A DNA stretch of 42,794 bases, from the NCBI GenBank assembly GCA_902826095.1, contig CADEDN010000029.1, positions 1 to 42,794 of the forward strand, written 5' to 3'. This DNA comes from an uncultured Alphaproteobacteria bacterium (GTDB lineage: Bacteria; Pseudomonadota; Alphaproteobacteria; Caulobacterales; Parvularculaceae). Position numbers and translations under genes: made by a program. Of this stretch, positions 1-42,794 are shown one piece after another; the first letter of the stretch is position 1; every line of letters begins with the position of its first letter. The notes beneath the pieces were generated by a model. It was given only the letters and a program-made list of their open reading frames with translations, searched no databases and had not been told where the DNA came from.

Positions 1-46
1 ACGCAATCATCAAAAAAACCTCTTGCCCAACCGGGGCCGTCCACAC

Positions 47-118
47 ATGACACGGTCTTCTCTATTGAAGAGGTCCCGGAAACAGGAACGTCATGAGTCT
101 TCTTCAACGCAACTTGGT
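47..118. repeat. Dispersed 72-bp intergenic repeat, copy 1
   Basis: A 72-bp block starting ATGACACGGTCTTCTCT and ending CAACGCAACTTGGT recurs in the same orientation at 40333-40404 with the same length and only a handful of substitutions. Inside it TTGAAGA and TCTTCAA form an inverted repeat. Both copies lie outside genes. This is probably a non-autonomous interspersed repeat; no transposase is visible nearby. The upstream hairpin that accompanies copy 2 is not obvious here. Confidence 0.85.
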
Positions 119-166
119 TATGCCAATTTGCGTTGTTCTTGACTGACTCGCGACCCGCACGCCTTC

Positions 167-187
167 ACCTCTCCCCATGGGAGAGGT
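167..187. repeat. Perfect 9-bp inverted repeat
   Basis: ACCTCTCCC (167-175) and GGGAGAGGT (179-187) are perfect inverted arms around a 3-nt loop. They are followed by CCGGGTGAGAG, and ACCCTCATCCGG comes later (258-269). Such CTCTCCC/GGGAGAGG elements are common dispersed intergenic sequences in alphaproteobacteria. There is no T-run, so I do not call it a terminator. Confidence 0.6.
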
Positions 188-188
188 C

Positions 189-210
189 GGAATTTGCTAA
201 TGCAAATTCC
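189..210. repeat. Perfect 9-bp hairpin GGAATTTGC/GCAAATTCC
   Basis: Arms 189-197 and 202-210 are perfectly complementary around a TAAT loop, directly after the 167-187 inverted repeat. Together with the 72-bp repeat they fill the gene-free stretch 1-332, in which I see no coding potential. It could be part of a composite intergenic element. Confidence 0.6.
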
Positions 211-332
211 GGGTGAGAGTTCCGGCCTCGCGGTCGCGCCCTATGGTCGACGGCAGAACCCTCATCCGGCGCGGAGTTTAGCCTCGGGCGGCCTCCCGCC
301 GCCGCATGGGTCATGATCAGCGCATGCTGGCG

Positions 333-1085
333 CTACCCGCCGATTACCGCCTTCCCGATTAAATAACACCCAAAAAACGTCAGCACGAGCGCGAAGCCCT
401 TGCGGAACTTGTCCTCCGGCATGTCGCGCAACAGCCGCGTTCCGGCGGCGGCGCCGAGAAATCCGGCGATGACGACCGCCAGAATGACGAACGCCCAGTC
501 AGCGTAGGCGAAGCCGACAACGCCGAAGGCGATCGATTTCAGCGCGTGCTGCGCGGTCATCGCGCCGGCATGCGTCGCGACTGTCTTCAGCTTGTCGAAC
601 TTCGCGACGCCGACCATCGCCGCGGCGATCGGTCCTGTCGCGCCGACAAACATCGACAGCATGGCGCTTGCGGCGCCGGTCGCAAAGAACGTGGTCGCGC
701 CCGGCCGAAAGCCTCGCGGCTTTGGCCCATAGAGCGTGACCAGCACAAAGGCGCCGATCAGCGCCTGCAACAGCCGCTCCGGAATTTCGACATAAAGCCG
801 CGCGCCGGCGATCGTGCCGAGCAACGACCCGAAAGCGAACCAGAGAACAATCGGCCAGACGACGGATTTCCATTGCAGGCAAAGCCGGCTGGCGTTCGAG
901 CCGAGCTGCGCGACGCCATGGACCGGAATGATCGCGGCGGGCGGCATCAGCGCCCCCATGATCGCAAGGAGAGCAACACCTCCGCCGAGGCCGAATGACG
1001 CCGTCAGCGCCGACGTGAAGAAACTCGACAGCACCACGATGAGCGCGGCGGCGGCGGATAGTCCGTCTGGCAGGAGGGCGATCAT
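333..1085 (-). CDS. Sulfite exporter TauE/SafE family permease
   Basis: The 250-residue protein is almost entirely hydrophobic, with seven to eight predicted membrane segments. It shows the TauE/SafE (DUF81) layout: a glycine-rich FGLGGG motif in the first helix pair (about residues 31-36), then HGVAQLGSNASR (about 56-67), and a second-half repeat containing FVGATGP. The family exports or imports small sulfur-containing or organic anions across the inner membrane; the substrate here cannot be told. The ATG (1083-1085) has no Shine-Dalgarno; its upstream sequence is the heptamer repeat shared with the divergent xth gene. It is the only gene on this strand before the aminotransferase, so it is probably monocistronic. 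Confidence 0.85.
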   Translation of the reverse strand: MIALLPDGLSAAAALIVVLSSFFTSALTASFGLGGGVALLAIMGALMPPAAIIPVHGVAQLGSNASRLCLQWKSVVWPIVLWFAFGSLLGTIAGARLYVEIPERLLQALIGAFVLVTLYGPKPRGFRPGATTFFATGAASAMLSMFVGATGPIAAAMVGVAKFDKLKTVATHAGAMTAQHALKSIAFGVVGFAYADWAFVILAVVIAGFLGAAAGTRLLRDMPEDKFRKGFALVLTFFGCYLIGKAVIGG

Positions 1086-1259
1086 GGGGGATTAGGGACT
1101 GGGGACTGGGGATTAGGGACCAGGATCTGCAGGATAGCGAACAGCGCTCCTGGTTGCTATTCGGGCGACCCTGATCCCTGATCCCTGATCCCTGATCCCT
1201 GATCCCCAGTCCCTAGTCCCTAGTCCCTAATCCCTAATCCCCAGTCCCTAATCCCCAGT
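1086..1259. repeat. Inverted pair of heptamer tandem arrays between tauE and xth
   Basis: On the plus strand, 1087-1121 holds five G-rich heptamers (GGGGATT, AGGGACT, GGGGACT, GGGGATT, AGGGACC). After a 47-bp spacer, 1169-1259 holds thirteen in-phase C-rich heptamers: CCCTGAT five times, then CCCCAGT, CCCTAGT and CCCTAAT variants. The arrays are reverse complements in character. Because the genes diverge, each gene has a C-rich array on its sense strand running into its ATG. The arrays can form a long hairpin, and the G-rich strand fits G-quadruplex spacing (GGGG or GGG runs every 7 nt). Related arrays lie at 5880-6048, 8675-8702, 22467-22546 and 33101-33213. Confidence 0.95.
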
Positions 1260-1263
1260 CCCC

Positions 1264-2064
1264 ATGAAAATCGCCACCTGGAACATCAATTCGGTCCGCC
1301 TGCGCATCGACCTCGTCCTCCGGTTTCTGGAGGAGGAGGCGCCGGATGTCTTGTGCCTTCAGGAAATCAAATGCGTGAACGACCAGTTTCCGGGAAAGGC
1401 GCTCGCCGCCGCCGGCTACGCGCATCAGGCGGTCTCGGGACAGGCGGGCTATCACGGCGTCGCCATCGTCTCGAAGTCGCCCTTGAAGGATGTCGAGGTT
1501 CAAAATTTCTGCGGCAAGGATGATTGCCGGCATATCGCGGCGACAATCATGGGCGTGCGCATCCATAATTTCTACGTGCCGGCGGGCGGCGATATTCCGG
1601 ATCCGGACGAAAACGACAAATTCGCGCACAAGCTCGATTTCCTCAAAGGTCTCGCCGAGGCGTTCGCGGATGCGGGGGCGAAGCGCAAAGAAATTCTCGT
1701 CGGCGATCTCAACGTCGCCCCCGGCGAGCACGACGTGTGGTCGCACAAGCAATTGCTCGACGTCGTCTCGCACACCCCGGTCGAGGTCGATCTCTTGAAC
1801 GCCGCGATCAAGGCTGGGCGCTGGATCGACGTCGCGCGCGCGGTCATTCCGGAGCCTGAAAAGATCTACACCTGGTGGTCCTATCGGGCGGCGGATTGGC
1901 GCGCCTCCAATCGCGGCCGGCGGCTCGATCATATCTGGGTGACGCCGGCGCTTGAAAAGGCGGCGTTGTCCGCGGGGCGCAGCGGCTTCACCGTCCGCGA
2001 CGACGCGCGGGGATGGGAGCGCCCGTCCGACCATGCGCCGGCGGCGCTGACGCTCGATTTGTGA
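1264..2064 (+). CDS. xth: Exodeoxyribonuclease III (AP endonuclease)
   Basis: A 266-residue Exo_endo_phos family enzyme that cleaves DNA 5' of abasic sites and degrades 3' ends in base excision repair. The XthA motifs are all present: WNINSVR at 6-12, LQEIK with the metal-binding Glu34, YHGVAIVSK, GDLNVAPGEHD with the catalytic Asp/Asn pair, RLDHIW, and the terminal SDHAPA with catalytic Asp256-His257. Length is normal for the family. The ATG follows the heptamer array by 4 nt, so no ribosome-binding site is seen. It converges with the aminotransferase gene, 2 nt away. Confidence 0.95.
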   Translation: MKIATWNINSVRLRIDLVLRFLEEEAPDVLCLQEIKCVNDQFPGKALAAAGYAHQAVSGQAGYHGVAIVSKSPLKDVEVQNFCGKDDCRHIAATIMGVRIHNFYVPAGGDIPDPDENDKFAHKLDFLKGLAEAFADAGAKRKEILVGDLNVAPGEHDVWSHKQLLDVVSHTPVEVDLLNAAIKAGRWIDVARAVIPEPEKIYTWWSYRAADWRASNRGRRLDHIWVTPALEKAALSAGRSGFTVRDDARGWERPSDHAPAALTLDL

Positions 2065-2066
2065 GG

Positions 2067-3176
2067 TTAGAGGAACCGTCCAAGGAGGGCGGCGAGACGG
2101 TCGACGTCCTTTTCATCATTATAGAGATGAACTGAAAAGCGCAGGGCTCCCTGGCGGCGGTCATGGGCGATTTTCTCCTCGCCAAGCGCCGCGGCGGCGC
2201 CTTCTTGATCGCGCGGCCGCACGATGAAGGATGAGCCGCGCTCGCCTTTCTTCACATGCGACAGGAGCGCCGCCTCGGGAAGCGCCGAAACGAGGCGGTC
2301 AAGCAGCGTCTGGCTGCGCGCAAAGATCGCGCCGACGCCGGCCCCGGCGATGAGATCGATCCCTGCGCGCGCGATCGCGTAAGGCGCGACGGAGGGCGTC
2401 CCGCCCCAAAAGCGCGCGGCGCGCGGCGCATAGGCGAAGCGATGTATGTCGAACTCAAACGGGTTCTCATGGCTGAACCATCCGACATCGACCGGCGCGC
2501 ATCGCGGCGCGATGTCCGGGCTGACCCACAGCCAGCAGGCGCCGGCGCCGCCGCAGAGATATTTGACGCAAGTGCCGGTGATGAAATCGGCGCCCCATTC
2601 GTCCGCGCGGACCTCGACCGCGCCGGCCGATTGCGCGGCGTCGACGACGGCGATGACGCCGCGCGCTTTCGCGCGGCGGACGATTTCAGCGACCGGCGTC
2701 TTGAGCCCTAGATTGGAGAACACATGGGTCACATGAACCATATGGACGTCGTCGCGGAAGGCCGGCGCCCACGCGTCCGGATCGACGAGATGCGCCCCGC
2801 TAGTCAGAAAGACGGGCTCAAGCCCGAGCCGTCGCGCCTGGTCAAAAACGAAACCGACGGTCGGAAAATCCTCCTCGCAAAGGACGATTTTCGTCCGTCC
2901 CTTCGCGACCGGCAGCGAGAACAAGATCTTGGTGAGGGCGCTTGAAATATTGGTCTGCGGACAGATGTCGGCGGATTGCGCGCCGATCGCCGGCGCGAGG
3001 CTTTCACGAAAGGCGTCGACCGTCCGGAGCCACCTTGACCAGGTCTCCCCGTCTCCCGCCGCCCATGGCGCGAAATAGGCCTCTTCGACCGCGGCGCGGG
3101 CCGAAAGCGGCGCAAGGCCGACGGAGTGGGAGAGGAAATAGGGCCCGGGGGGCCTCGTGAACTGATCGGCGCGCAT
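2067..3176 (-). CDS. Class V aminotransferase, kynureninase-like (PLP-dependent)
   Basis: A 369-residue fold-type I PLP enzyme. The PLP-binding lysine is probably Lys205 in GTCVKYLCGG, and Asp179 in VVDAAQSAG should contact the pyridine nitrogen. The C-terminal DVGWFSHENPFEFD and RFWGGTPSVAPYA segments resemble kynureninase and related cysteine desulfurase-like proteins (COG3844/COG0520). Neighbours give no pathway, so the substrate is uncertain. The reading frame extends to a TTG at 3194, but ATG 3176 fits the family N-terminus better. Confidence 0.8.
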   Translation of the reverse strand: MRADQFTRPPGPYFLSHSVGLAPLSARAAVEEAYFAPWAAGDGETWSRWLRTVDAFRESLAPAIGAQSADICPQTNISSALTKILFSLPVAKGRTKIVLCEEDFPTVGFVFDQARRLGLEPVFLTSGAHLVDPDAWAPAFRDDVHMVHVTHVFSNLGLKTPVAEIVRRAKARGVIAVVDAAQSAGAVEVRADEWGADFITGTCVKYLCGGAGACWLWVSPDIAPRCAPVDVGWFSHENPFEFDIHRFAYAPRAARFWGGTPSVAPYAIARAGIDLIAGAGVGAIFARSQTLLDRLVSALPEAALLSHVKKGERGSSFIVRPRDQEGAAAALGEEKIAHDRRQGALRFSVHLYNDEKDVDRLAALLGRFL

Positions 3177-3321
3177 CGGCGCTGAGCCTACCAACCCGCC
3201 CGTCGCGGCGATAGCCGGCGTCCTCTTGCGCCGATTGCGAGCAAACGCGCCCGGTTAAGGCTTGAACTTGCGACGACGCGCAAGAAGACTGCGTTCTGGG
3301 GCGAGCAGAGGAACGATACGC

Positions 3322-3837
3322 GTGCGCGGCTATTTCGGCGTCGGCTCGGAACGGATTTCAAAGCAGATGAATCTGGGCGCCGTCATGCGCACCGCGCATG
3401 CGTTCGGGGCGAGCTTCATTTTCACCATCGGCTCGCGGCTGAAAGCGCGCGAGGCGATGCTCGCCGACACCTCGAAAAGCGCCGAGCATGTGCCGTTCTA
3501 TGAATGGGCGAGCGTCGATGAGATGACGCTGCCGCGCAAATGCGCGCTGATCGGGGTCGAGCTTGACGAGCGCGCCGTCGACTTGCCGACTTTTCCACAC
3601 CCGCTCAACGCCGCCTATCTGCTCGGACCCGAGAAGGGCGACCTCTCCGACGCGGCGAAGGCGCGCTGCGCCGCCATCGTAAAGATCCCGACCCGCTTTT
3701 GCGTCAACCTGTCGGTCGCCGCCGCGATCGTCCTGTATGACCGGATGCTGGCCCTTGGCGGCCATGAGCGCGGCCTGTCGATCGCCGGGCTCCGCGCCGG
3801 CGCAAAAAAAGAGCCGCCCGCGAAGGGACGGCTCTGA
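3322..3837 (+). CDS. TrmH/SpoU-family RNA 2'-O-methyltransferase
   Basis: A SPOUT-fold methyltransferase of 171 residues with the three SpoU motifs: N-terminal MNLGAVMRTAHAFGASF, the LLGPEKGDLS loop, and the C-terminal knot VKIPTRFCVNLSVAAAIVLYDRM. It is expected to use S-adenosylmethionine to methylate a ribose 2'-OH in tRNA or rRNA; the target is unknown. I chose GTG 3322 because the protein then begins MRGYFGVG, as in relatives, and AGAGGA lies 9 nt upstream; the frame is open back to ATG 3262. The 3' end overlaps the minus-strand terminator of the convergent marR gene. Confidence 0.85.
   Translation: MRGYFGVGSERISKQMNLGAVMRTAHAFGASFIFTIGSRLKAREAMLADTSKSAEHVPFYEWASVDEMTLPRKCALIGVELDERAVDLPTFPHPLNAAYLLGPEKGDLSDAAKARCAAIVKIPTRFCVNLSVAAAIVLYDRMLALGGHERGLSIAGLRAGAKKEPPAKGRL
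3804..3835 (-). terminator. Intrinsic terminator of the MarR gene
   Basis: Read on the minus strand, AGAGCCG and CGGCTCT (3829-3835 and 3810-3816) pair around a GC-rich loop and are followed by seven T residues (3810-3804). It lies 65 nt past the marR stop and inside the last codons of the convergent methyltransferase gene. Confidence 0.85.
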
Positions 3838-3899
3838 CGGGCGGATGCGGCCCGGAATGAACGCCCGCCCCGCGATCGCGCGGCGGGCGAATGGTCAGA

Positions 3900-4412
3900 T
3901 TACCGACGGCCGCGCTTTGCCTTTTTCCGCGCTGGAGCTTTTTTCGCCTTCTTGGCCTTCTTTTTCGGCGCCGGCTCTCCAAGCCTGTCGAGCGCGTCGG
4001 CATAGGCGGAGAGGGCCTTCATGAAAGCGCCCTGCTGGGCCTTGGGAAGGACGTTGAGGGCGGCGGTCTCGGCGCGCGCGACGCCTGACAGTGCGGAATT
4101 GAGGACCCGGCGGCCCGCGGCGGTGATCGAAACGGCGTTCGCCCGCGCGTCTTCCTTGGTGCGCGAGCGCGACAGATGGCCCTTGTCCAGCATGCGGGCG
4201 ATCATGTCCGCGAGGGTCGACCGGTCGATGCCCGTCGCCCGGACAAGGTCGGTCTGGCTCAATCCCTCGTTTTTCGAGACGACATGCAGCACTTCGAACT
4301 GGCGCGGCGTCGGGCCGTCGGCGCCGACGCCGGCGGCGTAAAGGTCGTGCGCGTATTGCTGGGCCCGGCGGAGCAGGTGGCCCGGCGATTTTCTGAGGTC
4401 GTAGCTTGCCAT
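3900..4412 (-). CDS. MarR-family transcriptional regulator with lysine-rich C-terminal tail
   Basis: A 170-residue winged-helix protein. The MarR core spans about residues 1-145, with the recognition region LSQTDLVRATGIDRSTLADM and wing LSRSRTKEDARANAVSIT. After the dimerisation helix comes a strongly basic tail of about 22 residues starting PKKKAKKAKKAP and ending KRGRR. This is histone H1-like and not part of the usual MarR fold; it probably adds non-specific DNA affinity. Start ATG 4412 is supported by AAGGGAGAAG just upstream; a longer frame from 4448 is less likely. The target is unknown; the divergent NUDIX gene is a candidate. Confidence 0.85.
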   Translation of the reverse strand: MASYDLRKSPGHLLRRAQQYAHDLYAAGVGADGPTPRQFEVLHVVSKNEGLSQTDLVRATGIDRSTLADMIARMLDKGHLSRSRTKEDARANAVSITAAGRRVLNSALSGVARAETAALNVLPKAQQGAFMKALSAYADALDRLGEPAPKKKAKKAKKAPARKKAKRGRR

Positions 4413-4673
4413 GATCGGCTTCTCCCTTGATGTGTGCGCTGCGCTCAAAACCGGCGGCGCGGCTCATTCGGTTTGAAAGGCGGCGACCGGACCCATACCG
4501 GAAGCGATCGCCGTAGCCGCGCATCGTTTTGACTGGATCAGGCGGCTGGTCAAGGAATATCGTCCGTGACCGGCGATTTTTCAACGGCGGCGCGCATCAC
4601 AATCTGGATGGCTGCGCCGGATGCGCCTTGCGCGGATGAATTTCCGGCGCCGCACGAATTGGGAAGGATGCGG

Positions 4674-5210
4674 ATGATGAGCGGAAAACCCCAAAACGGC
4701 CCGCATTTCCTGAAAGCGATTCCGGAAGGTGAAGACCGCGAAAGGGACGTATGCGGTCATTGCGGGTTCATCGCCTATCAGAACCCCAAAATTGTGGTCG
4801 GGTCGGTCCTCTCGTTTGAAGAGAAGATCCTGCTGTGCCGGCGCGCCATCGAGCCGCGGCGCGGCTATTGGACGATCCCCGCCGGCTATCTTGAACTCGG
4901 CGAGACGGTCGAGGCCGGCGCGCGGCGCGAGGCCTATGAGGAAGCGCTCGTCCGCCCGATCCTCGACCAGGTCCTCGCCGTCTACAGCGTGCCGCGCCTT
5001 TCACAGGTGCAGATCATGTTCCGCGGGCGGCTTGAGACCCCCGATTGCGGCGCGGGACCTGAAAGTCTTGAGGTCGCGCTCGTCGACTGGAAGGAAATCC
5101 CGTGGGCGGATCTGGCGTTTCCCTCCGTCGCCTGGGCGCTCCGCCACTGGAAGGAAGCGGCCGGCCAGACCGGCTTTGCGCCCTTCGCCAATCCGGAGGG
5201 GGCGCAATGA
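4674..5210 (+). CDS. NUDIX hydrolase (zinc-ribbon subfamily, ADP-ribose pyrophosphatase-like)
   Basis: A 178-residue protein. The Nudix box GYLELGETVEAGARREAYEE is present with the catalytic REXXEE core; the usual following Gly is Leu (EEALV), as is common in this subfamily. An N-terminal CGHCGFIAYQNPK segment matches the second half of the zinc ribbon found in COG1051-type proteins, but the first CxxC pair is absent. It should hydrolyse a nucleoside diphosphate linked to another moiety; the substrate is unknown. ATG 4674 follows GGGAAGGA at good spacing; 4668 and 4677 are alternatives, and the frame is open to 4566. The gene converges with yciB, 3 nt away. Confidence 0.85.
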   Translation: MMSGKPQNGPHFLKAIPEGEDRERDVCGHCGFIAYQNPKIVVGSVLSFEEKILLCRRAIEPRRGYWTIPAGYLELGETVEAGARREAYEEALVRPILDQVLAVYSVPRLSQVQIMFRGRLETPDCGAGPESLEVALVDWKEIPWADLAFPSVAWALRHWKEAAGQTGFAPFANPEGAQ

Positions 5211-5213
5211 TCG

Positions 5214-5879
5214 TCAAGCCGGCTTTTGCGGTTCGATGACGTGCTTTGTGAGAAAGGGCGCCTGGCCGATCGCAAACAGCACATTGACCGCCGTGAAGCC
5301 CCAGATCTTCAGATTGACCCAGTCCGCTTCGCCCGCGCAGACAGCGGCCGCCGAAAGGTCGCAGTCGCGCGTCAAAAAGCGCCAGGCGATCTCGTTGGCG
5401 ACCGCCAGCAGCGCGAAGAAGACGACATAGCGCTTCGTCAGCGTCCGCCACGCTTCGTCCGGCAAATGCAAGGCGCCGTCAAACAGCGACCGCAGGAAAT
5501 TTCGGCCGGTCGCAAGCCCGCCCGCGAGCGTCAGCGCGAACATCGCATAGACGATCGTCGGCTTCATGTAGAAGAAGGTCTTGTTGTGGAAGATCAAGGT
5601 GAGCGCGCCGAGAACGCCGATGGCGAGGCCGCTGACCAGAAGCATCGGCGCGATGCGGCGCTCCTTCCAGACGCTGTAGATGAACGCGGCCGCGTAAGCG
5701 GGCATGAAGCACGCGACCGCCAGGAACAGCTCGCCGCCCGGCTCGACCGCGTGTCCGAAGGCCGGCGCGAGCCGTCGCCCGAAAAAATAGGCCACGAAAA
5801 AGATCAGCAGCGGGCCGAAATCGACAAGAAATTTGGCGCGGCCCGAAAGGCGGCGCTGGTTCTGCGGAGCGGGGGTCAT
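5214..5879 (-). CDS. yciB: Inner membrane-spanning protein YciB / septation protein A
   Basis: A 221-residue multi-pass inner-membrane protein of the IspZ/YciB family. It begins with KFLVDFGPLLIFFVAYFFGRR, the family signature, then about five more hydrophobic segments and the conserved DGALHLPDEAWRTLTKRYVVFFALLAVANEIAWR region. Family members affect cell-envelope synthesis and septation. Placement downstream of ftsY in the same orientation is typical of alphaproteobacteria. The ATG (5877-5879) directly abuts the C-rich heptamer array on its sense strand, with no Shine-Dalgarno. Confidence 0.92.
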   Translation of the reverse strand: MTPAPQNQRRLSGRAKFLVDFGPLLIFFVAYFFGRRLAPAFGHAVEPGGELFLAVACFMPAYAAAFIYSVWKERRIAPMLLVSGLAIGVLGALTLIFHNKTFFYMKPTIVYAMFALTLAGGLATGRNFLRSLFDGALHLPDEAWRTLTKRYVVFFALLAVANEIAWRFLTRDCDLSAAAVCAGEADWVNLKIWGFTAVNVLFAIGQAPFLTKHVIEPQKPA

Positions 5880-6048
5880 GGGGATTAGGGATTAGGGATT
5901 GGGGATTAGGGACTGGGGATTTGGACGCGAGCCGTTCGCCGCAAGCGATTTCCTAACACCGAAATTTTCAATCCTGAAACCCAATCCCCAGTCCCCAGTC
6001 CCCAGTCCCCAGTCCCCAGTCCCCAGTCCCTAATCCCCAGTCCCTAAT
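5880..6048. repeat. Inverted heptamer arrays in the ftsY-yciB junction
   Basis: On the plus strand, 5880-5921 holds six G-rich heptamers (GGGGATT, AGGGATT, AGGGACT forms). After a 57-bp spacer, 5979-6048 holds ten C-rich heptamers, six of them consecutive CCCCAGT. On the transcribed minus strand the order is ftsY end, G-rich array, spacer, C-rich array, yciB start. The ftsY stop codon (6044-6046) and its last two codons fall inside the first repeat units. The structure could fold as a long hairpin in the mRNA or as a G-quadruplex. Confidence 0.95.
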
Positions 6049-7132
6049 CCCTCGATACGCCGGCGAGCGCATTTGCAAAACTCCTCGCCTCAAAGGGCTG
6101 CAAATCGTCGACCGTCTCGCCGACGCCGATGAAATGGATCGGCAGGCGATGGCGCTCGGCGAGGGCGACGAGGACGCCGCCGCGCGCGGTGCCGTCGAGC
6201 TTCGTCATCACAAGGCCGGTGACGCCGGCGATCTCCCGGAAAACGTCGGCCTGGGAAAGCGCGTTCTGTCCGACGGTCGCGTCGAGGATCAACAGCGTGT
6301 CGTGCGGGGCCGCGGGGTCGAGTTTTTTCAGGACGCGCACGATCTTGGCGAGCTCGTCCATCAACTCGCGCTTGTTCTGCAGCCGCCCGGCGGTGTCGAT
6401 CAGCAAGACATCGACGCCTTCGGCCCTCGCTCGTTCAAGCGCCTCGAAAGCGAGGCCGGCGGCGTCCGCGCCGGCTTCTTTCGCGACGACCTCGGCGCCC
6501 GTCCGCTCGCCCCAGATCTTCAATTGCTCGACCGCCGCGGCGCGAAACGTGTCGCCCGCGGCGAGCATGACCTTCAGCCCGTCGCGGCGACATTTTTCGG
6601 CGAGCTTGCCGATCGTCGTCGTCTTGCCGGCGCCGTTGACGCCGACGGTCAAGATCACATGCGGGCGATGCGCGGGATCGATCGTCAGCGGTTTTTGATG
6701 GTCGGCGAGGGTCGCCGCGACGATGTCGGCGAGCGCCGATTTCACCTCGTCTTCGGAGATCTCCTTGTTGAAGCGGTCGCGGGCGAGCGCGTCGCGAAGC
6801 CGTCCGGCGGCGCCGACCCCGAGGTCCGCGGCGATGAGCGCCTCCTCAAGCGCGTCGAGCGTTTCGGCGTCGAGTTTGCGCTTGGCGATGACGGCGATGA
6901 CGCTGTCGGAAAGCCGTTGCGACGAGCGCGCAAGACCGCTGGCAAGACGCGCGAAAAAGCCTTGTTTCACCGGCGTTTCCGCGATGTCGCTCGCGTCTCG
7001 CGGCGACGTCGGAGGCGACGCGCCTTTAAGCGCCGGCGACGCGGTTTCCGGCGCGCCGTCCGAGGGCGACGCTCTCTCGTCAGCGTGCTTTTTACCAAAC
7101 AGTCCCGAAAAAAAGTTTTTGGGTTTTGTCAT
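6044..7132 (-). CDS. ftsY: Signal recognition particle receptor FtsY
   Basis: A 362-residue SRP-receptor GTPase that docks ribosome-nascent-chain-SRP complexes at the inner membrane. The first ~60 residues are a variable, charged A-region (start MTKPKNFFSGLFGKK); the helical N domain follows at about 65-140. The G domain has the P-loop GVNGAGKTTTIGKLA, AGDTFRAAAVEQL, DTAGR, and TKLDGTARGG. The final residues Ser-Arg-Asp and the stop are encoded in a heptamer repeat, so the C-terminus may have been remodelled by it. Gene order mtaB-ftsY-yciB is conserved in alphaproteobacteria; here a small opposite-strand gene separates mtaB and ftsY. Confidence 0.96.
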   Translation of the reverse strand: MTKPKNFFSGLFGKKHADERASPSDGAPETASPALKGASPPTSPRDASDIAETPVKQGFFARLASGLARSSQRLSDSVIAVIAKRKLDAETLDALEEALIAADLGVGAAGRLRDALARDRFNKEISEDEVKSALADIVAATLADHQKPLTIDPAHRPHVILTVGVNGAGKTTTIGKLAEKCRRDGLKVMLAAGDTFRAAAVEQLKIWGERTGAEVVAKEAGADAAGLAFEALERARAEGVDVLLIDTAGRLQNKRELMDELAKIVRVLKKLDPAAPHDTLLILDATVGQNALSQADVFREIAGVTGLVMTKLDGTARGGVLVALAERHRLPIHFIGVGETVDDLQPFEARSFANALAGVSRD

Positions 7133-7212
7133 TTTTTTCTTGCCAGAAAGCGCGGCGCAGCAACTTGTTTCACCACGGCTGAAGTTTGTCAGCCTTTTTC
7201 ATGGAGAAGACC

Positions 7213-7332
7213 ATGGCTATGGCCAAGAGAAAGGCCGCCAAACCGGCGGCGAAGCGCAAAGCGAAGAAGACGGCGAAGAAAGCCGCCAAGCCGGCGAAGC
7301 GCAAGGCGAAGCGTCGGAAGAAGGCCGCCTAA
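7213..7332 (+). CDS. Histone H1-like lysine/alanine-rich small basic protein
   Basis: A 39-residue protein made almost only of Lys, Arg, Ala and Pro, with repeated KAAKPAK and KRKAKK units. It resembles the C-terminal tail of bacterial histone H1/HctB-like or AlgP-like proteins, and probably coats or compacts DNA or RNA without sequence specificity. ATG 7213 follows GGAG at 6 nt; an in-frame ATG at 7201 would add four residues. A strong terminator follows 20 nt after the stop, which supports an expressed monocistronic gene. It lies opposite to mtaB and ftsY. Its composition matches the tail of the MarR protein at 3900-4412. Confidence 0.75.
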   Translation: MAMAKRKAAKPAAKRKAKKTAKKAAKPAKRKAKRRKKAA

Positions 7333-7351
7333 GAGTTTAGACTCGCGTATT

Positions 7352-7393
7352 AAAGCCGCGTCCGTCGACCAAGAGTCCGGACGCGGCTTTTTC
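7352..7393 (+). terminator. Intrinsic terminator of the histone-like gene
   Basis: AAAGCCGCGTCCG (7352-7364) and CGGACGCGGCTTT (7378-7390) are perfect 13-bp arms around a 13-nt loop, followed by a T-run (TTTTTC). The minus strand has only TTTAATA after the stem, so it may weakly serve mtaB too. Confidence 0.92.
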
Positions 7394-7414
7394 TTTGCGC
7401 GGGCGTTCGGGCGA

Positions 7415-8674
7415 TCAGGCGTCAAGGCGTTCCCCGAGCGCGATCTCGCCGTCGCGGCCGGTGACGCGCAGCCTGGCGATGTCGCCCGGCGCGCCGATGC
7501 TGTTCGCGCTGAGCCGTACCGGCGCGAAATTGCTGAGCCGCGCGCGTCCGCCGCTTTCAACGACCGCATCGTCGATATGTCCGACAAGACTGTCGAGGAA
7601 CGCCGATGTCGCCGCTTCGCCTGCCGCACGCAGTCGCCGCGCCCGGTCGGCGATGAGGGCGCCGTTCAGCTGCGGCATGCGCGCCGCCGGCGTTCCCGAC
7701 CGCGCCGAATAGGGAAAGACGTGCAGGTAATTGACGCCGGCTTCGGCGATGAGGCCGAGGCTTTCTTCAAACATCGCGTCGGTTTCGGTCGGAAAGCCGG
7801 CGATCAGGTCGGCGCCGATCGCAATCTCCGGCCGGCGCGCCCGCAAGGCGGCGGCGAGGGCGATCGCGTCCTCGCGCGTGTGGCGGCGCTTCATGCGTTT
7901 CAAGATGAGATTGGAGCCTGCCTGCAACGAGAGATGAAGATAGGGCGCGACGCGTCGGTCGCCGGTCAGCCGGTCGAACAGCGCCTCATCAATCTCGGCG
8001 CAGTCGACTGACGACAGGCGCAGCCGGAAGAGGTCCGGCGCCCCGTCGAGAATGGCGCCGACGAGCAGGCCAAGCCGCGGCGCCCCCTCAAGATCTTGAC
8101 CCCATGACGTCATGTCGACGCCGGTCAAAACGATCTCGGCATGTCCCGCGGCGACGAGGCGGCGCGCGGCGGCGACCGCGTCGGCGATCGGGACGGACCG
8201 CGACGGGCCGCGCCCATAGGGAATGATGCAGAACGTGCAGCGGTGGTCGCAGCCGTTCTGGATCTGCAGGAAAGCGCGCGCGCGATCGCCATAGCCGTCG
8301 ATCAGATGCGCGGCGTTCTCGCGCACCATCATGATGTCGTTGACGGCGACCCGCATTCTAGACGCCGCAAGAGCGGTCCACGCGGCGGGATCGAGTTTCT
8401 CGGCATTGCCGATGACGGCGTCGACCTCGGTCATCTTCGCAAAGGCGTCGGCGTCGATCTGCGCGGCGCAGCCGGTGACGACGACTTTGGCGCCGGGATT
8501 GTCCCGGCGGGCGCGCCTTATTTGCTGGCGGGTCTGGCGGACGGCCTCATTGGTGACGGCGCAGCTGTTGATGATGACAGCGTCGCCAAGTCCCGCCTGC
8601 CCGGCGAGACGGCGCATCGCTTCGCCCTCAGCGAGGTTGAGGCGGCAGCCGAGCGAGATGATCTGCGGGTTCAA
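7415..8674 (-). CDS. mtaB: tRNA t6A37 methylthiotransferase MtaB
   Basis: A 419-residue radical-SAM enzyme that adds the methylthio group to t6A37 of tRNAs reading ANN codons. It has the N-terminal UPF0004 domain (IISLGCRLNLAEGEAM and INSCAVTNEAVRQTRQ, whose Cys bind the second Fe-S cluster), the radical-SAM motif CDHRCTFC in QNGCDHRCTFCIIPYGRG, and a C-terminal TRAM-like domain. The start is TTG 8674, directly abutted by four heptamers of the GCAACC type; no ATG lies nearby. lptG ends 60 nt upstream on the same strand, so co-transcription is likely. Confidence 0.93.
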   Translation of the reverse strand: MNPQIISLGCRLNLAEGEAMRRLAGQAGLGDAVIINSCAVTNEAVRQTRQQIRRARRDNPGAKVVVTGCAAQIDADAFAKMTEVDAVIGNAEKLDPAAWTALAASRMRVAVNDIMMVRENAAHLIDGYGDRARAFLQIQNGCDHRCTFCIIPYGRGPSRSVPIADAVAAARRLVAAGHAEIVLTGVDMTSWGQDLEGAPRLGLLVGAILDGAPDLFRLRLSSVDCAEIDEALFDRLTGDRRVAPYLHLSLQAGSNLILKRMKRRHTREDAIALAAALRARRPEIAIGADLIAGFPTETDAMFEESLGLIAEAGVNYLHVFPYSARSGTPAARMPQLNGALIADRARRLRAAGEAATSAFLDSLVGHIDDAVVESGGRARLSNFAPVRLSANSIGAPGDIARLRVTGRDGEIALGERLDA

Positions 8675-8702
8675 GGTGTCAGGTTGCTGGTTGCAGGTTG
8701 CA
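8675..8702. repeat. Heptamer array (GCAACC type) abutting the mtaB start
   Basis: On the plus strand the units are GGTGTCA, GGTTGCT, GGTTGCA, GGTTGCA. On the mtaB sense strand this reads TGCAACC, TGCAACC, AGCAACC, TGACACC and then the TTG start. It has the same 7-nt period and the same position relative to the start codon as the other arrays, but a different unit and no clear partner arm. Confidence 0.8.
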
Positions 8703-8734
8703 GGAAGAAAGAAGCAGGCGCGACCTGTCGCCCG

Positions 8735-9826
8735 TTAGCTCTCCATCGCCAGCAATATCGCAAAGCCGACGATGAGGAATAGCGCAAACGGGAAAAAAGC
8801 GCCCAGCATCGGCGGCACGACGCCGAGCTTGCCGACCGCCAGCATCAGGTTCTCGGCGACGAAATAGACAAAGCCCAGCGCCGCGCCGCTCGTCGCGCGC
8901 ACCAGCTGGTTGCCCTGACGGGTGACGCCGAAGCCGGCGATCGCGCCGAGGAGGGGCATGACCAGCGTCGCCATCGGTTTGGAGAAGCGGCTAAGGAGGG
9001 ATGTCGTCGCCGGCTTTGAATCGGCGCCGTCGCGATTGAGCTGTCCGATCTGCCGGACGATCGTCGGCAGGCTGGACCGGTCCGGGTTCAAGGTCAGCGC
9101 GAACAGGAGTTCGGGATTGAGCGATGTCGCCCAGTCCCGCTCGTCCCGCCGCGCCGCCGTCGCCGTCGCCGTCACGGCCTCGCGAACGCCGAACAGCCGC
9201 CAGACGCCGCCGGTGAACAGCGCCGACTTCGCTTCGATGATCGACCGGGCGAGCCCGCCCTCGTCAAGGTCATAAATGACGACATCGGAGAGCCTGACGC
9301 CTTCATTCGTGCGCGCCGCGCTCGCCGCGCTGACAATCTCGCCGTCATAGGTGACGCGGATATTGGTGCGCGTCGCCGCGTCGTGCGCGAGACCGACCTC
9401 GAAATCATTCGCTTCCCAATAAGCGAGCCGCGCGGTGTTCCCGACGACCACCAGTTCGTGAAGAAGAAAGTGTCCTGCGGCGATCAGCGCGCAGACGACG
9501 CCGAGCGGCGCCAAGACGCGCTGAACCGACAGACCGGAGGCGCGCATGATGACGATCTCGCTCGACAGATTGAGCGCGGACAAGGTGACGACAATCGCCA
9601 GCAGCGCCGCAAAAGGCGTGAACTGGCTGGCGATCTGGGGCGCCCTCAGGAATATGTAGCGGATGATCGACTGGCTCGTCGCGCCGTCGGCCGCCATGAT
9701 CGCTTCCGAACGATTGAGAAGGTCGAGCGCCTGCAGGACGACCACGAAAAATATGAGCAGCCCGAAGAAGCGCAGGGCGAACAGCCGTCCGACATAGCGG
9801 ATGAAAACGCCGTTCAATGCGTTCAT
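8735..9826 (-). CDS. lptG: LPS export ABC transporter permease LptG
   Basis: A 363-residue LptF/LptG (YjgP/YjgQ) family permease. There is one N-terminal membrane helix pair (YVGRLFALRFFGLLIFFVVVL), a further helix pair to about residue 125, a periplasmic beta-jellyroll-like middle, and C-terminal helices ending in LFLIVGFAILLAM. With LptF and the LptB ATPase it extracts lipopolysaccharide from the inner membrane. It overlaps lptF by 4 nt (ATGA), so the two are translationally coupled. lptD, surA and pdxA, often downstream in related bacteria, are absent here; mtaB follows. Confidence 0.92.
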   Translation of the reverse strand: MNALNGVFIRYVGRLFALRFFGLLIFFVVVLQALDLLNRSEAIMAADGATSQSIIRYIFLRAPQIASQFTPFAALLAIVVTLSALNLSSEIVIMRASGLSVQRVLAPLGVVCALIAAGHFLLHELVVVGNTARLAYWEANDFEVGLAHDAATRTNIRVTYDGEIVSAASAARTNEGVRLSDVVIYDLDEGGLARSIIEAKSALFTGGVWRLFGVREAVTATATAARRDERDWATSLNPELLFALTLNPDRSSLPTIVRQIGQLNRDGADSKPATTSLLSRFSKPMATLVMPLLGAIAGFGVTRQGNQLVRATSGAALGFVYFVAENLMLAVGKLGVVPPMLGAFFPFALFLIVGFAILLAMES

Positions 9827-11028
9827 TGCGCCGCGCCCCGGCGCAATCCCTCATCGGCGCCGTCGATCGGCAGAGGGACGCGGACAGTGTCCTCCTCGCG
9901 GCTCGCCTGCGTCTTGGCGGTGCGCGCCTGGTCGATCGATCCGCGATAGAGAAAGACGCTGAGGCCGATGAAGACGGCGAACAGGCCCCACATCGAAATA
10001 TAGGGAGAAAGCTGGCCGAGCGCGGCGTTGACGAGGCCCCATTCCTCCAGAAGTTCATGATAGACGATGAGGATCGCGACGCCGATGACGGGCTTGACGT
10101 TCGACGCGCGGCGCCGGCCGGTGACCCCCATCGCGACCGCCAGGATCGGCAGCGTCAGGAATGTCAGCGGATGGATCAACGTCCAGTGAAACTGCGCGCG
10201 ATAGGGAAGATAAAGCGGCGATGATTTCGCCTTCGGGTCGCTGAGCAAACCGACGATCTCGGAAAAAGTCGCCTCGTCCGCTTCGCCGCCGCGCGCGCGA
10301 AAGACCGCGATCGCCGGAAGTCCGATTTCAAGATCGAAGGTTTCAAAATCGAGCGTCCTGAGGCGCTCGCCATTATTGTCGATGAAGAGCTGGCGGCCCT
10401 TTGACAGCCTCAAGAGAAGGCGCGAAATGTCCGGCGTCGTCGAAATGCCGCCCTTTTCCGCGGTGATGACGGTGCGGCGGCCTTTTTCCTCGCGCATTTC
10501 GAGGAAGACATCCTTCGCCTCCTTGGCGACGGCGTCGACCTTGCCGAGGCGGATGGTGACGTCGTCGGTGATGTCGACGAATTCGCCTTGCGGGATCTTG
10601 ATGCCGAACGCGCCGCTCGTCACGTCGAAGCGGATCTTGTCATACTCATAGCGCGCATAGGGCTTGATGTAGCCGACCAGGACGAAATCGAAAATCGCCA
10701 GAAAGATGAGAAGGGCGTAAACCGGCCGGATCAGCCTTCCAATGGAGGCGCCGCTCGAATTCATCGCGTCGAGTTCGCTCGACATCGACAAATTGCGGAA
10801 GGCGAGCAGAATGCCGAGAAAAGCGCCGAGCGGCAAAGCAAGGCTCAGATAATGCGGGACGAGATTGGCGAGCATCCGCCAGACGACGTCGACCGGCCCC
10901 TGTTCGGCCAGCACAAAATCGAACAACCGCAGCATGTGCTCGACGAGCAGCAGCATCGCCGCGACGCAAAGCGCAAGCGTCAGCGGCGTGACGACCGATC
11001 GGAGAATGTAGCGGTCAAGAAGACCCAT
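9823..11028 (-). CDS. lptF: LPS export ABC transporter permease LptF
   Basis: A 401-residue YjgP/YjgQ-family permease and partner of LptG. It opens with MGLLDRYILRSVVTPL, the typical coupling-helix start. The conserved LGAFLGILLAFRNLSMSSELDAMNSSGAS segment follows, then a periplasmic domain at about 130-270 and a C-terminal helix bundle. The C-terminal ~35 residues are hydrophilic (EEDTVRVPLPIDGADEGLR), a small extension. The start at 11028 heads the lptFG pair; 152 bp of non-coding sequence separates it from the glycosyltransferase stop, with no clear promoter or terminator. Confidence 0.92.
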   Translation of the reverse strand: MGLLDRYILRSVVTPLTLALCVAAMLLLVEHMLRLFDFVLAEQGPVDVVWRMLANLVPHYLSLALPLGAFLGILLAFRNLSMSSELDAMNSSGASIGRLIRPVYALLIFLAIFDFVLVGYIKPYARYEYDKIRFDVTSGAFGIKIPQGEFVDITDDVTIRLGKVDAVAKEAKDVFLEMREEKGRRTVITAEKGGISTTPDISRLLLRLSKGRQLFIDNNGERLRTLDFETFDLEIGLPAIAVFRARGGEADEATFSEIVGLLSDPKAKSSPLYLPYRAQFHWTLIHPLTFLTLPILAVAMGVTGRRRASNVKPVIGVAILIVYHELLEEWGLVNAALGQLSPYISMWGLFAVFIGLSVFLYRGSIDQARTAKTQASREEDTVRVPLPIDGADEGLRRGAAQ

Positions 11029-11180
11029 CGCGTAACGGCGCCCTCAGGGGCTTGGTTAATGTCGTGGTTGAATCAAGGCCGGCGGCCGTCTGTAGCGAAT
11101 TCCGAGCCATCAAGAAAGCATTGGCGGGCGGTCCGAACCGGCGGCGCGACAGGCCGATTTTCTATCGGCGCGCCAAGGGT

Positions 11181-12377
11181 TCAGGCCGCCGACGCGACGA
11201 TATCCCGATAGTCCTCGATCAGGCGGTCAAGGATCGCCTCCCATTCAAACTCGGCGCTTTCTTCGCAGCCCCTCGCCGCTATTTGCGCCCGCAGCGCCGG
11301 ATCGCGCGCGAGCGTCACCAACGCGTCGGCGAAACCTTTCGCATTGCGCACGTCCTCTACGAGAATGCCGGTCTTGCCGTTGTCGATCAGCGACCGGCTG
11401 CCGGACGCCGCCGCGCAGACGCAGGGAAGTCCCGACGCCATCGCTTCGAGGGTCACATTGCCGAAAGTCTCGGTGATGCTTGGATTGAGGAAAATCTCCG
11501 CGCTCGCATAGGCCCGCGCAAGATTCTCGCCTTCAAGATAACCAGTGAAGACGGCGTCCGGCAGCATCGACTCGAAGCGCGCGCGGAAGGGACCGTCGCC
11601 GACGACAAGCCCGCGGACGCCGGCGCCGGCGGCGCGGGCTTCGTTCACAGCCTCAGCGAACTTGTCGATGCCCTTTTCGCGAACGATGCGTCCGACGAAC
11701 GCGACGACGATGTCTTCGTCGGAAAGGCCGAGGCTTCGCCGCCAGACAGTGTCGCGGCGGCCCGGATTGAACAGCGCGTGATCGACGCCGCGCGCCCAAA
11801 GCCGGATGTCGCGTCCGATGCGGTCGCGCCTTAGCTCGTCGACCATCGATTGGGACGGCGCGTAAACGCGCGCGCACCGCCCGTAGAAATAGCGCATGTA
11901 GGAGGTGATGTGTTTTTCGAGCCAGCCCATGCCGTAATAGCGCGGATAGGTGTCGAAGCGCGTGTGAAACGAGGCGACGGCCGGGACGCCGCGATCGCGG
12001 GCGAAATTCATGGCGGCAAGGCACAGCCAGTCGGGCGCCGCGACATGCACGATCGTCGGCGCAAATTCTTCGAGACGCCGGCGCGCGGCCTTGGGCAATC
12101 CGAGACCGAGGCGATATTCGCTGCGCGAGCCTGGAAGCGCGATCGACGGCACCGAGATCAATTCGCCTTCGTGGTCGAAAGCCGGCTTTTCCGTCGTCGG
12201 CGCAAAGACGAGCGCTGCGTGGCCGCGGGCCTCGAGATGCGCGACAAGCCGGTTCAGCGCGCGCACCGGCCCGTCCATCACATAATTGTAATTGCCGGAA
12301 AACAACGCGACCCGCAGCGGCTCGGCCTTAGCGGGCCTGGCGTGCGGCGCGGGACTTATGGCGGCGGCGTTCCTCAT
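11181..12377 (-). CDS. GT4-family glycosyltransferase (PimB/SQD2-like)
   Basis: A 398-residue GT-B fold enzyme. The N-terminal glycosyltransferase-4 domain carries LRVALFSGNYNYVMDGPVRAL and VASFHTRFDTYPRYYGM. The C-terminal group 1 domain has FVGRIVREKGIDKF and the nucleotide-sugar binding EX7E motif in NPSITETFGNVTLEAMASGLP. The pattern resembles plant/bacterial SQD2 and mannosyltransferases that glycosylate membrane lipids. It should transfer a sugar from an NDP donor with retention; donor and acceptor are unknown. It lies 54 nt downstream of gshB on the same strand and may be its operon partner. Confidence 0.85.
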   Translation of the reverse strand: MRNAAAISPAPHARPAKAEPLRVALFSGNYNYVMDGPVRALNRLVAHLEARGHAALVFAPTTEKPAFDHEGELISVPSIALPGSRSEYRLGLGLPKAARRRLEEFAPTIVHVAAPDWLCLAAMNFARDRGVPAVASFHTRFDTYPRYYGMGWLEKHITSYMRYFYGRCARVYAPSQSMVDELRRDRIGRDIRLWARGVDHALFNPGRRDTVWRRSLGLSDEDIVVAFVGRIVREKGIDKFAEAVNEARAAGAGVRGLVVGDGPFRARFESMLPDAVFTGYLEGENLARAYASAEIFLNPSITETFGNVTLEAMASGLPCVCAAASGSRSLIDNGKTGILVEDVRNAKGFADALVTLARDPALRAQIAARGCEESAEFEWEAILDRLIEDYRDIVASAA

Positions 12378-12431
12378 GGGGCCGTCCCAGATAGACGAAA
12401 AACCTGCAAGGCAAAACCTGTCCGTCTCTAT

Positions 12432-13373
12432 TCAGGCTTCCATGCGCCCTTCCGCCCAATCCCAGAACAGGGCGGAAATATCCGGGCCGCCGAAGCGCCG
12501 GATCTCCTGGACGCCGGTCGGCGAGGTCACGTTGATTTCGGTCAGATAATCGCCGATCACGTCAATGCCGACGAGAATGAGCCCTTTTTGCGACAGAGCG
12601 GGCCCGATCCGGTCGCAGATTTCCTGGTCCCGCTCGGTCATTTCAACCGCCTCGGCCTTGCCGCCGACATGCAGGTTCGATCGCGTCTCGCCGCTCGCCG
12701 GCACGCGATTGAGCGCGCCGACCGCCTCGCCGTCGAGGAGGATGATCCGCTTGTCGCCCTTGCGGACGGCGGGGAGGTATTGTTGCGCGATCACCGGTTC
12801 GGCGAAGGCCTGCATGAAAAGCTCGGTCAGGGCGTTGAAGTTTGAATCATCCGAGGACAGACGAAAGACGCCGGCGCCGCCATTGCCGTAGAGCGGCTTC
12901 AAGATCATGTCGCCGTGCTCTTCGCGAAACGCCCGGATGCGGCCGAGATCGCGAGTGATCAAAGTCGGCGGCGCGAGGTCCGGAAATTCCGTGACGAAGA
13001 GCTTTTCGGGCGCGTCGCGGATCGAGCGCGGATCATTGACGACGAGCGCGTCGTCTTTCAAACGCTCGAGAATATGGCAGGCGGTGATGTAGGCCATGTT
13101 GTAAGGCGGGTCCTGCCGCACCAGCACGATGTCGACGCCGTGCAGGTCGAGGATTTCTTCCCCCGCCAGCGTCACATGCTCGCCCTGCGCGCGCTTCAGC
13201 GCGCCCGCCTTGCGCGTGCGCGCCGAGACCTTGCCGTCGCGCATCGCCAGCTGCGACGGCTCGTAGACAAAGATTTCATGGCCGCGGCCATAGGCTTCCA
13301 GCGCGAGGTCGAAGGTCGTATCGGCGTTGACATTGACCCTTTCGATCGGGTCCATCTGGATGGCGATTTTCAT
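12432..13373 (-). CDS. gshB: Glutathione synthetase
   Basis: A 313-residue ATP-grasp enzyme that joins gamma-glutamylcysteine and glycine. Family marks are the start [32 protein letters not shown], the ATP-grasp glycine loop [12 protein letters not shown], and the C-terminal [14 protein letters not shown] metal and product site. Length equals that of typical GshB. It belongs to the rsmI-yraN-BON-gshB run on the minus strand, which is common in alphaproteobacteria. Confidence 0.96.
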
Positions 13374-13439
13374 GGCGCGGCGTCCCTCGTTCCGGACGAG
13401 CGGTTAGGACGCCGGGCGGCGCCGATCAAGCCGCCTCGC

Positions 13440-13961
13440 CTAAAGCGGCTTCACCAGCACGTGGCTGACGACTTTTTCGACGCCGCCGATCGAGCGGGCG
13501 ATCTCGAGGGCCTCATTGAGCTGCGCCTCGCTGCGCGTGACGCCGAGGAGGTAAATGACGCCGCCCGAGACCGAAGTCTTGAAATTGCCGCTCTTGACGT
13601 CGCCGTCGGCGATGAAGCGGGCGCGGAGCGCCGTGTCGATGCGCGCGTCCTCAAGCCCCTCGCCGAGCGAGGTGCCGTCGCCGACGATAATCTCGTCAAT
13701 CACCTGATCGACGCCTTCAGCCTTCCAGGCGTTTTCAATCAGCTTTCGCCGGCCTTCCTCGGACTTCATCGTGCCGGTCAGCATCAGCCGCCCTTCAAAG
13801 ACGGTGAGGTCGACGTCGCCGTAATCATGGCTCCGGTCGGCGAACAGCACGGCCTTCAATTGCGCGTCGGCGCCGATGTCGGTGACGCTTTCGTCAAGAT
13901 TGCGGCTTGATGCGCAGGCGGAGGAGAGGGCGAAAGCGAGGATCAAGAACGCTGCACGCAT
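13440..13961 (-). CDS. BON-domain lipoprotein
   Basis: A 173-residue exported lipoprotein. The signal peptide ends in the lipobox LSSAC, so acylation at Cys is expected. Two BON domains follow: DIGADAQLKAVLF...VYDQVIDEI-type at about 25-90 and ARIDTALRARFIADG...VEKVVSHVLV at about 95-170. BON proteins such as OsmY and DolP bind phospholipid and support outer-membrane integrity. ATG 13961 has AAAGGA upstream; the frame is open to 14006. It sits between yraN and gshB on the same strand. Confidence 0.85.
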   Translation of the reverse strand: MRAAFLILAFALSSACASSRNLDESVTDIGADAQLKAVLFADRSHDYGDVDLTVFEGRLMLTGTMKSEEGRRKLIENAWKAEGVDQVIDEIIVGDGTSLGEGLEDARIDTALRARFIADGDVKSGNFKTSVSGGVIYLLGVTRSEAQLNEALEIARSIGGVEKVVSHVLVKPL

Positions 13962-14039
13962 CGATTGGGTCCTTTGCTGACCGCTGATGGCCGACCGCCG
14001 CCTCATGCCGTGCGCCGGCCGTTTTCGACAAGCGGCGCC

Positions 14040-14402
14040 TTACGCTTTCGCGCGCCAGGCGTCCCTGACCAGGCGGACGCGCCAGCCGGCGACGGCCGCG
14101 ATGTCATATCGGACGGCGAATTCGCCAAAATAAGGGCGAAGCGCCAAATAGCTGCCGGCGGCGCTTTCCAGCCGGCGCCGGTTCTTGTGCGTCACCGCGA
14201 GGATGGCGGCGTCAGCCTCGCGCCGGCGTTTGACCTCGACAAAGGCGATCAGCCGGCCGCGCCGGACGATGAGGTCGATTTCGCCGCCAGGGGCGCGAAA
14301 CCGCGTCGCGAGTATCTGGTAGCCGCGCAGCAGATAAGCGAGGCCGACAAGGCTCTCCGCGAATCGGCCGGACCGCTCCGCGCGCCGACGATCGCGCGTC
14401 AT
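14040..14402 (-). CDS. yraN: YraN family protein (UPF0102)
   Basis: A 120-residue protein with a restriction-endonuclease-like fold. The conserved GYQILATRFRAPGGEIDLIVRR and IAFVEVKRRR supply the E-D-ExK active-site pattern of this family, and LRPYF closes the core. The biochemical function is not established. It overlaps rsmI by 4 nt (ATGA), the usual neighbour in alphaproteobacteria. Confidence 0.92.
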   Translation of the reverse strand: MTRDRRRAERSGRFAESLVGLAYLLRGYQILATRFRAPGGEIDLIVRRGRLIAFVEVKRRREADAAILAVTHKNRRRLESAAGSYLALRPYFGEFAVRYDIAAVAGWRVRLVRDAWRAKA

Positions 14403-15277
14403 CGGGGTTTCTTCAGGCTGAGCGCGCGTTCATAGGCGATCTTGCGGGCGACGCCGAGCGCATCGGCGGCGGCCGCCGCGGCGTCTTTAACGCTCATTTT
14501 GTCGAGGGCCGCCAGCAGGAATGCATCGATCTCAGTCTCGCTCGCTTGCGCCGCCGCCGGCGGCGGCTCGACGATGACGACGATCTCGCCCCTTGGCGGA
14601 TGGGCCTTGTATTTTTCAGCAAGATCGCCGAGCGCCCCTTCGTCGAACTCTTCGAAAATCTTGGTCAGTTCGCGCGCGACGACCGCGCGCCGCGCGCCAA
14701 ACGCCGCCGCCATCGCGCCAAGGCTTTCGGCAAGTCGCGAAGGCCCTTCGTAAAAGACCAGCGTCGCGTCGACCGCGGCGAGGGATTTGAAAAAGGTCGC
14801 GCGCGCCTCGGCTTTGGGCGGAGGAAATCCCGCGAAAAAGAACCGCTCGGTCGGCGCCCCCGCCGCTGACAACGCCGCAATCGCGGCGCAAGGGCCGGGC
14901 AGGGGGATGATCTTGACGCCCGCCGCACGCGCTGCGCGGACCAGCCGATAGCCAGGGTCCGAGATCAGCGGCGTTCCAGCGTCGCTGACAAGACAAATCG
15001 CCGCGCCGTCTTTCAGCGCGGCGATGATCTCCGCTTCGACGCGGTCGGCGTTATGCTCATGATAAGCGGCGCGCGGCGTTTCGATGCCGTAAGCGGCGCA
15101 GAGCTTTGCGGTCTGGCGCGTATCCTCGCAGTAAATCCGGTCAGCCGCCTTCAGCGTTTCGATGACGCGGTACGTGACGTCCTTCAGATTGCCGATCGGC
15201 GTCGCCGCCACATAAAGGCCGGGTTCTAGCGTCATCTCGTCGTGATCTGGCGAAAGCTTGGCGCCGTCAATGACCAA
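14399..15277 (-). CDS. rsmI: 16S rRNA (cytidine1402-2'-O)-methyltransferase RsmI
   Basis: A 292-residue tetrapyrrole-methylase-fold enzyme that uses SAM to methylate the ribose of C1402 in 16S rRNA. Motifs are LYVAATPIGNLKDVTYRVIETL, CEDTRQTAKL, the SAM loop LVSDAGTPLISDPGYRLV, and ARELTKIFEEF. A C-terminal extension (about 230-292) contains the helical SVKDAAAAAADALGV region. An internal ATG gives MTLEPGLYV, so the first ~14 residues are uncertain. It is divergent from the LpoA-like gene, 106 bp away. Confidence 0.95.
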   Translation of the reverse strand: MVIDGAKLSPDHDEMTLEPGLYVAATPIGNLKDVTYRVIETLKAADRIYCEDTRQTAKLCAAYGIETPRAAYHEHNADRVEAEIIAALKDGAAICLVSDAGTPLISDPGYRLVRAARAAGVKIIPLPGPCAAIAALSAAGAPTERFFFAGFPPPKAEARATFFKSLAAVDATLVFYEGPSRLAESLGAMAAAFGARRAVVARELTKIFEEFDEGALGDLAEKYKAHPPRGEIVVIVEPPPAAAQASETEIDAFLLAALDKMSVKDAAAAAADALGVARKIAYERALSLKKPR

Positions 15278-15383
15278 ACTGTCATGACCGCGCGTCGCTG
15301 CGAGTTTACGGCGCCGGCGGCCCCGGCTAGGGTGCCGGCCGATTTCTGAGCCAAAGCTTGCGACTGAAGGGTAGGGGCGATCG

Positions 15384-16721
15384 ATGCGTCAGCGTTTCCT
15401 CGGCAATTCCATCTCGAAAGCGTGCGTCGCTGCAGCGGCCTTCATCCTCGCCGCCTGTTCGTCGTCGCCTGATACGGGACCCGTCGTCACCGAGGACCGG
15501 CGCGATCCGGTCGACATAACGACATCGCCGCCGCCGGGCGGCGAGGAGCGCTCGCGCTATGATGACCGCCGCTTCGTGCGTCCGCTTCACATGCAAAATG
15601 GCGAGCCGGTGCGGGTCGGCTTGCTGTTGCCGTTCACCGGCGCGTCCGAGGCGGTGCAGAAAGTCGCTTCCTCCATGTTCGACGCGGCGCAGCTCGCCGC
15701 GTTCGAGGCGGGCGATGACCGCTTCCTGCTGATCCCGAAAGACACGCGCGGCACGCCGGACGGCGCCGCCGCCGCCGCCCGCGCGGCGCTCGCCGACGGC
15801 GCCGAAATCATTCTCGGTCCGCTCTTTTCGGAAGAAGCCGCCGCCGCGGCGCCGGTCGCGAGGGCCGCGGACGTGCCGCTGATCGTCTTTTCGTCCGACG
15901 AGAAGTCGGCGGGCGACGGCATCTATCTCTTGAGCTTTCCGCCGGAAATCGAAGTCGCGCGCGTCACCGATTACGCGATGCGGCAGGGCAAGCAGCGCTT
16001 TGGCCTCATCGCGCCGGCCAATGAATATGGCCAGCGCGTCGCCACGGCCTTCAACCAGGAACTTGCCGAGCGCGGCGGCATCCTCGTTCATGAGGAACGT
16101 TACGAGCAAGATCCCGACAAGATGCTGGCGCCGGCGCGCCGCCTCGCCGCCTATTCGAAGGACGTGATCCCGCCCGAACTGCGCCACGGCTATGATCCGG
16201 CAAGGCCCGGGGCGAGCGGCCTTTCCGGCGGCAATTCGCAAGGGTTCCAGGCGGTTTTGATGCCCGAGCAGGGAACGCTTCTTCGAGCGCTGGCGCCGCT
16301 CCTTCCTTATTACAACGTCAACATCAGGCAGGTGAAGCTGCTCGGCGTTTCGGCGTGGAACAATCCGCGCCTGACGCGTGAGCCGGCGCTCGCCGGCGGC
16401 TGGTTCGCCGCGCCCGATCCCGGCATCACCGCAGCGTTCGAAGATCGCTTTCGCGCCGCGTTCGGCGAAGCGCCGCCGCGTCTCGCCTCGCTCTCTTATG
16501 ATGCGACATTGCTCGCCGCGCGCCTTGGCCAGGCGCCGCGCCGCCGCGACCGCTTCGATGAGGCGATGATTGAAAACCGCAGCGGCTATTTCGGCGCCGA
16601 CGGGCTTTTCCGCTTCCGTCCCGACGGCACGATCGAGCGCGGTCTTGCGATCCTTGAAATCCAGCCGGGCGGCATCCGCGTCATCGAACCGGCGCCCAAG
16701 AGCTTCATGGCCGGGAGCTAG
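15384..16721 (+). CDS. Penicillin-binding protein activator, LpoA-like lipoprotein
   Basis: A 445-residue lipoprotein with lipobox ILAAC (Cys25) and a periplasmic-binding-protein type I fold (LppC/LpoA family, COG3107): VRVGLLLPFTGASEAVQKV, then GAEIILGPLFSEEAAAAAPVARA and VPLIVFSSDEKSAG. E. coli LpoA activates PBP1A from the outer membrane; here the N-terminal TPR part is missing, as in other alphaproteobacterial relatives. The SD is GAAGGGTAGGGG. Being divergent from rsmI is the usual context. The next gene starts 4 nt after the stop. Confidence 0.88.
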   Translation: MRQRFLGNSISKACVAAAAFILAACSSSPDTGPVVTEDRRDPVDITTSPPPGGEERSRYDDRRFVRPLHMQNGEPVRVGLLLPFTGASEAVQKVASSMFDAAQLAAFEAGDDRFLLIPKDTRGTPDGAAAAARAALADGAEIILGPLFSEEAAAAAPVARAADVPLIVFSSDEKSAGDGIYLLSFPPEIEVARVTDYAMRQGKQRFGLIAPANEYGQRVATAFNQELAERGGILVHEERYEQDPDKMLAPARRLAAYSKDVIPPELRHGYDPARPGASGLSGGNSQGFQAVLMPEQGTLLRALAPLLPYYNVNIRQVKLLGVSAWNNPRLTREPALAGGWFAAPDPGITAAFEDRFRAAFGEAPPRLASLSYDATLLAARLGQAPRRRDRFDEAMIENRSGYFGADGLFRFRPDGTIERGLAILEIQPGGIRVIEPAPKSFMAGS

Positions 16722-16725
16722 CAGA

Positions 16726-17457
16726 TTGCGTCCGGTCCTTTTCTTCGCGGCGCTTGTCGCCAGCGGCGCAGCCTTCGCCGCCGACAATATTCCGCCAGCG
16801 GATGAGGCGGCGGCGATCGCCGAGCTTCGGGCGGCCGCTGACGCGGCGAACGCACACGACGCCCAGCGCTGGGCGTTCACGCTCGCCTATGAGGACCTCA
16901 CGGCGAAAGGCGGGAAAACCTTCAAAGTCCGCTTTGATCCGCGGCTTGCGCCCGGCGCGCGATGGAAGGCGATCGAGCCCGCGGAATCGGCGCTGTCGAA
17001 GGACGAGCGCAAGGCGCTGAAGAAGATGAGCGAAAACGACGACGCCGACGAAGCGCTCGTCTATGACGATCTTGACGAGGCGATCGGCGACGCGGCGCTG
17101 TTGAGCCTCTCGGGCGGCGACGCGCTCTTTCGCATCTCGATCGACGATCCCGAGATGACGCAGGACATGCGCGCGGCGCTCGTCGCGACGGCGCGGCTCG
17201 ACCGCGCCGGCGATCATGTCTCGTCGATTGAAGTCCGGTCGACAAAGCCCTTCAAGCCGGCGGCGATCGCGAAAATCGAGAAGATGCGCCAATTGCAGCG
17301 TTACGCCCCGGTCGGCCCGGGCGGGGTTGTCCTCCTCGTCGCCTCGGAATCCGAAGCCGAAGGGAAAGCGATGTTCAAATCGTTTTCGTCGAAAACACGC
17401 ATCGCCTATTCGGACTTCGAAGCTGTCGACGCGCCGCCGCGCGCGAAGGCCGAATAG
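16726..17457 (+). CDS. Hypothetical secreted protein downstream of the LpoA-like gene
   Basis: A 243-residue protein of no recognised family. It starts at TTG 16726, which gives a clean signal peptide (RPVLFFAALVASGAAFAAD, cleavage after AFA). The mature part is charged and alpha-helical, with LSKDERKALKKMSEN, an acidic stretch DDADEALVYDDLDEAIGD and a late predicted beta segment GGVVLLVAS. It has no cysteine. It sits 4 nt after the LpoA-like gene, so the pair is likely translationally linked and may act together at the periplasmic cell wall; that is inference. It converges with hemW, 22 nt away. Confidence 0.7.
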   Translation: MRPVLFFAALVASGAAFAADNIPPADEAAAIAELRAAADAANAHDAQRWAFTLAYEDLTAKGGKTFKVRFDPRLAPGARWKAIEPAESALSKDERKALKKMSENDDADEALVYDDLDEAIGDAALLSLSGGDALFRISIDDPEMTQDMRAALVATARLDRAGDHVSSIEVRSTKPFKPAAIAKIEKMRQLQRYAPVGPGGVVLLVASESEAEGKAMFKSFSSKTRIAYSDFEAVDAPPRAKAE

Positions 17458-17479
17458 GGCGGCGCGGCGAGCCGATCGC

Positions 17480-18613
17480 TCACAAAAGTTTTGACAGAAC
17501 GGTGTTGAGCAGCCGCCGGCCGCCCGGCGTGGCGATCAGGCGGTCGCCGCGCCGTTCAAGCAGCCCGTCCGCAGACAGATCATTGCAGCGGGCGGCGATC
17601 CGCGCCCATTCCCCTTCGTCAAGCGCGACGCCTTCGAGCGTTCTCAGCCCCATGGCGAGGCGCTCGGTGAAAACGTCGCCCGCCGACAGCGACTCGTCAA
17701 GGCGCGCGCCGCAGCCTGTCCGCTCGACAAGATCGAGATAGCGTCGGGGATTGTTCTCGGTTTCGATCGCGCGCCGCGCGCCGTCGATCGTCAAGCGCCC
17801 GTGCGCGCCGGGGCCGACGCCGACATAATCGCCCTGGCGCCAATAGATCATGTTGTGACGCGACTGCTCGCCAGGCGCCGCATGATTGGAAATCTCATAG
17901 GCGGGAAGGCCGGCCGCTTCGGCGATCGCCTGCGTCAAGTCAAAGAGATCGGCGGCGAGATCCTCATCCGCCGGAGACCAGCGCCGCTTCGCGACCTGCA
18001 GCCCGAACGCCGTCCCCGGCTCGATCGTCAGCTGGTAGAGCGAGAGATGGTTGAGGCCCGTCGCGACGGCGGCGCGGAGTTCATTCGCCCACTGATCAAT
18101 TGTCTGGCCGGGGCGGGCGTAGATCAAATCCGCGCTGACGCGGGGAAAGGCGGCGAGCGCGGCGTCGATCGCGGCCCTTGCCGCCGCCGCGTCGTGATCG
18201 CGTCCAAGGAATTTCAGCGCGGCGTCGTCGAAGGACTGAACGCCGAGGGACAACCGGTTGACGCCCGCCGTCCGGAACGCGGAAAAGCGCGCGCGGTCGG
18301 CGCCTGTCGGGTTCGCCTCGATGGTGATTTCAGGCGCGTCCGCAAAACCCCAGAGCCGCGCGCAGGCGTCGATGACGCTCGCGATGACGGGAAGCGGCGC
18401 AAGGCCCGGCGTGCCGCCGCCGAAATAAAGGCTCGTCAGCGTCCGGCCGGGCGTTCGCTCCGCCCAATAGTGAAGATCGCGCGCGAGCGCCGCCGCCCAG
18501 CGCGCTGGATCGACGCCGCGGTCGCGATAGACATTGAAATCGCAATAGGGACAAATTCGCGCGCAAAACGGCCAATGAACATAGACGGCGAAACCCGCCT
18601 TCATGGCCGCCAT
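17480..18613 (-). CDS. hemW: Radical SAM family heme chaperone HemW
   Basis: A 377-residue coproporphyrinogen III oxidase-like radical-SAM protein. The N-terminal HWPFCARICPYCDF holds the CX3CX2C cluster motif, and its extra Phe in place of a fourth Cys separates HemW from HemN. LYFGGGTPGL and EANPTG are SAM-binding motifs; LSLYQLTIEPGTAF and the HemN C-terminal domain follow. HemW binds heme and inserts it into respiratory enzymes. A second ATG at 18604 is possible. rdgB ends about 70 nt upstream on the same strand, the common rdgB-hemW order. Confidence 0.94.
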   Translation of the reverse strand: MAAMKAGFAVYVHWPFCARICPYCDFNVYRDRGVDPARWAAALARDLHYWAERTPGRTLTSLYFGGGTPGLAPLPVIASVIDACARLWGFADAPEITIEANPTGADRARFSAFRTAGVNRLSLGVQSFDDAALKFLGRDHDAAAARAAIDAALAAFPRVSADLIYARPGQTIDQWANELRAAVATGLNHLSLYQLTIEPGTAFGLQVAKRRWSPADEDLAADLFDLTQAIAEAAGLPAYEISNHAAPGEQSRHNMIYWRQGDYVGVGPGAHGRLTIDGARRAIETENNPRRYLDLVERTGCGARLDESLSAGDVFTERLAMGLRTLEGVALDEGEWARIAARCNDLSADGLLERRGDRLIATPGGRRLLNTVLSKLL

Positions 18614-18683
18614 CGATCGCCAAACAAGCGCATTTTTTGCAGGTTTATCACAGGACCATAAACTCGGATAAACTCCCGATAAC

Positions 18684-19310
18684 TCAACCCGTCAGGCACG
18701 CCTCGACCAGCTTTTGGAACGCGTCCGCCCTATGAGATATCGCCTGTTTCGTTTCCGGATCGAGTTCAGCGAAGGTCTTGTCATAGCCATCGGGGACGAA
18801 AATCGGGTCAAAGCCGAAGCCCATGGTCCCGCGCGGGGGAAACGTGAGCGCGCCCTCGACCTTGCCGAGAAACGACTCCGTATGGCCGTCCGGCCAGGCA
18901 AGGCAAAGGCAGCAAACAAACCGCGCCGAACGGTCGACCGAGCCCGAATCTTCCAGCTCCCGGCGCACCCGCTCCATCGCCAGGTAGAAATCGCGGCCAG
19001 ACGGCGTTTCCGCCCAGTCAGCGGTATGAACGCCCGGCCGGCCGCCAAGCGCTTCGACCTCCATGCCGCTGTCGTCAGCGAGCGCGGGAAGGCCGGAAGC
19101 GGTCGCCGCGGCCAGCGCCTTTACGCCTGCGTTCCCCATGAACGTTTTTTCATGTTCGTCCGGGACGGGCAGGCCAAGATCGGCCGCAGATGCCGCTTCG
19201 ACCCCGAACGGCCTCAATAGCTCATTGATTTCTCTGACTTTTCCGGAATTGTGGCTGGCGATCACCAGCCGGCCCGGCGACAATTTTCGCGCCGCCAATT
19301 CGCCCTCCAT
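18684..19310 (-). CDS. rdgB: RdgB/HAM1 family non-canonical purine NTP pyrophosphatase
   Basis: A 208-residue Ham1-family enzyme that hydrolyses dITP, XTP and ITP to monophosphates and keeps them out of DNA. Motifs are LVIASHNSGKVREI, LADDSGMEVEALGGRPGVHTADWA, GTMGFGFDPIFVPDG, KTFAELDPETKQAISHRADA. ATG 19310 gives a family-length protein; the frame remains open to 19412 through the neighbouring promoter region, so the longer version is unlikely. Confidence 0.94.
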   Translation of the reverse strand: MEGELAARKLSPGRLVIASHNSGKVREINELLRPFGVEAASAADLGLPVPDEHEKTFMGNAGVKALAAATASGLPALADDSGMEVEALGGRPGVHTADWAETPSGRDFYLAMERVRRELEDSGSVDRSARFVCCLCLAWPDGHTESFLGKVEGALTFPPRGTMGFGFDPIFVPDGYDKTFAELDPETKQAISHRADAFQKLVEACLTG

Positions 19311-19331
19311 ATCGGTTTTCGGAAAAAAATT

Positions 19332-19381
19332 ATCGTTTTTCGACGAAAACCCCTTGCATCGTTTTTCGATAAGTGTATATC
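19332..19381 (+). promoter_or_regulatory. Candidate promoter with twin operator boxes for the DUF2975-Xre operon
   Basis: ATCGTTTTTCGA occurs twice: 19332-19343 and, extended to the palindromic ATCGTTTTTCGAT, at 19358-19370, start to start 26 bp apart. The second box overlaps a possible -35 TTGCAT (19354-19359); a -10 TATATC (19376-19381) follows at a 16-bp spacer. Twin boxes over a promoter suggest autoregulation by the Cro/C1-type protein encoded at the end of the operon. This is inference from position. Confidence 0.55.
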
Positions 19382-19534
19382 GATATTCAACAAGACGCCG
19401 GGAACGGCGCAAGTCAAGAAGACCTCAGAAAACAGCCAGACGTGCCCAAAACAAAAAAAGAGCGGCAAGGCCAAGGCCCGCCGCTCAAGAAAAACAGCCA
19501 AAACGCGTTCGCGCACCAACGAAAGGAAATTCAG

Positions 19535-19663
19535 ATGTTACGCAATCACGTTCTTATGAACATCGGGTCTGTCGGCTTCATTGTCAACAGCTTTATGGCC
19601 CTCGTGTCGGTCGCCCTGATTGGCGCGGCCTATTTCTCGGCCATCGGCCAGTTGGTCGCCTAG
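19535..19663 (+). CDS. Single-pass membrane microprotein (42 aa)
   Basis: A 42-residue protein with a central membrane helix (about residues 13-36) and the ending GAAYFSAIGQLVA. GAAAGGA upstream gives good initiation at ATG 19535. It is the first gene of a four-gene run (this, 19695, DUF2975, Xre). Its C-terminal pattern resembles the 40-residue protein at 29770-29892 (GYLTAIGYL...VA). The family is not recognised; it may be a small subunit or regulator of the DUF2975 membrane protein. Confidence 0.7.
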   Translation: MLRNHVLMNIGSVGFIVNSFMALVSVALIGAAYFSAIGQLVA

Positions 19664-19694
19664 CGCTCCGGCGCGTCAAACAAGGGGATATCCC

Positions 19695-19844
19695 ATGGCC
19701 AAGGCGATCAATCTGATCCTGGCGGCGGCGCTCGCCGCCGCCGCACTCGCCTCCGCGATAAGCCTTGCGGCGCTGACCGAGGCGCCGGCGAAGACAAGGG
19801 TCGAGGTCTGCGTCGAGCGGATTTGCGGCGTCGTGTTCTTCTAG
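19695..19844 (+). CDS. Small secreted or membrane-anchored protein (49 aa)
   Basis: A 49-residue protein with an alanine/leucine-rich hydrophobic N-terminus (residues 5-28, signal peptide or anchor) and a short polar tail with two cysteines in VCVERICGVVFF that could form a disulfide. AAGGGGAT lies just before ATG 19695. It is 31 nt after the first microprotein and 48 nt before the DUF2975 gene. The family is not recognised. Confidence 0.65.
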   Translation: MAKAINLILAAALAAAALASAISLAALTEAPAKTRVEVCVERICGVVFF

Positions 19845-19892
19845 GCTAGGGCGCGCGAAAGCGATTGCACGCGGAAGAGACGGAGCCAACCC

Positions 19893-20414
19893 ATGTTCAA
19901 AGCCATCGGCAAAGGATCGCTCGCCTCCATTCTCGCGGTCGGCCTTCACATTGTCCGCATCGTCGTTTGGATCGGCTTTGCGGGCCTCTCGGCGGCGATC
20001 GTCGCGATCCCGCTCATTCCGGCGGTCGCGGAATGGATCTCGCACATCGACGGCGCTTCCATCGACGGCGACATCGATGTCGGTCCCGCGGATTTCGTCG
20101 AGGTGCTGCGCTATTTCATCTCGTTCGGCGTCGCGCTTTACGTCGTCGAGCGCCTGCTTGAACTCCTGAAGACGCTCCGCTTCGGCTCGCCCTTCGTGAA
20201 AGAGAACGCGACGCGTTTCCGCAATGTCGGATGGGCGCTCCTCCTCGGCGAGTTCTCCAAGATCGTCATCTGGATCCTCGCGGAAATCTTCGACGCCGAT
20301 GTCGAGGCCGATCTCGATTTCACCCTCTTTGTTTCGATCGCCGCCGTGTTCGTGCTCTCGGAAGTTTTCCGGGAAGGCGCGCGGATGAAAGAGGAACAGG
20401 ACCTCACCGTCTGA
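19893..20414 (+). CDS. DUF2975 domain-containing membrane protein
   Basis: A 173-residue inner-membrane protein with four predicted helices (about residues 15-50, 70-92, 110-130, 142-158). The conserved LRFGSPFVKENATRFRNVGWALLLGE loop is diagnostic of DUF2975. These proteins are usually encoded with a YozG-like Cro/C1 regulator, as here. The acidic loops IDGDIDVGPADF and DADVEADLDF are notable. Function is unknown. Its stop overlaps the ATG of the regulator (TGATG). Confidence 0.88.
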   Translation: MFKAIGKGSLASILAVGLHIVRIVVWIGFAGLSAAIVAIPLIPAVAEWISHIDGASIDGDIDVGPADFVEVLRYFISFGVALYVVERLLELLKTLRFGSPFVKENATRFRNVGWALLLGEFSKIVIWILAEIFDADVEADLDFTLFVSIAAVFVLSEVFREGARMKEEQDLTV

Positions 20415-20644
20415 TGTCGATCTCCGTCAAACTTGACAGGGTTCTTCTCGACCGCGGCATGTCGCTGACGGAGCTTTCCGAGCGCGTCGGCGTCACGATC
20501 GCCAATCTGTCGATTTTGAAAACGGGGAAAGCGAAAGCGATCCGCTTTTCAACCCTTGAAGCGATCTGCAAGGAACTAGGCTGCCAGCCCGGCGACATTC
20601 TCTTCTTCGAAGATGACGGCCGGCCGATCCGGCATGATGAATAA
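20414..20644 (+). CDS. Cro/C1-type (YozG-like) helix-turn-helix regulator
   Basis: A 76-residue single-domain DNA-binding protein. The HTH is MSLTELSERVGVTIANLSILKTGKAKAIRFSTLEAICKELGCQPGDIL, the pattern of the HTH_26/YozG family that pairs with DUF2975 membrane proteins. ATG 20414 overlaps the preceding stop by one base, so translation is coupled. It probably regulates its own operon through the twin boxes at 19332-19370. Confidence 0.9.
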   Translation: MSISVKLDRVLLDRGMSLTELSERVGVTIANLSILKTGKAKAIRFSTLEAICKELGCQPGDILFFEDDGRPIRHDE

Positions 20645-20662
20645 AAGGCCCCCCATCTAGCG

Positions 20663-21145
20663 TCACGCCGCATCGCCGCGCGCCGCCGCCTCGATCGCCG
20701 CGACGTCAATTTTCTTCATCTCCATCATCGCCTCGAAGGCGCGCCGCGCGACGTCGCCGCCGGCCGCCATCGCGTCGATCAGGACCCGTGGCGTGATCTG
20801 CCAGTTGAGGCCCCATTTGTCCTTGCACCAGCCGCAGGCGCTTTCCGCCCCGCCATTGCCGACGATGGCGTTCCAGTAGCGGTCGGTCTCCGCCTGATCG
20901 TCGGTCGCGATCTGGAACGAGAACGCCTCGCTGTGGGGAAAGATCGGGCCGCCATTGAGGCCGACACAGGAAACGCCGGCGACCGTGAATTCGACAGTGA
21001 GGACGTCGCCCTTGCTGCCGCCCGGAAAATCAGCGGGCGCGCGGTGGACGGCGCCGACACGGCTCTCAGGAAAGGTCGCCGCGTAGAATGTCGCCGCCGC
21101 TTGCGCATCCTTGTCGTACCAGAGGCAAATCGTGTTTTTCGCCAT
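20663..21145 (-). CDS. VOC-family protein (PhnB-like, 3-demethylubiquinone methyltransferase-like fold)
   Basis: A 160-residue PhnB/YjdN-like protein of the vicinal-oxygen-chelate superfamily. It has the family pattern MAKNTICLWYDKDAQAAATFYAATFPES, VEFTVAGVSCVGLNGGPIFPHSEAFSF, and GWCKDKWGLNWQITP. Relatives are often annotated as 3-demethylubiquinone-9 3-methyltransferase, but no enzymatic activity is established. Start 21145 follows GGAG on the minus strand; the frame is open to 21175. It converges with the Xre gene. Confidence 0.85.
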   Translation of the reverse strand: MAKNTICLWYDKDAQAAATFYAATFPESRVGAVHRAPADFPGGSKGDVLTVEFTVAGVSCVGLNGGPIFPHSEAFSFQIATDDQAETDRYWNAIVGNGGAESACGWCKDKWGLNWQITPRVLIDAMAAGGDVARRAFEAMMEMKKIDVAAIEAAARGDAA

Positions 21146-21244
21146 CGCTCGCTCCATGATTGATTTCGCCGTCATGATTGAGGGTATCAGCCTCTCTCAT
21201 CGGCGCCTCGCGACTTCTGTGTATCCTGATAGCCTTGAGGCTGG

Positions 21245-21277
21245 AACATCGGGCGCGATATGGGAATCGCGCCCGGC
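21245..21277. repeat. Dispersed hairpin element (ATCGGGCGCGAT family), copy A
   Basis: CGGGCGCGAT (21250-21259) and ATCGCGCCCG (21266-21275) form a perfect 10-bp stem with a 6-nt loop. The same sequence type recurs at 27274-27311 and 38272-38319. It lies between two divergent genes, so it is not a terminator here. Confidence 0.8.
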
Positions 21278-21334
21278 GCTTAGGCAATGTCAGATGTTTG
21301 CGGCGCCCGGCTTTCCCGCCTATATCCCCGGCGC

Positions 21335-22489
21335 ATGACGGCGCTCGATCTCACCTCGGCAAAGCCCGACGCGGAAGCGCGAATGCGCCCGCTTTTCGGC
21401 CTCGCGCGCGCCGAAATCGCCGACGTCATCGGCGAAGCGCTCAGCCTCGACGCGAAGAAAGCGCGGATGCGCGCGAGCCAGCTCTGGCGCTGGGCGTATC
21501 ATTACGGCGTCACCGATTTCGAGGCGATGACAGACATCGGCAAGGAGATGCGCGCCGCGCTTGCGGGGCTGTTCAGCCTTGAGCGCCCGAAAGTCGTCGA
21601 CCGGCAGGTGTCGATCGACGGCACGCGGAAATATCTGATCGAAGTCGCGCCGGGCGCCCTGATCGAGTGCGTCTATATCCCCGATGTCGGCAAGGCGGGG
21701 GCGCTTTGCGTCTCGAGCCAGGTCGGCTGCACGCTCAATTGCACCTTCTGCCACACGGGGACGCAAGCGCTCGTCAGGAACCTCACCGCCGGCGAGATCG
21801 TCGCGCAAGTGATGGCGGTCAAGGACGATCTCGCGGAATGGCCGTCGGGCGGCGACGACCGGCGGCTGTCGAACATCGTCTTCATGGGCATGGGCGAGCC
21901 GCTTTATAACCTCGACAATGTCGCGCGCGCGATCGAAATCATCGCCGACGGCGACGGCATTTCGATTTCGCGCCGGCGCATCACGGTGTCGACCTCGGGC
22001 GTCGTGCCGGAAATCGCGCGGCTTGGCGAGAGCGCGGGAACGATGCTGGCGATTTCGCTCCACGCGACGAATGACAAGCTCCGCGACGAACTGGTCCCGA
22101 TCAACCGCAAATATCCGATCAATGAGCTTCTCGACGCCTGCCGGACCTATCCCGGCGTCTCGAACGTCCGCAAGATCACGTTTGAATATGTGATGCTGAA
22201 AGGCGTCAACGATTCCGACGCCGAGGCGCGCGCGCTCGTCCGCCTGCTGAAGGATATTCCGGCGAAGATCAATCTGATCCCGTTCAATCCCTGGCCGGGC
22301 GCGCCTTACGAATGTTCAAGCTGGGAGCGGATCGAAGCCTTCGCGGCGATCGTCAACAAGGCCGGCTACGCCTCGCCGATCAGGACGCCGCGCGGGCGCG
22401 ACATCCTCGCCGCCTGCGGGCAATTGAAGTCGGAAAGCGTGAAGATAAGGGCGAGCGAAAGGGTGAAGGCAGTAGGCAGTGGGCAGTAG
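21335..22489 (+). CDS. rlmN: 23S rRNA A2503 / tRNA A37 C2-methyltransferase RlmN
   Basis: A 384-residue radical-SAM methyltransferase. The cluster motif is CTLNCTFC in [30 protein letters not shown], the STSGVVPEI loop, SLHATND and the C-terminal [16 protein letters not shown], whose Cys forms the methylated intermediate, are all conserved. ATG 21335 gives the usual MTALDLT start; the frame is open to 21287. The last residues (about KAVGSGQ) and the stop codon are encoded by the G-rich heptamer array, so the C-terminus has been altered or extended by it. Confidence 0.95.
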
Positions 22490-22546
22490 CTTGCCCGTTC
22501 CCTATCGCCTATTGCCTATTGCCTATTGCCTGCTGCCTACTGGCCC
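22467..22546. repeat. Inverted heptamer arrays (GCCTATT type) at the rlmN-arfB junction
   Basis: Three G-rich units AGGCAGT, AGGCAGT, GGGCAGT (22467-22487) end in the rlmN stop TAG. Three bases later, eight in-phase C-rich heptamers run from 22491 to 22546 (TTGCCTA is the commonest) and stop one base before the arfB ATG. The two arrays are complementary and could fold into a hairpin with a very small loop in the mRNA. Confidence 0.92.
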
Positions 22547-22547
22547 G

Positions 22548-22964
22548 ATGCGCGCAGGCCCCATCCTCATCGACGAAAGAGACATCGAGGAGCGGTTCAT
22601 CCGCGCCTCGGGGCCTGGCGGTCAGAACGTCAACAAGGTCTCCTCCGCCGTGCAGCTCCGCTTCGACGCGATGCGCTCGGCGGCCTTGTCAGATGCGGTG
22701 CGCGCGCGACTCCTCAAGCTCGCGGGCGCGCGGGCGACGAAGGACGGCGTCATTCTCATTGAAGCCTCCCGCCATCGCGATCAGGCGAGGAACCGCGCCG
22801 ACGCCCGCGCGCGCCTTTCCGCGCTTGTCGAAAAAGCGGCGACGCCGCCAAAGAGGCGCATTGCGACGAAAACCCCGAAATCGCAAATGCGAAAACGCCT
22901 CGAAGGCAAGGCGCGGCGGAGCGAGGTGAAGCAGGGGCGCGCGCGCGTCGCACAAGAGGAGTGA
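22548..22964 (+). CDS. arfB: Alternative ribosome-rescue factor ArfB
   Basis: A 138-residue peptidyl-tRNA hydrolase of the RF-1/ArfB (YaeJ) type that frees stalled ribosomes. The catalytic GGQ loop is at 24-26 in RASGPGGQNVNKVSSAVQLRFD, and the basic C-terminal tail (RKRLEGKARRSEVKQGRARV) enters the empty mRNA channel. Length matches the family. I place the start at ATG 22548; the frame stays open through the heptamer repeat to 22479, but those residues (RLLPIAYCLLP-like) are repeat-encoded. No Shine-Dalgarno is seen. Confidence 0.92.
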   Translation: MRAGPILIDERDIEERFIRASGPGGQNVNKVSSAVQLRFDAMRSAALSDAVRARLLKLAGARATKDGVILIEASRHRDQARNRADARARLSALVEKAATPPKRRIATKTPKSQMRKRLEGKARRSEVKQGRARVAQEE

Positions 22965-23051
22965 TCGCGCCGCCGCCGGATTTTCTCTTCGCACCGACAT
23001 TCCTTTCCGCTATATGCGCCCTCGCCAATTCGGGCGCGGAAGGACCGGTCG

Positions 23052-24269
23052 ATGGCCAAACTGAAGGGCGTGAAGAAAGTCGTGCTGGCCTATTCCGGCG
23101 GGCTCGACACGTCGGTGATCCTCAAATGGCTGAAGGTTGAATATGGCTGCGAAGTCGTCACCTTCACCGCAGACCTCGGGCAGGGCGACGAATTGGAGCC
23201 GGTGCGCGGCAAGGCGCAGAGGAACGGCGTCAAGGAGATCTACATCGAGGATTTGCGCGAGGAATTCGTCCGCGATTTCGTCTTCCCGATGATGCGGGCG
23301 AACGCGCTCTATGAAGGCCAGTATCAGCTCGGCACTTCGATCGCGCGGCCCTTGATCGCCAAGCGCCTTGTGGAGATCGCGAGAGAGACCGGCGCCGACG
23401 CGATCGCCCATGGCGCGACCGGCAAGGGCAATGACCAGGTGCGGTTCGAATTGTCCGCCTACGCGCTCAATCCCGACATCAGGGTGATTGCGCCCTGGCG
23501 CGAATGGGATCTGACTTCGCGCACCAAGCTCATCGCCTGGGCGGAGGCCCATCAGGTCGAAATCCCGAAAGACAAGCGCGGCGAGGCGCCGTTCTCGGTC
23601 GACGCCAATCTGCTGCACACCTCCTCGGAGGGAAAGGTGCTGGAAGATCCGGCGGAGATCGCGCCGGACTATGTCTATCAGCGCACGGTCGATCCGGAAG
23701 CCGCGCCCGACAAGCCGGAGATCGTCGAGATCGGCTTCAAGCGCGGCGACGCGGTGTCGGTCAATGGCGCGGCGATGTCGCCCGCGAGGCTGCTCGCGGC
23801 GCTGAACGACCTCGGCAGGAAGCACGGGATCGGCCGGCTCGATTTCGTCGAGAACCGCTTCGTCGGCATGAAGTCGCGAGGGCTCTATGAGACGCCGGGC
23901 GGCGCGATCCTCCTCGCCGCCCATCGCGGCGTCGAACAGATCACGCTCGATCGCGGCGCGGGACACCTCAAGGACGAATTGATGCCGCGCTACGCCGAAC
24001 TCATCTATAACGGCTTCTGGTTCGCGCCCGAGCGCGAGATGCTGCAGGCGGCGATCGACAAGAGCCAGGAGCATGTCGAGGGAGTGGCGACCTTGAAACT
24101 GTACAAAGGCTCGGCGAACGTCATCGCGCGCTCTTCGCCGAAATCGCTCTATTCGATGGCGCATGTGACATTCGAGGAAGACGCCGTCTACGACCAGAAG
24201 GACGCCGAAGGCTTCATCAAGCTGAACGCGCTCCGGCTAAAGCTCCTCGCGCGCCGGAATATGCGGTGA
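23052..24269 (+). CDS. argG: Argininosuccinate synthase
   Basis: A 405-residue enzyme that condenses citrulline and aspartate with ATP in arginine synthesis. It has the PP-loop [16 protein letters not shown] at the N-terminus, then [24 protein letters not shown], and the C-terminal tetramerisation helix. GGAAGGA precedes the ATG, and a small GCGCCC/GGGCGC hairpin (23016-23037) lies just upstream of that site. It is 87 nt after arfB with no other arg gene nearby. Confidence 0.97.
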
Positions 24270-24341
24270 TTTATCGGCCATATCGATTGAGCGGATCAGT
24301 ATTTTCTATCGTCTCGATCATTGCCGGCGCACGCGGACAAA

Positions 24342-24383
24342 TTGATAGTGATCAAACGCAGCGCGCCAGGCGCCGCGCATCAT
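24342..24383 (+). promoter_or_regulatory. FNR/FixK-type operator and candidate -10 of the cytochrome peroxidase operon
   Basis: TTGAT-AGTG-ATCAA (24342-24355) is a perfect copy of the FNR/Anr/FixK half-site pair with a 4-nt spacer. Its centre is 30-35 nt before CATCAT (24378-24383), which would put it near -41.5 of a start around 24390, as in class II activated promoters. The operon's first ATG is at 24467. The rest of the 24270-24466 gap shows nothing else I recognise. Confidence 0.7.
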
Positions 24384-24466
24384 GCGAAGGCGCCTTGTGG
24401 AGCCGGCTGCGTTTGTAGCCGGGGACGTCCCACAGGGCGGCGACGGTCGATCAGCGGAGCGCGGCG

Positions 24467-25711
24467 ATGACAAAAAGGGCGATCCCAATCCTGCTGGCGG
24501 CGGGCGCGCTGGCGCTCGCGCCCGCCTGCGGCAAAAAGAACGCGGCGCCGAAAGCGGAGGCTGTCGAGACGGCGGCCGCCGATATCGCGCCGGCGGCGGC
24601 GGGCGTTTCGATCGGAACGGTTCCGCTCGGCCTCCCGGCTCTCGCCGAGCCCGCCGACAATCCGACGACGACGGAAAAAGTCCGTCTCGGGAACATCTTG
24701 TTCAACGACAAGCGCTTTTCTTCAACCGGCGAGGTTTCCTGCGCCACCTGCCACGATCCGGCGAAGGCGTTCACCGACGGGCCGCTTGCGGTCTCCGAGG
24801 GGATCAACAAGCTCACCGGCACGCGCAATGCGCCGACCGTCGTCAACGCGGCCTTTTACTCGGCGCAGTTCTGGGACGGCCGCCGGCCCTCGCTCGAAGA
24901 GCAGTCGGGAGATCCGTTCCTCAACCCGGTCGAAATGAATCTCCCCTCGCACGACGCGATCGTGAAAATCGTGCGCGAGGATTCTAGCTATCAGACGATG
25001 TTCGCGGAAGCGTTCGGCGTCGATCCCGCGGCGATTACGATCGATCATGTGAAAAAAGCGATCGCCGCATTCGAGCGGACGATCATTTCGGGGAATTCGC
25101 CCTTCGACCGCTGGCGCTATGGCGGCGAGGCGGACGCGATTTCCGAGCAGGCGCGGCGCGGCTTCGACGTCTACATGAACGCGGGGCGCTGCGTTTCCTG
25201 TCACACGATCGGCGAAACCCACGCGCTTTTCACCGACAACAAATTCCACAATGTCGGCATCGGCTTTTCCAAAATCGCCAACGACGCCGAAAAAGTCGTC
25301 GGGGAGTTTTTGCGCGTCGCCAAAACCGATCAGGCGGTCGACGAGGCGGTGCTCGGCGACGCGAAAATCTCCGAGATCGGGCGGTTCGCGGTCAGCCGGG
25401 AATTGCAGGACATCGGCCAGTTCAAGACGCCGACCTTGCGCAACATCGCGGCGACCGCCCCTTACATGCACGACGGCTCGCTGCGAACGCTCAAGGAGGT
25501 CGTCGACTTCTACAACACGACGATTTCTCCGCATGAAGATCAAAAGCAGGACCCCAATCCGTTCCAGTCGGGCGGCGTCCGCCCGCTCAATCTGACGCAA
25601 ACGCAAAAGGACGATCTCACCGCGTTCCTCGAAACGCTGACGAGCCCGGAATATGAACCGGCCGCGAAGGCCAGTCTCGCCGGTCAGGCGAAGATCAAAC
25701 CGGTAAAATGA
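24467..25711 (+). CDS. Di-heme cytochrome c peroxidase / MauG family lipoprotein
   Basis: A 414-residue periplasmic lipoprotein with lipobox LAPAC (Cys21). Two c-type heme sites are present, CATCH (92-96) and CVSCH (242-246), with FLNPVEMNL and the TAPYMHDGSL region near the high-potential heme. This is the bacterial cytochrome c peroxidase/MauG fold, which reduces hydrogen peroxide with electrons from a small cytochrome c. Its stop overlaps a possible ATG of the next gene, and a monoheme cytochrome c lies two genes on, so the three genes form an operon. An FNR/FixK box upstream suggests induction at low oxygen. Confidence 0.92.
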   Translation: MTKRAIPILLAAGALALAPACGKKNAAPKAEAVETAAADIAPAAAGVSIGTVPLGLPALAEPADNPTTTEKVRLGNILFNDKRFSSTGEVSCATCHDPAKAFTDGPLAVSEGINKLTGTRNAPTVVNAAFYSAQFWDGRRPSLEEQSGDPFLNPVEMNLPSHDAIVKIVREDSSYQTMFAEAFGVDPAAITIDHVKKAIAAFERTIISGNSPFDRWRYGGEADAISEQARRGFDVYMNAGRCVSCHTIGETHALFTDNKFHNVGIGFSKIANDAEKVVGEFLRVAKTDQAVDEAVLGDAKISEIGRFAVSRELQDIGQFKTPTLRNIAATAPYMHDGSLRTLKEVVDFYNTTISPHEDQKQDPNPFQSGGVRPLNLTQTQKDDLTAFLETLTSPEYEPAAKASLAGQAKIKPVK

Positions 25712-25722
25712 GGAGCGACGCC

Positions 25723-26793
25723 ATGGTGAAAACCCTTTCCAGACGCGCGCTCGTAAAAGGCGCATCCGCGCTCGCGGCGGGCGGCGTTCTCGACATGACG
25801 CTCGTCAAGCTCGCCTTCGGCGCGCCCAGCGGCGCCGGCGATTTCACTTTCGCCTACATTTCCGATTCCCATATCCAGCAGATCGAAGGCGGGAAATTCG
25901 TCAGGAACTGGGATCGCGGCCTCAAGCGCGCGGTCGCCGAAGCCAATCTCCTCAATCCGAAGCCCGACTTCGTGATGTTCGGCGGCGATCTCGCGCAACT
26001 CGGCAAGAAGGAGGAGCTCGACCACGGGCTCGACCTCTTGTCGCCGCTTCGTTACGACGTCAAATACGTGCTCGGCGAACACGATTATTATCTCGATCTC
26101 GGCGAGTATTGGGCCGACAAAATATCCAAACACTATTATTCATGGGATCATAAGGGCGTGCATTTCATCGTCCTCAACTCGATCATCGTCGACGAGGCGT
26201 GGACGAACAAATGGGCGACGCCGATGGAGCGGATGCTCGTGATGGCGGGCCTCGACGATCCGAGGGGCTCGCCCTTCATGGTCGGCGAAAAGCAGCGCCA
26301 ATGGCTGGCCGCCGATCTTGCAAAGGTTCCAAAGTCGACGCCGGTCGTCGTCTTCTCGCACTCGCCGCTGCAGAAGATTTTCAAGAACTGGAATTTCTGG
26401 ACCGACGACGCGGAGGAGGTTCAGGCGCTTTTAAAGCCCTTCAGCAAGGTCACGGTGATCTACGGCCATGTCCACCAGATCCAGTACAACCAGATCGGCG
26501 CCATCTCATTCCATTCGGTGATGGCGACCGCCTGGCCTTGGCCCTATCCGGAAACTTACGCGCAGGAAGGAAGCCTTCTTCCGGTGATGACGGTGCCGAT
26601 GAACCGCGCCGATCCCTTCCACGAACGCGACGCGACGGGCTGGCAGTTCGTCGACGTCCACACCGGCAACGTCGCGCTGAGTTACAGTCTTCCCGACAAC
26701 TCGCCGCGCGTCGTCGCCTATGACGAAAAACTCAAGCGCCCGCGCGACCTTCAGTATTCGGAGCGCACGATCCCGCCGCACATGCATTATTGA
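25723..26793 (+). CDS. Tat-exported metallophosphoesterase
   Basis: A 356-residue calcineurin-like phosphoesterase. The N-terminus has a twin-arginine signal, SRRALVKGASALAAG. Metal-site motifs in order are SDSH, FGGDLAQLG, GEHDYY (Glu where the family normally has Asn in GNHD), VVFSHSPL and YGHVHQ. The substrate is unknown, and co-export with redox proteins suggests a role in the periplasm. AGGAG lies 8 nt before ATG 25723; an ATG at 25708 overlapping the upstream stop is less likely. It is the middle gene of the peroxidase operon. Confidence 0.88.
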   Translation: MVKTLSRRALVKGASALAAGGVLDMTLVKLAFGAPSGAGDFTFAYISDSHIQQIEGGKFVRNWDRGLKRAVAEANLLNPKPDFVMFGGDLAQLGKKEELDHGLDLLSPLRYDVKYVLGEHDYYLDLGEYWADKISKHYYSWDHKGVHFIVLNSIIVDEAWTNKWATPMERMLVMAGLDDPRGSPFMVGEKQRQWLAADLAKVPKSTPVVVFSHSPLQKIFKNWNFWTDDAEEVQALLKPFSKVTVIYGHVHQIQYNQIGAISFHSVMATAWPWPYPETYAQEGSLLPVMTVPMNRADPFHERDATGWQFVDVHTGNVALSYSLPDNSPRVVAYDEKLKRPRDLQYSERTIPPHMHY

Positions 26794-26810
26794 TCACAAG
26801 GAGCGCAATC

Positions 26811-27212
26811 ATGCGAATTTTCCTCGCCGCCGCCCTCGTCGCCCTTGCGGCGCCTGCTTTCACTCCCGCCCGCGCGGATGAGTTCACCAAAGCGGACCTC
26901 GAATTGTGGCGAAAGGAATACATGGCCGCGGTCGACAAGGGGCGGGGCGTCTTCACTGATCCCAAACTCGGGACCAACGGCGTCGTCTGCGCGCAATGCC
27001 ACCCGAACGGCTCGAACATCCATCCCGAGACCTATCCGAAGTTCCAGAAACAGATGGGCGGCGTCGTGCCGCTCTGGGTGATGATCAACTGGTGCATCCA
27101 GAATCCGCTCGAAGGCGAAAAACTCGCCCCCGACGACCCCCGGATGTTCGCCATCCAGACCTACATCACGCATGAGCGCCGCGGCGTGAAACTCGACCCC
27201 GGCAAGCATTAG
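26811..27212 (+). CDS. Monoheme cytochrome c (SoxA-like C-terminal segment)
   Basis: A 133-residue protein with a Sec signal peptide (about 1-22, ending PARA) and one heme motif CAQCH (60-64). The part after it, VMINWCIQNPLEGEKLAPDDPRM, resembles the heme domain of SoxA-like cytochromes. A third Cys lies in NWCIQNP. The SD AAGGAG is 7 nt before the ATG. It is the last gene of the operon and a likely electron donor to the di-heme peroxidase; a sulfur-oxidation role is not supported by neighbours. Confidence 0.85.
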   Translation: MRIFLAAALVALAAPAFTPARADEFTKADLELWRKEYMAAVDKGRGVFTDPKLGTNGVVCAQCHPNGSNIHPETYPKFQKQMGGVVPLWVMINWCIQNPLEGEKLAPDDPRMFAIQTYITHERRGVKLDPGKH

Positions 27213-27273
27213 CGCGCCGGGCGAAAGGCAGCTGCCGGTTTTTCGCCGATACGGCGCGCAAAACAAAAGACTA

Positions 27274-27311
27274 GAATATCGGACGCGATTCAGAAATCGC
27301 GCCCGATGTTC
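27274..27311. repeat. Dispersed hairpin element (ATCGGGCGCGAT family), copy B
   Basis: ATCGGACGCGATT (27278-27290) and AATCGCGCCCGAT (27295-27307) pair with one mismatch around a CAGA loop, 60 nt after the cytochrome c gene. It is related to copies at 21245 and 38272. There is no T-run. Confidence 0.8.
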
Positions 27312-27326
27312 GAGGCGGATTATTCT

Positions 27327-27362
27327 CGCCCCCGCCTTCGCCCCCGCCTTCGCCCCCGCACT
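27327..27362. repeat. Short 12-bp tandem repeat
   Basis: CGCCCCCGCCTT is repeated two and a half to three times (27327-27338, 27339-27350, 27351-27362, the last imperfect) in the gene-free stretch 27213-27482. Nothing else in that stretch is recognised apart from the hairpin at 27274-27311. Confidence 0.75.
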
Positions 27363-27482
27363 CGGGCCCAAGCGACGGCGCCCGCGCCGGTTGTCCGGAC
27401 GCGCTCCAGCGCCCGCTTTCCGAACGCCCGCTTCTTGCGCTATGCTGGGCAGGCTGGGGCGGTTTTATCGGGGTGAGGCGTC

Positions 27483-27863
27483 ATGAAGGGCATTGAAGCG
27501 ATCTTCGGCGGCATTCTGGCGCTCGTTGTGCTTGGCGCGGCGCTTTACATGATCAGCGACGCGAATTTCCTGGGCCGCGGGCGCGGGTCGCAAACGCCGC
27601 CGGTCATCACGCCGCCGACGACCGGAACGGACAGCGGCGGCTACGTTTCCGGCGAGGACGTTCTTTGTCAGTGCTTCGATCAGGCGTTCGATCTCGCCGG
27701 CGAGGATGTCGGCGTCATGTCGTCGCAATACCGCACCGGCTTTGAATCCTGCCGCGCCGTCGCCGGCGCGCAGGGCGGCGACGCCTGGACCGCCGGCTGG
27801 AACGCCCGCATTTCGTCAAAACCGTTTCAGGCGAGCTGCAGCGCTTATTTGCGCGGCATTTAA
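27483..27863 (+). CDS. Hypothetical single-pass membrane protein with conserved-looking cysteines
   Basis: A 126-residue protein of unrecognised family. An N-terminal helix (about 5-25) is followed by a Pro/Thr-rich linker (TPPVITPPTTGTDSGG) and a small domain with four Cys (CQCFDQAF, SCRAV, SCSAYL) that could form disulfides outside the cytoplasm. GGGGTGAGG precedes the ATG. It ends 7 nt before the convergent gpsA stop. No neighbour suggests a role. Confidence 0.75.
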   Translation: MKGIEAIFGGILALVVLGAALYMISDANFLGRGRGSQTPPVITPPTTGTDSGGYVSGEDVLCQCFDQAFDLAGEDVGVMSSQYRTGFESCRAVAGAQGGDAWTAGWNARISSKPFQASCSAYLRGI

Positions 27864-27869
27864 GCCGCC

Positions 27870-28883
27870 CTACCGTCCCTCCGTTTTCAGCGGCCGCGCC
27901 AGCAATGCGGCGATGATCTCATCGAGTCCGCGCGCGCCCGACACAAGATCGGCGACGGCGGCGCAGATCGGCATGTCGATCCCGGCGCGTTTGGCCATGG
28001 CGACGACGGCTGGCGCTGTCGCGACGCCTTCGGTGACGGCGCGGCGTTCGGCGAGCGCCTCGCCGATCGTCCGTCCGCGGCCGAGTTCGATCCCGAGCGA
28101 CATATTGCGCGACTGGCGCGAGGTCGCGGTGAGAATGAGATCGCCGAGGCCCGACAGACCGGCCATGGTTTCGGCTTTCGCGCCCATGGCGAGGCCGAGC
28201 CGGGTGAATTCGGCAAAACCCCGGGCGATGAGGGCGGCGCGCGCGCTGTCGCCAAGGCCTCGACCCTCGACGGCGCCCGCCGCGATCGCAAGCACGTTCT
28301 TGACCGCGCCGCCAAGCTCGGCGCCGATGAGGTCGTCAGAGAGGTAGGGCCGGAAATGCGGCGCGCTGAACGTCGCCATCCAGCGGCGGCCCTGCGCCTT
28401 GTCGGCGGCGGCGAGCGTCACCGCAGTCGGCAGTCCGACAGCGACGTCGCGGGCAAAGCTCGGCCCGGACAGGACGGCCGGCGCGGCGGTCGGCCATACT
28501 TCCGCAAGCACCTCGGTCAGCATCTTGCCGCTGGCGCGCTCGATGCCTTTGGAACAGAGCGCGAGCGGCGCCTGCGCCGGCGCGATCGCGCGCAATTGCT
28601 GCAGCATGCCGCGCGTATGCTGCGCGGGAACGACGAACACATAGGCCTCGCGCCCGGCGGCCCTGGCGAGGTCCGACGTCGCCCTTAAACTGTCGGCAAG
28701 CCTGACGCCGGGGAGGTAGGGCTCGTTCACCCGCCGGTCGTTGATTGACGCGGCGGTCTCAGGCTCCAGCGCAAAGATCAGCGTATCAACGCCATTCGCG
28801 GCGATCAGCGAGGCGAGCGCCGTCCCCCAGGCGCCGCCGCCGATCACCGCCACGGAATGAAAAGGTGACGACGGGCCGTTCAT
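27870..28883 (-). CDS. gpsA: NAD(P)H-dependent glycerol-3-phosphate dehydrogenase
   Basis: A 337-residue enzyme that makes sn-glycerol 3-phosphate for phospholipids. The Rossmann motif VAVIGGGAWGTALA opens the protein; VNEPYLPGVRL, SGPSFARDVAVGLPTAV, GGAVKNVLAIAAG with the catalytic Lys, and GLGDLILTATSRQSRN follow. ATG 28883 fits the family; the frame is open to 29030. In many alphaproteobacteria gpsA lies next to tsaD, but here a four-gene plus-strand block separates them. Confidence 0.95.
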   Translation of the reverse strand: MNGPSSPFHSVAVIGGGAWGTALASLIAANGVDTLIFALEPETAASINDRRVNEPYLPGVRLADSLRATSDLARAAGREAYVFVVPAQHTRGMLQQLRAIAPAQAPLALCSKGIERASGKMLTEVLAEVWPTAAPAVLSGPSFARDVAVGLPTAVTLAAADKAQGRRWMATFSAPHFRPYLSDDLIGAELGGAVKNVLAIAAGAVEGRGLGDSARAALIARGFAEFTRLGLAMGAKAETMAGLSGLGDLILTATSRQSRNMSLGIELGRGRTIGEALAERRAVTEGVATAPAVVAMAKRAGIDMPICAAVADLVSGARGLDEIIAALLARPLKTEGR

Positions 28884-28949
28884 ATGAGAGGATGATGATT
28901 GAACGCTTTGGCCAGCATTCACGCCCGCTTTGATCCTGGAGGCTTTTGC

Positions 28950-29582
28950 ATGCCGGAAACCGGCGAGGCTCCGCCCCTTGATGAAACCGCCCGCGCCATC
29001 CTTGAGGCGGCGAGCAAGCGCTTTCTCCACTATGGATTCGGCAAGACCACGATGTCGGAGATCGCCAGCGACTGCAACATGTCGACAGGGAACCTCTATC
29101 GCTATTTCCCGTCAAAGCTCGACATCGCCGAGGCCTTTGTCCGGCACCTCCGGAGCGAGCAGATATTGCGCCTGCGAAGGGCGGTCGCCGAGCCTGGTCT
29201 CACGACGCAGGAAAAGCTCAGGACGTTCTTCAAGACCAAGCTGAAACTCGTTTATGAGCGTTTCCATCGCCGCCCGAAGGCCTATGAGCTTTCGCAAGAG
29301 ATCCTGAGAGAGCGGCCGGCCTTCGCCGACGAATGGGAGGCAGCGGAGGCAAGGGTGCTGATCGAGGTCCTTGAAGGCGGCGAGATGACCGGCGAATTCG
29401 CCGTGTGCAATCGCACAAGGACCGCCCGGATCCTCCAGGACGCGTTCTTCCGGTTCACGAGTTCCGCCGTCTATTATGAGGGCGATTACGACACGCTAGC
29501 GGGCGAACTTGATGAGCTGATGGATCTGGTCCTAGATGGATTTACCTGCCGCCGGATGCGGGAAAAGAGTGTAACTCATTGA
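28950..29582 (+). CDS. TetR-family regulator 1
   Basis: A 210-residue protein. The N-terminal TetR HTH is ILEAASKRFLHYGFGKTTMSEIASDCNMSTGNLYRYFPSKLDIAEAF; the C-terminal ligand domain is unassigned. ATG 28950 has a strong GGAGG 7 nt upstream; the longer frame from 28899 is rejected on this ground. It is divergent from gpsA with 66 bp between. The target is unknown; the microprotein gene after it is a candidate. Confidence 0.9.
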   Translation: MPETGEAPPLDETARAILEAASKRFLHYGFGKTTMSEIASDCNMSTGNLYRYFPSKLDIAEAFVRHLRSEQILRLRRAVAEPGLTTQEKLRTFFKTKLKLVYERFHRRPKAYELSQEILRERPAFADEWEAAEARVLIEVLEGGEMTGEFAVCNRTRTARILQDAFFRFTSSAVYYEGDYDTLAGELDELMDLVLDGFTCRRMREKSVTH

Positions 29583-29648
29583 AAATATTAGACCTTAACC
29601 TAGCCGATGATGCTCACAGATTGTTGATAGTGACGAATGAATATTTTC
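29581..29648. repeat. AT-rich 9-bp inverted repeat after TetR 1
   Basis: GAAAATATT (29581-29589) and AATATTTTC (29640-29648) are perfect inverted arms separated by 50 bp. The first overlaps the TetR 1 stop codon. An AATGAA/TTCATT pair (29636-29641, 29656-29661) overlaps the second arm and the -35 of the promoter at 29660. These are possible regulator sites in an unusually AT-rich spot for this chromosome. Confidence 0.45.
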
Positions 29649-29659
29649 GGTACTGTTCA

Positions 29660-29688
29660 TTGACATTCCACAGGCTGTTCTCTAGATA
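29660..29688 (+). promoter_or_regulatory. Near-consensus sigma-70 promoter of the second microprotein
   Basis: TTGACA (29660-29665), 17-bp spacer, TAGATA (29683-29688). This is the best sigma-70 match I found in the window. It leaves a leader of about 75 nt to ATG 29770. Confidence 0.7.
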
Positions 29689-29769
29689 AGGGTCATCGCT
29701 TCCGCGACGCCTCCTCAAGAAGGGTGCGCCGCCAGACGAAGCCAAGAACCAGAAACGATGAGAACAGCC

Positions 29770-29892
29770 ATGACCACCAACAATGAAAGCGGCTTCGGCG
29801 TCCGCTTCGCCCTCTCCCTTTTCCTGTCTGCGGTGATTGCCGCGGGCTATCTGACGGCGATCGGATATCTGAACCCCGGCTTCGTCGCGTAA
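29770..29892 (+). CDS. Single-pass membrane microprotein (40 aa)
   Basis: A 40-residue protein with a polar N-terminus (MTTNNESGFG) and one membrane helix (about 12-34), ending GYLTAIGYLNPGFVA. The end resembles the 42-residue protein at 19535-19663 (AAYFSAIGQLVA). The gene has its own near-consensus promoter (29660) and a strong terminator (30010), so it is a complete small transcription unit between two TetR genes. The family is not recognised. Confidence 0.72.
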   Translation: MTTNNESGFGVRFALSLFLSAVIAAGYLTAIGYLNPGFVA

Positions 29893-30009
29893 GCGGCAAA
29901 GCCCCGCCCGCCGGAGCGAATGCCGGCTGAAAATTTGAACTCGCCCGCCCGTCCTGATCTTACGCCCCTTCGACCAGGACACCCCTCCCCCCAGGGCGGC
30001 GATGCAAGA

Positions 30010-30046
30010 ACGCGGAAGCCACCCCTCCCGGCTTCCGCGTTTTTTT
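30010..30046 (+). terminator. Intrinsic terminator of the microprotein gene
   Basis: ACGCGGAAGCC (30010-30020) and GGCTTCCGCGT (30030-30040) form a perfect 11-bp stem with a 9-nt loop, followed by six T (30041-30046). Confidence 0.93.
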
Positions 30047-30047
30047 G

Positions 30048-30096
30048 TTGCCACATCGTATTGATCGGTTATGACTACAGTCATGACTGCAGTCAT
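30048..30096 (+). promoter_or_regulatory. Promoter and double TetR-type operator over the TetR 2 start
   Basis: ATGACTACAGTCAT (30071-30084, one mismatch from palindromic) and ATGACTGCAGTCAT (30083-30096, perfect) overlap by two bases. A possible -35 TTGCCA (30048-30053) and -10 TATGAC (30070-30075) have a 16-bp spacer and would start transcription near 30083. A TetR dimer on these sites would block its own gene. The start would then be the leaderless ATG at 30083. Confidence 0.7.
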
Positions 30097-30679
30097 TAAC
30101 AACCGCACCCGCCCTCGCCAGGACCTTCGTGACGCCATTTACCGCGCGGCGATCTCGCTATTTGCGGAGCGAGGTTATTCGAATGTGTCCGTCGATGAGA
30201 TTGTCGCCGCCGCGAACGTCGCCAAGGGCACTTTCTACAATTTCTTCCCATCAAAGGCGCACGTGCTCAAAGCCTATTACGCGGCGATCGACATCGAAAT
30301 CGCTGCTTTGCGCCGGGCGGCAGACCACGTCGCGTTGCGCCGGTCACTGGCGCGTTACGCCGCCGATGTCGAGCGCATCCTGCGCCGCGAGGGACGCTTG
30401 ATGACTGATCTGCTGCGAGAGATCAGCACTGATCCGGCGATGCAGGCTTTGGATCAGGATTCTGGCAGCCTAGACGAGGAGGAGTTCGCCGACCTCTTTC
30501 GGGCGGCGGCGCATGCGGGCGAGGTGCGCGATGATATTGATGCGAAAATGGCGGCCGCCGCGCTTATGGATCTGTGGGCGGGCGCGATACGGGCGTGGAT
30601 GCAGGGCGGCCAGGCTGAATCTCTCGCCCTGCTATTCAATGCTCGCGCAAGCCTCCTTTTTGAAGGACTAAAGCCTTGA
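30071..30679 (+). CDS. TetR-family regulator 2 (probably self-repressing)
   Basis: A 202-residue protein (198 from ATG 30083). The HTH is AIYRAAISLFAERGYSNVSVDEIVAAANVAKGTFYNFFPSKAHVL, and the C-terminal domain is helical. The start region is made of two tandem palindromes, so the first residues (MTTVMTAVINN) are operator-encoded. It overlaps the hydrolase gene (TTGA), so the two are co-transcribed and the hydrolase is the likely regulated function. Confidence 0.9.
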   Translation: MTTVMTAVINNRTRPRQDLRDAIYRAAISLFAERGYSNVSVDEIVAAANVAKGTFYNFFPSKAHVLKAYYAAIDIEIAALRRAADHVALRRSLARYAADVERILRREGRLMTDLLREISTDPAMQALDQDSGSLDEEEFADLFRAAAHAGEVRDDIDAKMAAAALMDLWAGAIRAWMQGGQAESLALLFNARASLLFEGLKP

Positions 30680-31914
30680 ACCGGCGCGCTATGCTGTCAG
30701 GGGCGGCGCTCTGGCTCTTTGGGTGTGCGTCGTCCCACATTCGCAGCAGCCGGCTTGGTCGCGGCTTATGGAGGGACTCCGACGGCGCATTCGCGGTCGG
30801 GGCCTTTCCCGAATACGGCGCCGACTTTTTCGGCTTTGACTATGCGGCCATGCGCGTCGGCCGCCTCATTGAAGGTCCCGGGCAGCCGGTCGGAATCTCC
30901 TCGACGCTCGACGGCGCTGGCGCTCCTTATGCCGACATCGCCGTCTCGGCGCACACGATCAGCCTCACTGGCCGAACGCTGAAACCAGTCAGTATCGAGC
31001 GAGAATCCTTCGTCGTCGACGTTGGCGACGCAGTTCTCGATGCCGAAATTGCAGCGCCCGAACGACAGTCGCTGAAAGGCGCCGTTCTTATGATCTACGG
31101 CTCCGGGCCGGCGCCGAAAGAAGCATTCGATCCCTGGTCGTTCTGGTTCCTCGCCGAAGGTTACGCTGTTGTGACCTATGACAAGCGCGGGTCGGGCCGC
31201 TCGACCGGCGATTGGCGCAGAACGGGGCTTGAGACTCTGGCGGCGGACGCTGCGGCCGTTCTGGCGGCGGCGAGCGACCGCCGGAGGCTGCGCCGACCAC
31301 ATCTCGCCTGGGGCGCGAGTCAGGCAGGGTGGATATTGCCGCAGCTTGGCGCGCGGGGCGGCCTTGACGGCTTCATCATGCATGCAGGGTCGGCGATGCG
31401 CCCGCGCGACCAGATCCTTGCGCAAGTGGACGCGGAACTTCGCTCCTATGGCTTTTCTGAGGACGAGATTAGCCGTGCGAAATCATATTATGCGCTTGAT
31501 ACGGATGTCTCGTCGGGTCTTAGAGACTACCGGGAAATCGAGGACGCTTACGCGGCTGCCGCCGGCGCTGAATGGCTGCTCGGGCCGCCAGCGGCGCCGG
31601 ACGCGCCCGATCGAACGATGATCCGGTTAATGGCGGACTTTGATCCGGCCCCATTCTGGGCGATGAACCGCGCGCCAGCGCTGGCGTTATTCGGCGGAAA
31701 CGACCATGTCGTGCCGGCCAAGGCCAATGCAGCGGCGCTCGCGCGCATGGCGAACTCGGCAACGGCGCTCGAAATCGAGGTGCTGCCGCGCGCAAATCAT
31801 CTGATGTTCGTCGCCGACACCGGCTTCAGGGATGAATACGCAACGCGCTCGGAGATTGACCCAGGATATTTCGCGGCGATCGGTAAATGGCTGGCGTCGG
31901 CGGAGCGAAAGTGA
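30676..31914 (+). CDS. Alpha/beta-hydrolase lipoprotein
   Basis: A 412-residue protein that starts at TTG 30676, overlapping the TetR 2 stop (ATG 30691 is an alternative). The signal peptide ends with lipobox LWLFGC, so it is probably a lipoprotein. The C-terminal two-thirds is an alpha/beta hydrolase. The fold start is VLMIYGSGPAP, the likely nucleophile is in WGASQAGW, the acid in LFGGNDHVVP and His in PRANHLMF. Relatives are exported esterases or acyl hydrolases. The substrate is unknown; it probably counters a ligand sensed by TetR 2. Confidence 0.82.
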   Translation: MNRRAMLSGAALWLFGCASSHIRSSRLGRGLWRDSDGAFAVGAFPEYGADFFGFDYAAMRVGRLIEGPGQPVGISSTLDGAGAPYADIAVSAHTISLTGRTLKPVSIERESFVVDVGDAVLDAEIAAPERQSLKGAVLMIYGSGPAPKEAFDPWSFWFLAEGYAVVTYDKRGSGRSTGDWRRTGLETLAADAAAVLAAASDRRRLRRPHLAWGASQAGWILPQLGARGGLDGFIMHAGSAMRPRDQILAQVDAELRSYGFSEDEISRAKSYYALDTDVSSGLRDYREIEDAYAAAAGAEWLLGPPAAPDAPDRTMIRLMADFDPAPFWAMNRAPALALFGGNDHVVPAKANAAALARMANSATALEIEVLPRANHLMFVADTGFRDEYATRSEIDPGYFAAIGKWLASAERK

Positions 31915-31992
31915 GCCCGTAGCGGCGGCGTTCGCCTGCTGCTTGTCGCGCGTTTTGCTGCGGTCATGCTGCAAAAATGCTGCGCAGCAATT

Positions 31993-33093
31993 TCACGCCT
32001 TCGGCCCCTTCTTCCCGCCGCCATGCTCCCTGCCGGCGATTGGTTCGGCGAGGGGCCAGCGGGCGCGCGGCGCGAAGGCGAGCGCTTCCGCGAAAGAAGG
32101 AACAAGGCCTCCGCGGATCCGCTCGACGCCGGCCCAAGCGATCATCGCGCCGTTGTCCGTGCAGTATTTCGCCGGGGGGATGATGAGGCGCCAGCCGCGC
32201 GCTTGGGTCATCGCGTCCAGTTTTTTGCCGATCGCGGCGTTCGCGGCGACGCCGCCGGCGACGACGAGGGTTTTGGCGAGTCCTGCCGCCTCAAAGAGAT
32301 CCATGGCGCGCGCCGTCCGGTCGGCGAGATGGAAGGCGATCGCCGCCTGAAAACTTGCCGCAAGATCGGCGATGTCCAAATCCGTCGGATCGCTGATCGC
32401 TTCGGCTTCAAGCCGCAGCGCGGTCTTCAAACCGGAAAGCGAAAAATCGCAGCCCTCGCGCCTCGCGAGCGGTCTTGGAAAGTCATACCGGTCGGCGCGG
32501 CCGGACGTCGCCGCCGCTTCAATGCTTGGTCCGCCGGGTTGGGCGAGGCCGAGAAGTTTTGCCGATTTGTCGAACGCTTCGCCGGCCGCATCGTCGATGG
32601 TCGTGCCAAGCCGCCGGTAGCGCCCGACGGCTGAGACTTCAATGAGCTGAGTATGGCCGCCGGAAATGAGGAGGAGCAGATAGGGAAACCGCGCGTCCTC
32701 GGTCATCCTGACCGAGAGCGCATGCGCCTCGAGATGGTTGACCGGCGCCAGAAGCTTTCCATGGGCGAGCGCGACCGCCTTGGCGGCGGTCAGACCGACC
32801 ATCACGCCGCCGATGAGGCCCGGTCCCGCCGTCGCCGCGACGGCGTCAAGATCGGCGTAAGTATGTCCTGACATTTCAATCGCTTGCGCGATGACGCCGT
32901 CAATCCGCTCGACATGCGCGCGCGCCGCGATCTCGGGCACGACGCCGCCATAGGCCGCATGCCGGTCATATTGGGCGAGGGTGACATTTGACAGAATTTC
33001 CGCGCCGCCGCTGTCCGCCGTCGCGCGGACGACCGCGGCGGCCGTGTCGTCGCAGCTTGATTCAACGCCAAGAACTAGGAGGGAGTCGGCCAT
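31993..33093 (-). CDS. tsaD: tRNA N6-threonylcarbamoyladenosine transferase TsaD
   Basis: A 366-residue ASKHA-fold protein that transfers threonylcarbamoyl to A37 of tRNA. The N-terminal LVLGVESSCDDTAAAVV, metal motif NHLEAHALSV, LLISGGHTQL, and VVAGGVAANAAIGKKL are conserved. ATG 33093 is the family start; the frame extends to 33141 into the heptamer repeat, adding repeat-encoded residues such as RRLPNACC. The stop faces the hydrolase gene across 78 bp that contain a 12-bp palindrome (31978-31989) but no clear terminator. Confidence 0.95.
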   Translation of the reverse strand: MADSLLVLGVESSCDDTAAAVVRATADSGGAEILSNVTLAQYDRHAAYGGVVPEIAARAHVERIDGVIAQAIEMSGHTYADLDAVAATAGPGLIGGVMVGLTAAKAVALAHGKLLAPVNHLEAHALSVRMTEDARFPYLLLLISGGHTQLIEVSAVGRYRRLGTTIDDAAGEAFDKSAKLLGLAQPGGPSIEAAATSGRADRYDFPRPLARREGCDFSLSGLKTALRLEAEAISDPTDLDIADLAASFQAAIAFHLADRTARAMDLFEAAGLAKTLVVAGGVAANAAIGKKLDAMTQARGWRLIIPPAKYCTDNGAMIAWAGVERIRGGLVPSFAEALAFAPRARWPLAEPIAGREHGGGKKGPKA

Positions 33094-33100
33094 CGAGCAA

Positions 33101-33213
33101 CAGGCATTAGGCAATCGGCGGCAGGCAGTAAAGAACGACAACGAGGCGCTCGCCCATTGCCCATTGCCAATTGCCTATTGCCTACTGCCTAATGCCTGCG
33201 CCCTATTCGCCCA
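33101..33213. repeat. Inverted heptamer arrays (GCCTATT type) between tsaD and hemD
   Basis: G-rich units of the AGGCATT/AGGCAGT kind occupy about 33101-33131. After about 20 bp, six in-phase C-rich heptamers (GCCCATT, GCCCATT, GCCAATT, GCCTATT, GCCTACT, GCCTAAT; 33152-33193) plus degenerate units run to within a base of the hemD ATG. As at tauE/xth the genes diverge, and each has the C-rich array on its sense strand upstream of its start. Confidence 0.9.
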
Positions 33214-33927
33214 ATGAAAGTCATCGTCACACGCCCCTCTCCAGACGCGGAAGCGTTCGCGGCGGAAGTCGCGAAAGCCGGCGCCGAGCCGATCCTCTCG
33301 CCGGTCATGGTCATACGCCAGCGCCCGCATGCGCTTGATCTTGCCGGCGTCGGCGCGCTCGCCTTCACCTCGGCGAATGGCGTAAGGGCGTTTTCGCTGC
33401 TGACGCGCGAGCGAGGGCTGCCGGTCTTTGCTGTCGGCGCGGCGACGGCGGATGCGGCGGCCGAAGCGGGCTTTGCCCAGATCACCACCGCGCGGGGCGA
33501 CGCCATGAGCCTTGCGCAAGTCGTTGCTCAGGCGAAACCATCAAAGCAGGTCCTCCACTTAGCCGGCAGCGACCGCGCCGGCGATCTCGCCGCCATGCTC
33601 GGCGATTATGGCGTCAAGGCCCGCCGCGCGGTGATCTATGACGCCGACAAATATGATCGCCTGGCGACGCCCGCGGCTGACGCCTTGAGACAAAAAGACG
33701 ATCCCGTCGCGGTGACGCTGTTCTCCCCCCGGTCGGCGCGGCTCTTTATCGAGCAGGCGGCGTTTGACGGCCTCGTCGAAACGCTTCAGCGGGTCGCCGC
33801 CCTTTGCCTGTCGCCGGATGTCGCGCGGGCGGCGGCGGCGGCGGACTGGGGCGCGATCGAAACCGCGCGAATGCCGACGTCTGAAGACGTCCTTGACCTC
33901 GTCGCCGGGCGGATAGGCCGCACATAG
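33214..33927 (+). CDS. hemD: Uroporphyrinogen-III synthase
   Basis: A 237-residue HemD-family protein that cyclises hydroxymethylbilane to uroporphyrinogen III. It has the two alpha/beta lobes with VIVTRPSPDAEAFA, FTSANGVRAF, HLAGSDRAGDL, and VTLFSPRSARLF. It starts directly after the heptamer array with no Shine-Dalgarno. hemC usually lies between tsaD and hemD in related bacteria but is absent here. Confidence 0.88.
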   Translation: MKVIVTRPSPDAEAFAAEVAKAGAEPILSPVMVIRQRPHALDLAGVGALAFTSANGVRAFSLLTRERGLPVFAVGAATADAAAEAGFAQITTARGDAMSLAQVVAQAKPSKQVLHLAGSDRAGDLAAMLGDYGVKARRAVIYDADKYDRLATPAADALRQKDDPVAVTLFSPRSARLFIEQAAFDGLVETLQRVAALCLSPDVARAAAAADWGAIETARMPTSEDVLDLVAGRIGRT

Positions 33928-34011
33928 GCTCGCCCGCGCCCGCCTCGTTCTCGCCGCCGTCGGCGCCTATACTCAAGAACCCTGGGGGCAGGCGCAGCCA
34001 TTGAGGCCGGA

Positions 34012-35370
34012 ATGAGCAGCGATACGCCAAATCTCCCCGTCGATCCGGGCAAGCCGACGGAGCCTGAGACGAAGCTCGCGACGAAGGCGGACGATGACGT
34101 CGCGAAAGCCCTGCCGCTCGAAGGGCTGATCGTTGAAGGCGGCGATCCGCATGCGAAATCGCTCTTCGGGCTGAAGGCGGCGCCGCTGCTGCTTGGCGCC
34201 TTTCTCATTGTCGCTCTCGCCGCGGCGGGCGTCTATCTCGCCAAGAAACAGATGCGCCGCGAAGAAGCCCCGCGCGCGGAGAGCGCGGCGAATACGCCGG
34301 CGCCCGCGGCGACGACGATCGAGCTTCCGTCGGCGGCGACGCCCGCGCCGCATACGGGCGCAGCGCCGCCGCCCGAGAAGATTTTCAACGCCGCCAATGA
34401 CGCGCTCAAGACCGGCGCGGCGGCGATCGGCGCTGCGGGTCCGTCAGGGGACGGAACAATCTCCGAATTGCCGCCGCCGCCGGAAGGGGTCGCCAATCAC
34501 GGCCTGCAGGAGGCGGCCAAGGACGCGGCGAAACGCTTCGCGCCGAAACCTGGCGATCCGGCGACGATTGATCTTTCGGCGCCTGAAGACGCGGCGGCGG
34601 CGCAAACGCCCGACAAAGGCGCCAACGCGGATTTCGTGTCGCCGGCTGAGGGCGACAAGGTCGCCGCCGCGATCGACAATGCGCGCCTCGCCGAGGAAGT
34701 CGCGGGGCTAAAGCGCGCCTTGCAGTCGGATGTCGCCTCCCTGACCGCGACGCTCGACGCCGAACGTCAGCACACGGCCGAACAGGCCGGCGAAATCGCC
34801 CGTCTCAACGCCGAACTGGATCGGCTTCGCGCCGCGGGGTCGCCGATGCTCGCCAAAGCGCGGGCGGCCGCGGCCGCGCGGGCGCTCGCCGATCGCGCGG
34901 CTAGCGGTGCGCCGTACCGGCGCGAATTGGCCGCCTTCCTCGCCCTGTCGCCCTCGACCGCGCTGCCGCCTTTGATCGCCGCGCGCGCCGACAAGGGCCT
35001 GCCGACGCCGGCGAGCCTTGCGGCGCAATTTCCGGCGCTTCGCAACAAGGCGCTGGCGTCGGCGCGACGCGAAGGGGCAGCGGGTCCTGTCGAGAAACTG
35101 GGCGCGAGCCTTGCGAGCCTTGTCAATCTTCGGCCCGCCTCGGCGAGAGAAGGGCCTGGACCCGTCGCGGCGCTGTCGCGCGCCGAAGCCCGGATCGACA
35201 AGGGCGATCTTGCGGCCGCCCTTGCGGAGCTGTCGTCATTGCCGGGCGGGGCGGGCGCGGCGTTCGCGCCGTTCATCGTCGACGCGCGGCTCATGCTCGA
35301 CGCGCGGGCGGCGTTCGACGCGGCCGACCGCGCGATTCTCGGATCGCCGGGCGCGGAGCGCGCCTACTGA
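34012..35370 (+). CDS. Mitofilin-like inner-membrane protein (COG4223)
   Basis: A 452-residue protein with a cytoplasmic head of about 55 residues, one membrane helix (about 60-82, PLLLGAFLIVALAAAGVYLA), an Ala/Pro-rich linker, a coiled coil at about 228-280 (EEVAGLKRALQSDVASLTATLDAERQHTAEQ), and a C-terminal mitofilin-like domain. Such proteins are the alphaproteobacterial relatives of Mic60 and typically sit between hemD and hemY, as here. They shape membrane curvature in bacteria with intracytoplasmic membranes. The stop overlaps the hemY ATG (TGATG). Confidence 0.85.
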   Translation: MSSDTPNLPVDPGKPTEPETKLATKADDDVAKALPLEGLIVEGGDPHAKSLFGLKAAPLLLGAFLIVALAAAGVYLAKKQMRREEAPRAESAANTPAPAATTIELPSAATPAPHTGAAPPPEKIFNAANDALKTGAAAIGAAGPSGDGTISELPPPPEGVANHGLQEAAKDAAKRFAPKPGDPATIDLSAPEDAAAAQTPDKGANADFVSPAEGDKVAAAIDNARLAEEVAGLKRALQSDVASLTATLDAERQHTAEQAGEIARLNAELDRLRAAGSPMLAKARAAAAARALADRAASGAPYRRELAAFLALSPSTALPPLIAARADKGLPTPASLAAQFPALRNKALASARREGAAGPVEKLGASLASLVNLRPASAREGPGPVAALSRAEARIDKGDLAAALAELSSLPGGAGAAFAPFIVDARLMLDARAAFDAADRAILGSPGAERAY

Positions 35371-36818
35371 TGATCCGCATCCTGATCTTTATTCTCTGGG
35401 TCGCGTTTTTCGCCGGCGTTCTAACGCTCCTTTCCGCCGTCCGGGGCGAAATCTCGGCCGAAGCGTTCGGCTGGCGATTTGACCTTCCCGTCGGCGCCGC
35501 GATCGCGGCGCTTTTCCTCTTCGGCGCGTTCGTCGCGGGCGCGACGTCGCTCCTCAAAGACGCGTTCGCGGCGCCAAGGACCATTCATGCGCGCAAGGAG
35601 ATCAGCCGCCGCGAAAAAGGCGTGATGGCGCTTTCGCGCGGCCTCGACGCGTTGGCGGCGGGCGACGGCGCGGGCGCCAAGAAAGAAGCCGATGTCGCGA
35701 TGAAAACGCTCGGCGCGGCGCCGGTCGCGAGGCTTCTTGCGGCGCAGGCGCTGCAGCTCAAGGGCGACGATTCGGCGGCGGCGGGCGCCCTTTCCGGCAT
35801 GTTGTCGACGCCGGAGACGGAGTTTCTGGCGCTGCGCGGGCTTTATGCGAAAGCCGTTCGCGACAATGATCGCGACGCGGCGCGCGCCCACGCCGAGCGC
35901 GCCTTCTCGCTGCATCCCGGCGCGCGCTGGGCGTTCAGCGCGGCGCTCGACGAAGCATTGATACGGGACGATTACGCCGCCGCCCGCGCGGTGATCGAGC
36001 GCGCGCTGAAAGCTGGAACGCTCGACGTCGGGACGGCGGCCCGCGGCGCCGCCGCCTGCCTTGCCGCCTCGGCCTTTGCGGCGAACGCCGCCGGCGAGGC
36101 GGCGGCCGCGCTGACGGAGGCGGAAGCGGCCCTGAAGCGCCAGCCGGGGTTTCCGCCGGCGGCCGCGCTCGCCGCGCGGCTCCACGCGGAGAGAGGCGAG
36201 ACGCGCAAGAGCGAGAAGCTCCTCCTTGACGCCTTCGCCGCGGTTCCGGCGCGGGCGACCGCGGAGGCGCTCGATCATCTCTACAAGGATCATGAGGCGG
36301 CGGCGCGGTCCGAGCGCATTGACAAACTTGCAGCGCGAAATCCCGCCTCGATCGAGGCTTCGCTCCAGCGCGCGAAGGCGAGGCTCCTTGGCGGCGACGC
36401 GGCCGGGGCGGCGCGTCTCCTTGAAGACGCGCTGAAAATCTCGGCGACGGCGCGGCCGCTTTCGATGATGGCGGCGGCGCAGCGCGCGCTTGGCGGCGAG
36501 GAGGCTGCGCGCGTCTGGCTCGAGCGGGCGAGCGAGGCGCCGCGCGACGACGAGCCTTCCGCCGGGCGTTTCTTCGACATGTCGCCCGACAGCTGGCGTC
36601 GCCTCATCCGGCTTTACATAGACGAGGGCCGTCTCGCGCCGGCGCCGATCGAAGGCGCCGCGCCGGGCCTTCCCGATGAGGCGTTCTGGATCAGGCCCGC
36701 CGCGACGCCGGTCGCCATCGCCGACGCGCAAGCCGAAACAGCCCCTGTCGCCGCGCCGGAAGAGACATCGGACGAAACGCTTTATCGCGATGTCGCCGCG
36801 GCGCGCATCGTCAGTTGA
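35370..36818 (+). CDS. HemY-like TPR membrane protein
   Basis: A 482-residue protein of the HemY N-terminal family. Two membrane helices (about 2-22 and 42-64) precede an array of TPR-like helical repeats rich in Ala and Arg. It is annotated with heme genes by position (hemD upstream) but is not a protoporphyrinogen oxidase. Its overlap with the mitofilin-like gene suggests translational coupling. Function is otherwise unknown. Confidence 0.85.
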   Translation: MIRILIFILWVAFFAGVLTLLSAVRGEISAEAFGWRFDLPVGAAIAALFLFGAFVAGATSLLKDAFAAPRTIHARKEISRREKGVMALSRGLDALAAGDGAGAKKEADVAMKTLGAAPVARLLAAQALQLKGDDSAAAGALSGMLSTPETEFLALRGLYAKAVRDNDRDAARAHAERAFSLHPGARWAFSAALDEALIRDDYAAARAVIERALKAGTLDVGTAARGAAACLAASAFAANAAGEAAAALTEAEAALKRQPGFPPAAALAARLHAERGETRKSEKLLLDAFAAVPARATAEALDHLYKDHEAAARSERIDKLAARNPASIEASLQRAKARLLGGDAAGAARLLEDALKISATARPLSMMAAAQRALGGEEAARVWLERASEAPRDDEPSAGRFFDMSPDSWRRLIRLYIDEGRLAPAPIEGAAPGLPDEAFWIRPAATPVAIADAQAETAPVAAPEETSDETLYRDVAAARIVS

Positions 36819-36826
36819 AAGAGCAC

Positions 36827-37645
36827 ATGTCGAATTTGAAACTCCTTGTCGCCGGCGCCGCCGGGAAAATGGGCCGGGCGCTGATCAAAGAGGCGCTGTC
36901 GACGCCGGGCGTCGCGATCGCCGGCGGGTTCGAGCGCCCCGGGCATGAGGCGATCGGCAAGGATTTGGGGCCGCTCGCCGGCCTCGACAGCCTCGGCGTT
37001 CTCGTCGAACCCGGCGCCGAAAAATCAATCCGCCGCGCCGACGCGCTTGTCGATTTCACGACGCCCAAAGCCAGCGTTGAAAACGCCCGCCTCGCCGCCG
37101 CCGCCGGCGTGCCGCACATTATCGGCACCACCGGATTTTCACCCGAGGAAGACGCCGAAATTTCCGCGCTCGCCGTGAAAACGGCGATCGTCAAATCGGG
37201 GAACATGTCGCTCGGCGTCAATCTTCTCGCCGCGCTCGTCCGCGAGGCGGCGGGAAAGCTCGGGCCCGATTACGACATTGAAATTGTCGAGGCGCATCAT
37301 CGCGCGAAAATCGATGCGCCGTCGGGCACAGCGTTGATGCTGGCGCGCGCCGCGGCGCAAGGACGCGGCATTGATCTTGGCGCCAACAAGATCGCCGCGC
37401 GCGACGGCGTCATTGGCGAACGGGCGAAAGGCGCGATCGGCTTTGCTGTCATTCGCGGCGGCGGGATCGTCGGCGATCATGAGGTGATGTTCGCGGGTCC
37501 CGGGGAAGCGATCACCCTGTCGCACCGGGCGATCGATCGCGGGCTATTCGCCAAGGGCGCGGTCGCGGCGGCGAAATGGGCGATCGGCAAACCGCCGGGG
37601 CTTTATTCGATGGCGGATGTGCTCGGATTTGCGCCTTCAAAATAA
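36827..37645 (+). CDS. dapB: 4-hydroxy-tetrahydrodipicolinate reductase
   Basis: A 272-residue enzyme of the lysine/diaminopimelate pathway. It has the Rossmann loop LLVAGAAGKMGRALI, IIGTTGF, and the active-site EAHHRAKIDAPSGTALMLA with catalytic His and Lys. ATG 36827 follows GAAAGAG; a TTG at 36815 overlaps the hemY stop. It follows hemY directly, though it has no functional link to heme. Confidence 0.96.
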   Translation: MSNLKLLVAGAAGKMGRALIKEALSTPGVAIAGGFERPGHEAIGKDLGPLAGLDSLGVLVEPGAEKSIRRADALVDFTTPKASVENARLAAAAGVPHIIGTTGFSPEEDAEISALAVKTAIVKSGNMSLGVNLLAALVREAAGKLGPDYDIEIVEAHHRAKIDAPSGTALMLARAAAQGRGIDLGANKIAARDGVIGERAKGAIGFAVIRGGGIVGDHEVMFAGPGEAITLSHRAIDRGLFAKGAVAAAKWAIGKPPGLYSMADVLGFAPSK

Positions 37646-37721
37646 GGCGGCGTTTACCAATCTTCCCTTCCAAAACTTAACCTTCGACATGCCAACCTCG
37701 TCCCGTCAAAGGGGCGTTTCG

Positions 37722-38273
37722 ATGCGGTCTGAGTTTCTGGGTGCGGCGGCGATGATCTGCGCGACGGTTGTCGCGGTCAAACATTTCGAGGCGCAAAAGG
37801 CGGTCGCGGAGAGCGGCGCGCAAGCTGGCGGCGTGATCGCGGCGGCGACGCCGGCGGCCGCGGCGCCGGTTCAAAAGAGCGCGGACCACGCGGGCGACTA
37901 TGGGCGCGAAGTGCGCTTGCTGGCGGGCTCCAACCACCAATATTTCGTCACCGCCGCCGTCAATCGGCGGCCGGCGTCGTTTCTCGTCGACACCGGCGCA
38001 AGCTTTGTCGCGCTCCGCGATTCCGACGCGCGCGCCGCGAACATCCATGTGTCATGGTCGGACTATAAGCATCCGGTCCGAACGGCGAACGGCGACACCA
38101 AGGCGGCGATGATCGATATCGACCTCATTGAAATCGACGGCATCCGCGTTGAGAATGTGAAAGCGTTCATCCTTCCCGACGAACAGCTCGCCATGAACCT
38201 TCTCGGCATGAGCTTCCTCTCTCAGCTCGAAAGCGTCGAGCAGCGAAACGGCGAATTGGTGCTGAAGGGCTGA
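37722..38273 (+). CDS. Retropepsin-like aspartic protease (TIGR02281)
   Basis: A 183-residue protein with one N-terminal membrane segment (about 4-22), an Ala-rich linker, and a retropepsin domain: FLVDTGASFVALRDSDA carries the catalytic DTG, and NLLGMSFLSQLESVEQRNGELVLKG is the usual end. These are membrane-anchored periplasmic proteases of alphaproteobacteria acting as dimers. AAAGGGG precedes ATG 37722. The stop codon is inside the first arm of a dispersed hairpin. Confidence 0.88.
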   Translation: MRSEFLGAAAMICATVVAVKHFEAQKAVAESGAQAGGVIAAATPAAAAPVQKSADHAGDYGREVRLLAGSNHQYFVTAAVNRRPASFLVDTGASFVALRDSDARAANIHVSWSDYKHPVRTANGDTKAAMIDIDLIEIDGIRVENVKAFILPDEQLAMNLLGMSFLSQLESVEQRNGELVLKG

Positions 38274-38319
38274 CAAGATCATCGGGCGTGATTTAGGAAT
38301 CACACCCGATGATCTTGTC
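38272..38319. repeat. Dispersed hairpin element (ATCGGGCGTGATT family), copy C
   Basis: Arms 38272-38293 and 38298-38319 are 22 bp, complementary except one position that can pair as G-U, with a TAGG loop. It is the longest member of the family also seen at 21245 and 27274. It begins in the retropepsin stop codon and may act as a transcript end, though the following T-run (GTCAGTTTCTTGG) is weak. Confidence 0.9.
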
Positions 38320-38337
38320 AGTTTCTTGGTCGCGCCG

Positions 38338-38365
38338 TTTGGCGAAAACCGGTTTCCACTTTTTC
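38338..38365. repeat. Fragment of a dispersed GCGAAAACCGGTTTCCACTT element
   Basis: The sequence around GGCGAAAACCGGTTTCCACT matches a block I recall as frequent in alphaproteobacterial intergenic regions. Only one copy is in the window, so its repeat nature rests on memory of other genomes. Confidence 0.35.
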
Positions 38366-38385
38366 GGCCGGCGCTCATAGCGCTC

Positions 38386-38429
38386 TTGACCTTTTCGCGC
38401 TCGCAGGCTTCCATGAACAGATGGAGAAC
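38386..38429 (+). promoter_or_regulatory. Promoter and LexA (SOS) box of the mmcB operon
   Basis: GAAC-AGATGGA-GAAC (38415-38429) is the reverse complement of GTTC-N7-GTTC, the alphaproteobacterial LexA box. A -35 TTGACC (38386-38391) lies before it, which would place transcription start close to 38421, inside the box and at the start codon. SOS repression of mmcB-type genes is known in Caulobacter, so this fits. Confidence 0.7.
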
Positions 38430-38912
38430 GTTCTTCGTCTGCCGCCGGTCCGGCGTGAACTCGATCATGACCTTGCGCCTTGCGCGCGGCCGGGCGTCAC
38501 CGCCGCGCTGACGCGCGGCGTCTCCCGGCTCTTTCGCGATCTGGGGCTTGCGCCGATGGCGGAGTTTCGCTTGCCGAACGGCCGGCGCGCCGACATGGCC
38601 GGGCTCTGCCCGAAAGGCCGGCTCGTCATCGCCGAGATCAAATCTTGCGAGGCGGATTTCATCGCGGATGAAAAGTGGGAGGATTATCTTCCGTTCTGCG
38701 ACGAGTTCTATTTCGCGGTGAACGCCGAATTTCCGCGCGCGCTTCTCCCCGCGGCGGAGGGGCTCATCATTGCCGACGGCTATGGCGGCGCGATTATTCG
38801 CCCAAGCGTCGAGCGCGCGCTGGCGGCGGCGCGGCGCAAATCGATCATTTTGCGCTTTGCGCGTCAGGCCGCGGCGCGCACCGCCTATGTGCTGGAGGAA
38901 TTCGGCAAATGA
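38421..38912 (+). CDS. mmcB: MmcB family DNA repair protein
   Basis: A 163-residue protein with a restriction-endonuclease-like fold. The active-site pattern is RADMAGL...LVIAEIKSCEADFIADEKWEDY (E-x-K). Relatives are induced by DNA damage and help survival of mitomycin C. No Shine-Dalgarno is seen before ATG 38421; translation may be leaderless because the LexA box covers the start. It overlaps the next gene by 4 nt. Confidence 0.87.
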   Translation: MENVLRLPPVRRELDHDLAPCARPGVTAALTRGVSRLFRDLGLAPMAEFRLPNGRRADMAGLCPKGRLVIAEIKSCEADFIADEKWEDYLPFCDEFYFAVNAEFPRALLPAAEGLIIADGYGGAIIRPSVERALAAARRKSIILRFARQAAARTAYVLEEFGK

Positions 38913-39346
38913 GCGAGGCGGACCGGGCCATCATTCAAGCGATGATCGTCGAGGATTACGCGATGCTGTCGGGCCCGCCGGGGCCGCGCCCCTATGACGG
39001 CGTCAAGCATCACTACCATCCGGCCGCGCGCATGGTGCGGACCGGCGTCGATGAGGCGGGCAGGGACTTTGCGACGGTGATGAGTGTTGACGACCATCAC
39101 GCCGATGTCGACCGCAAACTCGCCGACATCGCGTTCCTTGAGGAGGAAATCGCGCATGAATGCGAGGTCTTCGGCAATATCGCGCGCGTCCGCAGCTGCT
39201 ATCGCTCCGTCTACGGATCGGGCCCGACCGCCCGCGAGGGCCGGGGCGTGAATTTCTTCAATTTCATTCGTGAAAACGGCCAGTGGAAGATCATGTCGAT
39301 CGTCTGGGACAATGAGCGGCCGGGCCTGTCGCTCAATCTCAAATGA
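38909..39346 (+). CDS. SnoaL/DUF4440-like (NTF2-fold) protein
   Basis: A 145-residue protein of NTF2-like fold: N-terminal helices IQAMIVEDYAMLSG, HHYHPAARMVRTG, then ECEVFGNIARVRSCYRSVYG and FFNFIRENGQWKIMSIVWDNE, the usual SnoaL-like C-terminal strand pattern. No catalytic role can be assigned. GGAGGA precedes the ATG. It overlaps mmcB and the following gene by 4 nt each, so all three are translationally coupled. Confidence 0.8.
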   Translation: MSEADRAIIQAMIVEDYAMLSGPPGPRPYDGVKHHYHPAARMVRTGVDEAGRDFATVMSVDDHHADVDRKLADIAFLEEEIAHECEVFGNIARVRSCYRSVYGSGPTAREGRGVNFFNFIRENGQWKIMSIVWDNERPGLSLNLK

Positions 39347-39804
39347 CGAATGCGCGCTGGCGGCCGCGCCTTGCGCAAACGCTCGCAATCATCGCCGCGG
39401 CCGCGCCGGCGTTCGACGACGAGTGGTGGATCATCGGCAGCGCGGCGGCGGCGCTCGCCGGCGCCGACATCGCGGACGTGCGCGACGTCGACCTTCTCCT
39501 CAGCGAGCGCGACGCGCAGGCGCTGATCGCCCGCTGGGCGCAAATGCCGACAGAGGCGGTCGCGCCGACCGATCAGTTTCGCTCAAGCGCCTTCGCGCGC
39601 TACACGCATACGCCGCTCGCGATCGAGGCGATGGGCGGCTTCGAGATGCGCGTGCGGGGCGTCTGGCGGCGCGTCTGGCCGCTGACCCGCGAGGCGATGG
39701 GCGGCGTCTTTACGCCGTCCGTAGCCGAACAGATCGCGCTTCTCGAAGCGATGCGCCGCGACAAGGACAAGGCCCGCATCGCCGCGCTTCGCGCACGGTT
39801 TTGA
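39343..39804 (+). CDS. Nucleotidyltransferase-like protein
   Basis: A 153-residue protein with a small nucleotidyltransferase-like fold: WWIIGSAAAALAGADIADVRDVDLLLS shows the GS...DVD pattern of polymerase-beta-like enzymes. The C-terminal part is helical and has no second catalytic Asp that I can name. It is the last gene of the mmcB operon. The function is unknown. It may be an inactive relative. Confidence 0.75.
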   Translation: MTNARWRPRLAQTLAIIAAAAPAFDDEWWIIGSAAAALAGADIADVRDVDLLLSERDAQALIARWAQMPTEAVAPTDQFRSSAFARYTHTPLAIEAMGGFEMRVRGVWRRVWPLTREAMGGVFTPSVAEQIALLEAMRRDKDKARIAALRARF

Positions 39805-39852
39805 CAAGGGGCGTCATCGACGATAGCAATTGTCCGCCTCGATGAGGGAATC

Positions 39853-39935
39853 ATGACCGGGATTGTGAACATCTGAACGCCGTCGCCGCCCGCCGCGCTT
39901 CGCGCGAAGGGCCGTTTCCGTTCAGATCCGGTCAT
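39853..39935. repeat. Interrupted inverted repeat upstream of the UPF0386 gene
   Basis: ATGACCGG (39853-39860) and ATCTGAACG (39871-39879) pair with CGTTCAGAT (39919-39927) and CCGGTCAT (39928-39935). On one side the two arms are split by 10 nt. The structure ends 4 nt before ATG 39940, where it could hide the ribosome-binding region. Confidence 0.6.
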
Positions 39936-39939
39936 TTCA

Positions 39940-40197
39940 ATGAACATCTCCAAAGCGGAGCAAAGAACGCTCCATGCGCTTGCTCAAGGGGGCGCCATCC
40001 TCGTCGAAAAGGATGAACGCGGAAAAATTGTTTTCGCCAATTGCGTGACGCGCGAGGGCTGGTTCCTCGCCGATTGCACGCTCGGCGTCTTCGCCAGGCT
40101 CAAGAAGCGCGGCTTCATCGCGTCGGCGAAAAGCGCGCCCTACCGCATCACCTATGAAGGCCGCGCCGTCGTGCGGCCGCAGCTCGACAATCGGTAA
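39940..40197 (+). CDS. UPF0386 / YjhX family protein
   Basis: An 85-residue protein that matches the UPF0386 pattern from end to end: [61 protein letters not shown]. coli YjhX has been described as a toxin with YjhQ as antitoxin; no YjhQ-like acetyltransferase is encoded nearby, so I see no toxin-antitoxin pair. The start has no clear Shine-Dalgarno and is preceded by an inverted repeat. Confidence 0.88.
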
Positions 40198-40277
40198 AAT
40201 GAAAAAGGCCTCCGAAACGTGGCTTATACGAAGGTGCACGGGGTCCAACGCATTCGGCGAGGACAGCTTCAGCTTTT

Positions 40278-40340
40278 GAAAGTGTCATCCCGGGTCTGCG
40301 CCGCGGCATTGTCATGCCGCAGCGCGCCCGGGATGACACG
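40278..40340. repeat. Long imperfect hairpin GTGTCATCCCGGG...CCCGGGATGACAC
   Basis: GTGTCATCCCGGG and CCCGGGATGACAC are perfect 13-bp outer arms, with an inner GCGGCAT/ATGCCGC stem. The second arm overlaps the start of the 72-bp repeat copy 2. TCATCCCGGG elements of this kind are dispersed in many alphaproteobacterial genomes. Confidence 0.85.
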
Positions 40341-40404
40341 GTTTTCTCTCTTGAAGAGGTCCCGGAAACCGCAACATCATGAGTCTTCTTCAACGCAACT
40401 TGGT
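40333..40404. repeat. Dispersed 72-bp intergenic repeat, copy 2
   Basis: It matches 47-118 in the same orientation and length. Here it is joined to the long hairpin at 40278-40340 and followed by a CTCACCCTGCC...GGTGAG element (about 40438-40486). The whole gene-free stretch 40198-40499 is made of such elements. Confidence 0.88.
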
Positions 40405-40499
40405 GTAACGAGAGATTTCCACGTGCTGACGCGCGCTCACCCTGCCGTCGGACGCATGGTCCGACCCCGCAAGCGGGAGAAGGTGAGACGCCGTTCCTC

Positions 40500-42794
40500 C
40501 TATAGATCGCTCATCTGCTTGACTTCGATCGGTCCGAGATTGAGCGAGGCGATCCCCGCTTCGATCTTCGCGCGATCGCCGACGATCACAAAGACGAGGC
40601 TTTCCGGGTGCACGGCCTCGGCGGCGGCCGCCTTCATGTCGGCGAGCGAGAGCGCTTCATATTGCGTCTTGAGGCTTGTCGGATAATCCCACGGGCGTCC
40701 GAAGCGGTTCGAACTCGCGAGGCTTCCAAGCACGTCGCCGGAGGTTTCAAAGGATCCCGGCAGCGAGCGCGTGTTGTTGTCGATCGTCCGCTTCAATTCC
40801 TCCGCCGTCGCCGGCTTTGTCGTCTTGTAGGCGCTGATCTCTTTCAAAATCTCGGCGAGCGATTCCTTCGTCTTGTCGGTCTGCACCGGCGCGTAGACGA
40901 GATAGGGGCGCTGGCCGCGCGCGTCCTGGAAGAAAGTGTAGGCGCCATAGGCCCAGCCCTTGTCCTCGCGAAGGTTCATGTTGACGCGCGCGGTGAACTG
41001 GCCGCCGAGTATGTCGTTCATCGCATTGAGGGCGACGTTGTTCGGCGCCCCGGTCGGCGGCGCGACGTGCCCGGCGAGAATGAGCGATTGCGGGGAATTC
41101 GGCTTGTCGACGATGATGACGCGGCCCTTCGCCGGCCGCGTCACCTCGGCGATGTTCTTCTTCGGAACCGCGCCCGACGGCGCCTTCCAGTCGCCGAACG
41201 CCTTCTCAAGCGCCGGCTTCATCTCCGCCATCGTCGCATCGCCAGCGACGAAGATCGTCGCGTTGTCGGGCCGGAGCCAGGTTTGATGGAACGCCGCAAG
41301 ATCGTCGCGCGTCAGCGATTTCACGGATTCGATGGTGCCCGAGCCGGTGAAAGGAACGCCATAGGCGTGGCCCTCGCCATACATGACCGGCGGCAGCAGG
41401 CGCAGCGCCAGCTGCACGGGATTGGCCTTTTCCTGCTCGATGCCGGCGATCCAGCGATCGCGCAGCTTGTCCATTTCGCCCTGGTCGAACGCCGGATTGC
41501 GGATGACGTCCGCCATGATGTCGAGCGAGGGGGCGAGATTCGATTTCAGCGCCGACAAAGCGACGCCCGTCATGTCGAGATTGGAATTGACGCCAAGCGT
41601 CGCGCCAAGGCCCTCGAGCTCTTCGGCGATCTTCAGCGCCGTGCGGCGCTTGGTCCCTTCATCAAGCATCGAGCCGGCGAAGGACGCCGTTCCGAGCTTT
41701 GCCCCGACCGCGTCCGACGCGTAGCCCGCGTCAAACTGCATGGCGATGTTGACGACCGGCACGGTCGGGCGATTGGCAAGGACGATCCTGACGCCGTTGG
41801 CGAGCGTTGCTTCCTCGACCGCCGGGAAGGTCAGATCGGGCGAGGTCGGCACGAGCGGCAGGCCGGCGGCGCGATCGACCGTCGAAGCCTTCGTCGTATG
41901 CTCCGCATAGGGAAGAACGGTCAGCTGGTAATAGCCGGCGTTCATCGTCGCGCGCGCGGCGGCCAGCACTTCCTTCGGCGTCGCCGATTTCAGCCAGTCC
42001 AATTGCTTGACGATGAAGCCCGGATCGCCCGCATAGAGCGCGCCTTCGGCGAGCGTCACCGCCTTGCCGCCGAAGCCGCCGACTTTCTCAAGGCCCCTTA
42101 GAACGCCCGCCTCGATCGAAGTTTGCGCGCGCTTCAATTCCGCCGGCGTCGGACCCTTGGCGAGAAATTCGGCGACGACTTTTTCCATTTCAGCTTCGAC
42201 TTTGGCGGGATCGACGCCGGTCTTCGGGTCAAGCGTCACCGAATAGAAGCTGAGGAGTTCATGCTCTTGAAGCTGCGCCGTCGCCGATGTCGCCAGTTCA
42301 AGATCATAAACGAGGCGCTGGTAAAGCCTTGATGTCTTGCCGCCGCCGAGCGCTTCGGCCGCGAGCGTCAGCAGCACTGCGTCTTTGGTGGTGCGGCCGG
42401 GCGCGACCCAATTGCGGTCGATTTTCACCTGCGGCACGCGGTCATACATGATCTCGCGCTTCGAAAAGGCGAGCTTTGGCGCGTTTCCTTCGGCGCGCGT
42501 CAACGGCGGGCCGGCGTCGATGTCGCCGAAATATTTCTCGGCCTTCTCGCGCGCGGTCTTGGCGTCGATGTCGCCGGCGAGAACGAGCACCGCGTTCGCC
42601 GCGCCGTAATAGTCCTTGAACCAGGTCTTCACCGTCTCAAGATCGGCGGCGTTCAAATCCTCCATCGAGCCGATGGTCGAATGCGCATAAGGATGGCCGG
42701 CGGGGAGAAGCCCGGCGAGCGTTGGATATTCCATGCGGCCATAGGGCTGGTTGTCGCCCTGGCGCTTTTCGTTCTGGACGACGCCGCGCTGCTC
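40500..42794 (-). CDS. M16 family metallopeptidase (5' end outside the window)
   Basis: The 764 visible residues are the C-terminal part of a two-domain insulinase/pitrilysin-like protein; the window edge cuts off the N-terminal part with the expected HxxEH zinc motif. The visible start EQRGVVQNEKRQGDNQPYG is the conserved region just after the catalytic motif, with NAVLVLAGDID, and the second half (about 290-764) is the inactive-domain repeat with TLANGVRIVLANRPTVPVV, GSMLDEGTKRR, and NMNLREDKGWAYGAYTF. It ends VKQMSDL. It is probably exported and degrades peptides; the signal peptide is not visible. Confidence 0.92.
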   Translation of the reverse strand, partial: EQRGVVQNEKRQGDNQPYGRMEYPTLAGLLPAGHPYAHSTIGSMEDLNAADLETVKTWFKDYYGAANAVLVLAGDIDAKTAREKAEKYFGDIDAGPPLTRAEGNAPKLAFSKREIMYDRVPQVKIDRNWVAPGRTTKDAVLLTLAAEALGGGKTSRLYQRLVYDLELATSATAQLQEHELLSFYSVTLDPKTGVDPAKVEAEMEKVVAEFLAKGPTPAELKRAQTSIEAGVLRGLEKVGGFGGKAVTLAEGALYAGDPGFIVKQLDWLKSATPKEVLAAARATMNAGYYQLTVLPYAEHTTKASTVDRAAGLPLVPTSPDLTFPAVEEATLANGVRIVLANRPTVPVVNIAMQFDAGYASDAVGAKLGTASFAGSMLDEGTKRRTALKIAEELEGLGATLGVNSNLDMTGVALSALKSNLAPSLDIMADVIRNPAFDQGEMDKLRDRWIAGIEQEKANPVQLALRLLPPVMYGEGHAYGVPFTGSGTIESVKSLTRDDLAAFHQTWLRPDNATIFVAGDATMAEMKPALEKAFGDWKAPSGAVPKKNIAEVTRPAKGRVIIVDKPNSPQSLILAGHVAPPTGAPNNVALNAMNDILGGQFTARVNMNLREDKGWAYGAYTFFQDARGQRPYLVYAPVQTDKTKESLAEILKEISAYKTTKPATAEELKRTIDNNTRSLPGSFETSGDVLGSLASSNRFGRPWDYPTSLKTQYEALSLADMKAAAAEAVHPESLVFVIVGDRAKIEAGIASLNLGPIEVKQMSDL

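Follow-up and report, generated by a model that had tools for sequence, protein, structure and literature searches.

Heptamer arrays at gene junctions of an alphaproteobacterial genome as probable inverted arms of small elements that encode PF05635 proteins

Introduction

The heptamer repeats of cyanobacteria, which go under the name STRR, are the closest known analogue of the arrays analyzed here, as an earlier note on this DNA had already suggested. G-rich heptads of the types GGGAATC and GGGGA(C/T)T have been published for Xanthomonas and Nostoc (Rehm 2015, PMC4692102). In the sections of that paper covered here, the heptads resemble the present arrays in unit, period and intergenic place, in forming convergent inverted pairs, in overlapping stop codons, and in that the G-rich strand is antisense near starts and sense at stops; these sections describe no linked gene family, and their text contains neither XCC0516 nor S23 nor helix bundle. 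Another heptamer, TAACTGA, lies within several nucleotides upstream of start codons in Beggiatoaceae (PMC4679880, the part of the text considered), a place that it shares with the present arrays; unlike them, it forms direct repeats of a single unit, with one inverted case, and helix bundle, S23 and intervening sequence do not occur in that part of the text.

A second relevant system is the intervening sequence of 23S rRNA, with its S23p/IVP open reading frame (ORF). According to the covered part of PMC4990558, the intervening sequence of Coxiella burnetii has a 28-bp terminal stem that is cut by RNase III, and tandem heptamers lie upstream of its S23p ORF. The elements described below share with 23S intervening sequences the PF05635 family, the stem-forming inverted terminal repeats and, in the case of Coxiella, the heptamers before the ORF; however, 23S intervening sequences occupy a helix of 23S rRNA, from which RNase III excises them, whereas the present elements lie between protein genes (PMC4990558, same part).

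A 2013 paper (PMC3936711), the covered portion of which does not contain the word "heptamer", pointed out PF05635 genes in cas loci, and PMC11637426, in its covered portion, merely names one PF05635-type gene. Among the matches listed from the open-licence literature, we found no paper linking heptamer arrays to PF05635, the Coxiella heptamers apart, and neither the relation between unit and protein nor the comparison of empty and occupied junctions that are reported below. Compared with the published heptads of Rehm and colleagues, the distinctions of the present case are that the arrays bracket PF05635 genes, that one genome contains several unit classes, and that arrays are present or absent at single junctions. 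We consider it likely that the heptamer arrays belong to a family of small elements as their inverted terminal arms, and that a complete element encodes a PF05635 protein.

Results

The window, i.e., the whole stretch of 42,794 nucleotides analyzed here, is contig 29 of a 3.79-Mb genome (hereafter, the host genome). Using direct reading and a period scan, we found period-7 arrays at all five gene junctions for which the earlier note had reported them (Table 1); they had been described as exact, and their units are in fact imperfect. Four of the five loci are inverted pairs, in which a G-rich arm is followed by a spacer of 11 to 60 nt and by a C-rich arm; the G-rich partner that had been noticed at four of the five junctions is this other arm. 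The fifth locus, array C, is a single short array of three to four units, of the type found on a gene-bearing element on contig 44. At threshold 12, the scan of the window returned seven segments with period 7, none with periods 4, 5 and 8-11, and one each with periods 6 and 12; arm 1 of element E is too irregular for the scan, and was identified by reading and by its fold. Elements A and B contain two or more units of the form GGGNATC or GGGGA(C/T)T, by which the published heptads and STRR are recognized, while D, E and array C consist of other units. According to Pfam, the flanking genes are divergent in two cases (TauE/SafE and exonuclease III-like; tsaD and hemD) and in line in three (ftsY and ispZ; MtaB-like and LptF/LptG; rlmN and the RF-1-domain gene). 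It should be noted that the start codons are predictions, because the gene calls come from a simple in-house caller.

Table 1. Coordinates of the period-7 arrays in the window, with their units and adjoining genes.
Feature	Position	Strand	Units and context
Element A, arm 1	1086..1120	-	GGGGATTA/GGGGACT heptads; C-rich minus strand reaches ATG of TauE/SafE gene (333-1085, minus; Pfam)
Element A, spacer	1121..1168	.	without PF05635 gene
Element A, arm 2	1169..1263	+	CCCTGAT/CCCTAAT/CCCCAGT heptads; ATG of exonuclease III-like gene (Pfam) directly after, at 1264
Element B, arm 1	5880..5919	-	C-rich minus strand abuts ATG of ispZ (5214-5879, minus)
Element B, spacer	5920..5979	.	
Element B, arm 2	5980..6052	+	minus strand provides TAG stop of ftsY (6044-6046, minus), inside the arm
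Array C	8680..8704	+	lone; CAGGTTG/CTGGTTG; just upstream of MtaB-like gene (7415-8674, minus); span in earlier note 8675-8702
Element D, arm 1	22467..22489	+	GGCAGTA; provides TAG stop of rlmN, within the arm (22487-22489)
Element D, arm 2	22501..22542	+	GCCTATT; 5 nt before ATG at 22548 of RF-1-domain (ArfB-like) gene (Pfam)
Element E, arm 1	33101..33129	+	GGCATTA/GGCAATC/GGCAGT, irregular; beside start of tsaD (31993-33093, minus)
Element E, arm 2	33152..33197	+	GCCCATT/GCCTATT; 16 nt before ATG of hemD at 33214

We scanned 520 kb of the host genome (C1:1-340,000 and C4:1-180,000, large contigs already known to hold hits) at threshold 14, and obtained 17 segments with period 7, ten and six with the multiples 14 and 21, and 0-5 with the other periods from 3 to 20; a first-order Markov simulation of the 520 kb gave no segment at period 7. 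Exact scans of the whole genome gave 103 hits for the pattern CCCHRRT and 25 for GCCHRNT. The reversed GCCHRNT pattern gave no hits, and reversed CCCHRRT gave 40 (22 + 18), a control that is not clean, as the same arrays are also matched by the pattern in reverse.

The placement of arrays relative to genes was determined in 738,924 bases, about a fifth of the genome, including some stretches chosen for holding hits; the resulting set comprises 52 arrays, two GC-only arrays having been removed and one merged pair separated manually. In 38 of 43 cases, a called gene boundary is no more than 25 nt from the outer edge of an array, the median distance being 3 nt, compared to 7 of 41 cases for the inner edge; six arrays have no gene call on the outer side, and three are inside a gene call. 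Thirty-eight outer edges near a boundary divide into 22 at starts and 16 at stops. Thus, the bias to gene starts, the absence of which had been named in advance as a refuting result, is present in this fifth of the genome and extends to gene ends, and the claim that the C-rich array always stands before a start is borne out in that arrays run into start codons, but not in its exclusiveness. Where neighbors are separated by less than 700 bp, the G-rich array precedes the C-rich one in 18 of 19 cases. A pair of this kind reads alike on both strands and sits at gene edges, which accounts for the C-rich strand before starts.

This placement can also be read as regulatory, i.e., the C-rich strand before starts would be a selected control of translation or transcription, acting through a hairpin, G-quadruplex, i-motif or binding protein, as proposed for other heptamers. 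The position at starts and the stable predicted hairpins are consistent with this possibility, as are the in vitro quadruplex formation by such heptads and the transcription in Xanthomonas described in the covered sections of PMC4692102. However, arms adjoin stops nearly as often as starts, the flanking genes have unrelated functions, the same junctions are free of arrays in most of the sister genomes read, and Rehm and colleagues could not identify a role in gene regulation (PMC4692102, same sections); we therefore consider selected regulation to be quite improbable as the origin of the arrays.

Two further observations on the arrays of the host genome (G000) are worth recording. A single array (G000:C1:264868-264905) mixes the units GGCAGTA and GGGAATA, i.e., the word changes within the array, not far from the gene-bearing element with unit GGGAATC. 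In addition, a class-1 heptad array, next to other palindromic sequence, is part of a repeat of about 10 copies (e.g., L176:419-620); the copies are on contigs 37, 32, 46, 49, 55, 47, 53, 48, 21 and 19. Eight of the 10 copies are less than about 600 bases from a contig end, which indicates that the assembly breaks there and that array counts are lower bounds.

Some of the array pairs in the host genome enclose a short gene, and the first four seen belong to PF05635 (23S_rRNA_IVP, four-helix bundle), with E values from 2e-33 to 3e-38. The genome has five PF05635 matches, and all five are beside heptamer arrays, with arrays on both sides in four; the element on contig 44 has a weak far arm. The adjoining units are GTGGTTA, GGGGACT, GGCAATG, CAGGTTG and GGGAATC, and three of these are unit types of the window: GGGGACT (contig 37), GGCAATG (contig 13) and CAGGTTG (contig 44). 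The family search of the genome gave no PF05635 match on the window contig, and the window copies are therefore called empty; no gene relic was recognized in the window spacers.

PF05635 was found in 17 of 61 relatives and in 62 of 398 Pseudomonadota (58 above the curated cut-off). We fetched 107 PF05635 loci, 19 of them from named plasmids (17 cyanobacterial, one from Gemmatimonadota and one from Azospirillum; 34 records matched) and the rest from Pseudomonadota; three duplicates and four loci too near a contig end were dropped, leaving 100. A period-7 array adjoins the PF05635 gene in 82 of the 100 loci, on both sides in 48; a period-8 array adjoins it in eight, so that period 7 or 8 is present in 88, compared to 0-2 loci for the other periods (4-6 and 9-12). 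Counted per window, 130 of 200 windows beside PF05635 genes contain a period-7 array versus 28 of 1335 control windows of the same size from the same loci; among these controls, period 8 was found in three and other periods in at most 16. In the sense of the gene, the upstream array is G-rich in 57 of 61 cases and the downstream array is C-rich in 65 of 69. Counting against the association, 12 of the 100 loci have neither a period-7 nor a period-8 array. Fifteen of the 107 loci were tested against Rfam and gave no match at gathering score, i.e., no rRNA location was detected; a blastn search of element B against plasmids gave no match.

Several of these loci deserve mention in their own right. 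In L217, L230, L267 and L270, the PF05635 genes are bordered by period-8 arrays (e.g., CCCTACTC and TCCTGCCC). Three plasmid loci, L263, L268 and L270, have the PF05635 gene with its arrays between neighboring genes, cas6-cas4 in two (cyanobacterial) and cmr2-cmr3 in the third (period-8). In L185, L187, L194, L213 and their relatives, the gene is in the nuo operon, mostly, as judged by eye, between nuoC and nuoD; these loci come from three alphaproteobacterial families with different heptamer words, pointing either to an old insertion or to a hot spot.

The distant relationship of PF05635 proteins to Avd of the diversity-generating retroelements raises the possibility that the protein acts like Avd and that the arrays are made by a reverse transcriptase. 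Of four host-genome proteins tested, one gives a weak match to the bAvd model (E 1.8e-06, under the cut-off). By contrast, a match to RVT_1 was found in none of nine genomes of the genus, which makes an Avd-like role unlikely here, and RVT_1 is present in only two of the 17 relatives with PF05635 versus eight of the 44 without it. Altogether, we regard a retroelement origin as very improbable, and continue to read the arrays as arms of PF05635-encoding elements.

Arrays and PF05635 also tend to occur in the same genomes. Among the 398 Pseudomonadota, PF05635 is present in 10 of 17 genomes with CCCNRNT arrays versus 52 of 381 without, a comparison that joins two samples whose genome handles agree as far as they are listed. 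Of the 61 relatives, 11 have CCCHRRT arrays, and eight of these 11 have PF05635, versus nine of the 50 others; some of these hits are the gene's own arms. GCCHRYT arrays were found in all four relatives with a PF05635 gene of the GCCTACT-like type (in one, only as its own arm) versus three of the 57 others. In G337 (392 hits of CCCGATT/CCCGAAT) and G210 (12 hits), there is one PF05635 match each, bordered by that same word: in G337, the gene interrupts a pair that by eye resembles accB-accC, with the C-rich arm directly before the ATG that follows; the G210 match has a truncated domain, 202 nt past which a pattern hit provides the second arm. Three findings speak against the association: seven of the 17 genomes with CCCNRNT arrays have no PF05635, including G179 and G203 with CCCGATT or CCCGAAT arrays; G042, which is 100% complete, has paired arrays and no PF05635 match; and G375 has a single CCCGAAT hit, with no array at its sole PF05635 locus (L311). 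Separately, we noted a long perfect GCCTGCT array (G031:C1:411215-411308) in a genome without PF05635, where only the plus strand matched.

To compare occupied and array-free junctions, we used sister genomes at three of the five window junctions. At ftsY-ispZ, stop and start are 164 nt apart in the host genome, compared to six of seven sisters that are free of arrays, with stop and start at most 27 nt apart, touching or overlapping. In the seventh sister, G005, the distance is about 70 nt, occupied by a G-rich and then a C-rich stretch that may be a decayed element, so that not all sisters have an empty junction here. No true ftsY match was obtained for G003, and the best FtsY match in a scan of named genomes was 67%, there being no near relative among them. 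The tauE-xth junction has no array in five of five sisters, one of which has a further gene's length of sequence, and lptG-mtaB has none in two of two. A fourth site is the region before surE. In the host genome, it holds a complete GGGGACT element, whose ORF extends across the C-rich arm and at its end overlaps surE in an ATGA; no array is present before surE in G002, G003, G004, G007 and G008 (in G002, serS is not the neighbor), and G001 has a GCCTACT element directly before surE, at the start of its contig, with the upstream gene out of view. Thus, presence and absence at orthologous sites were encountered at ftsY-ispZ, tauE-xth, lptG-mtaB and before surE. Inspection of the compared junctions by eye revealed no target-site duplication, the arms running into codons, and no excision product was found. 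The suggestion that the arrays were born locus by locus as translation switches is not supported as the main explanation, given that similar arrays bracket all five PF05635 genes of the host genome and many elsewhere, at the same kind of junction, and are absent in most of the sisters read.

The relation between unit and protein was analyzed in an earlier set of 76 loci, of which 40 have both arms and 66 entered the correlation. Since the count of 7-mers shared between arms was uninformative (75 of 76 loci, with a permuted mean of 60), unit profiles were used in its place. In the 40 loci with both arms, these are built from one unit, in inverted orientation, and differ by a median distance of 0.08, versus 0.46 from locus to locus. 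The more two proteins differ, the more their units differ (r 0.50, reached by none of 2000 permutations; 66 loci), and the correlation persists when pairs sharing a flanking gene are removed (r 0.40, again none of 2000); only 17 of the 66 loci have a unit similar to that of the nearest protein from differently flanked loci. Many related loci have flanking genes in common, namely, the nuo operon (four recognized by eye), ddl-murB and cysD-cysN; therefore, a part of the link between unit and protein is plain common descent, with both arms changing together in place. At ddl-murB and in the nuo operon of related genomes, place and period are kept while the unit drifts, which lends partial support to the proposed turnover of units in place. 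The proposed repeat family, constant in period, strand and position but with a changing unit, is supported. The arms, then, are kept alike while the word drifts. For XCC0516 of Xanthomonas, we had expected the nearest relative to be the GGGAATC locus, GGGAATC being the common Xanthomonas unit; it is instead nearest to loci with CACCTCA/ATCTCAC-like units, an outcome that decides neither way, its own flanks being unseen.

Equal units in the two arms also bear on replication slippage, which, acting alone, would let heptads arise and expand at tolerant junctions where PF05635 genes merely happen to be, with the inverted order resulting from strand bias of the slippage. Mixed units within one array, the seven of 17 array-bearing genomes without PF05635, and the period-8 versions in a few loci are all compatible with this process. 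Nevertheless, slippage leaves unexplained both these equal units and the presence of arrays on the flanks of one small gene family across phyla, and the ftsY-ispZ spacer of the host genome is without counterpart in the six sisters with the short stop-to-start distance. Hence, we consider slippage alone to be unlikely, and prefer to view the arrays as the arms of PF05635-encoding elements.

Discussion

In such a family, a complete element would consist of a G-rich heptamer array, one PF05635 gene and a complementary C-rich array, and would be located between neighboring genes, often reaching from the stop codon of one to the start codon of the next; the window copies would be of the same design, lacking the PF05635 gene. 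The architecture, the association with PF05635, the junction position, the presence and absence at orthologous sites, the link between unit and protein, and the predicted stem are documented above and in the folds reported here. RNA folding predicts stems for the four paired loci of the window, with z scores of -5.8, -7.1, -3.9 and -2.8, and 0, 0, 0 and 1 of 200 shuffles fold as well; the hairpin potential that had been proposed for the arrays is thus supported by predicted stems that are stable. In the predicted fold of ftsY-ispZ, the stop and start codons are at the foot of the stem.

Beyond these findings, we infer mobility, processing by RNase III, and recognition of the unit by the protein. 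The element would be maintained as a selfish insertion. Once transcribed, its arms would pair into a stem, and the insert would be looped out, with the stop and start codon brought together, so that an insertion into an operon could be tolerated. This stem would probably be cut by RNase III. The PF05635 protein is suspected to recognize or maintain its own unit, because the unit varies with the protein family and does not diverge between the arms of a single element. By analogy, the element may be read as an insertion that folds itself out of a message, as the 23S intervening sequence does out of rRNA.

With regard to classification, the class-1 arrays of the host genome are of the same kind as the published G-rich heptads. 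Compared with 23S intervening sequences, the window copies have a predicted stem at four of the five loci, have no PF05635 ORF, and are not in 23S rRNA; the present elements fall outside the 23S class proper because of their location and, for the window copies, the missing gene. Accordingly, we assign the window arrays to the heptad kind and file the whole as a variant of the intervening-sequence kind. MITEs are non-autonomous elements with a parent. Like them, the present family has, within one genome, empty copies that end in inverted repeats alongside related copies that bear the gene. It differs from them in having termini that consist of heptamer arrays whose unit varies; moreover, no duplication of the target was seen, and no recombinase is known.

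We further put forward, tentatively and as a conjecture, that the family is a class of mobile elements without a known recombinase, distributed across phyla, the only gene of which encodes a four-helix-bundle protein. This protein might read a lineage-specific seven-letter word, keep both arms in that word, and place copies, with or without the gene, precisely between stop and start; the 23S rRNA intervening sequences and the heptamers of cyanobacteria and Xanthomonas might then be the two known faces of this class.

These results link two puzzles that have been studied separately, i.e., the heptamer repeats of cyanobacteria and Xanthomonas, and the 23S intervening-sequence protein found outside rRNA. 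The heptamer repeats gain a partner gene, and recognition of the unit by a protein of known fold is predicted. The elements also offer a reason why arrays are found at the edges of codons in the nuo, acc and cas operons, among others. In practical terms, start codons near arrays may be wrongly annotated, and assemblies may break there. Finally, a minor observation concerns the ftsY start in the window, beside which there is a small ORF rich in lysine and alanine (7219-7332) in the opposite orientation; a similar sequence of other length also adjoins ftsY in sister genomes.
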